From positions 1 to 38,245 of the IMG/VR virus record IMGVR_UViG_3300046753_000215: DNA of 38,245 nucleotides, one strand, 5' to 3'. The stretch is from a virus. This document shows, one piece after another, positions 1-38,245 of this stretch. Made by a program: the position numbers and the translations under genes. The stretch's first letter is position 1. Each line of letters opens with the position of its first letter. The notes beneath the pieces were generated by a model. That model was not told where the DNA came from and did not search any database. It worked only from the letters and a program-made list of their open reading frames with translations.

Positions 1-836
1 ATACTATGGTAAAATCGGCAGCGGTATTAAACCGTTTCCGTCTTGTAGATGGTGTTAAAGCTAAAGTAAACGTACCTATCTTTGACGCTACATTATCTTT
101 CGGTTCAGACCTTTGTGTGTTTGACGGCAACTCTGCTGCTACAATCGGTGAAAAAGAAATGACTGTAACTACTTACAAGTGGTCTTTCTTAAACTGTAAA
201 AACGCTCTTGAGTCTTCTTACCGTGGTCTTCTTTTGAAGAAAGGTCAGAACAACCCAGAGACTATGGATGCAGATTTCAAAGATTGGGTATTTGACTACT
301 TCGCAAAATTGTCTGCTGAAAAAGCATTGACTGTTGCAGGTACTGCATTGACTACTGAAATGGCTGCTGACGCTTCTGTATTAGACTTTGACACTGATGC
401 TGTATTAAGTTCTGCTAACATCCTTGACAAATTAGAAGGTGCTTACGAAACAATGAGCGACGTTATGTTGGCTGCTGTTTACGGAGACGCTGACCGTGAT
501 TTCAAACCTGCTATCTTCTTGGGAACTGCTGCTATGCAACACTACCAAATTGCTATTGCTGGTCTTTACACTACTACTCCACAAGGTGTTGTAGAAGGTG
601 GTGTACCGAACTACTACGGTATGGAAGTTATTCACTTCCCATCAATGCCTGCTAACGAATTTATGATTGCTGCTGCACAGAACATCGTAATGTTGACTGA
701 TGAGTACAATGACGTTCGCGCAATTGATATGAAGTACGAAGCTGAATTGTCTTCTGATAAAATCTGGGGTCAGTTCAAGTTAGGTTTCTCTTACTTGAAA
801 GGTGAAGAGATTGTCTACGCTAAAAACTTCGCATAA
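1..836 (+). CDS. Major capsid protein, C-terminal part (gene continues from 38068 across the junction)
   Basis: This is the larger part of a 297-residue protein whose true start is the ATG at 38068; the 120-base terminal repeat joins the two pieces in frame. The ATG at position 6 is internal (residue 22). It would build the icosahedral head shell. Evidence is mainly context: it directly follows an XkdF-like protease/scaffold gene and precedes tail-tube-like genes. Codon choice is strongly biased (GCT, GGT, TTC, AAC repeated), as expected of a very highly expressed virion protein, and an intrinsic terminator follows. I recognise no diagnostic motif, so the name rests on position, size and expression signature. 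Confidence 0.75.
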   Translation, partial: TMVKSAAVLNRFRLVDGVKAKVNVPIFDATLSFGSDLCVFDGNSAATIGEKEMTVTTYKWSFLNCKNALESSYRGLLLKKGQNNPETMDADFKDWVFDYFAKLSAEKALTVAGTALTTEMAADASVLDFDTDAVLSSANILDKLEGAYETMSDVMLAAVYGDADRDFKPAIFLGTAAMQHYQIAIAGLYTTTPQGVVEGGVPNYYGMEVIHFPSMPANEFMIAAAQNIVMLTDEYNDVRAIDMKYEAELSSDKIWGQFKLGFSYLKGEEIVYAKNFA

Positions 837-847
837 TAATAACTAAT

Positions 848-873
848 GGAGGGGCCTTGTGCCTCTCCTTTAA
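848..873 (+). terminator. Intrinsic terminator after the major capsid gene
   Basis: An 8-bp stem, GGAGGGGC (848-855) with GCCTCTCC (861-868), contains one G-U pair, has a five-base loop, and is followed by a short T-rich stretch. It lies 11 bases after the capsid stop. It probably limits readthrough from the most abundant transcript into the next gene; the short T tract suggests partial termination. Confidence 0.6.
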
Positions 874-886
874 TACCCTATAACAA

Positions 887-1417
887 ATGGCTTGTAATGT
901 AACTCTTGCTGATATTTCCTACTCTTGTGACGATGTTGCAATTGGTGGTATCGTAGAATTGCACGTTGCTAACCGCTCTGACGCTCTGACTGCTTTGACA
1001 AGAACAGACGCTGACCGATTAGTAACTGCTGCTACTGCTGTAACTGGAGTATCACAAATTTCTTTTAACAACAAGGATGGCTTCTCTGTATTCAGTGAAG
1101 TTAAAACCGTAGCTGCTGATGGTATCGTTTCAACTGTACCAACTGTATCTGTAGAGCTTCCTAAAATGACTGCTGACAAAATCACAGCTCTTAACGACAT
1201 CTCTAAAGGTGGCGCAGAGTTGGTTGCTTTTGTAGAGACTGCTGCTGGAACTTACCACGTTTGTGGTTTGGACTATGGCTTGTACGCAGGTACTGTTGAC
1301 GCTAACTCTGGAACTGGTCGTTCTGAAAAGAACCGCTTCCAACTCACCCTAACAGGTGATGAGCTTGGTTTGTCTTACAGCATTTCTTCTGCTGACTTTG
1401 CTACTGCAACTGCATAA
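887..1417 (+). CDS. Tail-tube-like virion protein, copy 1
   Basis: A 176-residue protein directly downstream of the capsid gene, with the same strongly biased codon use, so it is probably abundant in the virion. Small size, predicted beta-rich character and position suggest a major tail (tube) protein; a head decoration protein is the alternative. It is a paralogue of the next gene. Both share an internal (K)DG segment followed by a Val/Ser-rich stretch, and near the C terminus a G-x-x-Y segment followed by ANSGTG and an EK pair before a beta-like end. A hairpin terminator lies between the two copies. Confidence 0.5.
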   Translation: MACNVTLADISYSCDDVAIGGIVELHVANRSDALTALTRTDADRLVTAATAVTGVSQISFNNKDGFSVFSEVKTVAADGIVSTVPTVSVELPKMTADKITALNDISKGGAELVAFVETAAGTYHVCGLDYGLYAGTVDANSGTGRSEKNRFQLTLTGDELGLSYSISSADFATATA

Positions 1418-1426
1418 TAGCAAATC

Positions 1427-1437
1427 TTGTAAATTAA
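1427..1437 (+). promoter_or_regulatory. TTGTAAATTAA intercistronic motif, copy A
   Basis: Exact copy of an 11-base word that recurs after late-gene stops. This copy lies 9 bases after the stop at 1417, 3 bases before a terminator stem, and 47 bases before the next ATG. The adjacent terminator makes a simple promoter role doubtful here. Confidence 0.5.
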
Positions 1438-1440
1438 CAC

Positions 1441-1475
1441 AAGGGGGAGTGGAGCAATCCTCTCCCCTTTTTATT
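1441..1475 (+). terminator. Intrinsic terminator between the two tail-tube-like paralogues
   Basis: Outer arms A/G-rich 1441-1449 and C/T-rich 1462-1470 pair. After one T-T mismatch, GGA (1451-1453) pairs with TCC (1458-1460) around a GCAA tetraloop. A T-rich tail follows. This is a textbook intrinsic terminator and should set a lower level for the second paralogue than for the first. Confidence 0.75.
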
Positions 1476-1484
1476 TAAAAATAT

Positions 1485-2012
1485 ATGGCTTTCAATTGTA
1501 GCATTTTATTAAGCGATATTGATATCAATTGTAACAAACGAGTTACAGGTGGTATCAAGAAAGCTGTCCTATTATTACAAAAAGACTTGACAATTACCTT
1601 TGACCCTATTGATGAGACACAGGTAACACAAGTAGACACCGTAGACACGGTAAAGTTTGAGCATAACCCAAAGGACGGGACTACAACTTTCACAGAGAAC
1701 AAGAATACATCTAACGGATTAGGAGTAGTATCTACGGATATTACTATCCAAGCTCCTGCTGTAGACAATAAGGTAAATCAAATAGACCTTATGAGCCGCA
1801 GAGAGGACATCTGCTGCGTTCTTTTACACAACAACGACACTGTGACTATCAGTGGATGGATGGATGGCTTAACGATGAACTATGAGGCTAACAGCGGTAC
1901 AGGTACTGGTGAGAAGTCTTATGTCAATATAACACTAAATACCGAAAGTGGTATTGCTTCTTTGGCAATCAATGATAAAGCGGTGTTTAGCGACCAAACC
2001 ATTTTTGATTAA
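1485..2012 (+). CDS. Tail-tube-like virion protein, copy 2
   Basis: A 175-residue paralogue of the preceding protein. It shares the PKDG/NKDG segment near the middle and the ANSGTG...EK segment near the C terminus, but most other positions have diverged, and codon use is less biased. It may be a minor tail-tube variant, a tube terminator or a decoration protein. Its stop overlaps the ATG of the next small gene (TAATG), suggesting translational coupling. The terminator just upstream implies lower expression than copy 1. Confidence 0.45.
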   Translation: MAFNCSILLSDIDINCNKRVTGGIKKAVLLLQKDLTITFDPIDETQVTQVDTVDTVKFEHNPKDGTTTFTENKNTSNGLGVVSTDITIQAPAVDNKVNQIDLMSRREDICCVLLHNNDTVTISGWMDGLTMNYEANSGTGTGEKSYVNITLNTESGIASLAINDKAVFSDQTIFD

Positions 2013-2173
2013 TGGGTTACTTATTAAACAGCGGAACGGGCTATATGAAGGATGCGGTAACGACTCCTTCTACAGAGAAGAACTACCTATATGTACAAGG
2101 TGGTTATAGCGGTTCAGTTGTAAATTCAATAGAGGGAGAAGGGTTAGTTTTCTTCCTACAACTACACGATTAA
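2012..2173 (+). CDS. Small protein of unknown function (53 aa)
   Basis: Reads from ATG at 2012, overlapping the previous stop as TAATG, to TAA at 2171-2173. The 53-residue product is Gly/Ser/Tyr-rich (an N-terminal LLNSGTGY and a central VQGGYSGS) and ends hydrophobic. Codon style matches the neighbours. It sits in a run of virion genes, so a small structural or adhesin-base protein is likely; no family recognised. Inside it, 2118-2128 is a one-mismatch copy of TTGTAAATTAA, probably by chance. Confidence 0.55.
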   Translation: MGYLLNSGTGYMKDAVTTPSTEKNYLYVQGGYSGSVVNSIEGEGLVFFLQLHD

Positions 2174-2189
2174 ATAAAAACAAAATATA

Positions 2190-2459
2190 ATGGCTTACGA
2201 AACTATTGTTAAAGAAGGCAACTTCTATCAATCGGCTACAGGAGATTACGGGTTCCGTTTATTAGAGGCTGGTGAGGCTTCTGTTGCGGGTGAGAGCTTC
2301 CGTGCTATCCAAGCGGTTGAAGGTGCTGTAGTGACTACTACGACACAAGTGGGTGATGCGTTGACAAGTTTAGGACTTGGCGAGGGAACAATCATCTACG
2401 GTAAATTTGATAGCGTATCTTGTGTATCGGGCAAGGTATTAGCTTATAAAGCAGTGTAA
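2190..2459 (+). CDS. Small putative virion protein (89 aa)
   Basis: An 89-residue, Gly/Ala/Val/Thr-rich protein with no membrane segment. Its sequence looks like a compact beta-domain with alternating hydrophobics, for example around the AVVTTTTQVGD and GTIIYGKF stretches. It starts 16 bases after the previous gene, behind an A-rich leader and no Shine-Dalgarno. Position between tail-tube-like proteins and adhesins suggests a small virion or fibre-base protein. No family recognised. Confidence 0.6.
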   Translation: MAYETIVKEGNFYQSATGDYGFRLLEAGEASVAGESFRAIQAVEGAVVTTTTQVGDALTSLGLGEGTIIYGKFDSVSCVSGKVLAYKAV

Positions 2460-2465
2460 TGAACT

Positions 2466-3386
2466 ATGTTAGGACTACTAAATACCGTCCTTTCAAGGGG
2501 TGGTTCACTATTAACCTATGTAAAGGATGGATTAGTTATGGCGAATAGATTCTTAACACCTCCTAAATTAACTTTTCCTGTTGATGCTTCTGCTGAATTT
2601 AACGGGACGAGTGATTATATTGATATAGGCGAAAAGCATATCGCCAACGATTTAGGAATAACCAACGCGTTTACAATGGGCGCGTGGATTTATCTTGAAA
2701 ACGACACAGATTATAAGAATATCTTATCAATGTGGGACAACACTGGGAATAGAATTTTTTGGTGGGGCATTGATAGTTCAGAAGCATTTCATTACAACAT
2801 ATCTTTATCGGGCGGCGACCACGCGACCAACACATACCCAATGACACCAAACGAGTGGCATTATGTTAATTTTAGATACGATGGTTCTTCGCTTTCTCTT
2901 TGGCACAACGGCTCCAGCATTTTCGGTTATGGCGCAACTGGAAATGTTGATAGCCGAGATTCAGCAATTTTAACGGAAAGTTTATTAATTGGCGCGCAAG
3001 ATGACGGAGCGGCCGCATTTATGAAGGGCAACCTCGCAAACGTAGCAATATGGAACCGCGCACTTTCAAGCGATGAGATTAATTCCGTGATGTGGAAAAC
3101 TTACGAGCAAGTATCTACTACAGAAAAGAGTGGATTACAGGCTTGGTATAAGTTAAGTGCAGACGAAGTATTAAGCGGTGACAGCACTGCTACGCTAACA
3201 ACTTACGCTAATGCTAACGGACTTACCTTTGAAGCACCTGCGTGTGTACAGACAGCCTTAAACGGCTTACCAGATATTACTGATGCAAGACTATATTCTG
3301 CTAACTACGACATTAGAGTAAGTGCTGATGGTGGTAATGTAGAATCTTTATCTTGTGTTGAAACAGAATTAAACGCTATACTATGA
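2466..3386 (+). CDS. LamG-domain adhesin / tail fibre protein
   Basis: A 306-residue protein. After a short N-terminal region, a concanavalin/LamG-like domain runs from about residue 40 to 215: an EFNGTSDYIDIG strand, AWIYLEN, EWHYVNFRYDG, a LWHNG turn, and the closing AIWNRALSSDEI. Such domains bind carbohydrates, so it likely contributes to host-surface recognition. Base use shifts inside the gene: roughly 2570-3110 uses GCG/CGC-rich codons, whereas both ends match the AT-rich phage style, so the LamG module looks imported into a resident backbone. Its end overlaps the next start by four bases. Confidence 0.75.
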   Translation: MLGLLNTVLSRGGSLLTYVKDGLVMANRFLTPPKLTFPVDASAEFNGTSDYIDIGEKHIANDLGITNAFTMGAWIYLENDTDYKNILSMWDNTGNRIFWWGIDSSEAFHYNISLSGGDHATNTYPMTPNEWHYVNFRYDGSSLSLWHNGSSIFGYGATGNVDSRDSAILTESLLIGAQDDGAAAFMKGNLANVAIWNRALSSDEINSVMWKTYEQVSTTEKSGLQAWYKLSADEVLSGDSTATLTTYANANGLTFEAPACVQTALNGLPDITDARLYSANYDIRVSADGGNVESLSCVETELNAIL

Positions 3387-5065
3387 GCAGCTTAAAAGAT
3401 TTAGCGAGTCTAATAATGGTTCCGTCCTTGGTTAAGGATGGCAGACTTGATACTGTAAAGCCTTTAGGCAATAGTATTATACATCCCGATGCTACGGGAA
3501 ACAATGATGGTACTGATGCGAGTACACCTGCGGAGGGTAACTTCACATTTAGTAGGGGTTCAAATCTTGCTGCTACAAGGGTAGATGTTAATGGTCTTAT
3601 TGAGAAGGGTAGAGAGAATCTCTTTACACAATCAAACAATTTTAGCCATTCGGATTGGAATGTTAAAGCAGGTACATTTACTCAAGGTGTTGCAGACCCT
3701 AATGGCGGAAATAATGCTTGGTCTTGGACGGCTACAAATACTGACCCGTATTTATATCAAAGCCCGAAAACCACAAACGGCGTTAGTGTTTTATCTATTT
3801 GGGTTAAGGGTGTCGGTTCTACGATTGGCACAAGTTTTCAAATTAGAACGGGTGCCGCACCTTATAATAACCTCACACTAACTGGTGAATGGCAACGCGT
3901 TGAACATTTCAATACTAACGCAAGTGGCACTTCAGTTGGTTTTGAATATGGTAATCCTGCGGTTGCAGGAGATGTTGTACACATTTATCAAGCACAATAC
4001 GAGCAAGGCTTGGTTGCTACTGACTACATTGAAACAGGAGCATCTACTGCACAAGCAGGTATATTAGAGGACTTACCGAGATTAGATTATAGTGGTGGTG
4101 CTTCGTGTCCTGCTCTTTTACTTGAGCCTCAAAGGACTAATTTGGTAACGCAGTCAGAATACTTTAATGTTCCACCTTGGTCGGAATATTATTTTGGCGG
4201 TGGTTCGCTTACTCGTACATTCGGCTATGAATCTCCAGAAGGAAACAACAACGCTTATAAATTTGATGTGGTTGTTGGAACAGGTGGTGTGCTACTAACC
4301 CAAAATATTACAATTAACCCTGCTAACGCTCAAACTTTAAGCGTTTGGATGAAAGGTGAAAACGGAGGAGAAAAGGTCAGGTTAGCGTTAAGAAATTCGG
4401 GTTCAGCAGGTGCTTCTGGAGGTATAATGACACTGACAAGTGAATGGGCAAGATATGATGTAACATTAACAACTGATGCCGCTAATAGAGGGTTTCAATT
4501 TAGAATGTTAAGTTCTAATGGTGTAGTTGACCAAACAATCTATGTTTGGGGAGCGCAACTTGAAGAAGGAAGTTACCCTACAAGTTACATACCTACATAT
4601 GGTTCTGCGGTTACGAGGTCTGGTGAGGCTACATTAACCTCTGCTAATACATTTGATAGTCTATCTTCATTCACTTGGTTCTTTGAAATTTCAAGACTTG
4701 GATTTAGTAGTGATTCAGCAGGTTCTGCTTTAAGTTTAAGGGACTCAAGCGGTGCGGAACAAATTAGATGTCATTTTGATTCTCCTTCCGAACAAATAAG
4801 GTTTAGAGATGCATTAAATGGTTATGCTACTATGCGCTCAATAAGTGTTAGTGCAGATACTACTTATAAAATGTGTTTGGTTTGTGATGGAGTAACTACA
4901 AAATTATTTCTTGATGGTATTCAATCGGGTGGCGAATACACGATTGTAAGTCAATTTGATGTAGATAGAATATATATGAACGGAAGCGGATTTATTTGCA
5001 ATCAACTCCTTTTGTTCCCTACGGCATTAACTGATAGCGAGTGTATCGCATTAACAACTTTGTAA
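3383..5065 (+). CDS. Large tail adhesin with carbohydrate-binding-like repeats
   Basis: A 560-residue fibre/adhesin. An N-terminal segment carries FTFSRGS...ATRVDVNGLIE, a motif common at the start of phage tail adhesins. Two beta-sandwich modules follow, ending in QAQYEQG..ATDYI (about residue 215) and GAQLEEGSYPTSYIPT (about 400). A SCPALLLEPQRTNL link joins them, and a C-terminal LamG-like domain occupies about 420-560. It is paralogous to the protein at 5584-7359, with the same order and linker. Likely a receptor-binding virion protein acting on surface glycans. Confidence 0.75.
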   Translation: MSSLKDLASLIMVPSLVKDGRLDTVKPLGNSIIHPDATGNNDGTDASTPAEGNFTFSRGSNLAATRVDVNGLIEKGRENLFTQSNNFSHSDWNVKAGTFTQGVADPNGGNNAWSWTATNTDPYLYQSPKTTNGVSVLSIWVKGVGSTIGTSFQIRTGAAPYNNLTLTGEWQRVEHFNTNASGTSVGFEYGNPAVAGDVVHIYQAQYEQGLVATDYIETGASTAQAGILEDLPRLDYSGGASCPALLLEPQRTNLVTQSEYFNVPPWSEYYFGGGSLTRTFGYESPEGNNNAYKFDVVVGTGGVLLTQNITINPANAQTLSVWMKGENGGEKVRLALRNSGSAGASGGIMTLTSEWARYDVTLTTDAANRGFQFRMLSSNGVVDQTIYVWGAQLEEGSYPTSYIPTYGSAVTRSGEATLTSANTFDSLSSFTWFFEISRLGFSSDSAGSALSLRDSSGAEQIRCHFDSPSEQIRFRDALNGYATMRSISVSADTTYKMCLVCDGVTTKLFLDGIQSGGEYTIVSQFDVDRIYMNGSGFICNQLLLFPTALTDSECIALTTL

Positions 5066-5066
5066 G

Positions 5067-5582
5067 ATGAGTGTAGGATTCGTATATAAGTGGATTGACT
5101 CCTCTAACCAAATGTACTACATAGGAAGCCACAAGGGTTCTCCTAACGATGAGTATATAGGTAGCGGTATCCACTTTAGCAGAGCCTACTCTAAACGACC
5201 AGAGATGTTCTCAAGAGAGATTATGTATAATGGTGTAGATTATAGAGAGCTTGAAGAGTTTATTCTTGAAGAGTTGGATGCTGCAAAAGACCCAATGTCT
5301 TACAACCTAAAGAACTCTGCTATGGGGGGTCATATGGGTGCTGAAGGCATTGAGAAGATGCGTAACTCATTGACTGGCAAGAAACGCTCTAAAAAGGCTT
5401 GTGAGAACATTACAAAGGGCAAGGTTAGATATAGTGTATACTGCACAATGAATAACAAGACATATAAAACTTCTATGGAAGCAGCAAGTGATTTAGGTAT
5501 CACACCGAGTTATGTAAGAGGCATCCTTAACGGACACTTCAACAATAAGTACGGACTATTAAGAATTGAAAAGATAAACTAA
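5067..5582 (+). CDS. GIY-YIG homing endonuclease
   Basis: A 171-residue free-standing endonuclease. The N terminus carries a GIY-YIG-type core: FVYKW (5-9) and YYIGS (17-21), followed by EYIGSG. A NUMOD3-like segment (NSLTGKKRSKKACENI) lies at about residues 110-130. The C terminus has an AASDLGI helix-turn-helix of the NUMOD1 kind. It cuts DNA to promote its own spread or that of neighbouring sequence. It sits exactly between two paralogous adhesin genes, one base from each, so it is not inside an intron. Confidence 0.85.
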   Translation: MSVGFVYKWIDSSNQMYYIGSHKGSPNDEYIGSGIHFSRAYSKRPEMFSREIMYNGVDYRELEEFILEELDAAKDPMSYNLKNSAMGGHMGAEGIEKMRNSLTGKKRSKKACENITKGKVRYSVYCTMNNKTYKTSMEAASDLGITPSYVRGILNGHFNNKYGLLRIEKIN

Positions 5583-5583
5583 T

Positions 5584-7359
5584 ATGGCATCCATATACGA
5601 TAAATCAAGTTTGGTACTTATACCAAGCGGAACAAAGACAGGTAAAGTGTTTAGCCAAAAGCCTGTAAGCGGTGATGGTGATTTTACTTTCACTCGTGCA
5701 AGTGCTGCTACGAGAGTTAATGCAGATGGTAATATAGAGAAGGAGACAATAAATCTATTTAGATATAGCGAGGAATTTAATCAAGGTAGTGCTTGGAGTA
5801 AGCAAGGCGGAGCGCAAATCAGTCCTAACGCATCAACTGCTCCCGATGGTACAAATACTGCCGACCTTTTGTATCCTTCTATTAGTGGCGTTGTCAAAGC
5901 AGCGATACAATCTTTTACAAGCGCATCTGGAACACAATATGCACAAAGCATTTATGTTAAGGCTTCGGGTAAAAATTTCGCAGCATTATATGCACTTAAC
6001 GGAAGTGCAGGTCCTGCTATGTGGGTAAATCTTACAACAGGTGCAATCACAAATGGCTCTACACCAAATGTGGTTGGTCGGTTTGCTACAAGTGTGGGAG
6101 ATGGATGGTGGCGAATAGGATTTGCTGATTTAGGAAATGGTACAATTGGCTATATGCACATCTATCCTACGGATACTGCGGGTAGTCAAAATGTAACGGC
6201 AAACGGAACGGATGGCATACTTATATGGGGTGGGCAATTAAATTATGGTTCAGTAGCACAAGAGTATATAAAAACAACTACATCTGCCGTATACGGAGGT
6301 ATTACAGACAATACTCCAAGATTAGATTATACGGATAGTTCGTGTCCTGCACTATTGTTAGAGCCACAACGGACTAATGTATTTCCTCACTCTGAATACT
6401 TTAGTTCTTGGCAGGTGTTTAGAGGTTCTGTAACGGCAAATTCAATTACATCACCCGAAGGTGTTGTAAATGCTTATCGTTATGAAGAAAATGCAGATAC
6501 TGGTCAGCACTTTGTGCGTTATCAAGGTGTTTCAATGACAAGCGGTACAGATTATACGGCAAGTGTTTTTGCGAAAGCGGGAGAAATAACATCTGTTATA
6601 CTTGGTTCAAACTCTCCTTCTTTATGGAATCCAAGCGCAACAACATTTAACCTTTCAACAGGTGAAGTGACAAGCGGTGGCGGAACTATTGAGCCGATGG
6701 GAAATGATTGGTATAGATGTATTATTAGCGGTGAGTGTCTTACTACGACATCAAGTACAGGACTTGAGATAACCACATCAAGCGGAGCAGGTTCAACAGG
6801 AGATGGTTTATACATCTACGGAGCGCAATTAGAACAAGGAAGCTACGCAACATCCTACATCCCTACCTATGGGAGTAGTGTAACGAGAATTGTTGATGCA
6901 ACTTCTAAAACAGGTATTAGTGATTTAATCGGTCAAACTGAAGGTACTTTATTTGTTGAGTTTGAATATAATTCAACTAAAGACCACTATTGGCCAATAG
7001 CCACTTTAATGGGCAGTACAGCGGCAGAACTAATAGAAATCTATGGTGGGCCTAATTCCAATTCTATGGCGGTTGTTATGCTTGATAATAGCACAAGTCA
7101 ATTTTCAGTAAACACTCCTCTTTCAGTTGGAACACACAAGGTCGCTATCGCATATGCAGAAAATAATACTGCCGCTTATCTTGATGGTTCTTTGATTGGT
7201 TCGGTTGATACGAGTTGCACTATTCCCACACTAACACAAATGGCAATAGGAAAATTTAGTTATAGTTCAAGTTATGCTTTTGGCGATAACATCAAACAAG
7301 CCCTACTATTCAAGACACGACTATCAAACGAAGAATTAGCAGCACTAACAACAATCTAA
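5584..7359 (+). CDS. Large tail adhesin, paralogue of the 3383-5065 gene
   Basis: A 591-residue adhesin with the same architecture as its paralogue upstream: N-terminal FTFTRAS.ATRVNADGNIEKE, a first beta-sandwich module ending in WGGQLNYGS..QEYI, the linker SCPALLLEPQRTNV, and a second module ending in GAQLEQGSYATSYIPT (about residue 425). A C-terminal LamG-like domain includes AYLDGSLIGS. It probably forms part of the host-binding apparatus. Shared linkers between modules make recombination between the two genes plausible. Confidence 0.75.
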   Translation: MASIYDKSSLVLIPSGTKTGKVFSQKPVSGDGDFTFTRASAATRVNADGNIEKETINLFRYSEEFNQGSAWSKQGGAQISPNASTAPDGTNTADLLYPSISGVVKAAIQSFTSASGTQYAQSIYVKASGKNFAALYALNGSAGPAMWVNLTTGAITNGSTPNVVGRFATSVGDGWWRIGFADLGNGTIGYMHIYPTDTAGSQNVTANGTDGILIWGGQLNYGSVAQEYIKTTTSAVYGGITDNTPRLDYTDSSCPALLLEPQRTNVFPHSEYFSSWQVFRGSVTANSITSPEGVVNAYRYEENADTGQHFVRYQGVSMTSGTDYTASVFAKAGEITSVILGSNSPSLWNPSATTFNLSTGEVTSGGGTIEPMGNDWYRCIISGECLTTTSSTGLEITTSSGAGSTGDGLYIYGAQLEQGSYATSYIPTYGSSVTRIVDATSKTGISDLIGQTEGTLFVEFEYNSTKDHYWPIATLMGSTAAELIEIYGGPNSNSMAVVMLDNSTSQFSVNTPLSVGTHKVAIAYAENNTAAYLDGSLIGSVDTSCTIPTLTQMAIGKFSYSSSYAFGDNIKQALLFKTRLSNEELAALTTI

Positions 7360-7360
7360 T

Positions 7361-7732
7361 ATGAAAACATTTAGAAAATACTCATTCGGCTCTAAAGGAG
7401 CAGCAACAACTAAACTAAATGCCTTACCTCACGATGAGGAAGGTAACCCTACGCACTCTCACGCTATTGTCCATCTTGGACACTTGGTAGAGACTGAAGG
7501 TACATACGATGAAGAAGGAAACGAACTCACCGCACCTGTACTATCTTCTACCTACCATATAGATGTACTATGGGATGGTGAGCCATTAGAGTCTTGGGAT
7601 GCACAGATGGTATGGTGTGAGCCTATGGGCATCCATACTTTCGGTAGCTCTTCTGCTATTGCGGAATGGACAGAGGCTTGTAAGGAGCTTCACCCAGAAT
7701 ACTTTCCAGAACCAACTGAAGAATTAGCATAA
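7361..7732 (+). CDS. Putative adhesin accessory / virion protein (123 aa)
   Basis: A 123-residue acidic soluble protein with DEEGN repeated (about residues 25 and 47), a His-rich THSHAIVHLGH stretch, and Trp-containing segments (DVLWDGEP, MVWCEPMGIHTFG). It follows one adhesin and overlaps the start of the next (TAATG). The gene at 9662 occupies the same place after the following adhesin. Such proteins may be fibre chaperones or base subunits; no family identified. Confidence 0.55.
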   Translation: MKTFRKYSFGSKGAATTKLNALPHDEEGNPTHSHAIVHLGHLVETEGTYDEEGNELTAPVLSSTYHIDVLWDGEPLESWDAQMVWCEPMGIHTFGSSSAIAEWTEACKELHPEYFPEPTEELA

Positions 7733-9657
7733 TGGCTGTAGGATTTTCTAACACAAATAAGCCCTTAAACCCAAGGGGGCAGGATGCAAGTCCAAAGGGG
7801 TACAATCGGGCTAAACTTTATAGCGGTAAGGCGTTAGATTTTGACGGGGTTAATGATAAGGTAACCACTACATATACAAGCGGATTTACTGGAGCGCAAG
7901 AGTTTACTTATTGCGCTTATGTGTATATTGATAGTGTATCGGGAAATAGAGCAATAGTTCACGCTAACGAAAACACGGGTTATGGACTGCAATCGCTACA
8001 ATTAAGAGATGGGGTATTTCGTTTTTACGCTGGTACTGGTTCTTCGGACACATCTTTAGTGGATAGTGAATTAGTTGAAATCAATAAATGGTACTTTGTA
8101 GTAGGTACACATACGGCAACTGAAAACAAGATTTATCTTAACGGCGTGCTAAACGGAACCGCTACGTCGGCAAGTTTAACCATTGCACCCGATGCCATTG
8201 TTGTTGGCGCATATCCGTCGGATGTTCTAAACTTTAACGGACAAATCTCAAACGCCAAAATCTTCAACACCGCCCTAACCGCCGCACAAGTGGCCGACCT
8301 ATACAACAACCCAGAGAAGATTGTACCTACTGGTTTAGAATCAAATCTAAAACTATGGCTTCCAATGATGGAAGGCGCGGGTACTACGGCGTACGATGGT
8401 AGCGGCAATGGCAACCACGGGACTATTTCGGGGGCCACATACGTCAACGGAATCGGCGCACCCGTAGCGCAGACGGCGGTGATTTCTTGGAATAAGGGGG
8501 TGAATATAATATCAAGAAGCGAAAACGCTGAACACGTCAATTGGGGCAAATACTTTTTATCAGCAACGGACGGAGAAACTGACCCACTTGGAACAAGTAG
8601 AGCATTTGAAATAACCGAAGACGGCTCAAACAATTCAAGAAGTTTAAGGTCATCGGATTTTAGCGCAGTAAGCGGCACGCAATACTATTATAGTGTTATC
8701 GCAAAACAAGGAAGCGGTTCGCGTTATCTTGGGTTTGCGGGTGCTGGAATTGCGGGAGCAAGTGAATCACCCGTTTTTGATTTACAAAACGGAAGCGTTG
8801 ATACTGGAGCATCTTCGGTATTAGTTAAAAGCGCAAGTATTGAAGCATACGGAAGCGACGGGTGGTACAAGTGTTCAATGGTGTACGAATCAAACGCTAC
8901 GACTACATATCAGATTTGGCATACTATGTGCCAAAACGCTACCGACAATGGAACGGGAAACTATGCTTATCAAGGAAACGGCACAAGTAGCCTTTTCCTA
9001 TTTGCACCAATACTCAAAGTAGGAAGCGCAGAAGGTGTTTATGTTGAAACGATAGCCACAACACAACCAAACGACGTATTACTCCCGCAAGGTTTAACAA
9101 GTGGCCGCGACATTACGGGCGTTAATCTATTTGAAAACGTGCGGAAACAAGGCGCGCTAAATCTTGACGGGAAGAGCTGGGCAGAGGTTCACGATAATGA
9201 AAGCCTTGATATTACCGATGCGATTACTTTAGAGGCGTGGGTGTATTATGACGGAAGCAATAGTAAGGGATTGTTGGGTAGATGGTCTACTGGTTCCGAC
9301 AACAATTATTTGCTTTATACATCAACAAGTTTAATAGGTCAATTTTATTTATACACTGGAACCACCACGCTTGTTAATACAACAACTTTAACGGCTGGTA
9401 ATTGGTATCATATTGTTGGTACATACGATGGAAGCGATATGCGTATTTATTTAAATGGTTCTGAATCATCAAACGCAAGTAAAACGGGAAGTATAAGTAC
9501 GTCAACCGACCCTATTGAAATAGGTAGATATTATCAAAATTCTTCATTCGCATACAAAGACCAAATCGCCCAACCGCGCATCTACAACCGCGCACTAACG
9601 GCCTCTGAAGTTCTTCGCAACTATAACTCTGGAAAAAATACATACACAAACGATTAA
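7732..9657 (+). CDS. Double-LamG tail adhesin
   Basis: A 641-residue protein. The first LamG domain covers about residues 25-205 (ALDFDGVND, NKWYFVVGTHT, IYLNGVLNG, AKIFNTALTAAQV). A central carbohydrate-binding-like module covers about 255-445 (SRSENAEHVNWG..., GWYKCSMVYES). The second LamG covers about 470-635 (ALNLDGKSWAEV, LEAWVYYDG, WYHIVGTYDG, RIYNRALTASEV). Likely a receptor-binding virion protein. Codon use over most of the gene is more GC-rich (CGC, GCG, AAC, GGC) than in the other adhesins, pointing to recent acquisition. Confidence 0.8.
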   Translation: MAVGFSNTNKPLNPRGQDASPKGYNRAKLYSGKALDFDGVNDKVTTTYTSGFTGAQEFTYCAYVYIDSVSGNRAIVHANENTGYGLQSLQLRDGVFRFYAGTGSSDTSLVDSELVEINKWYFVVGTHTATENKIYLNGVLNGTATSASLTIAPDAIVVGAYPSDVLNFNGQISNAKIFNTALTAAQVADLYNNPEKIVPTGLESNLKLWLPMMEGAGTTAYDGSGNGNHGTISGATYVNGIGAPVAQTAVISWNKGVNIISRSENAEHVNWGKYFLSATDGETDPLGTSRAFEITEDGSNNSRSLRSSDFSAVSGTQYYYSVIAKQGSGSRYLGFAGAGIAGASESPVFDLQNGSVDTGASSVLVKSASIEAYGSDGWYKCSMVYESNATTTYQIWHTMCQNATDNGTGNYAYQGNGTSSLFLFAPILKVGSAEGVYVETIATTQPNDVLLPQGLTSGRDITGVNLFENVRKQGALNLDGKSWAEVHDNESLDITDAITLEAWVYYDGSNSKGLLGRWSTGSDNNYLLYTSTSLIGQFYLYTGTTTLVNTTTLTAGNWYHIVGTYDGSDMRIYLNGSESSNASKTGSISTSTDPIEIGRYYQNSSFAYKDQIAQPRIYNRALTASEVLRNYNSGKNTYTND

Positions 9658-9661
9658 TAAA

Positions 9662-10012
9662 ATGAAAGGAAATATCTTTATCAGCGTACCCGCTTCAGAC
9701 ATTAGCAACGCACTACCAACCTCTATTACTCGTTACGATTGGGTAGAGAATACCTACAACGAAGAAGGTGAAGTAGAAAGCTCTACAACTATACACCCTA
9801 CTTGGGAGCAGTTTGGAGAACGCAACGAAGGTCTATTCGGTAGCCCCGTAGCTGTAGCTGACGTAGTAGTATACGAGATGGAAGCATCTTGGTTAGACAG
9901 CGAAGTATCTGCCCTTATTGCTTTAGGCAACGGACAGTCAGCTCCTAACTATACCGTGTACACCAACGCAGAAGTACGCCAATTTATTGCAGACAACACT
10001 GCTGAACTATAA
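9662..10012 (+). CDS. Putative adhesin accessory / virion protein (116 aa)
   Basis: A 116-residue acidic protein starting with MKGNIFISVPASD, containing an EEGEVESSTTIHPTWEQFG segment, and ending in an Ala/Thr-rich helix. It starts 4 bases after the adhesin stop. Like the 123-aa gene after the preceding adhesin, it may be a fibre-associated chaperone or attachment protein. No membrane segment or catalytic motif is visible. Confidence 0.55.
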   Translation: MKGNIFISVPASDISNALPTSITRYDWVENTYNEEGEVESSTTIHPTWEQFGERNEGLFGSPVAVADVVVYEMEASWLDSEVSALIALGNGQSAPNYTVYTNAEVRQFIADNTAEL

Positions 10013-10022
10013 TTAATCATTA

Positions 10023-10358
10023 ATGAAAAGACTTAAGACAGGAGTAGTCAATACTCTATCTTTCGTCAAGCTGTCATCTTTTACGGTGAATAGCTTTGAC
10101 GTTACATTGGATAAGGTGGTAGGAACTGGTAGTCTAACGATTACCAATCTTACTGACCTTAACAACCTTGACTCCTGTAAGGATTTCATTCAGATTAACA
10201 TAGACCTTTTGTCTAATGACCTTGAGGGTGGAGAGTACGAGCTTACCATAACTAACAGTGGTGAAAGCTACAAGTACCTTACGGAAGTACAAGATTACAC
10301 AGTTACTCAAACAGGTACAGGTATTTATGGCTCTACCGTGAGGTTTACTGACCTATAA
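10023..10358 (+). CDS. Putative small virion protein (111 aa)
   Basis: A 111-residue protein with a beta-rich pattern: repeated Thr/Asn/Val strands (GTGSLTITNLTDL, GEYELTITNSGESYKY) and a C-terminal QTGTGIYGSTVRF. It resembles small beta-sandwich structural proteins coded next to fibres, but I cannot name a family. It is followed one base after its stop by a TTGTAAATTAA motif, which separates it from the portal gene. Confidence 0.55.
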   Translation: MKRLKTGVVNTLSFVKLSSFTVNSFDVTLDKVVGTGSLTITNLTDLNNLDSCKDFIQINIDLLSNDLEGGEYELTITNSGESYKYLTEVQDYTVTQTGTGIYGSTVRFTDL

Positions 10359-10359
10359 A

Positions 10360-10370
10360 TTGTAAATTAA
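10360..10370 (+). promoter_or_regulatory. TTGTAAATTAA intercistronic motif, copy B
   Basis: Exact copy lying between the stop at 10358 and the portal ATG at 10375, leaving only four bases (TACA) before the start codon. If it acted as a -10 element, the transcript would start near the AUG (leaderless); if it acts in translation, it is the immediate upstream region. Confidence 0.55.
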
Positions 10371-10374
10371 TACA

Positions 10375-11607
10375 ATGGGACTACTATCTAATATATCAGA
10401 ATTTTTTGCATCTAACACTTATGTGCAAGCTACAGAGCATTCTATTGCAACCAACGAGTTAGAGAACTCTATTGAAGACCTTAATGGTCGTTACAGATTA
10501 GGACATACTTTAGTAGGTGACTACATTAAGTTTGGTGTAAACGACGACTTCCCCGTTATCCTTGAGAAGATGTTACGCCAATCACCTGTGCATAGTGGTA
10601 TCTTAACCAAGAAAGCAAAGATGGTAGTTGGTAACGACATTGACTACTCTGATGAGTTTGCTAAAACTAACAAGGCTAAAGCAGAACTAAAAGCATTTGT
10701 AAACCACTGTGGTGGTAACAACAAAGGTCTGTACGAAGTATTGACTCACGCTGCATTCCAATACGAGCATAAGGGTGCGTTAGCATTTTATGTGCGTTGG
10801 AACAAAGGGCGTACAAAGATACTTGAGTTTAAGTCTTTAGACCCTAAAGGAGTGCGTGTAGCAGAGCCAAATGAGAAAGGTGAGGTAACACACTACATCG
10901 TTCGTAGAAGCTTCGGCTATGGCTCTAATTCTGTACAGCACAATGAGCCTCGTAAGATTAAGGCATTTAACAAGTTTGATAAGAGTGGTACTGAAGCGGT
11001 GCTTTATGTAGGTAACCCATATAGTGGTAACCCATATTATGGTGTACCCAGCTACATCTCTGCATTCCACTACATTGAATCTGACTTCAGCTTTGGTAAG
11101 CACATTAAGAACTCTGCCGAGAACGGCTTTACGCCTAAAGTATTAGCTACCTTCATTGGTAGAAATATGAGTGCAGAGCAGAAGCGTGAGGAATATAACA
11201 AGTTCAAGGAGTCCTTTACAGGCGCAGACGCAGATAACTTTATTGTCTCGTGGGTAAAGAAAGAAGAAGATGCTCCCGTTTTTAAACCACTTGATATATC
11301 CAATTTAGACAAGACCGTAGATGTCTTATCAAAACTTAATGATGCTAAAATACTCACAGCTCACAACGTTACTTCTCCTACTCTATTTGGTGTTATGGTT
11401 AGTGGTAAACTGGGAGGCACAGGTAACGAACTTGTTACAGCTTATCAAATATTTAGAGCGACTGAAACGCTACCTAATAGAGAGATTCTTTTAGACTCTG
11501 TAAATAGAATCTTTGCTACTGTGGGTTATGACCAGATGAACCTTGCTGTTGTTGAAGAGCCTATTAACTTGGAGAGCATCAAGGGTGCTAACACTGAAGA
11601 CGTATAA
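10375..11607 (+). CDS. Portal protein
   Basis: A 410-residue portal, the dodecameric ring at the DNA-entry vertex. Supporting segments include RQSPVHSGILTKKAKMVVGN near residue 65 (typical early portal core), FKSLDPKGVRVAEPNEKG, GNPYYGVPSYISAFHYIESD (about residue 220, the conserved central helix region), and SPTLFGVMVSGKLGGTGNEL near residue 340. The length fits short HK97/SPP1-type portals. It lies unusually far from the terminase, after the adhesins, but directly before a candidate connector. No fused domain is seen. Confidence 0.8.
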   Translation: MGLLSNISEFFASNTYVQATEHSIATNELENSIEDLNGRYRLGHTLVGDYIKFGVNDDFPVILEKMLRQSPVHSGILTKKAKMVVGNDIDYSDEFAKTNKAKAELKAFVNHCGGNNKGLYEVLTHAAFQYEHKGALAFYVRWNKGRTKILEFKSLDPKGVRVAEPNEKGEVTHYIVRRSFGYGSNSVQHNEPRKIKAFNKFDKSGTEAVLYVGNPYSGNPYYGVPSYISAFHYIESDFSFGKHIKNSAENGFTPKVLATFIGRNMSAEQKREEYNKFKESFTGADADNFIVSWVKKEEDAPVFKPLDISNLDKTVDVLSKLNDAKILTAHNVTSPTLFGVMVSGKLGGTGNELVTAYQIFRATETLPNREILLDSVNRIFATVGYDQMNLAVVEEPINLESIKGANTEDV

Positions 11608-11609
11608 TA

Positions 11610-12149
11610 ATGGTTGACGTAATATTCATAGACGATAACTACCTGTACCAAAACTTCCCTTTACCGAAGCGTATGGACAGAGGTGCTTTATTGGCATTAA
11701 TCCAATTAGAGCAATTCACCTCAATACAAGACCTTTTAGGTACTTGCTTGTACGAAGACATTGAGGCTAAAGTATTAGCAGAGACATTAAATGTTTCCGA
11801 GCAGGGGTTGTTTAAGTTGGTGAAGTACACGTTAGCTATGTATTCAGCAAAGGCTGCTATATCTATATTAAGAACAGCCACTGCAACCACCAAAGCGGAG
11901 GAGCAGAAGCAAGACCAATACATCCTTGACACTATATCTACTACTGTTGATAGTAAACTATCTTACATCAACAAACGTATCACTAATTACATCCTTGACA
12001 ATGAGGCAATTAAAGCAATCGCTACTGCCGATGGTTGTAACAATGACTTGTTTGATGAGGAAGATACCTACCAAGGTGATGTGTTCTACCCTCAAGATGG
12101 TATTATATATAAATCCTGCGAAGACGGAGGAGTAAGCTACAACCCTTAA
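11610..12149 (+). CDS. Head-tail connector / head completion protein candidate
   Basis: A 179-residue protein directly after the portal gene. The LIQLEQFTSIQDLLGTCLYEDI segment region (about residues 30-55) resembles the N-terminal helices of small head-completion adaptors, in which an ILPLLG-like motif precedes a long helix. The middle is helical and the C terminus acidic. Position next to the portal supports a neck adaptor that docks below it. The stop overlaps the next ATG. Confidence 0.45.
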   Translation: MVDVIFIDDNYLYQNFPLPKRMDRGALLALIQLEQFTSIQDLLGTCLYEDIEAKVLAETLNVSEQGLFKLVKYTLAMYSAKAAISILRTATATTKAEEQKQDQYILDTISTTVDSKLSYINKRITNYILDNEAIKAIATADGCNNDLFDEEDTYQGDVFYPQDGIIYKSCEDGGVSYNP

Positions 12150-12313
12150 TGGACACTACGGATATCAAAGTATTACTACTCAACACCTCTACGATGGCGA
12201 TATCATTCTCCAACTTGGAGAACACGCTAAAGATATTACTGCTTTTAGCATCAATAGGTTACACTGCACAGAAGTGGTACTTTATGAATAAGCGTAATGG
12301 CGGAAGAAAGTAA
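12149..12313 (+). CDS. Small membrane protein (54 aa), holin-like
   Basis: Reads from ATG at 12149, overlapping the connector stop as TAATG, to TAA at 12311-12313. The 54-residue product has one hydrophobic helix at about residues 26-45 (LENTLKILLLLASIGYTAQ), then a basic tail (KRNGGRK). It overlaps the next gene by 17 bases. With another small membrane protein following, it could be a pinholin, antiholin or spanin part; the role is inferred only from topology and location at the end of the late operon. Confidence 0.6.
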   Translation: MDTTDIKVLLLNTSTMAISFSNLENTLKILLLLASIGYTAQKWYFMNKRNGGRK

Positions 12314-12545
12314 ATCCTTTATTAAGGAAAACTGGTCTATGTTGATATGGCTTGTTGCAGCAGTGTTTGCAGCAGGTGGAATCTACGCCGAGTTCTCATC
12401 ACTTAAGATGGAGCTACATACTGTACACGAAAGGCTTGATAAAAAGATTATCGTAATCACTAATATAGAGGGAAGAATCTACTCTATTGAAAAACACATA
12501 GAGTACGAGAAGGGATACAAAGAGTCCCAAAAAGAAAAGAGGTAG
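12297..12545 (+). CDS. Single-pass membrane protein with coiled coil (holin or inner-membrane spanin candidate)
   Basis: An 82-residue protein: a charged N terminus (MAEESKSFIKEN), one membrane helix at about residues 13-33 (WSMLIWLVAAVFAAGGIYAEF), then a charged, coiled-coil-like tail with heptad hydrophobics ending QKEKR. This topology is known in i-spanins and in class III holins. It is the last gene of the rightward late unit and converges on the leftward lysis genes, consistent with a lysis role. Confidence 0.55.
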   Translation: MAEESKSFIKENWSMLIWLVAAVFAAGGIYAEFSSLKMELHTVHERLDKKIIVITNIEGRIYSIEKHIEYEKGYKESQKEKR

Positions 12546-12553
12546 ACTAACGC

Positions 12554-12694
12554 CTACCCCTTCTTATTACAAGTACCTTTACAGGTACATTCTATTGGTG
12601 CATTCTCGCACCAACTTACTTTACCTTTGTTCTCTTGTCCACGGTTCTTACTGCGAAGTACCCGCCTATCACTGTTACGCTTACCAGCTCCCAT
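12554..12694 (-). CDS. Overlapping small Cys-rich basic protein (46 aa), candidate
   Basis: Starts at the ATG at 12694 inside the holin gene in another frame, overlaps it by 79 bases and continues to TAG at 12554-12556. The product has a very basic N-terminal half (GAGKRNSDRRVLRSKNRG) and a Cys-rich C terminus, WCENAPIECTCKGTC. The Cys spacing looks protein-like rather than random, and the ORF fills the otherwise empty convergent gap up to nine bases before the opposing gene. It could bind zinc or be a small virion or lysis peptide. The gene is plausible, not proven. Confidence 0.4.
   Translation of the reverse strand: MGAGKRNSDRRVLRSKNRGQENKGKVSWCENAPIECTCKGTCNKKG
12595..12614. terminator. 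Hairpins in the convergent gene junction
   Basis: A 7-bp perfect stem, TTGGTGC (12595-12601) with GCACCAA (12608-12614), follows a second stem, GTACCT (12573-12578) with AGGTAC (12583-12588). Neither has a clean T run. They could attenuate the converging late and leftward transcripts, but both also lie within the candidate 46-aa gene, so they could be coincidental. Confidence 0.3.
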
Positions 12695-12981
12695 AATCCA
12701 ATCCATCTCTCGTTAACACTACTAATACCAAAGCCTTCAAAGAAGGTCATAAGCACCAGAAATATCATAACGGTTGCAAGGGTTAATGGTCTAACGTTTT
12801 TACTCAACCAAGAATCGGTAAGGCTATCGGCCTGCCAACGCTTGGTAATTTCTTCTTCTATGCTTTGACGCACAGCTTCTTTCTCTTCGGGTGTAGATAC
12901 AAATCTATCTACCACATTGGCAACCGCTTCCACAGCTTCCTTCGCACCCCCTGTAAATAGTTTCGTTATTGGATTTCCCAT
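12616..12981 (-). CDS. Holin, 3-TM (GTA/HP1-type) family
   Basis: A 121-residue protein matching the layout of the 3-TM holin family seen in gene-transfer agents and many phages. An amphipathic N-terminal helix (residues about 10-50, AKEAVEAVANVVDRF, then EKEAVRQSIEEEI) precedes NVRPLTLATVMIFLVLMTFF (membrane helix) and WELVSVTVIGGYFAVRTVDK (second hydrophobic helix with a conserved GGYF/GxxxxR end). It would permeabilise the inner membrane to release the M15 endolysin coded just upstream. Confidence 0.7.
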   Translation of the reverse strand: MGNPITKLFTGGAKEAVEAVANVVDRFVSTPEEKEAVRQSIEEEITKRWQADSLTDSWLSKNVRPLTLATVMIFLVLMTFFEGFGISSVNERWIGLWELVSVTVIGGYFAVRTVDKRTKVK

Positions 12982-12983
12982 AA

Positions 12984-13109
12984 TTAGCTACCACACGCTT
13001 CGCACTCTGGATTATCAATGGAGCATTGAGCGTTATCGTTTTTCTCGTCATTAGTCATTTCGTCTACGAAGTCAGCGAACGAATCGCTTACATCAAAATC
13101 ATTTTTCAT
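12984..13109 (-). CDS. Small acidic Cys-containing protein (41 aa)
   Basis: ATG at 13109 overlaps the endolysin stop (TAATG), and TAA ends the frame at 12984, two bases before the holin start. The 41 residues are strongly acidic (DEMTNDEKNDN) and end with CSIDNPECEACGS. Tight fit between two lysis genes and consistent codon style support a real gene. Possibly an anti-holin or a small regulator; nothing in the sequence shows which. Confidence 0.5.
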   Translation of the reverse strand: MKNDFDVSDSFADFVDEMTNDEKNDNAQCSIDNPECEACGS

Positions 13110-13486
13110 TAGTAGGTCCAGATTACATCTTCAGCCTTGCTTGGGTCATCATCAACGTGTATAAAATTTTTTGCTACACCGATGCGATTAAATCCAGCTT
13201 GGAGAAGAGAATTAATAATTAGATATTTTTGTGTTGAGGTAGGAGCATAGATATCTACGGCTCTACCAACTGTGTGACTGCTTGAGGGTACGCCACCTAC
13301 CTTTGCGTTATGAGCAGGACTTCTGTACCCACTTGTAATTTTAAATCCTATAGCTGCAAGCTCACGAGCTTTGGATAGTTTGTTTAGAAATGCTACATCC
13401 ATATTCATATAGCTCCCTCTTTCATCGGGTGAGTCAAACTCGCTATACTCAAAGAACATATGGAATGCTCTTGTTAATCCTTCCAT
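13109..13486 (-). CDS. Endolysin, M15-family L-alanyl-D-Glu/D-Ala-D-Ala peptidase
   Basis: A 125-residue zinc peptidase. The M15 motifs are complete: SGYRSPAHN (52-60) with the conserved Arg, SSHTVGRAVDI (69-79) giving zinc ligands H71 and D78, and HVDD (110-113) giving the third ligand H110. It cleaves peptide cross-bridges of peptidoglycan in the periplasm. There is no signal peptide, so it needs a holin, which is coded downstream. Length and single-domain structure match short phage M15 endolysins. It starts directly at the stop of the upstream gene. Confidence 0.85.
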   Translation of the reverse strand: MEGLTRAFHMFFEYSEFDSPDERGSYMNMDVAFLNKLSKARELAAIGFKITSGYRSPAHNAKVGGVPSSSHTVGRAVDIYAPTSTQKYLIINSLLQAGFNRIGVAKNFIHVDDDPSKAEDVIWTY

Positions 13487-13701
13487 TATTTTACTTTTTT
13501 AATTTCCGATGTCCACGATGTGTAGCACACTGCTAATCGCTGGGATGTTTCTGGGTATTCATCCATCATTGATTCGTTACTCATACATCTATTCGTGAAC
13601 TCTGGTCTCGTCTCCTTTAGATTGGGAACTGGTATCGGCATTGTCGTTAATATTAGAGTTAGAAAAAAGAGGCTCGTCCCAATAAAGGAAGAGCCAACCA
13701 C
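13486..13701 (-). CDS. Small secreted or membrane-anchored protein with RC..(S)..YP..QR.AVC motif
   Basis: A 71-residue protein from GTG at 13701 (ATG at 13641 is an alternative, giving 51 aa). The GTG start is preferred because a TGTAAATTA element precedes it by the same spacing seen before two other starts, and it adds a hydrophobic signal/anchor helix (FIGTSLFFLTLILT). The rest carries EFTNRCMSNESMMDEYPETSQRLAVCY, described here only by its key residues RC, M, YP, QR and AVC. That pattern is widespread in small phage proteins and often attached to capsid-associated proteins. Role unknown. Confidence 0.55.
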   Translation of the reverse strand: MVGSSFIGTSLFFLTLILTTMPIPVPNLKETRPEFTNRCMSNESMMDEYPETSQRLAVCYTSWTSEIKKVK

Positions 13702-13705
13702 TGTT

Positions 13706-13716
13706 ATAATTTACAT
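13706..13716 (-). promoter_or_regulatory. Near-copy of the intercistronic motif on the minus strand
   Basis: On the minus strand this reads ATGTAAATTAT, sharing the 9-base core TGTAAATTA with the late-region motif. It lies 8 bases after the upstream stop and exactly 4 bases before the GTG start at 13701, the same spacing as copies B and D. Confidence 0.4.
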
Positions 13717-13724
13717 TTTTCTCT

Positions 13725-13973
13725 TTACTCATTAACTAACTTTCTATACGATAGCTCTGCGATAAAAGACGTATAAATAGCGTATAAGGGATTAACTTGA
13801 AGGTAAGCATACAAGAGTAGGCTACACCAGAATGAGAGGCACAGAACGCAGTTAAACGGCTTAAACGGCAATACTCTTTCCATTACCCAACCGTAAGGTT
13901 CAAAAATAAATAGGAATGCAAACATCAATCCTACAGAACTTACTAAAATCCAATCGTTATAAATCTCCATCAT
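13725..13973 (-). CDS. Small polytopic membrane protein with a CVLC motif (82 aa)
   Basis: An 82-residue membrane protein with an N-terminal helix (DWILVSSVGLMFAFLFIF), a second around CVLCLSFWCSLLLYAYL and a third, weaker one (LYAIYTSFIAEL). PFNCVLCLSFW, a CxxC followed by an aromatic pair at the start of a helix, is a pattern I have seen in small phage membrane proteins, but I cannot assign a function. It sits between the candidate sigma factor and lysis genes and starts at the end of its upstream neighbour. Confidence 0.6.
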   Translation of the reverse strand: MMEIYNDWILVSSVGLMFAFLFIFEPYGWVMERVLPFKPFNCVLCLSFWCSLLLYAYLQVNPLYAIYTSFIAELSYRKLVNE

Positions 13974-14377
13974 TACAATTTTTCACTTAAATAATTATCT
14001 TTTGTATAGCGCACTAATCTAATTTTCTTTTCTCCATCTTCTATAGACACTATATATCCTTTGATATTATGTCCATAAACATCACTATGGTTTAACGAAA
14101 CTATTTTATTAGTCATCGTTGAGTATATAATACTAATAACAAGATTTGCAGCAGATTTACCACTTTGATAATAATGCAGGAATTTTTCACAAGTACGCAT
14201 TACGGCAGAATCTATTAAGGCTTGCTTTAATTCCTTATTTCCATCGGTTACAAAAGCCGAACCAGAAATCTCAATAGCACGCTGTAGAATAAACGCACCA
14301 AGTTCTTCTGTTAGATATCCTTGTTCTACAGATTTAAATGCTTCCTCCTCAATTAGAGCCTTGTCGTATCTCGGCAT
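13973..14377 (-). CDS. Candidate T4 gp55-like late sigma factor
   Basis: A 134-residue protein with features that recall minimal phage sigma factors of the T4 gp55 type. An N-terminal ELGAFILQRAIEI helix is followed by a region-2-like stretch, LKQALIDSAVMRTCEKFLHYY, then SAANLVISIIYSTMTNKI, where cellular homologues have FxxYFxxxxxN. It ends with a basic, tail-like segment (RLVRYTKDNYL). gp55 directs host RNA polymerase to late promoters. The match is by eye and remote, so the call is tentative. It would fit the recurring TTGTAAATTAA word near late genes. It overlaps the preceding gene by 29 bases. Confidence 0.35.
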   Translation of the reverse strand: MPRYDKALIEEEAFKSVEQGYLTEELGAFILQRAIEISGSAFVTDGNKELKQALIDSAVMRTCEKFLHYYQSGKSAANLVISIIYSTMTNKIVSLNHSDVYGHNIKGYIVSIEDGEKKIRLVRYTKDNYLSEKL

Positions 14378-14582
14378 ATTCTTCCTCTACTTTATTTAGT
14401 ATGGTAACAATAATAGCAAGATAGTCAGAAAGCTCATCTGGTCTTATGCCAAGCTCAAATCCCAATCTAACCAATGTGACTGGCTCACCGAAGTATACCA
14501 ACTCGTCAATGACTCTGTATATATCAAGTATGAGATTTGCTTCTGCATCTGTTAAATCTTCGTAATGTTCTTCAAACAACAT
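14349..14582 (-). CDS. Small protein, possible winged-helix (77 aa)
   Basis: I start it at ATG 14582, two bases after the upstream stop, rather than 14624, because the former matches the tight junctions of this operon. The 77-residue product has an acidic N-terminal helix, and around residues 34-55 a PVTLVRLGFELGIRPDELSDYL segment that could form a helix-turn-helix. It precedes the candidate sigma factor, overlapping it by 29 bases, so a partner role in transcription is possible. No family recognised. Confidence 0.5.
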   Translation of the reverse strand: MLFEEHYEDLTDAEANLILDIYRVIDELVYFGEPVTLVRLGFELGIRPDELSDYLAIIVTILNKVEEEYAEIRQGSN

Positions 14583-14583
14583 A

Positions 14584-14793
14584 TTAGTAGGACGAGCGCA
14601 ACCTATCAGCTTTATCTGGGTCAAGCTCTGCTATTAGTTCAATGTATTCCCTTTCTTTTCTGTAGGCATATTGAATCTCCTCTACTGTGGAGTCTATACC
14701 TATATTAGTAAACAGCCTTGCCATCTCGTAGAGGTATAGGTCAATCCCATTTCTAATTAATTTACAAGTCTGGTAGTTCTTCTGATTAATCAT
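14584..14793 (-). CDS. Small helical protein of unknown function (69 aa)
   Basis: A 69-residue, mostly helical protein (MINQKNYQTCKLIRN, then EEIQYAYRKEREYIELIAEL) ending in an Arg/Ser tail. It overlaps the RusA gene stop by eight bases and precedes the 77-aa gene. The gene contains a perfect minus-strand TTGTAAATTAA at 14757-14767, which could be functional or simply encode Cys-Lys-Leu-Ile. Function unknown. Confidence 0.6.
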   Translation of the reverse strand: MINQKNYQTCKLIRNGIDLYLYEMARLFTNIGIDSTVEEIQYAYRKEREYIELIAELDPDKADRLRSSY

Positions 14794-15136
14794 AACATCT
14801 TAATTTTACGATGAATGTGTCTTTCGGAAGGTCTTTGTCAATCTTGATGTTAAGCCTTTTGTAATACTTGTTACCATCGTCTTTAACCATACCCATACTA
14901 ACGAGAGTATCCGAGAGAAATTTAGAAACGAGAATAACATTATCAACATCGTGCCGAGAATTGTAGCTAATATGAATTTCATAGCTTTCAAAAGTGAAGT
15001 AGTCAAACTTCTCAATCTCTTCCTTACATTTTTTAGAATACTCATCTTTATGTTTTTTACGAATAGCCCAATGCTTACCCGCGTAATAAGCGTTAAGACT
15101 TGGGGGTTTAGGTAAGTTAAGGTCTATCTCAATCAT
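14786..15136 (-). CDS. rusA: RusA-like Holliday junction resolvase
   Basis: A 116-residue RusA-family endonuclease. The typical N-terminal PPSLNAYYAGKHWAIRKKHK (basic, DNA-contacting) is followed by the acidic active-site signature DVDN (63-66), D76 in LSDTL and DD (86-87) after GMVK. It would resolve branched DNA made during replication and recombination before packaging. Length matches the family (about 120 aa). It overlaps the previous nuclease-like gene and lies in the recombination operon. Confidence 0.8.
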   Translation of the reverse strand: MIEIDLNLPKPPSLNAYYAGKHWAIRKKHKDEYSKKCKEEIEKFDYFTFESYEIHISYNSRHDVDNVILVSKFLSDTLVSMGMVKDDGNKYYKRLNIKIDKDLPKDTFIVKLRCYD

Positions 15137-15527
15137 ACGATTTGGATTTATCTATATGCAAAAACCCCACCACCTTGTCAACGAATTGTCGTTGGTTGAA
15201 GTGTGAGGTCTTCGGCATCCCTTTGGTTTCCCAAGAGGGTTCTTCAAGTGAAGCGAGGTTAAATGCGAATATGCCTTTAGGTGTTTGGCATATATATACT
15301 GGAATAGTATTGTGGCTTTCAGCTCTTGCGAGCAGCTTATCGTACTTGTATTTCTCTATGACTAAATCGTCATAATGCTTGTTGCGACACTTTAATTCTA
15401 TGTCGCATTTGAGTTGTAAGGAGTAGCAATCGTGGTGTGAGTAATCCCCTTCCGACCAGTCAAGGTCGCTTATGTAATTTTGTTTTAGGTGTTCAAAGAG
15501 ATTTTGCTCGTTATTCTTCCAACTCAT
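15129..15527 (-). CDS. Putative PD-(D/E)XK nuclease-like protein (132 aa)
   Basis: I choose ATG 15527 over a TTG 18 bases upstream; both overlap the previous gene slightly. The 132-residue protein has a DWSEGDYSHHDCYSLQLKCDIELK region with C-D-I-E-L-K, an E-x-K core like that of PD-(D/E)XK nucleases. Around residue 80 is IPVYICQTPKGIFAFNL, a strand pattern following such cores. The upstream acid would be one of the Asp residues near 25-31. It sits next to RusA; function as a small nuclease is an inference. Confidence 0.45.
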   Translation of the reverse strand: MSWKNNEQNLFEHLKQNYISDLDWSEGDYSHHDCYSLQLKCDIELKCRNKHYDDLVIEKYKYDKLLARAESHNTIPVYICQTPKGIFAFNLASLEEPSWETKGMPKTSHFNQRQFVDKVVGFLHIDKSKSYD

Positions 15528-15789
15528 TATTGTTATGTATGGCAATCTTTAACAGGATAAGGTATCCTATTAGGTCTTGCACAGTATCTTCGGTGGCATC
15601 GGTAATGCCCCTTGATTTGATACGCATAAGCTTATCATCTATACGAGCGCATAGACTATCCACAGCGTTTCCCTTTGAGAAGATACCTACGGGGTAAAGG
15701 GCTGAATCCCCGTAGGCAGCATTCTTCTCAAGGAGCAGGTCTGTTACCTCCTGCGATGTCTTTATAATTAAGTCTTTTGTACTAATCAT
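15511..15789 (-). CDS. Nmad1/DUF1599-like (MazG-fold) protein
   Basis: A 92-residue helical protein. The KNAAYGDSALYP segment (about residues 22-33) followed by LCARIDDKLMRIKS (about 46-59) and EDTVQDLIGYLILLKIAI (about 67-84) matches the layout of nucleotide-modification-associated domain 1 (DUF1599), an all-alpha fold related to MazG-type NTP pyrophosphohydrolases. The acidic D/E residues of the helices would bind metal. Possible role: cleansing or shaping the nucleotide pool. No base-modifying enzyme is seen nearby. Confidence 0.6.
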   Translation of the reverse strand: MISTKDLIIKTSQEVTDLLLEKNAAYGDSALYPVGIFSKGNAVDSLCARIDDKLMRIKSRGITDATEDTVQDLIGYLILLKIAIHNNNELEE

Positions 15790-15808
15790 TTGATACTAAT
15801 ATAGTTAA

Positions 15809-16075
15809 TTATTTGGTAAGTTCTACTTCAAACTTATAAATTTTTTGTATACCCTTTGTTTCAATGACCATTCTACCGTTAGAAGGGTTAAGAAATATAT
15901 AGTTCTCGGAATTACCAGTGTAGTCCGTTACATCCACTTTGAACTCCTTACCATTGATTAGCATCTTGTTCCATTCTAAAACTTCAACCTCCTTTGCGGA
16001 GGCTATGTTAAACTTTAGGTAGGCACGAATCATCTCGCACCAACTCTTTCTATATGCTTCTGACCAACTTTTCAA
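15809..16075 (-). CDS. Small protein of unknown function (88 aa)
   Basis: Starts at a TTG (16075) that overlaps the helicase stop as TTGA, consistent with coupled translation; an ATG 42 bases later is the alternative. The 88 residues combine an aromatic N-terminal helix (SWSEAYRKSWCEMIRAYL) with a beta-like C-terminal half (FKVDVTDYTGNSENYIFLNP). Follows the helicase gene; no family recognised. Confidence 0.5.
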   Translation of the reverse strand: MKSWSEAYRKSWCEMIRAYLKFNIASAKEVEVLEWNKMLINGKEFKVDVTDYTGNSENYIFLNPSNGRMVIETKGIQKIYKFEVELTK

Positions 16076-17058
16076 AATTCTAATTCCTCTTGTGAAGGTG
16101 TAGGCAATGCTACTTCTTCTGGTTCGTAATCGGGGTTCTGATATGCGTACACAGGATTGCCCTGCTTATCAACCTCATAGTATCTATTCTTAACCTTGTC
16201 GTAGTACATTGTTATCTTTCCTAACCTACCTACGATTTTAGGTTTAGCCTTAACAACTGTAATCTCAACTTGATTAGGTTCATAAGGTACGCCATCTAAA
16301 TCCTCTAATCCAAATGGACAACGCCATATATTTATAACCATCATACCCTTACGGCTCCATTGCATACCACCTGCTATATCATTCATAGTAGGTTTATCTA
16401 TATATGCTATACCACTACGATATTTAGGTTGTTGGTGTTTAGTGTGTACGGTAAGTAGTGTGTGATAATTGTTATCCGCACTATGCTTTCTGACTTTTGT
16501 AAGCACTTGACCAATAGCAATGTCATCACGAACACCTACGCTTATATCTGTTTTAATCTCTGTAAACGGGTCTATGAGACAGCCCTGTATCTTAACCCCA
16601 AAATCTTCTTCTATGTTTGTTACACAGTTGTAGAAACCTTCTACGGTAAGGTCTTGCAGACCACTATCTATAATATAGAAGTGTTCATTTATAAACTCAA
16701 TAGCCCTTTGGCTCTCTTCATCTGTAGCCATAACCTTATCATTAACAAGGAACGGCTTACGCAGGTATACCCATAGGAACTCTGCGAATACTTCTGTTGG
16801 CGAACCTGTTTCTGGGGAGTATACAGCCCACTTCCAACCAGAGTATTGGGATAGGTTCATCATCATTTCAAATGCAAACTGCGACTTCCCTTGATGCGCT
16901 CCTGCATATATATAAGTGGTACTACCCAACTTCATTGAATACTTATCAAACAGAGAACTAAACCCTGTCCAAGCACCTTTTGTTACTCCGTTCTCGCGGA
17001 GTTCTGTTAGAGAATCTTTTAACTCTTCAGCCCTATAGATAAAATTTCTCGTTGTCAT
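16072..17058 (-). CDS. DnaB-type replicative helicase (RecA-like ATPase)
   Basis: A 328-residue protein with a RecA-type fold. Walker A is GAHQGKS (53-59), the VYSPETGS strand resembles DnaB motif 1a, and Walker B is CLIDPF (160-165), followed by a QVLTKVRKHSADN helix and LLTVHTKHQ, the DnaB H3-like segment. The N-terminal primase-interacting domain of full DnaB is missing, so the protein is short, as in phages with minimal helicases. It should unwind DNA at the phage fork. No phage primase or polymerase is present, so it probably recruits host enzymes. Confidence 0.75.
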   Translation of the reverse strand: MTTRNFIYRAEELKDSLTELRENGVTKGAWTGFSSLFDKYSMKLGSTTYIYAGAHQGKSQFAFEMMMNLSQYSGWKWAVYSPETGSPTEVFAEFLWVYLRKPFLVNDKVMATDEESQRAIEFINEHFYIIDSGLQDLTVEGFYNCVTNIEEDFGVKIQGCLIDPFTEIKTDISVGVRDDIAIGQVLTKVRKHSADNNYHTLLTVHTKHQQPKYRSGIAYIDKPTMNDIAGGMQWSRKGMMVINIWRCPFGLEDLDGVPYEPNQVEITVVKAKPKIVGRLGKITMYYDKVKNRYYEVDKQGNPVYAYQNPDYEPEEVALPTPSQEELEF

Positions 17059-17375
17059 TCGCCAAATTCTTTAATGTAATCTTCTTCTTTATGTGAAAAG
17101 CTATTGCTTATTTCCTTACGATAGAACTCTTCTATGATATGGAAATCGTAAACGCTCTTACCTGTTGCTCCTACAAACGACATCATCTTTGCTATCATTA
17201 TAGGATTTCTGTTTATGTGGTCTATTGACTTTGCTCTTGTAACAAACTGAAAGGGTCTGTCCTTTGTGCCGAAGTACATATTGGTATGACCATTACCACG
17301 CTTCTTTTTCCAAGTAAGCCTAACGCCTACATCATAAATCATTTGTCCTTCTGCTGCTTTTTCTTCTTCTGACAT
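17055..17375 (-). CDS. Protein of unknown function (106 aa)
   Basis: A 106-residue soluble protein between the helicase and tiny basic genes. It has a central WKKKRGNGHTNMYFGTKDRPF basic loop, a mixed alpha/beta pattern, and a C-terminal acidic helix (HKEEDYIKEFGE). The stop overlaps the helicase ATG by four bases. Possibly a helicase loader or DNA-binding accessory by position, but no motif proves it. Confidence 0.5.
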   Translation of the reverse strand: MSEEEKAAEGQMIYDVGVRLTWKKKRGNGHTNMYFGTKDRPFQFVTRAKSIDHINRNPIMIAKMMSFVGATGKSVYDFHIIEEFYRKEISNSFSHKEEDYIKEFGE

Positions 17376-17476
17376 CCTAATCTTCTTTTCTTATTAGCAA
17401 TCTTTTTTTTACGCTCGTCTTTTAATTTATCAAAGTATTCACGCTCCCAATTATCTTCGTGGGGTATGAATTTCAT
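17339..17476 (-). CDS. Tiny very basic protein (45 aa)
   Basis: ATG at 17476 overlaps the preceding stop (ATGA); ends TGA at 17339, overlapping the next gene by 37 bases in another frame. Sequence begins MKFIPHEDNWEREYFDK and becomes extremely Lys-rich (about half of the last 25 residues), suggesting nucleic-acid binding. The start junction supports it; the long overlap lowers confidence. Confidence 0.45.
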   Translation of the reverse strand: MKFIPHEDNWEREYFDKLKDERKKKIANKKRRLGCQKKKKQQKDK

Positions 17477-17622
17477 TTCTTTTTAGGTTTTATATTTTTA
17501 AGAATCTTATCATCAATAGTGAGGTGTGAAAAGTATATGTCTTTGTTGTTTCCGTACACATACTTCTTCCTGTCTTCTGATGTCATATCAATTAAAGCAA
17601 ATAACTCTGTAAGCCTTCCCAT
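17473..17622 (-). CDS. Tiny protein of unknown function (49 aa)
   Basis: ATG 17622 overlaps the upstream stop as TAATG; the stop TGA overlaps the next ATG as ATGA. The 49 residues have an N-terminal helix (GRLTELFALIDM), a middle KKYVYGNNKDIYF and a Lys-rich end. Double start/stop coupling is good evidence for a gene; function unknown. Confidence 0.6.
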   Translation of the reverse strand: MGRLTELFALIDMTSEDRKKYVYGNNKDIYFSHLTIDDKILKNIKPKKK

Positions 17623-17738
17623 TACTCTGCGTCTCCTATATTATTTAATGTCCCACACTCGCATATATGCAACTGATTGAATCCGATTACTATTGGTATC
17701 TGCTTATCACATCCACCACAGAAGTATTTATCGCTCAT
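17622..17738 (-). CDS. Tiny zinc-ribbon protein (38 aa)
   Basis: ATG 17738 overlaps the nuclease stop (ATGA), and the TAA overlaps the next ATG (TAATG). The 38 residues carry two metal-binding pairs, CGGC (7-10) and CEC (26-28), spaced like a rubredoxin-type or zinc-ribbon knuckle. Probably a small zinc-binding adaptor; its partner is unknown. Confidence 0.65.
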   Translation of the reverse strand: MSDKYFCGGCDKQIPIVIGFNQLHICECGTLNNIGDAE

Positions 17739-18238
17739 ATTATTAATGGTTTTAGTTTAGTGTTCTCAATCTCGTACAATGGTGCTTTGTTTATAAAGTA
17801 GCTACCATCGTCTCTGTATCTCTTTTCTCCCTTTTCGTAGAAGTTGGACTCTGTAAGTAGTGTCTCCTTATCGGTGTATCCACATATCCAGAAGGTGTTT
17901 GTGGACTTATTTATACTGCAAAATATATATAGTTCACAGTCAAAATCCTTTTGATAACCAACGAAGTTGTTGACGTAATGGGGTTTAGGGTCAACACGTC
18001 TGCCCATTGTCTTTACATCTGCTTTACGCCCCATAAATATAAGGTCGTGTCCACCATCAAATCCATCTTCAAACTTTGGCGGAAGGTCGTTTAGAATACG
18101 AAACATATTCTCTCCTAACAAACCTACAAACTGCTCTGCTTTAGAGCCATTAGCATCAAAGCGGTGGCCCATAGAATGGTCTTGTAACCAGTCCCAAGTC
18201 TTTTCTTTTAGTGATTTAGGTATATCGTAGGATGTCAT
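17735..18238 (-). CDS. Putative PD-(D/E)XK restriction-like nuclease (167 aa)
   Basis: A 167-residue protein with a nuclease-like core. A GLLGENMF helix (about 40-47) with Glu precedes GFDGGHDLIFMGRKADVKT (about 58-77), giving D-x(9-10)-D-V-K, an acid plus DxK arrangement typical of PD-(D/E)XK enzymes. The ELYIFCSINKSTNTFWICGY strands (about 101-120) follow. Such phage nucleases degrade host DNA or process phage DNA. Length suits a single domain. Stop overlaps the tiny zinc-ribbon start. Confidence 0.55.
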   Translation of the reverse strand: MTSYDIPKSLKEKTWDWLQDHSMGHRFDANGSKAEQFVGLLGENMFRILNDLPPKFEDGFDGGHDLIFMGRKADVKTMGRRVDPKPHYVNNFVGYQKDFDCELYIFCSINKSTNTFWICGYTDKETLLTESNFYEKGEKRYRDDGSYFINKAPLYEIENTKLKPLII

Positions 18239-18435
18239 TACATTCTGATTAAGCGTAAGCGTCTTTGATACTTACGAATTAGTAGTGCGCTATTAGTCAA
18301 TTGATTTTGCAAGTCATTGTTCCAACCAAACCTACTGGCGTGAAGGGATAGATTTACATTGTCTAACATAAGCATCTCCAAGTATTTCTCAACCTCGCGT
18401 ATGTGTCTTCTCTTTCTGTTGTAGGACTTAATCAT
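18238..18435 (-). CDS. Small basic helical protein (65 aa)
   Basis: Basic protein (SYNRKRRHIREVEKYLEMLM... ending RKYQRRLRLIRM), likely all-helical and nucleic-acid binding. I favour ATG 18435 (overlapping the previous stop by 8 bases) over ATG 18447. It ends at the nuclease start with a shared ATG/TAATG-type junction. No family recognised. Confidence 0.5.
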   Translation of the reverse strand: MIKSYNRKRRHIREVEKYLEMLMLDNVNLSLHASRFGWNNDLQNQLTNSALLIRKYQRRLRLIRM

Positions 18436-18601
18436 ACTCAATACCATACTCTGTTAAGTCTCTTTCGCAAAGCTGAACTATGCGATTGTACAATTCTGAT
18501 TTGACCTTTGTCTTTTTAGCGTTGGCTATTGCGTAACTGCGAATATCGCTAATCACTCTTTTGCTTCCGCTTGTTCTCTTTGACTTGTAGTTTGTTTTCA
18601 T
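18428..18601 (-). CDS. Small basic protein (57 aa)
   Basis: ATG 18601 overlaps the upstream stop as ATGA; TAA at 18428. The 57 residues start KTNYKSKRTSGSKRVISD (basic) and end with an acidic tail (LCERDLTEYGIEYD), with a helix ELYNRIVQL between. A small DNA- or RNA-binding protein is plausible; function unknown. Confidence 0.55.
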   Translation of the reverse strand: MKTNYKSKRTSGSKRVISDIRSYAIANAKKTKVKSELYNRIVQLCERDLTEYGIEYD

Positions 18602-18687
18602 AATTTATTATCCTTTCTCAATTTATAAATTAGGTAGCCATTCCAAGCTAACACAAGCAAACAGGCTACAATATCTTCAAGTGTCAT
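18598..18687 (-). CDS. Tiny single-pass membrane protein (29 aa)
   Basis: Begins at ATG 18687 and ends with TGA overlapping the next ATG. The 29 residues are one hydrophobic helix (EDIVACLLVLAWNGYLIYKL) with a KLRKDNKL end. The start/stop coupling and ideal membrane-helix composition make it believable despite its size. Role unknown, perhaps interference with a host membrane protein. Confidence 0.45.
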   Translation of the reverse strand: MTLEDIVACLLVLAWNGYLIYKLRKDNKL

Positions 18688-18699
18688 CTCTCTTTGGTG

Positions 18700-18840
18700 T
18701 TAAAGGTCGTGTTCTATGTTCTGTCTCTCAACATACCTGCGCCACATATTAGCAGCCCAAGCCTTTCTCTGCATCTTGTTAGGGTACACCTTTCTTAACC
18801 TCGCATTGGCTATGCGAAGGAACTGATTCATCTTATTCAT
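18700..18840 (-). CDS. Small basic helical protein (46 aa)
   Basis: ATG 18840 to TAA 18700. The 46 residues are rich in Arg/Lys/Trp (NKMNQFLRIANARLRKVYPN, QRKAWAANMWRRYVERQ), giving two amphipathic helices. It follows the tRNA-like element by 12 bases and has no overlap on its 5' side. Probably DNA- or RNA-binding. Confidence 0.5.
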   Translation of the reverse strand: MNKMNQFLRIANARLRKVYPNKMQRKAWAANMWRRYVERQNIEHDL

Positions 18841-18852
18841 AGTAATTGATTT

Positions 18853-18922
18853 TGGAGGGGAGGGGGGAATTGAACCCCCCTTTTATAACCTACTCCCCAG
18901 TAAAGCTATTTCCTTTTCCCCT
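18853..18922 (-). ncRNA. tRNA-like element: T-arm and acceptor stem with 3' CCA
   Basis: On the minus strand, GGGGG-TTCAATT-CCCCC (arms 18876-18880 and 18862-18866 region, loop 18868-18874) matches the invariant T-arm pattern GTTCRANTC. Seven bases later CCA follows (18853-18855). The 3' strand CTCCCCT (18856-18862) pairs in 6 of 7 positions with AGGGGAA (18916-18922), like an acceptor stem. Between them a single hairpin (TTTACT-GGGG-AGTAGG) replaces the D and anticodon arms, and no anticodon arm exists. Not a functional tRNA; possibly a tRNA mimic, RNA-processing signal or relic. On the plus strand the same hairpin precedes TTTT, but no gene there needs a terminator. Confidence 0.4.
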
Positions 18923-18930
18923 TTAACGTT

Positions 18931-19167
18931 TTAGAACAAGTCGTCATCTTGTGCATTAGTTGCAGCAGCTCCTTTGAAATCCATCGTAGGAATCTCTGCA
19001 TAAAAACCACCGTCTTTTTTAGACTTGAGGTCAATGTTTACCCAACCTCTATCATTGAGGTTAGCCTTTAGTGTTTCAAGGTCTGAAGCTTTCAGCCCAA
19101 GATTGATAATCTGTCCGTACTTCGTGGTCTTTACACGCGTACTTCCTACAAATTTCTTTTCAGTCAT
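18931..19167 (-). CDS. SSB-like small protein with acidic C-terminal tip (78 aa)
   Basis: A 78-residue protein with a compact beta-like body (KKFVGSTRVKTTKYGQIINLGL, then GWVNIDLKSKKDGGFYAEI) and a disordered tail ending QDDDLF. The acidic-hydrophobic tip resembles the interaction tip of single-stranded-DNA-binding proteins (…DDDIPF). With helicase, exonuclease and annealing protein in the same operon, a ssDNA-binding role is reasonable but unproven. The stop is 8 bases from the tRNA-like element. Confidence 0.45.
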   Translation of the reverse strand: MTEKKFVGSTRVKTTKYGQIINLGLKASDLETLKANLNDRGWVNIDLKSKKDGGFYAEIPTMDFKGAAATNAQDDDLF

Positions 19168-19196
19168 CTTAATAGATATTTAGTTAATAAAAAGAA

Positions 19197-19628
19197 TTAC
19201 TCTACGACCAGTTTGGAGAGGTGGTCTACTCTTTGTTTCATTCTACTTATCTCAATTTCCACATCTGATAGACGTTGTTCAACGCCATTGTCGCTGCTGT
19301 GGACTTGCTCTATCGCATTTGTCAAACGATTGTACATACCCTCATAGTCTGGATTTTTTTGAAGGTACTCGTTATGGTTTGCCGTGCAGTAGTTAGCTGC
19401 CATCTCTGCTGTAATCTTCAATACACTTGCGATGTTCTTCATCGTGTAATGTGAATCACGGAGGACTCTTGCTATCAACGCTCTGGTTCTCACTACGATA
19501 GGAAACCTACGACCAGTGTAGAAATGCTCTTTATCTACTCCTGTTACGTCTACTGCATTGAGTACCACCATCTTTTCAAAGTGGTTACAGTTCTCCAACC
19601 ATTGCGCTGTAAGGTCTGAATTGCTCAT
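19197..19628 (-). CDS. DnaA-domain-IV-like protein with coiled coil, degenerate copy
   Basis: A 143-residue paralogue of the protein at 21034-21558. Residues about 42-105 align by eye: RRFPIVVRTRALIARVLRDSH corresponds to the first helices of the DnaA C-terminal domain, TMKNIASVLKITAEMAANYC to its helix-turn-helix, then H...DYEGMYNRL. The DnaA signature GxDHxTVxHA is replaced by ITAEMAANYC, so box binding is probably lost or changed. A heptad-repeat coiled coil ends the protein (VEQRLSDVEIEISRMKQRVDHLSKL). The start at 19628 overlaps the exonuclease by 44 bases; an internal ATG at 19571 would avoid this. Confidence 0.5.
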   Translation of the reverse strand: MSNSDLTAQWLENCNHFEKMVVLNAVDVTGVDKEHFYTGRRFPIVVRTRALIARVLRDSHYTMKNIASVLKITAEMAANYCTANHNEYLQKNPDYEGMYNRLTNAIEQVHSSDNGVEQRLSDVEIEISRMKQRVDHLSKLVVE

Positions 19629-20343
19629 TTAAAAATCTTTTTTCGTAAACATTAATACTTGTATTCAACTCTACTTCTCCCCAGTGTAGGAAGTCATCAG
19701 AGGCTTTAAATATACCCACCTCATATGGGAATACCTTTTCCACTACGAGGAAATAGAAATCGTCCATTCCAAAGATAGTCTTGTAGAGATAGGCTTGTTG
19801 ATTGTACAGCATAAATCTCGCTGACTTCTTAAAATCCTCAAGTGATTTAGCGGTGGTCTTTAGGTCTACGATATAGTTCTTCTCGCCATCAAACACTATT
19901 GCATCAGCTTTACCTTTTACTGCAATCTCGTTTCCGCTTTCCGTTACAAATGTTTTTATACCTGCAACTTCGGGCTTGGCTTCTATGCCCATAATATCGT
20001 TTACCTCTGGAACTTTAAGCAGCTTATCGTACATACCATAGACTAAATCATAATCCTTTTCGGGCAGCACAAGTTTACCTTCGTGTTCCATCTTAAACTC
20101 TTTATAGGCGTTGCCTCTACGAGTTCCTTCCCATCTTACAGCTACTTCTTTATCCTCAAGGAATAGAGCGTGTAGTGCAGTACCTACATCAAAGAATGAA
20201 GTAGAAGGGTAGCTCCACTTACCTTGTTTCCAAAGGTGGAACTTTGTTGGTGATTGGCGCAGGAGTTTGAAGGCACTATTGGACATATAAGATTTGTCCG
20301 AGTAGTACGCTTCATCGTCCTTGAATCTTTCTAAATCAGTCAT
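19585..20343 (-). CDS. RecE/PDDEXK-type exodeoxyribonuclease (exonuclease VIII-like)
   Basis: A 252-residue nuclease. The N terminus MSNSAFKLLRQSPTKFHLW and FFDVGTALHALFLE (His of the RecB-like family near residue 58) are typical of the RecE/Cas4-like PDDEXK group. The catalytic core is GKADAIVFDGEK, then YIVDLKTT (acid and D-L-K), and the QQAYLYK motif follows. It would resect DNA ends 5'-3' to feed the adjacent annealing protein. Length fits phage exonuclease VIII-like proteins lacking the N-terminal part of E. coli RecE. Start coupled as TAATG. Confidence 0.8.
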   Translation of the reverse strand: MTDLERFKDDEAYYSDKSYMSNSAFKLLRQSPTKFHLWKQGKWSYPSTSFFDVGTALHALFLEDKEVAVRWEGTRRGNAYKEFKMEHEGKLVLPEKDYDLVYGMYDKLLKVPEVNDIMGIEAKPEVAGIKTFVTESGNEIAVKGKADAIVFDGEKNYIVDLKTTAKSLEDFKKSARFMLYNQQAYLYKTIFGMDDFYFLVVEKVFPYEVGIFKASDDFLHWGEVELNTSINVYEKRFLNEQFRPYSAMVGEL

Positions 20344-20876
20344 TACGCAAGAATCTCATTACGCTGTGCTGCTGTTAGCTCGTACTTATCCAGTGCTTTA
20401 ACTACTGCATCTTTCTTACCATCTTTAACAGCCTTAACCATCTTTGATTTGATTTCATCAGTAAGTTCTAATAGACTCACTTTAGCAGTTGCCTTAACCG
20501 CATCTTTAGGTTTACTTCCTTGTTTTGAGATAGCCATTGAAACCTCGTTTGAACTCGCAATAGAAGTATCAATCCCAATACCAAGATTAGCCAATGCACG
20601 GCCCCAAGCACTTGTTTCACAGTTTTCCACATAGCTTGTTTTGTTTATGTAGCTACTGGACTTATCCTCTTGAGCAAAACCTGTGGCTACTATATCTCCT
20701 TTATCGTTGAGTACAGAAGCCTTGATTACACAAGAAGCCTCATCTAAATGATATACGTCAGAGGTCAGAGACCAACCTTCGTATTGTCCGCTTTCACGGA
20801 AGTATTTGATTCTTTGATTAACCTCAACATATTCTTTTCCTTTGATGTTGGTGGTCTTAAACTGATAACGACTCAT
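20343..20876 (-). CDS. Single-strand annealing protein candidate (recombinase partner)
   Basis: A 177-residue protein whose centre, YVENCETSAWGRALANLGIG and IASSNEVSMAI (about residues 80-115), is a signature I associate with phage single-strand annealing/ERF-like recombination proteins. The N-terminal half is beta-rich with KTTNIKGKEYVEV and a WSLTSDVYH strand. A Lys/Ala-rich linker and C-terminal helical SAP-like end follow. It is directly upstream of, and coupled to, the RecE-like exonuclease, the usual exonuclease-annealase pair. Family assignment is moderate. Confidence 0.55.
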   Translation of the reverse strand: MSRYQFKTTNIKGKEYVEVNQRIKYFRESGQYEGWSLTSDVYHLDEASCVIKASVLNDKGDIVATGFAQEDKSSSYINKTSYVENCETSAWGRALANLGIGIDTSIASSNEVSMAISKQGSKPKDAVKATAKVSLLELTDEIKSKMVKAVKDGKKDAVVKALDKYELTAAQRNEILA

Positions 20877-20908
20877 ATATAAACTTTAATTAGTTACTAA
20901 AATTGTTT

Positions 20909-20968
20909 GAAGGGGGAGCAGTGCGTTGCACTATTTAAAACCAAAACCAATAGAAAAACTCCCCCTCC
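20909..20968 (-). promoter_or_regulatory. Leader stem-loop upstream of the recombination genes
   Basis: In the 157-base gap, G-rich and C-rich arms (20959-20968 and 20909-20918, minus sense) pair over about 10 bp around a loop that itself holds a small hairpin, GTGC-AAC-GCAC (20921-20931). The structure sits about 33 bases before the annealing-protein ATG, with no T run, so it looks like a leader RNA element or attenuator rather than a terminator. Confidence 0.45.
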
Positions 20969-20985
20969 TACTTAAACAATGTAAA

Positions 20986-21015
20986 CAAAAGTACAACTTT
21001 GTCTATTCAAATATA
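20986..21015 (-). promoter_or_regulatory. Possible Bacteroidota-type promoter -7 elements
   Basis: On the minus strand, TATATTTG (21015-21008) and TACTTTTG (20993-20986) both fit the Bacteroidota -7 consensus TAnnTTTG. No clear TTTG lies at the usual -33 spacing; the upstream copy is 14 bases from the second. They would transcribe the annealase-exonuclease-helicase genes. Confidence 0.3.
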
Positions 21016-21033
21016 GATAAAATTATATAATAA

Positions 21034-21558
21034 CTACCACGCAACACCAGAAATTTTTGTTTTTAATGCAGAAATCTCACTATTAACTTGCTTTGACTGC
21101 TTCTTTAGAGATTCATTCTCAAGGGTTAAGCGGTTGTTAGTGCTTATCAACTCTCTGTTTTGTCTTGCCAATTTCATAAGGCGTTCCCGTACAGCCTTGT
21201 TACGCTCCATAAACTCATCGTAGGTGTGTTCCTCCAGTAAGCTATAAGGCAGCATCGTCTTGGCTACGATATTGTCTATCTGATAGTACACAGATTTGTA
21301 GTCCCTATCAAATTTGTAATTCATCTCGTGTTGTTTACAAGCGTGGATTACTGTGGCGTGGTCTTTACCTAATACCGTTCCGATAGCATCAAGAGACATC
21401 GTAGAGTATTTACGCATCGCTACTAAAAAGCTATGGCGGTGTATGACATACTCACGCTTTCTTGATTTCAATGGTATCTCTTTATACTTTGTGATTTTAG
21501 CCCACACATCTGCGGCTAACTTCTTTTGCGACAGGTCTAAAAAATCTTTCTCTTTCAT
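21034..21558 (-). CDS. DnaA-domain-IV-like DNA-binding protein with coiled coil
   Basis: A 174-residue protein. Residues about 33-95 resemble the C-terminal DNA-binding domain of DnaA. The sequence VIHRHSFLVAMRKYSTMSLDAIG is followed by GKDHATVIHA (64-73), close to the DnaA signature GxDHTTVxHA that contacts DnaA boxes. There is no AAA+ ATPase domain. A coiled coil follows (ENESLKKQSKQVNSEISALKTKI), suggesting dimerisation. It may mark the phage origin or act as a regulator. AT-rich palindromic DNA lies directly upstream. Confidence 0.65.
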   Translation of the reverse strand: MKEKDFLDLSQKKLAADVWAKITKYKEIPLKSRKREYVIHRHSFLVAMRKYSTMSLDAIGTVLGKDHATVIHACKQHEMNYKFDRDYKSVYYQIDNIVAKTMLPYSLLEEHTYDEFMERNKAVRERLMKLARQNRELISTNNRLTLENESLKKQSKQVNSEISALKTKISGVAW

Positions 21559-21731
21559 AGTATACTTCTGTATAAATACCCTTATATCAGTAGGGTATAT
21601 TAGTATTCTTCTATTATATTTCTAATATAGAATATATCTTAAAGATATATTCTTATATATTACTATTATATTACTTCTAATAGATATATATTACTAATAT
21701 AAGTAATATATTACTACGGGTGTTTAGGGAA
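21559..21731. other. AT-rich palindromic intergenic region, candidate origin or operator
   Basis: 173 bases, almost all A/T, between two leftward genes. It holds a perfect 11-bp inverted repeat (21630-21640 / 21642-21652) and a 9-bp one, ATATATTAC (21686-21694) with GTAATATAT (21703-21711). The 13-mer AAGTAATATATTA (21701-21713) recurs at 26128-26140. A GGGTGTTTAGG at about 21718 resembles the iterons of 23497-23584. It lies just upstream of the DnaA-like gene, a natural site for an origin or autoregulation. No gene is seen. Confidence 0.45.
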
Positions 21732-21899
21732 TTAAATCCCCAGTGGGTAGTCCTCATTCTCTGGTATGGTTATGTCCCAAGAGATTTCATTTAAGGTATC
21801 TGCGGAGGCGTTTAAGCCACCTTCTATCCACTTGTAGTATTGGTAGTCATCATCAACGAATAAGCCTCTTAAATCCGTTGTGTCATAAATCACTCTCAT
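21732..21899 (-). CDS. Small acidic protein (55 aa)
   Basis: ATG 21899 to TAA 21732, overlapping the upstream gene by 17 bases. The 55-residue product is acidic with aromatic residues (DDDYQYYKWIEGG, ITIPENEDYP). It is the last gene before the AT-rich region. The overlap and consistent codon use support it; function unknown. Confidence 0.5.
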   Translation of the reverse strand: MRVIYDTTDLRGLFVDDDYQYYKWIEGGLNASADTLNEISWDITIPENEDYPLGI

Positions 21900-22185
21900 A
21901 ACGCTTTAATATGTTGGTTAATCTTTCTACTTCTGTTTTATAGTCCTCACGCTGTGCGATAACCATTCTGTGTTTCTCTCTCGCTTTGTCTATCTTCCCC
22001 AATAATTCAGAGATTTCCGTTATACGGCTTTCATAAGCGTAATAGAACCTATCTAATGAACCAATCAACTTGGCCACCTCTCTGCTGTCCTCCAAGAGTT
22101 TAGCTATCTCAATAAACTCGTTAATGATATAGCCCAACTCTTTAAGGTCGTTAGCAAATAATAATCTGTGTAGGTTATCTGACAT
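21883..22185 (-). CDS. Coiled-coil protein of unknown function (100 aa)
   Basis: A 100-residue, entirely helical protein: an N-terminal helix (LGYIINEFIEIAKLL) then long heptad-like stretches (EISELLGKIDKAREKHRM, TEVERLTNILKRY). Starts one base after the upstream stop. Early leftward gene; may be a scaffold or interaction module. No family recognised. Confidence 0.55.
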   Translation of the reverse strand: MSDNLHRLLFANDLKELGYIINEFIEIAKLLEDSREVAKLIGSLDRFYYAYESRITEISELLGKIDKAREKHRMVIAQREDYKTEVERLTNILKRYESDL

Positions 22186-22401
22186 CTATCCGATTTCTTC
22201 TATCTCTTTCTGTACGTTGGTATATTCTTCAAAGTCAATGCTCTTAACTTCAACATCTGTAAACTCTCCGTCCCAAACGTAATCTACGATGAGGTCTTTC
22301 AATGGAATACTGGTTCTTTCATTCATATTAATTTTTACCTTGATGGTAGCCTCTACATAAATGTCGGCTGTCTCTACTTCATAATAACTTCTATCACTCA
22401 T
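22186..22401 (-). CDS. Small protein of unknown function (71 aa)
   Basis: I start at ATG 22401 (SDRSYYEVETADIYVEA), which overlaps the upstream stop by 8 bases; an upstream ATG at 22446 would overlap by more than 50. The 71-residue product is acidic with a beta-strand pattern (IYVEATIKVKINMNE) and an acidic C-terminal helix. No recognised family. Confidence 0.5.
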   Translation of the reverse strand: MSDRSYYEVETADIYVEATIKVKINMNERTSIPLKDLIVDYVWDGEFTDVEVKSIDFEEYTNVQKEIEEIG

Positions 22402-22612
22402 CTTTATATAATGTTTTTTGAATAAAATCTTTAACGCCCTCTGCATCTGTATCTAACAGGTAGTAACCGAGTATATCTGCAAATAGATTATCGTCTACCT
22501 TATCGTAGTTCCAAGCGCAGACAATGGCTATATCTACCTTGCTCACAACGCCACGTCCATCGTTGCGTCTCCAAGACTTTAGAACCTTTTTAAATTCTTC
22601 TACTGTCCACAT
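22394..22612 (-). CDS. Small protein of unknown function (72 aa)
   Basis: The ATG at 22612 overlaps the previous stop as TAATG, giving MWTVEEFKKVLKSWRRN; a GTG/ATG further upstream would run through the neighbouring gene. The 72 residues mix a basic N-terminal helix, a central IVCAWNYDKVDDNLFADIL and an acidic end. Coupling supports it; function unknown. Confidence 0.55.
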   Translation of the reverse strand: MWTVEEFKKVLKSWRRNDGRGVVSKVDIAIVCAWNYDKVDDNLFADILGYYLLDTDAEGVKDFIQKTLYKDE

Positions 22613-22779
22613 TACCCTACCATTTTTTCGTTCATATACGCATCGTAGCTTTCTGCACAGGACTGAAAAGCATCTTCCTTTAGGTTCTGTACCAACCACT
22701 CAATCTCATCGTAGGGGCATTGCCAATGATTCATAATCTGTTCGGCATACCATATTGCTATATCTTCTTTCCTTTTCAT
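22612..22779 (-). CDS. Small acidic protein (55 aa)
   Basis: ATG 22779 to TAA 22612, which overlaps the next ATG. The 55 residues read as helical and acidic (IAIWYAEQIMNHWQCPYDEIEWLVQN, then FQSCAESYDAYMNEKM), split here only to describe key parts. It begins two bases before the next upstream gene's stop. Early leftward gene; function unknown. Confidence 0.5.
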   Translation of the reverse strand: MKRKEDIAIWYAEQIMNHWQCPYDEIEWLVQNLKEDAFQSCAESYDAYMNEKMVG

Positions 22780-22780
22780 A

Positions 22781-23089
22781 TCAAATCAATTTTCTAATTA
22801 AACCAAAGGCTTTAAGCTGCTTAACAGAGTCTGGAATTATCTGCATATAACGCTTACGGTTAATATCATAGATAGTCCAATTTTCTGCCTTGTTGCAGTT
22901 CACTCCTCCTTTAACGTGCTTGGCTACACCAAACCTCCCATTAAACTTACTCACGCTTCCATCTTTCTTTGTGAACTCACCACCGAAGATTACTCCTGTG
23001 GATTTTAATTCACTCACGATACGCGATAATGATTCTTTGTCTGTAAGGACAACGGTGTTGTCTCCTTCTTGATAGATTGTCTTGCCCAT
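22781..23089 (-). CDS. SH3-barrel-like small protein (102 aa)
   Basis: Starts at ATG 23089, right behind the upstream stop, rather than 18 bases earlier inside that gene. The region FTKKDGSVSKFNGRFGVAKHVKGG (about residues 40-62, key residues KDG, NGRFGV, KHVKGG) followed by YDINRKRYMQIIPDSV matches the pattern of small SH3-like beta-barrel proteins common in Bacteroidota phages and related elements. These are thought to bind nucleic acid, but function is unproven. Confidence 0.55.
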   Translation of the reverse strand: MGKTIYQEGDNTVVLTDKESLSRIVSELKSTGVIFGGEFTKKDGSVSKFNGRFGVAKHVKGGVNCNKAENWTIYDINRKRYMQIIPDSVKQLKAFGLIRKLI

Positions 23090-23090
23090 T

Positions 23091-23255
23091 TTATAATTCT
23101 TTAGCATTATTAATTCCTTCCCAGATACTCTCCCACGCTCCCTCGTAAGCTGTAAAGGTCTTTAAGACCTCGTTGGTACTTCCGTGATACACGGTGATGG
23201 TTGCGCCTCTTAAATCAATTCTAATTGATGCTGCGCCTTTCTCTTTAGTTCTCAT
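23091..23255 (-). CDS. Small protein, first gene of the leftward unit (54 aa)
   Basis: ATG 23255 to TAA 23091, one base before the next start. The 54 residues are basic at the N terminus (RTKEKGAASIRIDLRGA) with a WESIWEG C-terminal part. As first gene of the leftward operon next to the divergent control region it is probably early. A TACATTTG (-7-like) at 23292-23285 lies 30 bases upstream. Function unknown. Confidence 0.5.
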   Translation of the reverse strand: MRTKEKGAASIRIDLRGATITVYHGSTNEVLKTFTAYEGAWESIWEGINNAKEL

Positions 23256-23689
23256 ATCATTTTGGTTTTAGTGGTTGAACACTTCAAATGTAATGAACAT
23301 ATTTGTTAATATCCTAATTTATACAAAAGAAATACTGAAAAAACTTTTACATTAATTCTGGAAGCCCCAATTCCACAGGGATTTTCGTTACAGAAAAAGT
23401 CCCCAATTTTTTGACAGCTTCGCGTTTCCAAGTAAAACGAGTACCTTTTATCCGCCAAAGCACCCGTAACGGTTTGACGACCAAAATCGCCTCCGTGAGT
23501 ATTTAATACCAGTATTTTATACCTATGAATAGGTGTTTATACCTAAAATGAGTGTTTAATACTACGCTTTGAGTGTTTAAACTCAATTTGCCCAATTAAT
23601 GAGCAAAACCCTTGCACAATAGAAAAAGCCGCCATAAATTGCGAGTGCAAACGAGCGACAAACGCCCGTTATCATTAAAACCAAAAGCA
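23256..23689. other. Divergent intergenic control region (434 bases)
   Basis: No convincing gene on either strand (one 7-codon frame only). It separates the leftward replication unit from the rightward cassette. It holds five 14-bp repeats at 23497-23584 (separate entry) and a minus-strand TACATTTG matching the Bacteroidota -7 consensus TAnnTTTG at 23292-23285. The rest is unremarkable AT-rich DNA. The likely role is early promoters and/or an origin. Confidence 0.6.
23497..23584 (+). repeat. Five iteron-like 14-bp repeats
   Basis: Units start at 23497 (GAGTATTTAATACC), 23511 (AGTATTTTATACCT), 23531 (AGGTGTTTATACCT), 23550 (GAGTGTTTAATACT) and 23571 (GAGTGTTTAAACTC). Consensus is about GAGTGTTTAATACC, close to a palindrome; start-to-start spacing is 14, 20, 19 and 21 bases, so mostly two helical turns. 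Such arrays bind initiators (iterons) or regulators (operators). Related GTGTTTA words occur on the other strand at about 25906-25990. Confidence 0.65.
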
Positions 23690-23842
23690 ATGAAAAACAC
23701 AGTTTACCAAGTAATCGTTGGGGGGATAATTGATTTTGAATCCCTTGAATACCAAGAAGCTAAAAACTGGATTAAGTATTTAAAAACTATGGGTTACGAA
23801 TATAAGTTCACTACAAGAGGTAGAGACGAGTCCGAGTACTAA
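23690..23842 (+). CDS. Cassette gene 1, unknown (50 aa)
   Basis: ATG 23690 follows an A-rich leader; an in-frame TTG further upstream is less likely. The 50-residue product has KNTVYQVIVGG and EYQEAKNWIKYLKTMGY segments (a beta-alpha pattern) and an acidic end, GRDESEY. First gene of a rightward cassette with different codon style from the rest of the phage. No family recognised. Confidence 0.55.
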   Translation: MKNTVYQVIVGGIIDFESLEYQEAKNWIKYLKTMGYEYKFTTRGRDESEY

Positions 23843-23868
23843 AAACCGCACTAATAAAATAATAACCA

Positions 23869-23884
23869 GCCCCCGCAAGGGGGC
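23869..23884 (+). promoter_or_regulatory. GC stem-loop with GCAA tetraloop
   Basis: Perfect 6-bp stem GCCCCC (23869-23874) / GGGGGC (23879-23884) closing a GNRA tetraloop. It has no T run behind it and sits 16 bases before the next ATG, so it may modulate translation or mark mRNA processing between cassette genes 1 and 2. Confidence 0.5.
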
Positions 23885-23899
23885 ACAATACCTTAAACA

Positions 23900-24190
23900 A
23901 TGAAGTTTAACGAACTAAAATTTGCAACCCGTGATAACGGGAGCATACAGGCAAAAGAAAATTTTTATAACGGCTATTCTGTTAGTGTCGTAGCGGGACA
24001 ATTTATGTACAGTATACCGCGTGAGAATAACACAAGCCCCGATTTTTTTACCGCTTTTGAAGTGGCTGTATTCAACGAGGAAGGCGAGTTCTGCACGAGA
24101 AAATTTGCGGATATCAATGACGACGTTATCGGATATGCAGACCGCAAAGAAATAGAATTTTTAATGTGTTGCGTAGAAAATAAGTTATGA
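23900..24190 (+). CDS. Cassette gene 2, unknown (96 aa)
   Basis: A 96-residue protein with alternating beta-strands (KFATRDNGSIQ, YSVSVVAGQFMYSI, FTAFEVAVFNEEGEF) and a C-terminal IEFLMCCVENKL helix. No membrane segment. It resembles a compact alpha/beta domain of the sort found in small phage host-takeover proteins, but this is only a general impression. Its stop overlaps the next ATG (ATGA). Confidence 0.6.
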   Translation: MKFNELKFATRDNGSIQAKENFYNGYSVSVVAGQFMYSIPRENNTSPDFFTAFEVAVFNEEGEFCTRKFADINDDVIGYADRKEIEFLMCCVENKL

Positions 24191-24303
24191 AAAAAGCAAT
24201 TTATAAAACCCTTGAAAGGTTCAACGATGACAACAGCGGCACAATTGAGGCCCTTGTATTATTCTTTTTATTAACTGCAACGGCTGCGGCCCTTGTTAAA
24301 TAA
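24187..24303 (+). CDS. Cassette gene 3, tiny membrane protein (38 aa)
   Basis: ATG 24187 overlaps the previous stop. The 38 residues have a charged N terminus (KKAIYKTLERFNDDNSG) and one hydrophobic helix at the end (EALVLFFLLTATAAALVK). Probably an inner-membrane peptide; could target a host membrane protein. Tight coupling supports it. Confidence 0.55.
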   Translation: MKKAIYKTLERFNDDNSGTIEALVLFFLLTATAAALVK

Positions 24304-24312
24304 TTTAAACAA

Positions 24313-24723
24313 ATGGAAACAATAAAAGCACAACTTAAAGAAGCGGCACAAATTACAATAAACTGGAAGCACCGAATAGAAAAGGCGCACGGGTTCCAGA
24401 AGCAACTAACAGCCGTTTATATTGAAGAGGGTAAAATTCGCGAGGCTATAACTTTGCGAACCTATGCAAATTCCACATTTAAAACGTGGACCGCCTGCAT
24501 ATGGTTGCACTGTGGAACCTATGACGGGGCGAGCGGTAAGGCTACAGGATACGGATATTGTAAAGAGTCAGCCGCAGCCGCTGAAGCACTCGTAAACGTT
24601 GGATTTGCCTTTAATGAGCGAATAGGGGGCGGAATAGGGATGCACACGATACAAGACGCCCTAAAAGCAGCAGCAGAGAATCTAACAGGTAAGCCCTGCC
24701 AAATACTAACAGCCCACGCCTAA
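24313..24723 (+). CDS. Cassette gene 4, unknown (136 aa)
   Basis: A 136-residue protein: N-terminal amphipathic helix (KAQLKEAAQITINWKHRIEKA), then a beta-rich middle (ITLRTYANSTFKTWTACIWL), a Gly-rich HCGTYDGASGKATGYGYCKES with a pair of Cys, and a helical end (IQDALKAAAENLTGK). Not a known enzyme by motif. Largest-but-one gene of the cassette. Confidence 0.6.
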   Translation: METIKAQLKEAAQITINWKHRIEKAHGFQKQLTAVYIEEGKIREAITLRTYANSTFKTWTACIWLHCGTYDGASGKATGYGYCKESAAAAEALVNVGFAFNERIGGGIGMHTIQDALKAAAENLTGKPCQILTAHA

Positions 24724-24734
24724 AACTTATAAAA

Positions 24735-25013
24735 ATGAAACTAAAATCAAACTTTGACGGCAGCCTATATATTGAGACGAAATTAGGCCACGAACGCCCG
24801 CACGTTATACACTGCAGTGAATCGCTGTATGAAATCAAGCAAGACAGCGCAGCCCCTTATTTAGTCGCGGAGGAAGCGGGTAATTTTGCAAGGCTGCACC
24901 TGCTTACCAGTTGGAGCGAAGACGAAGCACTTCAAGACGTTGCAACCTATTTGCAAGAAGAGGAAGAAACAGAAGAGCCGCACTTAATCGCAGTATTTAA
25001 ACTAAACTTTTGA
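24735..25013 (+). CDS. Cassette gene 5, acidic protein (92 aa)
   Basis: A 92-residue strongly acidic protein. N-terminal half is mixed (KSNFDGSLYIETKLGHERPHV), the centre hydrophobic, and the C terminus is a Glu-rich stretch (QEEEETEEPHLIAVFKLNF). Acidic small phage proteins often mimic DNA or bind host factors; here this is only an inference. Follows gene 4 by 11 bases. Confidence 0.55.
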   Translation: MKLKSNFDGSLYIETKLGHERPHVIHCSESLYEIKQDSAAPYLVAEEAGNFARLHLLTSWSEDEALQDVATYLQEEEETEEPHLIAVFKLNF

Positions 25014-25017
25014 AACG

Positions 25018-25452
25018 ATGAAAAACAAAAAACAAATAACCCTAACCAATTTAAAAGAGGCGTATACAGGTAACACCTTCATTTATGGCCGTTTTGCTTT
25101 ACAAGCTTACCAAGACCTAAAAAGTAAGTATAACGAAACACCGCCCGAAGACTGGGAGCGGGTAAGTATTGAAGCCGTTCAAACTTTTGACCATTTGCGC
25201 AGCTTATTAACACGGGCCGAATATCTGGAAAGGCGGAGCGATATAAACAACGTGTTAGAGTCTGAAAACATAGATATCAAACTGGAACGCCACCAATACG
25301 CGCCAGAGATGAACAAAGCACATTTTTATTTAATAGTAAACAAGGCGCACCAAAAAGTAGGAATAATACCCGCGCCACAATGCACCACAATAGGCGAAGC
25401 AGTGGAAGCCCTCACAGGTACACAACTCAAAAATCTTTGTTTATATGTTTGA
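25018..25452 (+). CDS. Cassette gene 6, unknown (144 aa)
   Basis: A 144-residue mostly helical protein: KNKKQITLTNLKEAY, then a Tyr-rich YGRFALQAYQDLKSKYNE, EAVQTFDHLRSLLTRAEYLERR, and a C-terminal TIGEAVEALTG segment. No catalytic motif recognised. Overlaps the last cassette gene by eight bases. Confidence 0.6.
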   Translation: MKNKKQITLTNLKEAYTGNTFIYGRFALQAYQDLKSKYNETPPEDWERVSIEAVQTFDHLRSLLTRAEYLERRSDINNVLESENIDIKLERHQYAPEMNKAHFYLIVNKAHQKVGIIPAPQCTTIGEAVEALTGTQLKNLCLYV

Positions 25453-25630
25453 TGCACTCACAACGAAAGCGGCAAAGGTGCAAACGTCCCCAAAAGGGCG
25501 GCACTACATAAAAGCAGGTTCACGCGTGTATCTGCCAACGCTAAACAATTACAGCAGCTTAAAAGACGGAAAAACCTATATTTTCAACGAGGATAAAAGC
25601 AAAGTTAAACGGCTGCTCAACTGGATATAA
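25445..25630 (+). CDS. Cassette gene 7, unknown (61 aa)
   Basis: A 61-residue basic protein with a beta-pattern (KGRHYIKAGSRVYLPTLNNY, GKTYIFNEDKSKVKRLL). The start overlaps gene 6 by eight bases. Ends 23 bases before a perfect intrinsic terminator, so it is the final gene of the cassette transcript. Confidence 0.6.
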   Translation: MFDALTTKAAKVQTSPKGRHYIKAGSRVYLPTLNNYSSLKDGKTYIFNEDKSKVKRLLNWI

Positions 25631-25653
25631 AACCAGAACAGGAAATAAAATAG

Positions 25654-25679
25654 GGGTATCCATTGGATACCCTTTTTTT
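25654..25679 (+). terminator. Strong intrinsic terminator of the cassette
   Basis: Perfect 8-bp stem GGGTATCC (25654-25661) / GGATACCC (25665-25672), a 3-base loop, then seven T. Textbook rho-independent terminator on the plus strand, closing the seven-gene unit. Confidence 0.9.
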
Positions 25680-26079
25680 ATGCGCTGTAGTAATAAGGGG
25701 GAAAGTTAATAGGGTTATAAGGGCCAGAGGTTACGCCCCCCGCCAACCTTTACGCAATACAGGGCGCAAAAAGGGGTATTAAGGGGGTACGGAAGGACTG
25801 ACCGACGAGGAGAGGGGAAGTATATACTTACACCTAACTCCCTGCGGGGAAAATGGGGGGCGGGGAGTTGCTATATGCCAACATCTATTACATCCCCTCT
25901 AAAAGAATTAAACACTTTCTACTATACATTGGTATCACTTTATACAGAAACGCTCTTAAACATCTTCTAAACACCCTTAAAAGAGCTATAGGCATTAGCC
26001 ATTGCTGAAGGGAAATACATCTATGCCAATACATAGGGTAGCATTATATCCTATGGGTATATGTAGTAGTGTACTAATA

Positions 26080-26108
26080 TAGTAGACCTCTTTATTAGAG
26101 GTCTACTA
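26080..26108. repeat. Perfect 12-bp inverted repeat
   Basis: TAGTAGACCTCT (26080-26091), loop TTATT, AGAGGTCTACTA (26097-26108). Beyond a two-base offset, TATTAGTA flanks extend the symmetry. No T run follows, so it looks like a protein-binding or cruciform element rather than a terminator. Confidence 0.6.
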
Positions 26109-26195
26109 ATATATTAGTAATATATACAAGTAATATATTAGTATACTACGCGTGAGAAAATAATATGCTTAATGAATTGAAATATCATTCACTAA

Positions 26196-26206
26196 TTGTA
26201 TATTAG
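26196..26206 (+). promoter_or_regulatory. Degenerate TTGTATATTAG before the packaging operon
   Basis: Matches TTGTAAATTAA in 9 of 11 positions and sits 20 bases before the ATG at 26226, the first gene of the late run. A suitable place for a late promoter, but two mismatches make it a weak candidate. Confidence 0.3.
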
Positions 26207-26225
26207 TGTAAACGATAAGATTGTT

Positions 26226-26507
26226 ATGACACAGAAAGAGTTAATGTTAGCTTTAGCAGGTGGTGGTCTACCGAAGAATGATGTGAAGAAGGAGATGTTT
26301 AAGTTCTATAATTCTATGGTGGGCAAGAGCAAGTATTTTGGTAAGCAGGAGAATCCAAAGACTGCTTGCGGCAGTTGTATCCAGAGAGTGAAGACTTCTA
26401 TTTGGAAATGGTATCATAGTGATGAGAAAGCACCAACCTATAGTGAGTTGGAGTTTATGGGAAGGTTGGGCGCACATAACATACCCTTATACAAAGTTGT
26501 GAAGTAA
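26226..26507 (+). CDS. Protein upstream of terminase (93 aa)
   Basis: I start at ATG 26226 (MTQKELMLALAGGGLP) rather than the TTG 30 bases upstream. The 93-residue protein has a TACGSCIQRVKTSIWKWYH segment (CxxC followed by a basic aromatic helix), suggesting metal or nucleic-acid binding. Immediately followed by, and coupled to, the small terminase (TAATG), so a packaging-related role is plausible; family not identified. Confidence 0.6.
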   Translation: MTQKELMLALAGGGLPKNDVKKEMFKFYNSMVGKSKYFGKQENPKTACGSCIQRVKTSIWKWYHSDEKAPTYSELEFMGRLGAHNIPLYKVVK

Positions 26508-26956
26508 TGGCAAGTGTTAGAGACAAGAATGGTAATGTAGTTAGGGGGCTTGGTTCAGAGCTTACTGATATGCAGAGTGAGTTTATTGATAAGGTAAAGA
26601 AGTATGGCTTTGAGGAGGCTGCAAAGATAGCTACCGAGATGAAGTATACGAACTACTACCGAGACAGGAGAACTATCGGCACAGCGTTCTATAATGAGCT
26701 TATGAAGATTGTAGCATCCGAGGGTATGCAGATAGAGGCAGCCAAGGGTTCTAACATTAGGGCTTTGATTAATATCAGAGACAAAGCACTTCGTGCAGGA
26801 GATGATAAAGCTGCTATGGAGGCTATAAAGATTCTCAACGATATGCAAGGGTATAAAGCACCTACGAAGGTGCAGCAGACCAAGATAGATGTCAAGGCTA
26901 CTATTGACCTTACGGCGAGTAGTGAAGATGATGATATGGACTATATTGATATTTAA
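26507..26956 (+). CDS. terS: Terminase small subunit
   Basis: A 149-residue protein with an N-terminal DNA-binding-like helical domain (LTDMQSEFIDKVKKYGFEEAAK, helix-turn-helix around GFEEAAKIATEMKY) and a central helical oligomerisation region (NIRALINIRDKALRAGDDKAAMEAIKI). The C-terminal tail is acidic (SSEDDDMDYIDI). Coupled to the large subunit by TAATG. It would recognise the packaging site and deliver DNA to TerL. Naming relies on gene order plus this layout. Confidence 0.7.
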   Translation: MASVRDKNGNVVRGLGSELTDMQSEFIDKVKKYGFEEAAKIATEMKYTNYYRDRRTIGTAFYNELMKIVASEGMQIEAAKGSNIRALINIRDKALRAGDDKAAMEAIKILNDMQGYKAPTKVQQTKIDVKATIDLTASSEDDDMDYIDI

Positions 26957-28206
26957 TGGAGATTAAGCTATACAACCCTACACAACCTCAAAAGGACTTC
27001 TTAAACATCATCTATGAGGATAAGCCTTTTATTACATTAGCGGCTATGGGTAGGCAGACAGGTAAGACCTATGCGATGATGAACGATGCTGTAATGCGGG
27101 CATTGAATAACAATAAGCATAGGATGTTCTGGGTATCGCCTATACAGGACCAAGCCAATAAGGTGATGAAGGACATAGAGAGTATGTTTAGCAACCACCA
27201 AGAGTTGTTTAGTCAGATTATAACAAGGTTTGATAGGAAGCACAATGAGATATACTTCTACAACGGCAGTTTTATTAAGTTCCGCTCCTCTGAAGCGGGG
27301 GATAACCTTCGTGGTGCTACATTAGATTTTATCTATATTGATGAGGGTGCTTTTATCAAAGAGGCATTTATCAATGAGGTGTTACTGCCTATGGTTACAA
27401 GGACTAACGGTAGGGTAGTAATGTCTTCTACTTTTAACGGTAAGAACTGGTATTGGGACTGGTATCAGAGGGGATTGCAGGAAGAGGACTGGGGGCAGAT
27501 AAAGAGCATCAAAAGAACATACCTTGACTTAAATGACCAAAAGGTGGAGGAGACTGTATTAGGGATTAGGAAGTCTATGACTAAAGCACAGTTTGACCAA
27601 GAGTTTCTATGTAGACCCGTGAGTGCTGATGCGTTATTCTCCAATATTGAGGAAGCTGTTGTTAAAGAAGTAACAGAGCAGTACGATAGGCTGTATATCG
27701 GAATGGATATTGGTGTGGCGCAGGATTATACTGTGCTTACTGCGATGACTCAAGACTACGAGGTGATAGATGTTGATAGGTTCAACTTCAAGGAACAGGG
27801 TATGGACTCTACGGAGTTTAAACAACGTATAAAGGACTTTTACCTTAAACACTTTGATAGCCTCGCAGCAGCATACTTTGAAGTCAATAACAACGATTTA
27901 CTCTTTGATGAGATTACGGATGACGATAGGATGTATAAACTTATACCCTTTCAGACCACAAGTAAGAGTAAGCCAGAGATTATAAGGAATTTAATTAAGC
28001 TGTTTGAGGATGGTAAGATTAAAATACCAGAATACGATGTATTGGTAAAAGAATTGTACGATTACAAGAGTAAAAGAAACCCAATAACAGGAAACTTACA
28101 GTTTTCTAATACCGATGGCAAGCACGATGACTGTGTAATGAGTTTAGCTATTGCCGCTTATTGCACGACAGAAGAGCAGGACGGAGGTATAACAATGTTT
28201 TTGTAA
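26956..28206 (+). CDS. terL: Terminase large subunit
   Basis: A 416-residue packaging motor. Walker A is GRQTGKT (32-38), with Arg in the classical-terminase position. Walker B, FIYIDEG, lies near residue 126-132, with a coupling MSSTF stretch after it. The C-terminal RNase H-fold nuclease shows MDIGVAQDYT (about 248-257) and KHDDCVMSLAIA (about 389-400), giving the conserved Asp residues. It pumps phage DNA into proheads and cuts it. Length is normal for the family. Confidence 0.95.
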   Translation: MEIKLYNPTQPQKDFLNIIYEDKPFITLAAMGRQTGKTYAMMNDAVMRALNNNKHRMFWVSPIQDQANKVMKDIESMFSNHQELFSQIITRFDRKHNEIYFYNGSFIKFRSSEAGDNLRGATLDFIYIDEGAFIKEAFINEVLLPMVTRTNGRVVMSSTFNGKNWYWDWYQRGLQEEDWGQIKSIKRTYLDLNDQKVEETVLGIRKSMTKAQFDQEFLCRPVSADALFSNIEEAVVKEVTEQYDRLYIGMDIGVAQDYTVLTAMTQDYEVIDVDRFNFKEQGMDSTEFKQRIKDFYLKHFDSLAAAYFEVNNNDLLFDEITDDDRMYKLIPFQTTSKSKPEIIRNLIKLFEDGKIKIPEYDVLVKELYDYKSKRNPITGNLQFSNTDGKHDDCVMSLAIAAYCTTEEQDGGITMFL

Positions 28207-28916
28207 TGGATTTTAAGAACCATATAGAGCTTATAAAGCATTTAAAGAAGTCCGATGACATCATAGCATTCTTGGATAATTTTAGGGGCGTAGAGAAGCT
28301 TAAAGTATCCCGCTCTATAAAAGAGGATTATCCTTTGAAGCCTAAAAATACTATTTCGCAAGAAATGAAGGACAGGTTTAGCATATGCACTTCCATAAAC
28401 GACCTTGTATTAGGACAGTTTATAATGATTGAGCAGATAATCACAGGTAAAACAAGTTTGCAAGAGTACCAAATAGATTTAGAGATATTCAAACTAATAC
28501 TACGTCCTAAACACCACACCTCTTTTGATAACGAAAATCCAGAGGATGAGAAAAATAATGAGTATAAAATACTAAACACAGAAACTTTAGACCTCTACGG
28601 TGTTATGAATCTATTCTTGGAGAACAGAAACAAGGTATTGTTCAAGGACTTTGCAGGGGTATTCTACGATTTAAAAGAAGACGACGAAGAGCAAGAGGAA
28701 GAAGAGAAAGGAGAGAAGACTTCGGAGATGCTTTTTCAAAGTCAGTGGTATTGGTACTCTATAGTGCGAATGTTAGCACAAGAAGACATACGAAGGTATG
28801 CAGAGATATATATGCTCCCTATGGGAAGCGTGCTACCCGAAATGTCATACCTCGCGCAGAAGAATAAGATAGATGATGCGAACAGAAGACAATCAGAGGC
28901 ACTCCGTAAATTGTAA
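28206..28916 (+). CDS. Protein after terminase, possible tail assembly chaperone (236 aa)
   Basis: Starts at ATG 28206, overlapping the terL stop. The 236-residue protein is helical with a highly acidic linker (KEDDEEQEEEEKGEKTSEML, about residues 155-175) before a WYWYSIVRMLAQEDIRR helix and a C-terminal QSEALRKL. It precedes tail genes and the tape measure, where assembly chaperones often lie, but no frameshift site is evident. Stop lies inside a TTGTAAATTAA copy. Confidence 0.45.
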   Translation: MDFKNHIELIKHLKKSDDIIAFLDNFRGVEKLKVSRSIKEDYPLKPKNTISQEMKDRFSICTSINDLVLGQFIMIEQIITGKTSLQEYQIDLEIFKLILRPKHHTSFDNENPEDEKNNEYKILNTETLDLYGVMNLFLENRNKVLFKDFAGVFYDLKEDDEEQEEEEKGEKTSEMLFQSQWYWYSIVRMLAQEDIRRYAEIYMLPMGSVLPEMSYLAQKNKIDDANRRQSEALRKL

Positions 28917-28921
28917 ATTAA
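28911..28921 (+). promoter_or_regulatory. TTGTAAATTAA intercistronic motif, copy C
   Basis: Exact copy that contains the stop codon of the upstream gene (28914-28916) and lies 12 bases before the GTG start at 28934. Separates terminase-linked genes from tail genes. Confidence 0.5.
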
Positions 28922-28933
28922 GAAAAGACCGCT

Positions 28934-29374
28934 GTGAACGATTTAACCACTATATACGAGTTGTTTGAGCAATTTGGAACTAATCATTCTATGGTTAGCG
29001 AATTTAAGCTGCTCAACTCATTAGACGATTTAGAGAACATACAAATCAATCATAGAGGATTGTTCATTGCATTAGAGGATGCTAACATCTCAAGAGATGG
29101 TGGCAGCCCTATATACGATGTCAACTTCAATATAGTCATTGTAGACAAGGTAGCTGTAGACCAACCCTTGGCACTTATAAACTCTAATCAAGAGAATTTA
29201 TTCGTTATGGGTCAGTTACAAGACTACTTCATACAAAACCTTGATGGGGAGCAAAGCTTCCAAGAGGTTAGTATGAGAGGCTTTTCTTCAGAAGACTACA
29301 ACATAACAGCTTCAGTTAGTAATGCTACATTCGTTGTAGGAAGAAATCCGTACTTGAGAGACATTGACATTTAA
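28934..29374 (+). CDS. Putative tail terminator / neck protein (146 aa)
   Basis: A 146-residue protein with GTG start at 28934. Layout resembles small tail-completion proteins: an N-terminal helix (LTTIYELFEQFGTNHSM), a beta-rich centre (GLFIALEDANISRDGGSPIYDVNFNIVIVDKV), and helices before SEDYNITASVSNATFVVGRN. Located between the terminase-linked gene and a gp10-like protein, upstream of the tape measure. Assignment is by position and size. Confidence 0.45.
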   Translation: MNDLTTIYELFEQFGTNHSMVSEFKLLNSLDDLENIQINHRGLFIALEDANISRDGGSPIYDVNFNIVIVDKVAVDQPLALINSNQENLFVMGQLQDYFIQNLDGEQSFQEVSMRGFSSEDYNITASVSNATFVVGRNPYLRDIDI

Positions 29375-30045
29375 TGGCTGTTAATGTAAATAGAATGAAA
29401 AACCCCCGTGCCGCTAAACAACAGCAGCAAGGGTCTTTGCGTTTCTATATACAACAGGAGCTTGCGAAAGCAAAGGTTATAAAGAAATTAAAAATGAATC
29501 TTACGGGTACTGCTATAGACGGCAATCCGTATATTCATAAGGCTACTGGCAATCTTGAGAAAAGTATTAAGCCTAATACAGACGGTCAAAAGATTTGGGG
29601 AAAGAATATAACCTCAAAAATAAAGGTTGACGCTTATTTGGGTTTAGGTATAGGTATTGAACAGGTTTCCGTTCGTATTGATATGGCAGAGTATGGCGAT
29701 ACTCTTGATAAAGGTGGTAAGCCAGATGTGGTTAATCAAAACGATATATACCGATGGGTATTAGCCAAGGCAAATAGATACCCTACGGGTCAATGGTTCT
29801 ATAGAGGGGGTAACATAAGTGGAGGCGAGATGACAACAAGCGCAGCTTGGAACATATCATACCACGTTACAAAAAAGATTAGTTCAGTTGGAGTTAGAGA
29901 AACGGGTTGGTTGGGATTCCTTAAAGGGAAGAATGGACTTAACGGGGCTTTGCAAAGAGCCTTCACCCGTTATTTAAATGATTACGATGATTACACCTAT
30001 GGAACGGTAATCAATAAGTTAGACAAAATGTTAAGCAAGCTATAA
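29374..30045 (+). CDS. Tail completion / minor tail protein (HK97 gp10-like candidate)
   Basis: A 223-residue protein beginning with a basic amphipathic helix (RAAKQQQQGSLRFYIQQELAKAKVIKK). The middle GNLEKSIKPNT and AEYGDTLDKGGKP segments (about residues 52-60 and 103-115) resemble HK97 gp10-type head-tail or tail completion proteins, where YxxYLexGT-like motifs occur. Overlaps the previous stop as TAATG. Precedes the tape measure gene. Confidence 0.5.
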   Translation: MAVNVNRMKNPRAAKQQQQGSLRFYIQQELAKAKVIKKLKMNLTGTAIDGNPYIHKATGNLEKSIKPNTDGQKIWGKNITSKIKVDAYLGLGIGIEQVSVRIDMAEYGDTLDKGGKPDVVNQNDIYRWVLAKANRYPTGQWFYRGGNISGGEMTTSAAWNISYHVTKKISSVGVRETGWLGFLKGKNGLNGALQRAFTRYLNDYDDYTYGTVINKLDKMLSKL

Positions 30046-30046
30046 A

Positions 30047-32920
30047 ATGGCAGAACAAAGTAATAGAATACAGTTTCTACAAGATGCGCTACGCAAATTA
30101 GCGAAAGCTGTAAGAGAGGTATCGGGAGGTTTAATTGACCTTGATAAGACTATCTCTAAAATAACGGGCAGTACAAAAAAACTTGAGAAAGAAGTAGATA
30201 AGGCTTCGGCTAAAACTAAAAAGTACAAAGACAACTTAAAAGAGGCTAATAAAGAGCAAAAGAAGTTCGGTAAAAACACTGATGACAACAATAAGAAGTC
30301 AAAAGGGTTTGGAGCAACGATGCTCAAGAATATTAAAACCATTATATCTTTCTATAGTGGTTACTTACTCCTTAATGGAGCTTTAAGACTTGCACAGACT
30401 TTTACAGTAGGTGCTGTAAAGAGATTTGCAGAATTAGAGTCAGCTACTGCCAGAGTAGGTGCTGTTACAAATTCCACTAAAGAAGAGCTTGAATCATTAA
30501 AAAACAATACCCTTGATGTAGCGGGTGCTACGACATTTACGGCTGTAGAAATTGCAGGTCTTCAAACAGAACTTGGTAAACTTGGTTTCTCTGTAGACGA
30601 AATACAACAGTCTACACTTGCGATAGCTAACGCAGCACAAGCATTAGGTGTTGGCCTATCTGATATTGCACAGAAAGTTGGTGTTACCATTCGTGCCTTT
30701 AACCTTGACGCTTCACAAGCGGCCTCTGTAGCGGATACACTTACCTCTGCAATTAACGGCTCTGCATTATCGTTTGAGTCTTTTGGGACTTCAATTGCCT
30801 ATGTTGCTCCTATTGCAGGGCAGTTAGGCATCACATTCCAAGAAACGGCAGCAGCAATGGGTGTTCTTGCAGACAGTGGTTTCCAAGCATCTCGTATTGG
30901 TACAGGTCTTCGTAAGATTTTACTTGAGGTAGGACAATCGGGAGACAGCTTAAAAGAAACCTTAACAAACCTAAAAGATGAGCAGCTATCCTTAAACGAC
31001 ATTACTGAAATATTCGGTAAGACTGCTGTTGCACAAGCTACTGTACTTGTTAATAATATTGATAAACTTGAGGAATACACTGGTAAATTTGGTGAATTAG
31101 GAGCTGCTACTCAAGCTTCGGCAAAACAAGTGGATACATTAGAGGGTAAGATTAAATTACTAAACTCCGCGTTTGATGCGTTCTTAACTAACCTTGGAGA
31201 TGTATCAACAATTGGAGGTACTATATTTAATAACCTGTTTAATTTTATATTGCCCGATGCAGTTGAAAATCAATTAGCTGCCTATAAACAATTAAAGGAC
31301 AATGATTTCTTCTCTTTACTTCAAGACAGTGCCGCATCTGCCGCTGAAAACATTGTTAAGTCTGGAGCTTCAACAGAAGAGGAGCTAAAGAGAATAGTAA
31401 GGGAAACCTTGGCCGCAAGAGGAAAAATTGCATTTGGAGAAAAAGAGCAGTTGTTGAGCGGTAAAAAGGTAATAGCCTTATCTGAAGAAACTACTAAAAC
31501 CTATAATGGTTTAATAGAGCAAACAAGAAAATTCATAGAGTCAAGAAAAGATGAAATATTAGCTACAGAGGGACAAGAGAGGGCTATACTCCGATTAACT
31601 GAAGCAGGAGAAAAACTTTTAGACTCCAAAAGAAATGAAGTAATAAATCAGAAGCAAGCTTTAGAGGCTAACAGACTTGCTGGTATAGAGTATGAAAACC
31701 TTGGCTTACAGATAGACGATGCTAAAAACAGCTTGGAAAGTTTAACTAAAGGTTCTGATGAGTATAAGAGAACAGTCGCCGAAATAGGAAGGTTAGAAAC
31801 GCTTCAGCAGCAAATCGCAGATTTTCAGTTTGATGATGCTGATATACAGGCTATTGTAACCAATCTGTATAAAGCAATGGCCTCACTTTCCACTACTGGC
31901 GAAGCAAAAGGATACATAAAAGAATTTGCTAAAAAGCTAACAAAGGATGTTGCAGATATTTTAGAGGACTCCGATGAAGCACTACAATTAGCACCTGTAT
32001 TTCCTCCAGAATCCATAGAGGAGGCAAGGACATTCTTTCAGAAACTTGGTGATGAAGCAGCTTATTCTCTCCTTCAACTTGGAGAACAGCTCGCTCAAGA
32101 AGGTGCTGATATGACTAATGAAATATATCAAAACATAGCAGATGAGCGTTTGAAGCAACTTCAGAATGAATTGGACGCAGAAATTGACTTAATAAAAAAT
32201 AGATACGAAACAGAAGAAGACATATTAAAGTCTCAACTTGACAATCAATTAATTACAGAGTCTCAATTTAGACAAAAGCAAAAAGAATTAAGACAAGCTC
32301 AAGTAGCTGAAGAGAACAGTATAGAAAGACAAAGTTTTAACGCGGAGAAAAAGCAAGACTTAAATAACGCTAAAGCTGATTATCTTGCTGCTCTTGCACA
32401 ATCATTTATTAATGAGGTGCTTGCTAAAACTCCATTCCCATTTAACTTTACCAACGCATTAATAACATCTGGAGCTTCGGCAATATCTTATGCAGGACAA
32501 GTTGCGGCTATTAATCAGCGTCAGTTTGTTCCTAAAAAGTTTGCTGAAGGGGGTATGGTAAATGGGCCTTCTCACTCGGAAGGCGGTGTGCCATTTTCTG
32601 TACAAGGTCAAGGTGGATACGAAATGGAAGGTGGAGAGTTTATTGTAAACAAAAGAGCTTCTCATATGCATAGAGATTTACTTGAGCGTATAAACAACTC
32701 TTATAAGGTGAGACCATTACAAGGGAAGCATAAGTTTGCTACAGGTGGTTTAGTGGGAATAGAAGCTAATGAAAGTGTAGATTACCTAAAGGCTATTGCA
32801 GAGGCTACGACCTCAACAGCTATAGGCGTAAGTAAGCCTGTAAGAGCTTATGTTGCAGACAAAGACTTGCGTGGTAACGCTACAGAACGTAGAATTAGAG
32901 ATAGAAACGACAGAATATAA
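30047..32920 (+). CDS. Tape measure protein
   Basis: A 957-residue protein. The N-terminal helical coil (about 1-90) leads into the phage tail-minor (TMP) core: LESATARVGAVTNSTKEE, ATTFTAVEIAGLQTELGKLGF and SFGTSIAYVAPIAGQLG (about 130-260), with a hydrophobic segment near residue 105-120. A long helical region (about 450-790) includes a KQLRQ-rich coiled coil. Near 830-870 is the EGGMVNGPSHSEGGVPF region common at TMP C termini. At about 1.5 A per residue this would set a tail near 140 nm, if fully helical. Confidence 0.9.
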   Translation: MAEQSNRIQFLQDALRKLAKAVREVSGGLIDLDKTISKITGSTKKLEKEVDKASAKTKKYKDNLKEANKEQKKFGKNTDDNNKKSKGFGATMLKNIKTIISFYSGYLLLNGALRLAQTFTVGAVKRFAELESATARVGAVTNSTKEELESLKNNTLDVAGATTFTAVEIAGLQTELGKLGFSVDEIQQSTLAIANAAQALGVGLSDIAQKVGVTIRAFNLDASQAASVADTLTSAINGSALSFESFGTSIAYVAPIAGQLGITFQETAAAMGVLADSGFQASRIGTGLRKILLEVGQSGDSLKETLTNLKDEQLSLNDITEIFGKTAVAQATVLVNNIDKLEEYTGKFGELGAATQASAKQVDTLEGKIKLLNSAFDAFLTNLGDVSTIGGTIFNNLFNFILPDAVENQLAAYKQLKDNDFFSLLQDSAASAAENIVKSGASTEEELKRIVRETLAARGKIAFGEKEQLLSGKKVIALSEETTKTYNGLIEQTRKFIESRKDEILATEGQERAILRLTEAGEKLLDSKRNEVINQKQALEANRLAGIEYENLGLQIDDAKNSLESLTKGSDEYKRTVAEIGRLETLQQQIADFQFDDADIQAIVTNLYKAMASLSTTGEAKGYIKEFAKKLTKDVADILEDSDEALQLAPVFPPESIEEARTFFQKLGDEAAYSLLQLGEQLAQEGADMTNEIYQNIADERLKQLQNELDAEIDLIKNRYETEEDILKSQLDNQLITESQFRQKQKELRQAQVAEENSIERQSFNAEKKQDLNNAKADYLAALAQSFINEVLAKTPFPFNFTNALITSGASAISYAGQVAAINQRQFVPKKFAEGGMVNGPSHSEGGVPFSVQGQGGYEMEGGEFIVNKRASHMHRDLLERINNSYKVRPLQGKHKFATGGLVGIEANESVDYLKAIAEATTSTAIGVSKPVRAYVADKDLRGNATERRIRDRNDRI

Positions 32921-33474
32921 TGGCTGATTTAGTATTCAAACAAGGCATTGCAGCACAATACAATGCTATAGCTTTAGATAAAACAAGCGATAACACTTTA
33001 GAGGAAATATCTCCCACAGGTAATTACCAAGCAAGAGACGTTGTTAAAATCGTGTATACCGATGTGTATGAGAAAGCTGTTTATGGGGTTTGCACAAATC
33101 CAGTTACGGGGGAGTTTACATTTGATGAGAATATCTATCCTGTGGGACCTTCGGGAATAACAGCTACTATATTTAAATACAACACCACGGATGTATACGA
33201 AACAAGTATTTATAGAATAGGTGTGGATGTAGAGAACGGATTGTACTCAAAGGCTTATAATCAATACACATCAAACATATCTTATTCTCTTATCATACCT
33301 GTTAAAAGAGACGCATACTTTGGTGGAGCATCAACTGTAATAACATCTTCAGATGTTGCGTTTGCAGACCTATGTGATAGCAAGGCGTATGGTGTAGGAT
33401 TATCAGATATATCTTTAGATACACTAAACAACAAGTTTAAGTCTTCATTAGAATTTAATATCGCAACTCGTTAA
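32920..33474 (+). CDS. Distal tail-like protein (184 aa)
   Basis: A 184-residue protein between the tape measure and tail-tip genes, overlapping the former by TAATG. Beta-rich, with repeated Tyr-Val strands (VVKIVYTDVYEKAVYGVC, VYETSIYRIGVDVENG) and no membrane segment. In gene order it takes the place of the distal tail (Dit) or tube-terminator protein. No diagnostic motif, so the function is inferred from context. Confidence 0.45.
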   Translation: MADLVFKQGIAAQYNAIALDKTSDNTLEEISPTGNYQARDVVKIVYTDVYEKAVYGVCTNPVTGEFTFDENIYPVGPSGITATIFKYNTTDVYETSIYRIGVDVENGLYSKAYNQYTSNISYSLIIPVKRDAYFGGASTVITSSDVAFADLCDSKAYGVGLSDISLDTLNNKFKSSLEFNIATR

Positions 33475-33475
33475 T

Positions 33476-36190
33476 ATGGAGTTTAAGTTAGAGATTAGCA
33501 GGACCAATTTAGCAAACAGCTATTATGATGTTGACCTGTTTCCAGAGCAGCAATTGGAGTATGATTTAGATTTCTACGATAGCGTAGAGATTGATAAGGT
33601 TAAGCTACCTTTCTATACTAAACTTCGTATACCGCTAACAACTAACAATAAAGCATCTAATAGATTTGACTTTGAGCCTATAACATCTCCTGCATTAGAC
33701 TTCCCAAAGGATGATTTCTACTTTAAGATTACAGTATACGGAAGCAGCTCAACAGAGATAGCGGGTATACTCAATGTTGTTTCTTTTGAATACAATTCAG
33801 CACAATCTTATATTGAGGTAGAATTAAAAGACTACCTGTCAAAGTATCTTGCTCAAGTTAAGGACACTAAACTTGGTGAGCTATATACGGACAACTATTA
33901 CACAACACGACACACTTTTCAAGATTTTAAAAAGCTTGTTGCTTTCGGTGGTGAAGCAGGAACAAGAGGAGTAAACCCAGACTATACTCGTCCTATCTCG
34001 TTCCCATACATTGACTTTTGTAATGATGTAGATGGTAAGTTCGGATATGGCGCAAGGCAGTTCCTTGAGTACGGAACAGGTATTGATAGAACAGGTATTA
34101 TGCCTGTGTTCTCTGTAAAGGGCTTTTTACAATATTTAACAGCATACATAAGCTCTGCTGCCTTCCCACTTCGGGTAGACTCAAAGTTATTTGAGTTAGG
34201 GGACTATGCTTCCACCCCAGCATTCGCTGATTTTGAAGCGGAGAAGTTGCATATGGTTATACCATCACAGCTTCTTGCAAAAGAGGATGTAAACAGAAGA
34301 AACTTCTTTGTTAGACAAGCACCTGCTTGGTCTGGAACTAATCAGTCCTTGAACTCCTGTGAAGACCTTAATGGCAATACAAAGCTCATACACACCCAGT
34401 GGTTTGGTAATATGGAAACTGCGGGTAACTACGGGACTGATGCTGAAGGCAATCCATTATATGACACTCAAGACTGGGGAGCTGAAAAAAGAATGGGTTT
34501 CTACCCTGCTGATTTAGATGACCAAGGGGATTATTTCTTTGATGGTATACGAGGCTTCTTTTGTCCTAAAGTATCTTTTAATGCGGATATAAGACTGAAC
34601 TCTGGTGCAACATCCTTGACTATAGAAAGACCAAAATTAGAGATACCTATAGCTGGTGAAGACGGTCTCGTTCAAGGCATTATAATAAATTCACCTTCTG
34701 ATATGAGATTCAAAGTATACATAGGTGTATACGAGGATGGGTTTATGGCAAAGAAAATAGCTTTGCGAGACTCACAGGGTGATGAACTGATTTTAGATAT
34801 GAGTAATGTTATGTCTGTTCAGCAAGGTAATTCAAACAAAAACAATAATCAAGGACCTTTTGACTATTTTGAATGTGACGATAGTACAACAGGTGGCACA
34901 GGCGCAATATTTTATCACGGTTCTATTTTTAATGACACCTTGTTATTTGAGGACATCACGGCATATATGCCTCAAGACCAAGAGATGTTTATTAATGGTG
35001 GAAGTAGATATGGTGTAAACTATTTTATTGAGCCTCTTGACGGTAGTCTTCAAATTAATTATGCGACAAGTTATAGCGGTAACAATCCCGCTGAAGCAGA
35101 TGCGTTCAACTTGGCTTTATTTAGCGTAGGTCAATTAAGAAAACTTGTAACAAGAATAGACAATTATGGTGAGCTTAATATAAAGTTCAATTCTAATGCT
35201 GATACTCTTTTGTACAAACTTACAGATGAGTTTATAATTAGCGATTCTATAAACCAAACCTGTCCATTAAATGTATCTGAAATACTCACTGCTCTTCTAA
35301 AAAGATTTGACTGTGGGTTGTTCTATGAGTTTGATGACTCTGACCCCGACCCTTCGCTACACACTCACGTTCTTCGTGTAGACCCTCTCTCAATTGTAAG
35401 AACGGGTAGCCAAAATATAAACAGTCTAATAGACGATTTAAAGTCTGTAAGGATTAGTAATGGAGGAGATAAGGTAAAGTTGCTTGAGATAAACAATAAA
35501 GACTATAATCTATACTTTGACGATTTAAATAACGATGGTATAACTACAGGTTCTACTTTACAGGAGATTAATCCAGAAGGTATCGTAGAGATTAAGTTTG
35601 ACCTCAAGTCTTCTATATACTATCGTTCTGTTTGTGGTGATGATGCTTCAGATATGGATGGTAATCAAAACTTTCAGAACGGAGCTTTCAGCGAGAAAGA
35701 ACTTGGGTTCACAGCAAACATATTTACGAAGAACAAAGATGTAGGTTTAAGATTTGCGTATTTAGACAAACCTTTATTTGCAAGCAATCTAAAGAAGCCT
35801 TTCATTAAGCTAAAGGGTAATGACCAGAGCGGTCAAATGATTACAGAAACAGAGCGTATATACATAGACGTTTCTACACAACACACCTTTAACGGAAGAT
35901 TATTTCCCTACAACACAGCGGGGTGGAGCCTTATGTTTGAAGATGAAGATGGTGATACAACGGATACATATGACAATATTTTTGCTACTTCTGAAAAGAT
36001 ACTACAGAGTGAGAATCCTCGCATAGAGTTTGATATGGTTGTGCCTACCTCTAACCTCGCTTCATTAGACTTCTTCTTACAGACCTTAACGGCTACAAGA
36101 ATAACCTCTGGTGGAATCCTCGTTAAGAGCGCAAGCGGTGAAGTGTACGATGATTTTGCTTACATTACTATAGAAGGGATATTACAATAA
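33476..36190 (+). CDS. Large tail-tip / baseplate hub protein (904 aa)
   Basis: A 904-residue protein right after the tape measure region. Its N terminus is beta-rich (KLEISRTNLANSYYDVDLFPEQQLEYDLDFYDSVEI, described by its alternating hydrophobic/acidic pattern), with a middle segment rich in Gly/Asn/Asp and a C-terminal half carrying DKVKLLEINNKDYNLYFDD and EIKFDLKSSIYY. Size and place fit a Tal/baseplate hub. It has no LamG or fibre-like repeats, suggesting the separate adhesins attach to it. Confidence 0.6.
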   Translation: MEFKLEISRTNLANSYYDVDLFPEQQLEYDLDFYDSVEIDKVKLPFYTKLRIPLTTNNKASNRFDFEPITSPALDFPKDDFYFKITVYGSSSTEIAGILNVVSFEYNSAQSYIEVELKDYLSKYLAQVKDTKLGELYTDNYYTTRHTFQDFKKLVAFGGEAGTRGVNPDYTRPISFPYIDFCNDVDGKFGYGARQFLEYGTGIDRTGIMPVFSVKGFLQYLTAYISSAAFPLRVDSKLFELGDYASTPAFADFEAEKLHMVIPSQLLAKEDVNRRNFFVRQAPAWSGTNQSLNSCEDLNGNTKLIHTQWFGNMETAGNYGTDAEGNPLYDTQDWGAEKRMGFYPADLDDQGDYFFDGIRGFFCPKVSFNADIRLNSGATSLTIERPKLEIPIAGEDGLVQGIIINSPSDMRFKVYIGVYEDGFMAKKIALRDSQGDELILDMSNVMSVQQGNSNKNNNQGPFDYFECDDSTTGGTGAIFYHGSIFNDTLLFEDITAYMPQDQEMFINGGSRYGVNYFIEPLDGSLQINYATSYSGNNPAEADAFNLALFSVGQLRKLVTRIDNYGELNIKFNSNADTLLYKLTDEFIISDSINQTCPLNVSEILTALLKRFDCGLFYEFDDSDPDPSLHTHVLRVDPLSIVRTGSQNINSLIDDLKSVRISNGGDKVKLLEINNKDYNLYFDDLNNDGITTGSTLQEINPEGIVEIKFDLKSSIYYRSVCGDDASDMDGNQNFQNGAFSEKELGFTANIFTKNKDVGLRFAYLDKPLFASNLKKPFIKLKGNDQSGQMITETERIYIDVSTQHTFNGRLFPYNTAGWSLMFEDEDGDTTDTYDNIFATSEKILQSENPRIEFDMVVPTSNLASLDFFLQTLTATRITSGGILVKSASGEVYDDFAYITIEGILQ

Positions 36191-36201
36191 TTGTAAATTA
36201 A
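36191..36201 (+). promoter_or_regulatory. TTGTAAATTAA intercistronic motif, copy D
   Basis: Exact copy starting at the base after the tail-tip stop and ending four bases (TTTG) before the ATG at 36206, the same spacing as copy B. Precedes the head-maturation/capsid gene group. Confidence 0.55.
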
Positions 36202-36205
36202 TTTG

Positions 36206-36982
36206 ATGGCTACATACAACGACTACCCACAATCTGCTACTAACAACGCCAAGAAAGTTCTTGAGTGGAAGAAGAAGTACGGAAAAGAAGTTAAGGGAAT
36301 GACTTCTGTAGGCTGGACTCGTGCCAACCAATTAGCATCAAAAAGAAAACTATCGTATGAAACTATTGCGAGAATGGCTGCTTTTAATCGCCATAGAAAG
36401 AATGCTGCGATTGACCCTAAATATAAGGACACGCCTTGGAAAGATAGAGGCTATGTGGCTTGGCTCGGTTGGGGAGGAACAAGCGGTGTTAACTGGGCAA
36501 TTAGAAAAGCTGAAAGCATACGAAACGGAACAGTTAAGGCAAGTGTTGATGTGGCTGACGTCCCGTGGGGTGACCGTAAAGTCAAGGATGATTATGCTAC
36601 ACAAGGAAAGGATGGAAGCATTAAGAAATCTCCCAAAGCACCTAAAAGCGATACTCCTAACAAGAATCCTAAAGGCGTTGGAAAAGGTGGAAAGCTATCT
36701 GAAAAAGTTCTTAAGTCTATAAAGAATAAGGTAGACGCTTACAACGAGAAGTACCCCGATAAGAAAGTGGGTATGGGAGCTGCAAAGCGTGTTGTACTTC
36801 GTGGTATGGGTGCGTTCAATACAGGACACTCACCAAAGGTTACAAGTGCTACACAATGGGGACTTGCCCGACTAAACGCATTTATGTACTTGGTAAAGAA
36901 CGGAAGACCATCTAATCCAAAGTATGTACAAGATAATGACCTGCTACCAAAGTGGCATAAAAAAGCAAAGAAGAATGGATAA
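36206..36982 (+). CDS. Head-associated conserved phage protein (258 aa)
   Basis: Start taken at ATG 36206 (MATYNDYPQSATNNAKKVLEW); a TTG directly before it is less likely. Two recognisable parts occur. Near the N terminus is the pattern NAKKVLEWKKKYG...VGWTRANQLASKRKLSYETIARMAAF, then GYVAWLGWGGTSG. Near the C terminus is GMGAFNTGHSPKVTSA.QWGLARLNAFMYLV, followed by a DLLPK end. Both are widespread in phage head-assembly regions but have no firm function. Located just before the protease/scaffold gene, overlapping it by 8 bases. Confidence 0.6.
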   Translation: MATYNDYPQSATNNAKKVLEWKKKYGKEVKGMTSVGWTRANQLASKRKLSYETIARMAAFNRHRKNAAIDPKYKDTPWKDRGYVAWLGWGGTSGVNWAIRKAESIRNGTVKASVDVADVPWGDRKVKDDYATQGKDGSIKKSPKAPKSDTPNKNPKGVGKGGKLSEKVLKSIKNKVDAYNEKYPDKKVGMGAAKRVVLRGMGAFNTGHSPKVTSATQWGLARLNAFMYLVKNGRPSNPKYVQDNDLLPKWHKKAKKNG

Positions 36983-38024
36983 CTTACCATTATTTGATAT
37001 ATCATTAGAAGACATCGCTCAAGGGATGTACAAGATTTCTCTTGTAGATAAGCCCGCTATTGAGGAAGACTTCATCCACTTCAATGAAGTAGAGAAGGTA
37101 CAGATGTTTGCTGATGAAAAGAAGAAAGAGGTTGTAGGACCTATTATGATTCCTAACAAGGAAATCCTACGCTTCTCACCCGAAATGGGATACTACTATG
37201 TGCGATTCACTGCGGAGACAATCCAAGAGATTATGTACAAGTATTCTAAAGAAGGGTTATTTAACGCATTTGGCATTAACCATCAGAATGATACTGACGA
37301 TGTAGTGATGCTTGAAGTTTGGACCAAGGAGAGTGATAACGATAAGTCTGTGGACTATGGTTACAAGCTACCAAACGGAACCGTATTCGTGAAGGCAAAG
37401 ATTGAGTCTGACGAATTATTTACTGCAATTGAAAATGGAGAGATAAATGGTTTCTCTATTGAGATTAAGGCAGATATTAAACCAACAATTAATAACGAAG
37501 AACAAATGAACGAATTTAGTTTTGGCAAAGAACTTGGTAAGTTGGAGGCTCAATTTGAGACGATGACTAACAAGTACGAAGCAAGAATTGAAGCTTTGGA
37601 GAACGAGAATAACTCGCTCCTTGAAGCTGTGACATCTTTTGAAGATAAGTTCGCTGGCGTTTCAGAATTGAAAGAAGCCATTGAAATGATTCAAAAGCAC
37701 ATCGCGTCTATGGGTGAGTCTCAAGAAGAGATGTCTGAAGACAAAGATGAAGAAGAGATGGCTCATACTCCCGAACACAAAGAGGAGGAAGAGAAAGAAG
37801 AAATGAAAGATGACAAGTACGAAGCTACTGAAGAAGTTGCCGAGGAAGTCTCTGAAGAATTTACTGCTGAAGAAGAAACTAACGAGTTGGAAGTTGAGGA
37901 GCAATTTGCTGCTGAACAAAAGGCTGAAGAAGTTGCTGAAACAGTAGAAGACAAGACAGTAGTTTTTAATGGTATCACTTCTGAAAAGGTAGATATGATT
38001 AACAACTTCTTTAACCGCAAGTAA
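36975..38024 (+). CDS. XkdF-like prohead protease fused to scaffold domain
   Basis: A 349-residue protein starting at ATG 36975 (MDNLPLFDISLEDIAQGMYKI). The first about 165 residues resemble the XkdF family of putative phage serine proteases: LVDKPAIEEDFIHF, GPIMIPNKEILRF, GINHQND, VWTKES, then GEINGFSIE. From about residue 185 on it is a long acidic, Glu-rich coiled coil typical of scaffold. The protease would process capsid/scaffold inside the prohead. It is directly before the capsid gene, as is usual. Confidence 0.7.
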   Translation: MDNLPLFDISLEDIAQGMYKISLVDKPAIEEDFIHFNEVEKVQMFADEKKKEVVGPIMIPNKEILRFSPEMGYYYVRFTAETIQEIMYKYSKEGLFNAFGINHQNDTDDVVMLEVWTKESDNDKSVDYGYKLPNGTVFVKAKIESDELFTAIENGEINGFSIEIKADIKPTINNEEQMNEFSFGKELGKLEAQFETMTNKYEARIEALENENNSLLEAVTSFEDKFAGVSELKEAIEMIQKHIASMGESQEEMSEDKDEEEMAHTPEHKEEEEKEEMKDDKYEATEEVAEEVSEEFTAEEETNELEVEEQFAAEQKAEEVAETVEDKTVVFNGITSEKVDMINNFFNRK

Positions 38025-38027
38025 TTA

Positions 38028-38038
38028 TTGTAAATTAA
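38028..38038 (+). promoter_or_regulatory. TTGTAAATTAA intercistronic motif, copy E
   Basis: Exact copy three bases after the scaffold stop and 29 bases before the capsid ATG at 38068, the best spacing for a promoter among the five copies. Would drive the most abundant protein. Confidence 0.55.
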
Positions 38039-38067
38039 TTAAACGAATCCTCTTAAATTAAAATAAA

Positions 38068-38245
38068 ATGAGTATAGTAATATCAAACTTGCCATACGGT
38101 GACAGACGTCCAGACCTCTTCATTGATACTATGGTAAAATCGGCAGCGGTATTAAACCGTTTCCGTCTTGTAGATGGTGTTAAAGCTAAAGTAAACGTAC
38201 CTATCTTTGACGCTACATTATCTTTCGGTTCAGACCTTTGTGTGT
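38068..38245 (+). CDS. Major capsid protein, N-terminal part
   Basis: ATG 38068 opens the capsid gene, with an AT-rich leader upstream and no Shine-Dalgarno. The first 21 residues (MSIVISNLPYGDRRPDLFID and T) lie here before the sequence joins the internal ATG at position 6. The last 120 bases are the repeat of positions 1-120. Combined with the part at 1-836 the product is 297 residues. Confidence 0.75.
   Translation, partial: MSIVISNLPYGDRRPDLFIDTMVKSAAVLNRFRLVDGVKAKVNVPIFDATLSFGSDLCV
38126..38245. repeat. Terminal direct repeat of positions 1-120
   Basis: 120 bases identical to the first 120 of the window. It lies inside the capsid gene rather than at a gene boundary. This, and its round assembler-like length, suggest an assembly overlap of a circular (or circularly permuted) genome and not a biological terminal repeat. 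Confidence 0.9.

Follow-up and report, generated by a model that had tools for sequence, protein, structure and literature searches.

Here, we ask what occupies the longest intergenic stretch of an uncultured phage genome, and why part of it recurs about 4.4 kb away. The window analyzed is the whole of one virus record (G000, 38,245 nt); its first 120 bases are the same as its last 120, and the map is therefore circular. The first-pass annotation had placed a large gene-free region ahead of position 26226, and the region is indeed gene-free, its true extent being 25631-26225 (595 nt), the longest intergenic stretch in the ORF list. This gap (gap 1) is bounded by an ORF at 25445-25630 on the left and an ATG at 26226 on the right, and it sits between an intrinsic terminator and the terminase operon (table 1). 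For comparison, a search of IMG/VR contigs with the terminase large subunit (TerL) gave 135 relatives; the best 80 (68-99% identity) were retained.

Table 1. Coordinates of the features discussed in the text, numbered along the window.
Feature	Position	Strand	Evidence
Helicase-like replication protein	16072..17058	-	phrog_239 primase/helicase 6.8e-18
DnaAC2, second DnaA-domain-IV protein with C-terminal helix (predicted)	19197..19628	-	alignment and fold
RecE/exonuclease VIII-like nuclease, same operon	19585..20343	-	phrog_412 8.4e-38
DnaAC1, DnaA domain IV and 61-residue C-terminal helix, candidate binder	21034..21558	-	PF08299 2.3e-12
Gap-2 array, gap-1 words, upstream of DnaAC1	21596..21716	.	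16 shared 11-mer positions
Gap-2 central hairpin, AGAATATATCT tta AGATATATTCT	21629..21653	-	
13-mer AAGTAATATATTA, copy 2	21701..21713	+	exact match
Intrinsic terminator, closes upstream early operon	25652..25674	+	10-pair stem and T-run
G/C-run-rich, fast-changing spacer	25675..25798	.	identity comparison with relatives
E2, two boxes TGACCG ... GCGGGG, candidate terminase (pac/cos-type) site	25799..25849	+	conservation and homology step
E4, gap-1 array, palindromic words (ACTAATATATTAGT type) around central hairpin	26066..26149	.	
Gap-1 central hairpin, TAGTAGACCTCT ttatt AGAGGTCTACTA	26080..26108	+	shuffle score
13-mer AAGTAATATATTA, copy 1	26128..26140	+	exact match
E5, ATTCACTAATTGTATATT, copy of late-gene motif TTGTAWATT	26187..26204	+	
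Conserved 93-aa ORF, packaging operon gene 1, no family match	26226..26507	+	
149-aa protein, terminase small subunit position	26507..26956	+	position and conservation only
Terminase large subunit (TerL)	26956..28206	+	PF03237 3.4e-20, phrog_2 1.8e-45
TTGTAWATT copies	1427, 2118, 10360, 26196, 28911, 36191, 38028	+	pattern match

The G-run-rich DNA reported earlier is directly visible at about 25684-25875. Conservation in relatives, which had been put forward as a check of the whole region, holds for one part of it: identity to four close relatives (L007, L008, L010, and L037) is 96-98% for 25879-26225 but only 81-89% for the GC-rich 5′ part (25676-25878), and between more distant pairs the GC-rich spacer is mostly unalignable. 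Four-fold sites of the next two genes fall below the identity of the 3′ part (e.g. 67/81 in L008, 73/82 in L010). The terminator keeps its position in the A1 relatives, with a different stem in some. A hidden gene is not supported: the sole ORF of at least 50 aa wholly inside the gap (51 aa, 25853-26008) is kept in close relatives, where the DNA is near-identical, and it lacks the ATG in L037 and L010, lacks the ATG and two residues in L047 (61%), and carries a stop in L023. A known structured RNA was also rejected, as no Rfam family reaches the gathering score in the window; a 601-nt single strand nevertheless folds better than 20 of 20 shuffles. Downstream, the same two ORFs lie between the gap and TerL in relatives whose contigs extend far enough, the 149-aa product having no PHROG match and no Pfam match over the cut-off. 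Upstream, divergent early operons are separated by a 356-nt gap (23256-23611) in which TTTATACC and GTGTTTA words can be seen by eye to repeat, probably a divergent early promoter region. The early plus-strand ORFs that follow (23612-25630) have no match in five of seven compared records, with G003 keeping one and G001 four of the six; the segment may be an exchange region ending at E2.

What, then, does the 3′ part contain? The 13-mer AAGTAATATATTA had been noted as common to gap 1 and to the AT-rich gap near 21.7 kb (gap 2), and a search of both strands finds it at these two sites and nowhere else. It belongs to a set of words that in the window are perfect palindromes of 14-16 nt, and the gap-2 array is by far the largest cluster of gap-1 words outside gap 1. 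Both segments are rich in A and T (20% GC in gap 2; A or T at 184 of the 260 nt preceding the 93-aa ORF), and chance matches are commoner for AT-rich words; the arrays could thus be AT-rich intergenic DNA of no special function, with short words shared by composition or recent duplication. In line with that reading, the maximum 11-mer count among 1000 simulated segment pairs, 16, equals the observed 16. Against it, the observed counts were reached in 1-3 of 1000 simulated pairs; for 13-mers common to both segments, 6 positions were observed against a simulated mean of 0.18, and three pairs in 1000 reached 6. Word sharing between the gaps is not due to chance.

The pairing recurs beyond the window. 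Each of 11 genomes (the window and ten long contigs, picked for length from 20 records) was searched with the 11-mers of the 260 nt that precede its 93-aa ORF, outside that segment, and in 10 of these the top cluster lies upstream of a DnaA_C-domain gene. The cluster is clear in eight (positions: window 16, G001 16, G013 17, G003 15, G008 13, G010 13, G006 12, and G014 11); G005 (4) and G011 (3, a count equalled at two other places) have weak clusters; in G016 the top cluster is not upstream of such a gene. The array precedes the DnaA_C domain by about 650 nt in G005, G006, G011, and G013, and by 1603 nt in G014. The 60 windows richest in A and T in each genome served as control starting points for an identical search: nothing exceeded 6 outside gap 2 in the window, G003, G008, and G010; other windows reached 9-10 in G006 and G013; other repeats outscored gap 1 in G001, G011, G014, and G016; and in G005 the gap was not separated from the controls. 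G006 also holds a further cluster of gap-1 words (9 positions) at 27258-27310 in TerL orientation.

Cross-matching of 10-mers among 18 genomes, relatives not being independent, showed that words match within a genome and within a clade, and hardly between clades. With one genome per word type, own-pair scores were 25 (G000), 24 (G003), 35 (G007), 21 (G008), 21 (G013), and 26 (G024), and none of the 30 cross pairs among these six, which were chosen after the matrix was seen, scored above 10. Within the large TATTATAATA clade words are not genome-specific, and low own pairs occur (G012 11, G005 9, G011 8, G023 8, and G014 2, the last because its array sits farther upstream). Thus, the words at the two sites change together between viruses, and this is our central result. 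That other clades show this pairing again, built on different words, and that the 3′ part of gap 1 is more conserved than the four-fold sites of the next two genes, both argue against DNA of no special function; simulation and cross-match largely refute this reading, which we consider very improbable. The joint change of both word sets suggests instead that one protein uses both sites, either for DNA copying or for a switch to packaging. The earlier proposal of paired control or replication sites is supported as to its kind (the same genome-specific palindromic words around a hairpin, recurring in relatives); replication, as the function of the pair, is plausible, one site being immediately upstream of a DnaA-domain-IV gene in an operon with a RecE-like exonuclease and a helicase-like protein.

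The hairpin is the second feature common to both arrays. The perfect 12-bp inverted repeat described at first reading has arms at 26080-26091 and 26097-26108 around a 5-nt loop, and its score was reached by none of 40 dinucleotide-model shuffles of the 260 nt. In the window and its relatives, a hairpin lies among the words near the same place, with a variable stem: TAGTAGACCTCT, AGAGTATACCCT, CTATAGATACCC, TATAATAAACTTTACT, and others in gap 1, and AGAATATATCT, AAGAGTCCCC, ATAGAAACCCT, and others in gap 2; the two stems of one genome can be wholly unlike (window, G010). Once identical upstream sequences were removed, the best hairpin was reached by at most one of 40 shuffles in 49 of 53 gap-1 rows, L014 and L082 being weaker and L018 and L019 having none by the shuffle rule. 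In nine of the 49 (L013, L015, L034, L043, L044, L049, L050, L051, and L053) the best hairpin is a word palindrome, not the central one; the same applies to gap 2 of G003, G005, G007, and G024, and gap 2 of G014 has none. With respect to the genes that follow, the loops keep one direction: gap 1 has TTATT and ATGGG, gap 2 has TTA and TTTAG, and none of the reverse complements occurs in the tally. An operator or leader role therefore stays a strong rival. A repressor or activator would, on this account, bind the words before the early replication and late packaging operons and set an early-late switch, with no origin involved. Both arrays do precede operons, perfect palindromes of this length are as expected for dimer operators, and a late-gene motif lies at the end of gap 1; yet the DnaA-type proteins and the free-stem hairpins are left unexplained, and no regulator was identified. 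We take an operator pair to be possible, if rather doubtful.

A reading that includes the DnaA-type proteins has two candidate binders to consider. DnaAC1 (174 aa) matches DnaA by sequence (1j1v, 2.2e-4), and its model (pLDDT 85), which places the 61-residue helix behind the domain, has DnaA structures as top fold matches, the best being again 1j1v (Foldseek E 0.016, probability 1.00). The profile match is limited to the C-terminal part, and AAA+ ATPase domain III is lacking; DnaAC1 is therefore a DnaA-domain protein, not a DnaA. DnaAC2 was missed by Pfam, PHROG, and NCBIfam searches of the window protein, aligns with the PF08299 matches of relatives, and gives a model (pLDDT 78) for which the DnaA DNA-binding domain 3pvp ranks first (Foldseek E 0.014, probability 1.00), with a TM of 0.80 by target length and 9% identity. 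The models support a DnaA domain IV fold for the two proteins, for DnaAC2 on its fold only, although both Foldseek E-values exceed 0.001. Compared with bacterial DnaA and oriC, the DNA-binding domain fold and the motif DHATVIHA (in DnaAC1) are points of likeness; on the other hand, a long C-terminal helix is found instead of the AAA+ part, and the gaps carry no DnaA boxes. A classical DnaA-box origin was accordingly rejected, TTWTNCACA occurring 4 times in the window (5.0 expected) and in neither gap. PF08299 was found in 18 of 23 records searched (eight over the curated cut-off), twice in 14 of the 18 and about 1.9 kb apart where both were placed; five records, including G016, gave no match.

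Downstream of DnaAC1, on the same strand, are encoded the RecE-like nuclease and the helicase-like protein; for the latter the best match is phrog_5482 (unknown, 6.8e-37), and a search by sequence gave no solved relative. By its gene content the operon, of which DnaAC1 is the first gene, looks like a replication and recombination operon, which makes the DnaA-like proteins natural candidates for binding the words. Neither is upheld as a proven binder by L047/G020, where the gap-1 words are of the window type and DnaAC1 is nearer to that of G003 (49%) than to that of the window (35%); DnaAC2 has 29% identity to the window protein and is, by eye, very like that of G003. Thus, neither DnaA-like protein tracks the gap-1 words there. 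Gap 2 of L047/G020 matches both word types (window words 21, G003 words 21, own words 31), which softens this objection and does not remove it. Cumulative GC skew reaches its minimum at 23.0-23.5 kb, remains low as far as 26.0 kb and then rises, a broad profile confounded by gene strand.

The explanation that we tentatively favor, at close to an even chance, is that both arrays are bound by one phage initiator or regulator in an arrangement like that of oriL and oriR in phage SPP1. According to the sources cited here, oriL lies in the SPP1 initiator gene and oriR in the late region, both have a similar make-up of repeats and AT-rich DNA and are bound by gp38 (G38P), gp38 bound to oriR is proposed to arrest forks and so set off the formation of concatemers, and this two-site link of replication to packaging has been worked out in detail (PMC6316719, PMC3485210). 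By analogy, the palindromic words of the two arrays would be recognized by one DNA-binding protein of the phage, most probably DnaAC1 or DnaAC2 in dimeric form. Bound at gap 2, this protein would initiate replication and control the operon; bound at gap 1, it would create a second origin or a fork barrier, turning replication toward concatemers, next to the late-gene motif and to E2, where the terminase may act. As part of this explanation, and with the same reserve, gap 1 would be a composite control region heading the packaging and late operon. Likenesses to the SPP1 features covered by those sources are two similar sites with repeats and AT-rich DNA, one at the initiator gene and the other intergenic in the late region, exonuclease and recombination genes, and, as the analogy has it, concatemers that are then packaged. 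The differences are also considerable: the SPP1 sites, as described there, have direct repeats, lie 12-13 kb apart, and include an oriL inside the initiator gene, whereas the present arrays consist of palindromic words around a hairpin, lie about 4.4 kb apart, and stand upstream of the gene, and the candidate binder is, unlike gp38, a DnaA-domain-IV protein. We suggest that the arrays may work like the SPP1 system, without filing them as a member of it. The analysis shows the matched arrays, their joint change, the hairpins with unlike stems, and E2 with its spacing; the binder and its dimerization, origin activity, fork arrest, and cleavage belong to the proposal.

Packaging brings in E2, a second conserved element, which lies between the terminator and the gap-1 array. 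Its boxes lie 46 nt apart (start to start) in the window and 44-48 nt apart in 34 distinct rows, with a free spacer; the full conservation of TGACCG in the information table is there by construction, rows having been picked by TGACCG. Among 50 loci with at least 560 nt upstream, 38 have the strict form and 45 a relaxed form (GGGG 42-56 nt after TGACCG). The strict form adjoins the terminase genes and occurs once in seven of 11 genomes, never twice, and is absent in four. Homology between relatives begins at E2 in nine of the 15 pairs that could be compared (22 were listed); in L069 and L074, for example, likeness is 31% over the 200 nt upstream and 90-97% downstream. The step is weaker in four pairs, lies 200-400 nt farther upstream in L026/L031, and is lacking in L032/L040. 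In G014 (L072), an exact 345-bp direct terminal repeat, which holds a 66-aa ORF, has its right end inside E2. Such a repeat is longer than the k-mer overlaps of common assemblers.

These properties, namely a place upstream of the terminase genes, a strict form never seen twice, nearly fixed box spacing around a free spacer, the homology step and the G014 repeat, together with the fact that 37 contigs among the best 80 of 135 relatives end within 2 kb upstream of TerL, could also mean that the gap in its entirety serves chiefly as a pac or cos region, E2 being the cleavage or recognition site and the arrays accessory binding sites. However, the twin array lies 4.4 kb away with no packaging gene beside it, even the relaxed E2 is missing in five of the 50 loci, the window itself assembled as a circle, and contig starts near E2 have no common position. 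On this last ground a cos site was rejected from contig ends: starts upstream of E2 fall at about -315, -180, -139, -104, -101, -91, and -37 nt from TGACCG, and L011, L019, L033, L039, L062, L080, and L012 start just downstream. No pile-up of contig ends at E2 appeared in searches with DnaAC1 (seven loci) or with ORF 25445-25630 (six loci), and the G014 66-aa ORF beside E2 retrieved two loci, both ends of G014 itself. When the ends of six more contigs were compared, a terminal overlap of 135 nt turned up in G009 and a repeat of 127 nt close to the ends of G002, neither of them near E2, and the other four had no repeat at their ends; an exact search with the G-rich pattern found only three contigs. 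We consider a gap devoted mainly to packaging quite improbable. The packaging start that the first-pass annotation had offered as an alternative fares differently by site: it does not fall on the shared 13-mer, and other contig starts are scattered, but given the G014 repeat it is possible for E2 as a separate element. That E2 is the terminase site is, from comparison of the relatives, conceivable, the balance being somewhat against it. In SPP1, the cited account has the pac region overlapping late promoters and gene 1, the small-subunit gene (PMC6316719); a candidate recognition region beside the small-subunit gene and late promoters is a likeness to what is described there, whereas E2 stops about 375 nt short of the first operon ORF and 660 nt short of the ORF in small-subunit position.

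Taken to its furthest, the SPP1-like reading would have an uncultured, probably Flavobacteriia-infecting lineage couple replication to packaging through two ATPase-less DnaA-domain-IV proteins, maybe dimers through their C-terminal helices, that bind co-drifting palindrome-hairpin arrays at the initiator and terminase operons, the terminase-side array lying beside a two-box terminase site. In this full form we hold it to be unlikely. If it were true, fork arrest, concatemer formation, late transcription, and the start of packaging would all be governed from one 600-bp region. Apart from that full form, the family suggests that the DnaA DNA-binding domain can be used without its ATPase. It amounts to a set of natural variants in which two distant arrays co-change, offering specificity pairs for binding tests, and the candidate terminase site is visible only by comparison.

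Cultured relatives were sought in several ways, and none was found. The first 25 kb had no megablast match in phage records, TerL matches were all below 60% (best-ranked 26.5%), and the 93-aa ORF had no match. The isolates P12024S and FCL-2 were rejected as relatives, having another gene order, no E2, and TTGTAWATT 2 times on the plus and 5 times on the minus strand in each. Among host genome contigs, TerL relatives reach only 22-30%, and none of the papers listed in our literature searches dealt with these phages or described a phage protein with DnaA domain IV together with paired arrays. Matches to the helicase-like protein occur in 104 phage records, chiefly from phages of Flavobacterium (79) and Riemerella (14), those listed being at 28%, and the protein encoded at 10375-11607 is similar to a portal protein, that of Nonlabens phage P12024S (23%). 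From these two matches we infer that the host is flavobacterial.

The last element of gap 1 is E5, whose copy of the late-gene motif reads TTGTATATT. TTGTAWATT occurs seven times on the plus and once on the minus strand of the window, where 60 simulated sequences predict 0.7 and 1.0, and 74 times on the late strand against 10 on the other over 11 genomes. In these phages it probably serves as a late promoter or as a signal in the translation leader. Flavobacterial sigma-A promoters, in the cited description, have a -7 box TAnnTTTG (PMC9723704). In several distant relatives (e.g. L031, L040, and L053) E5 is TTGTATATTTG, which contains TAnnTTTG; in the window, by contrast, E5 is TTGTATATTAG, and it is TTGTAWATT that is the shared phage motif. 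Two further copies, at 10360 and 36191, stand exactly 15 nt before an ATG.
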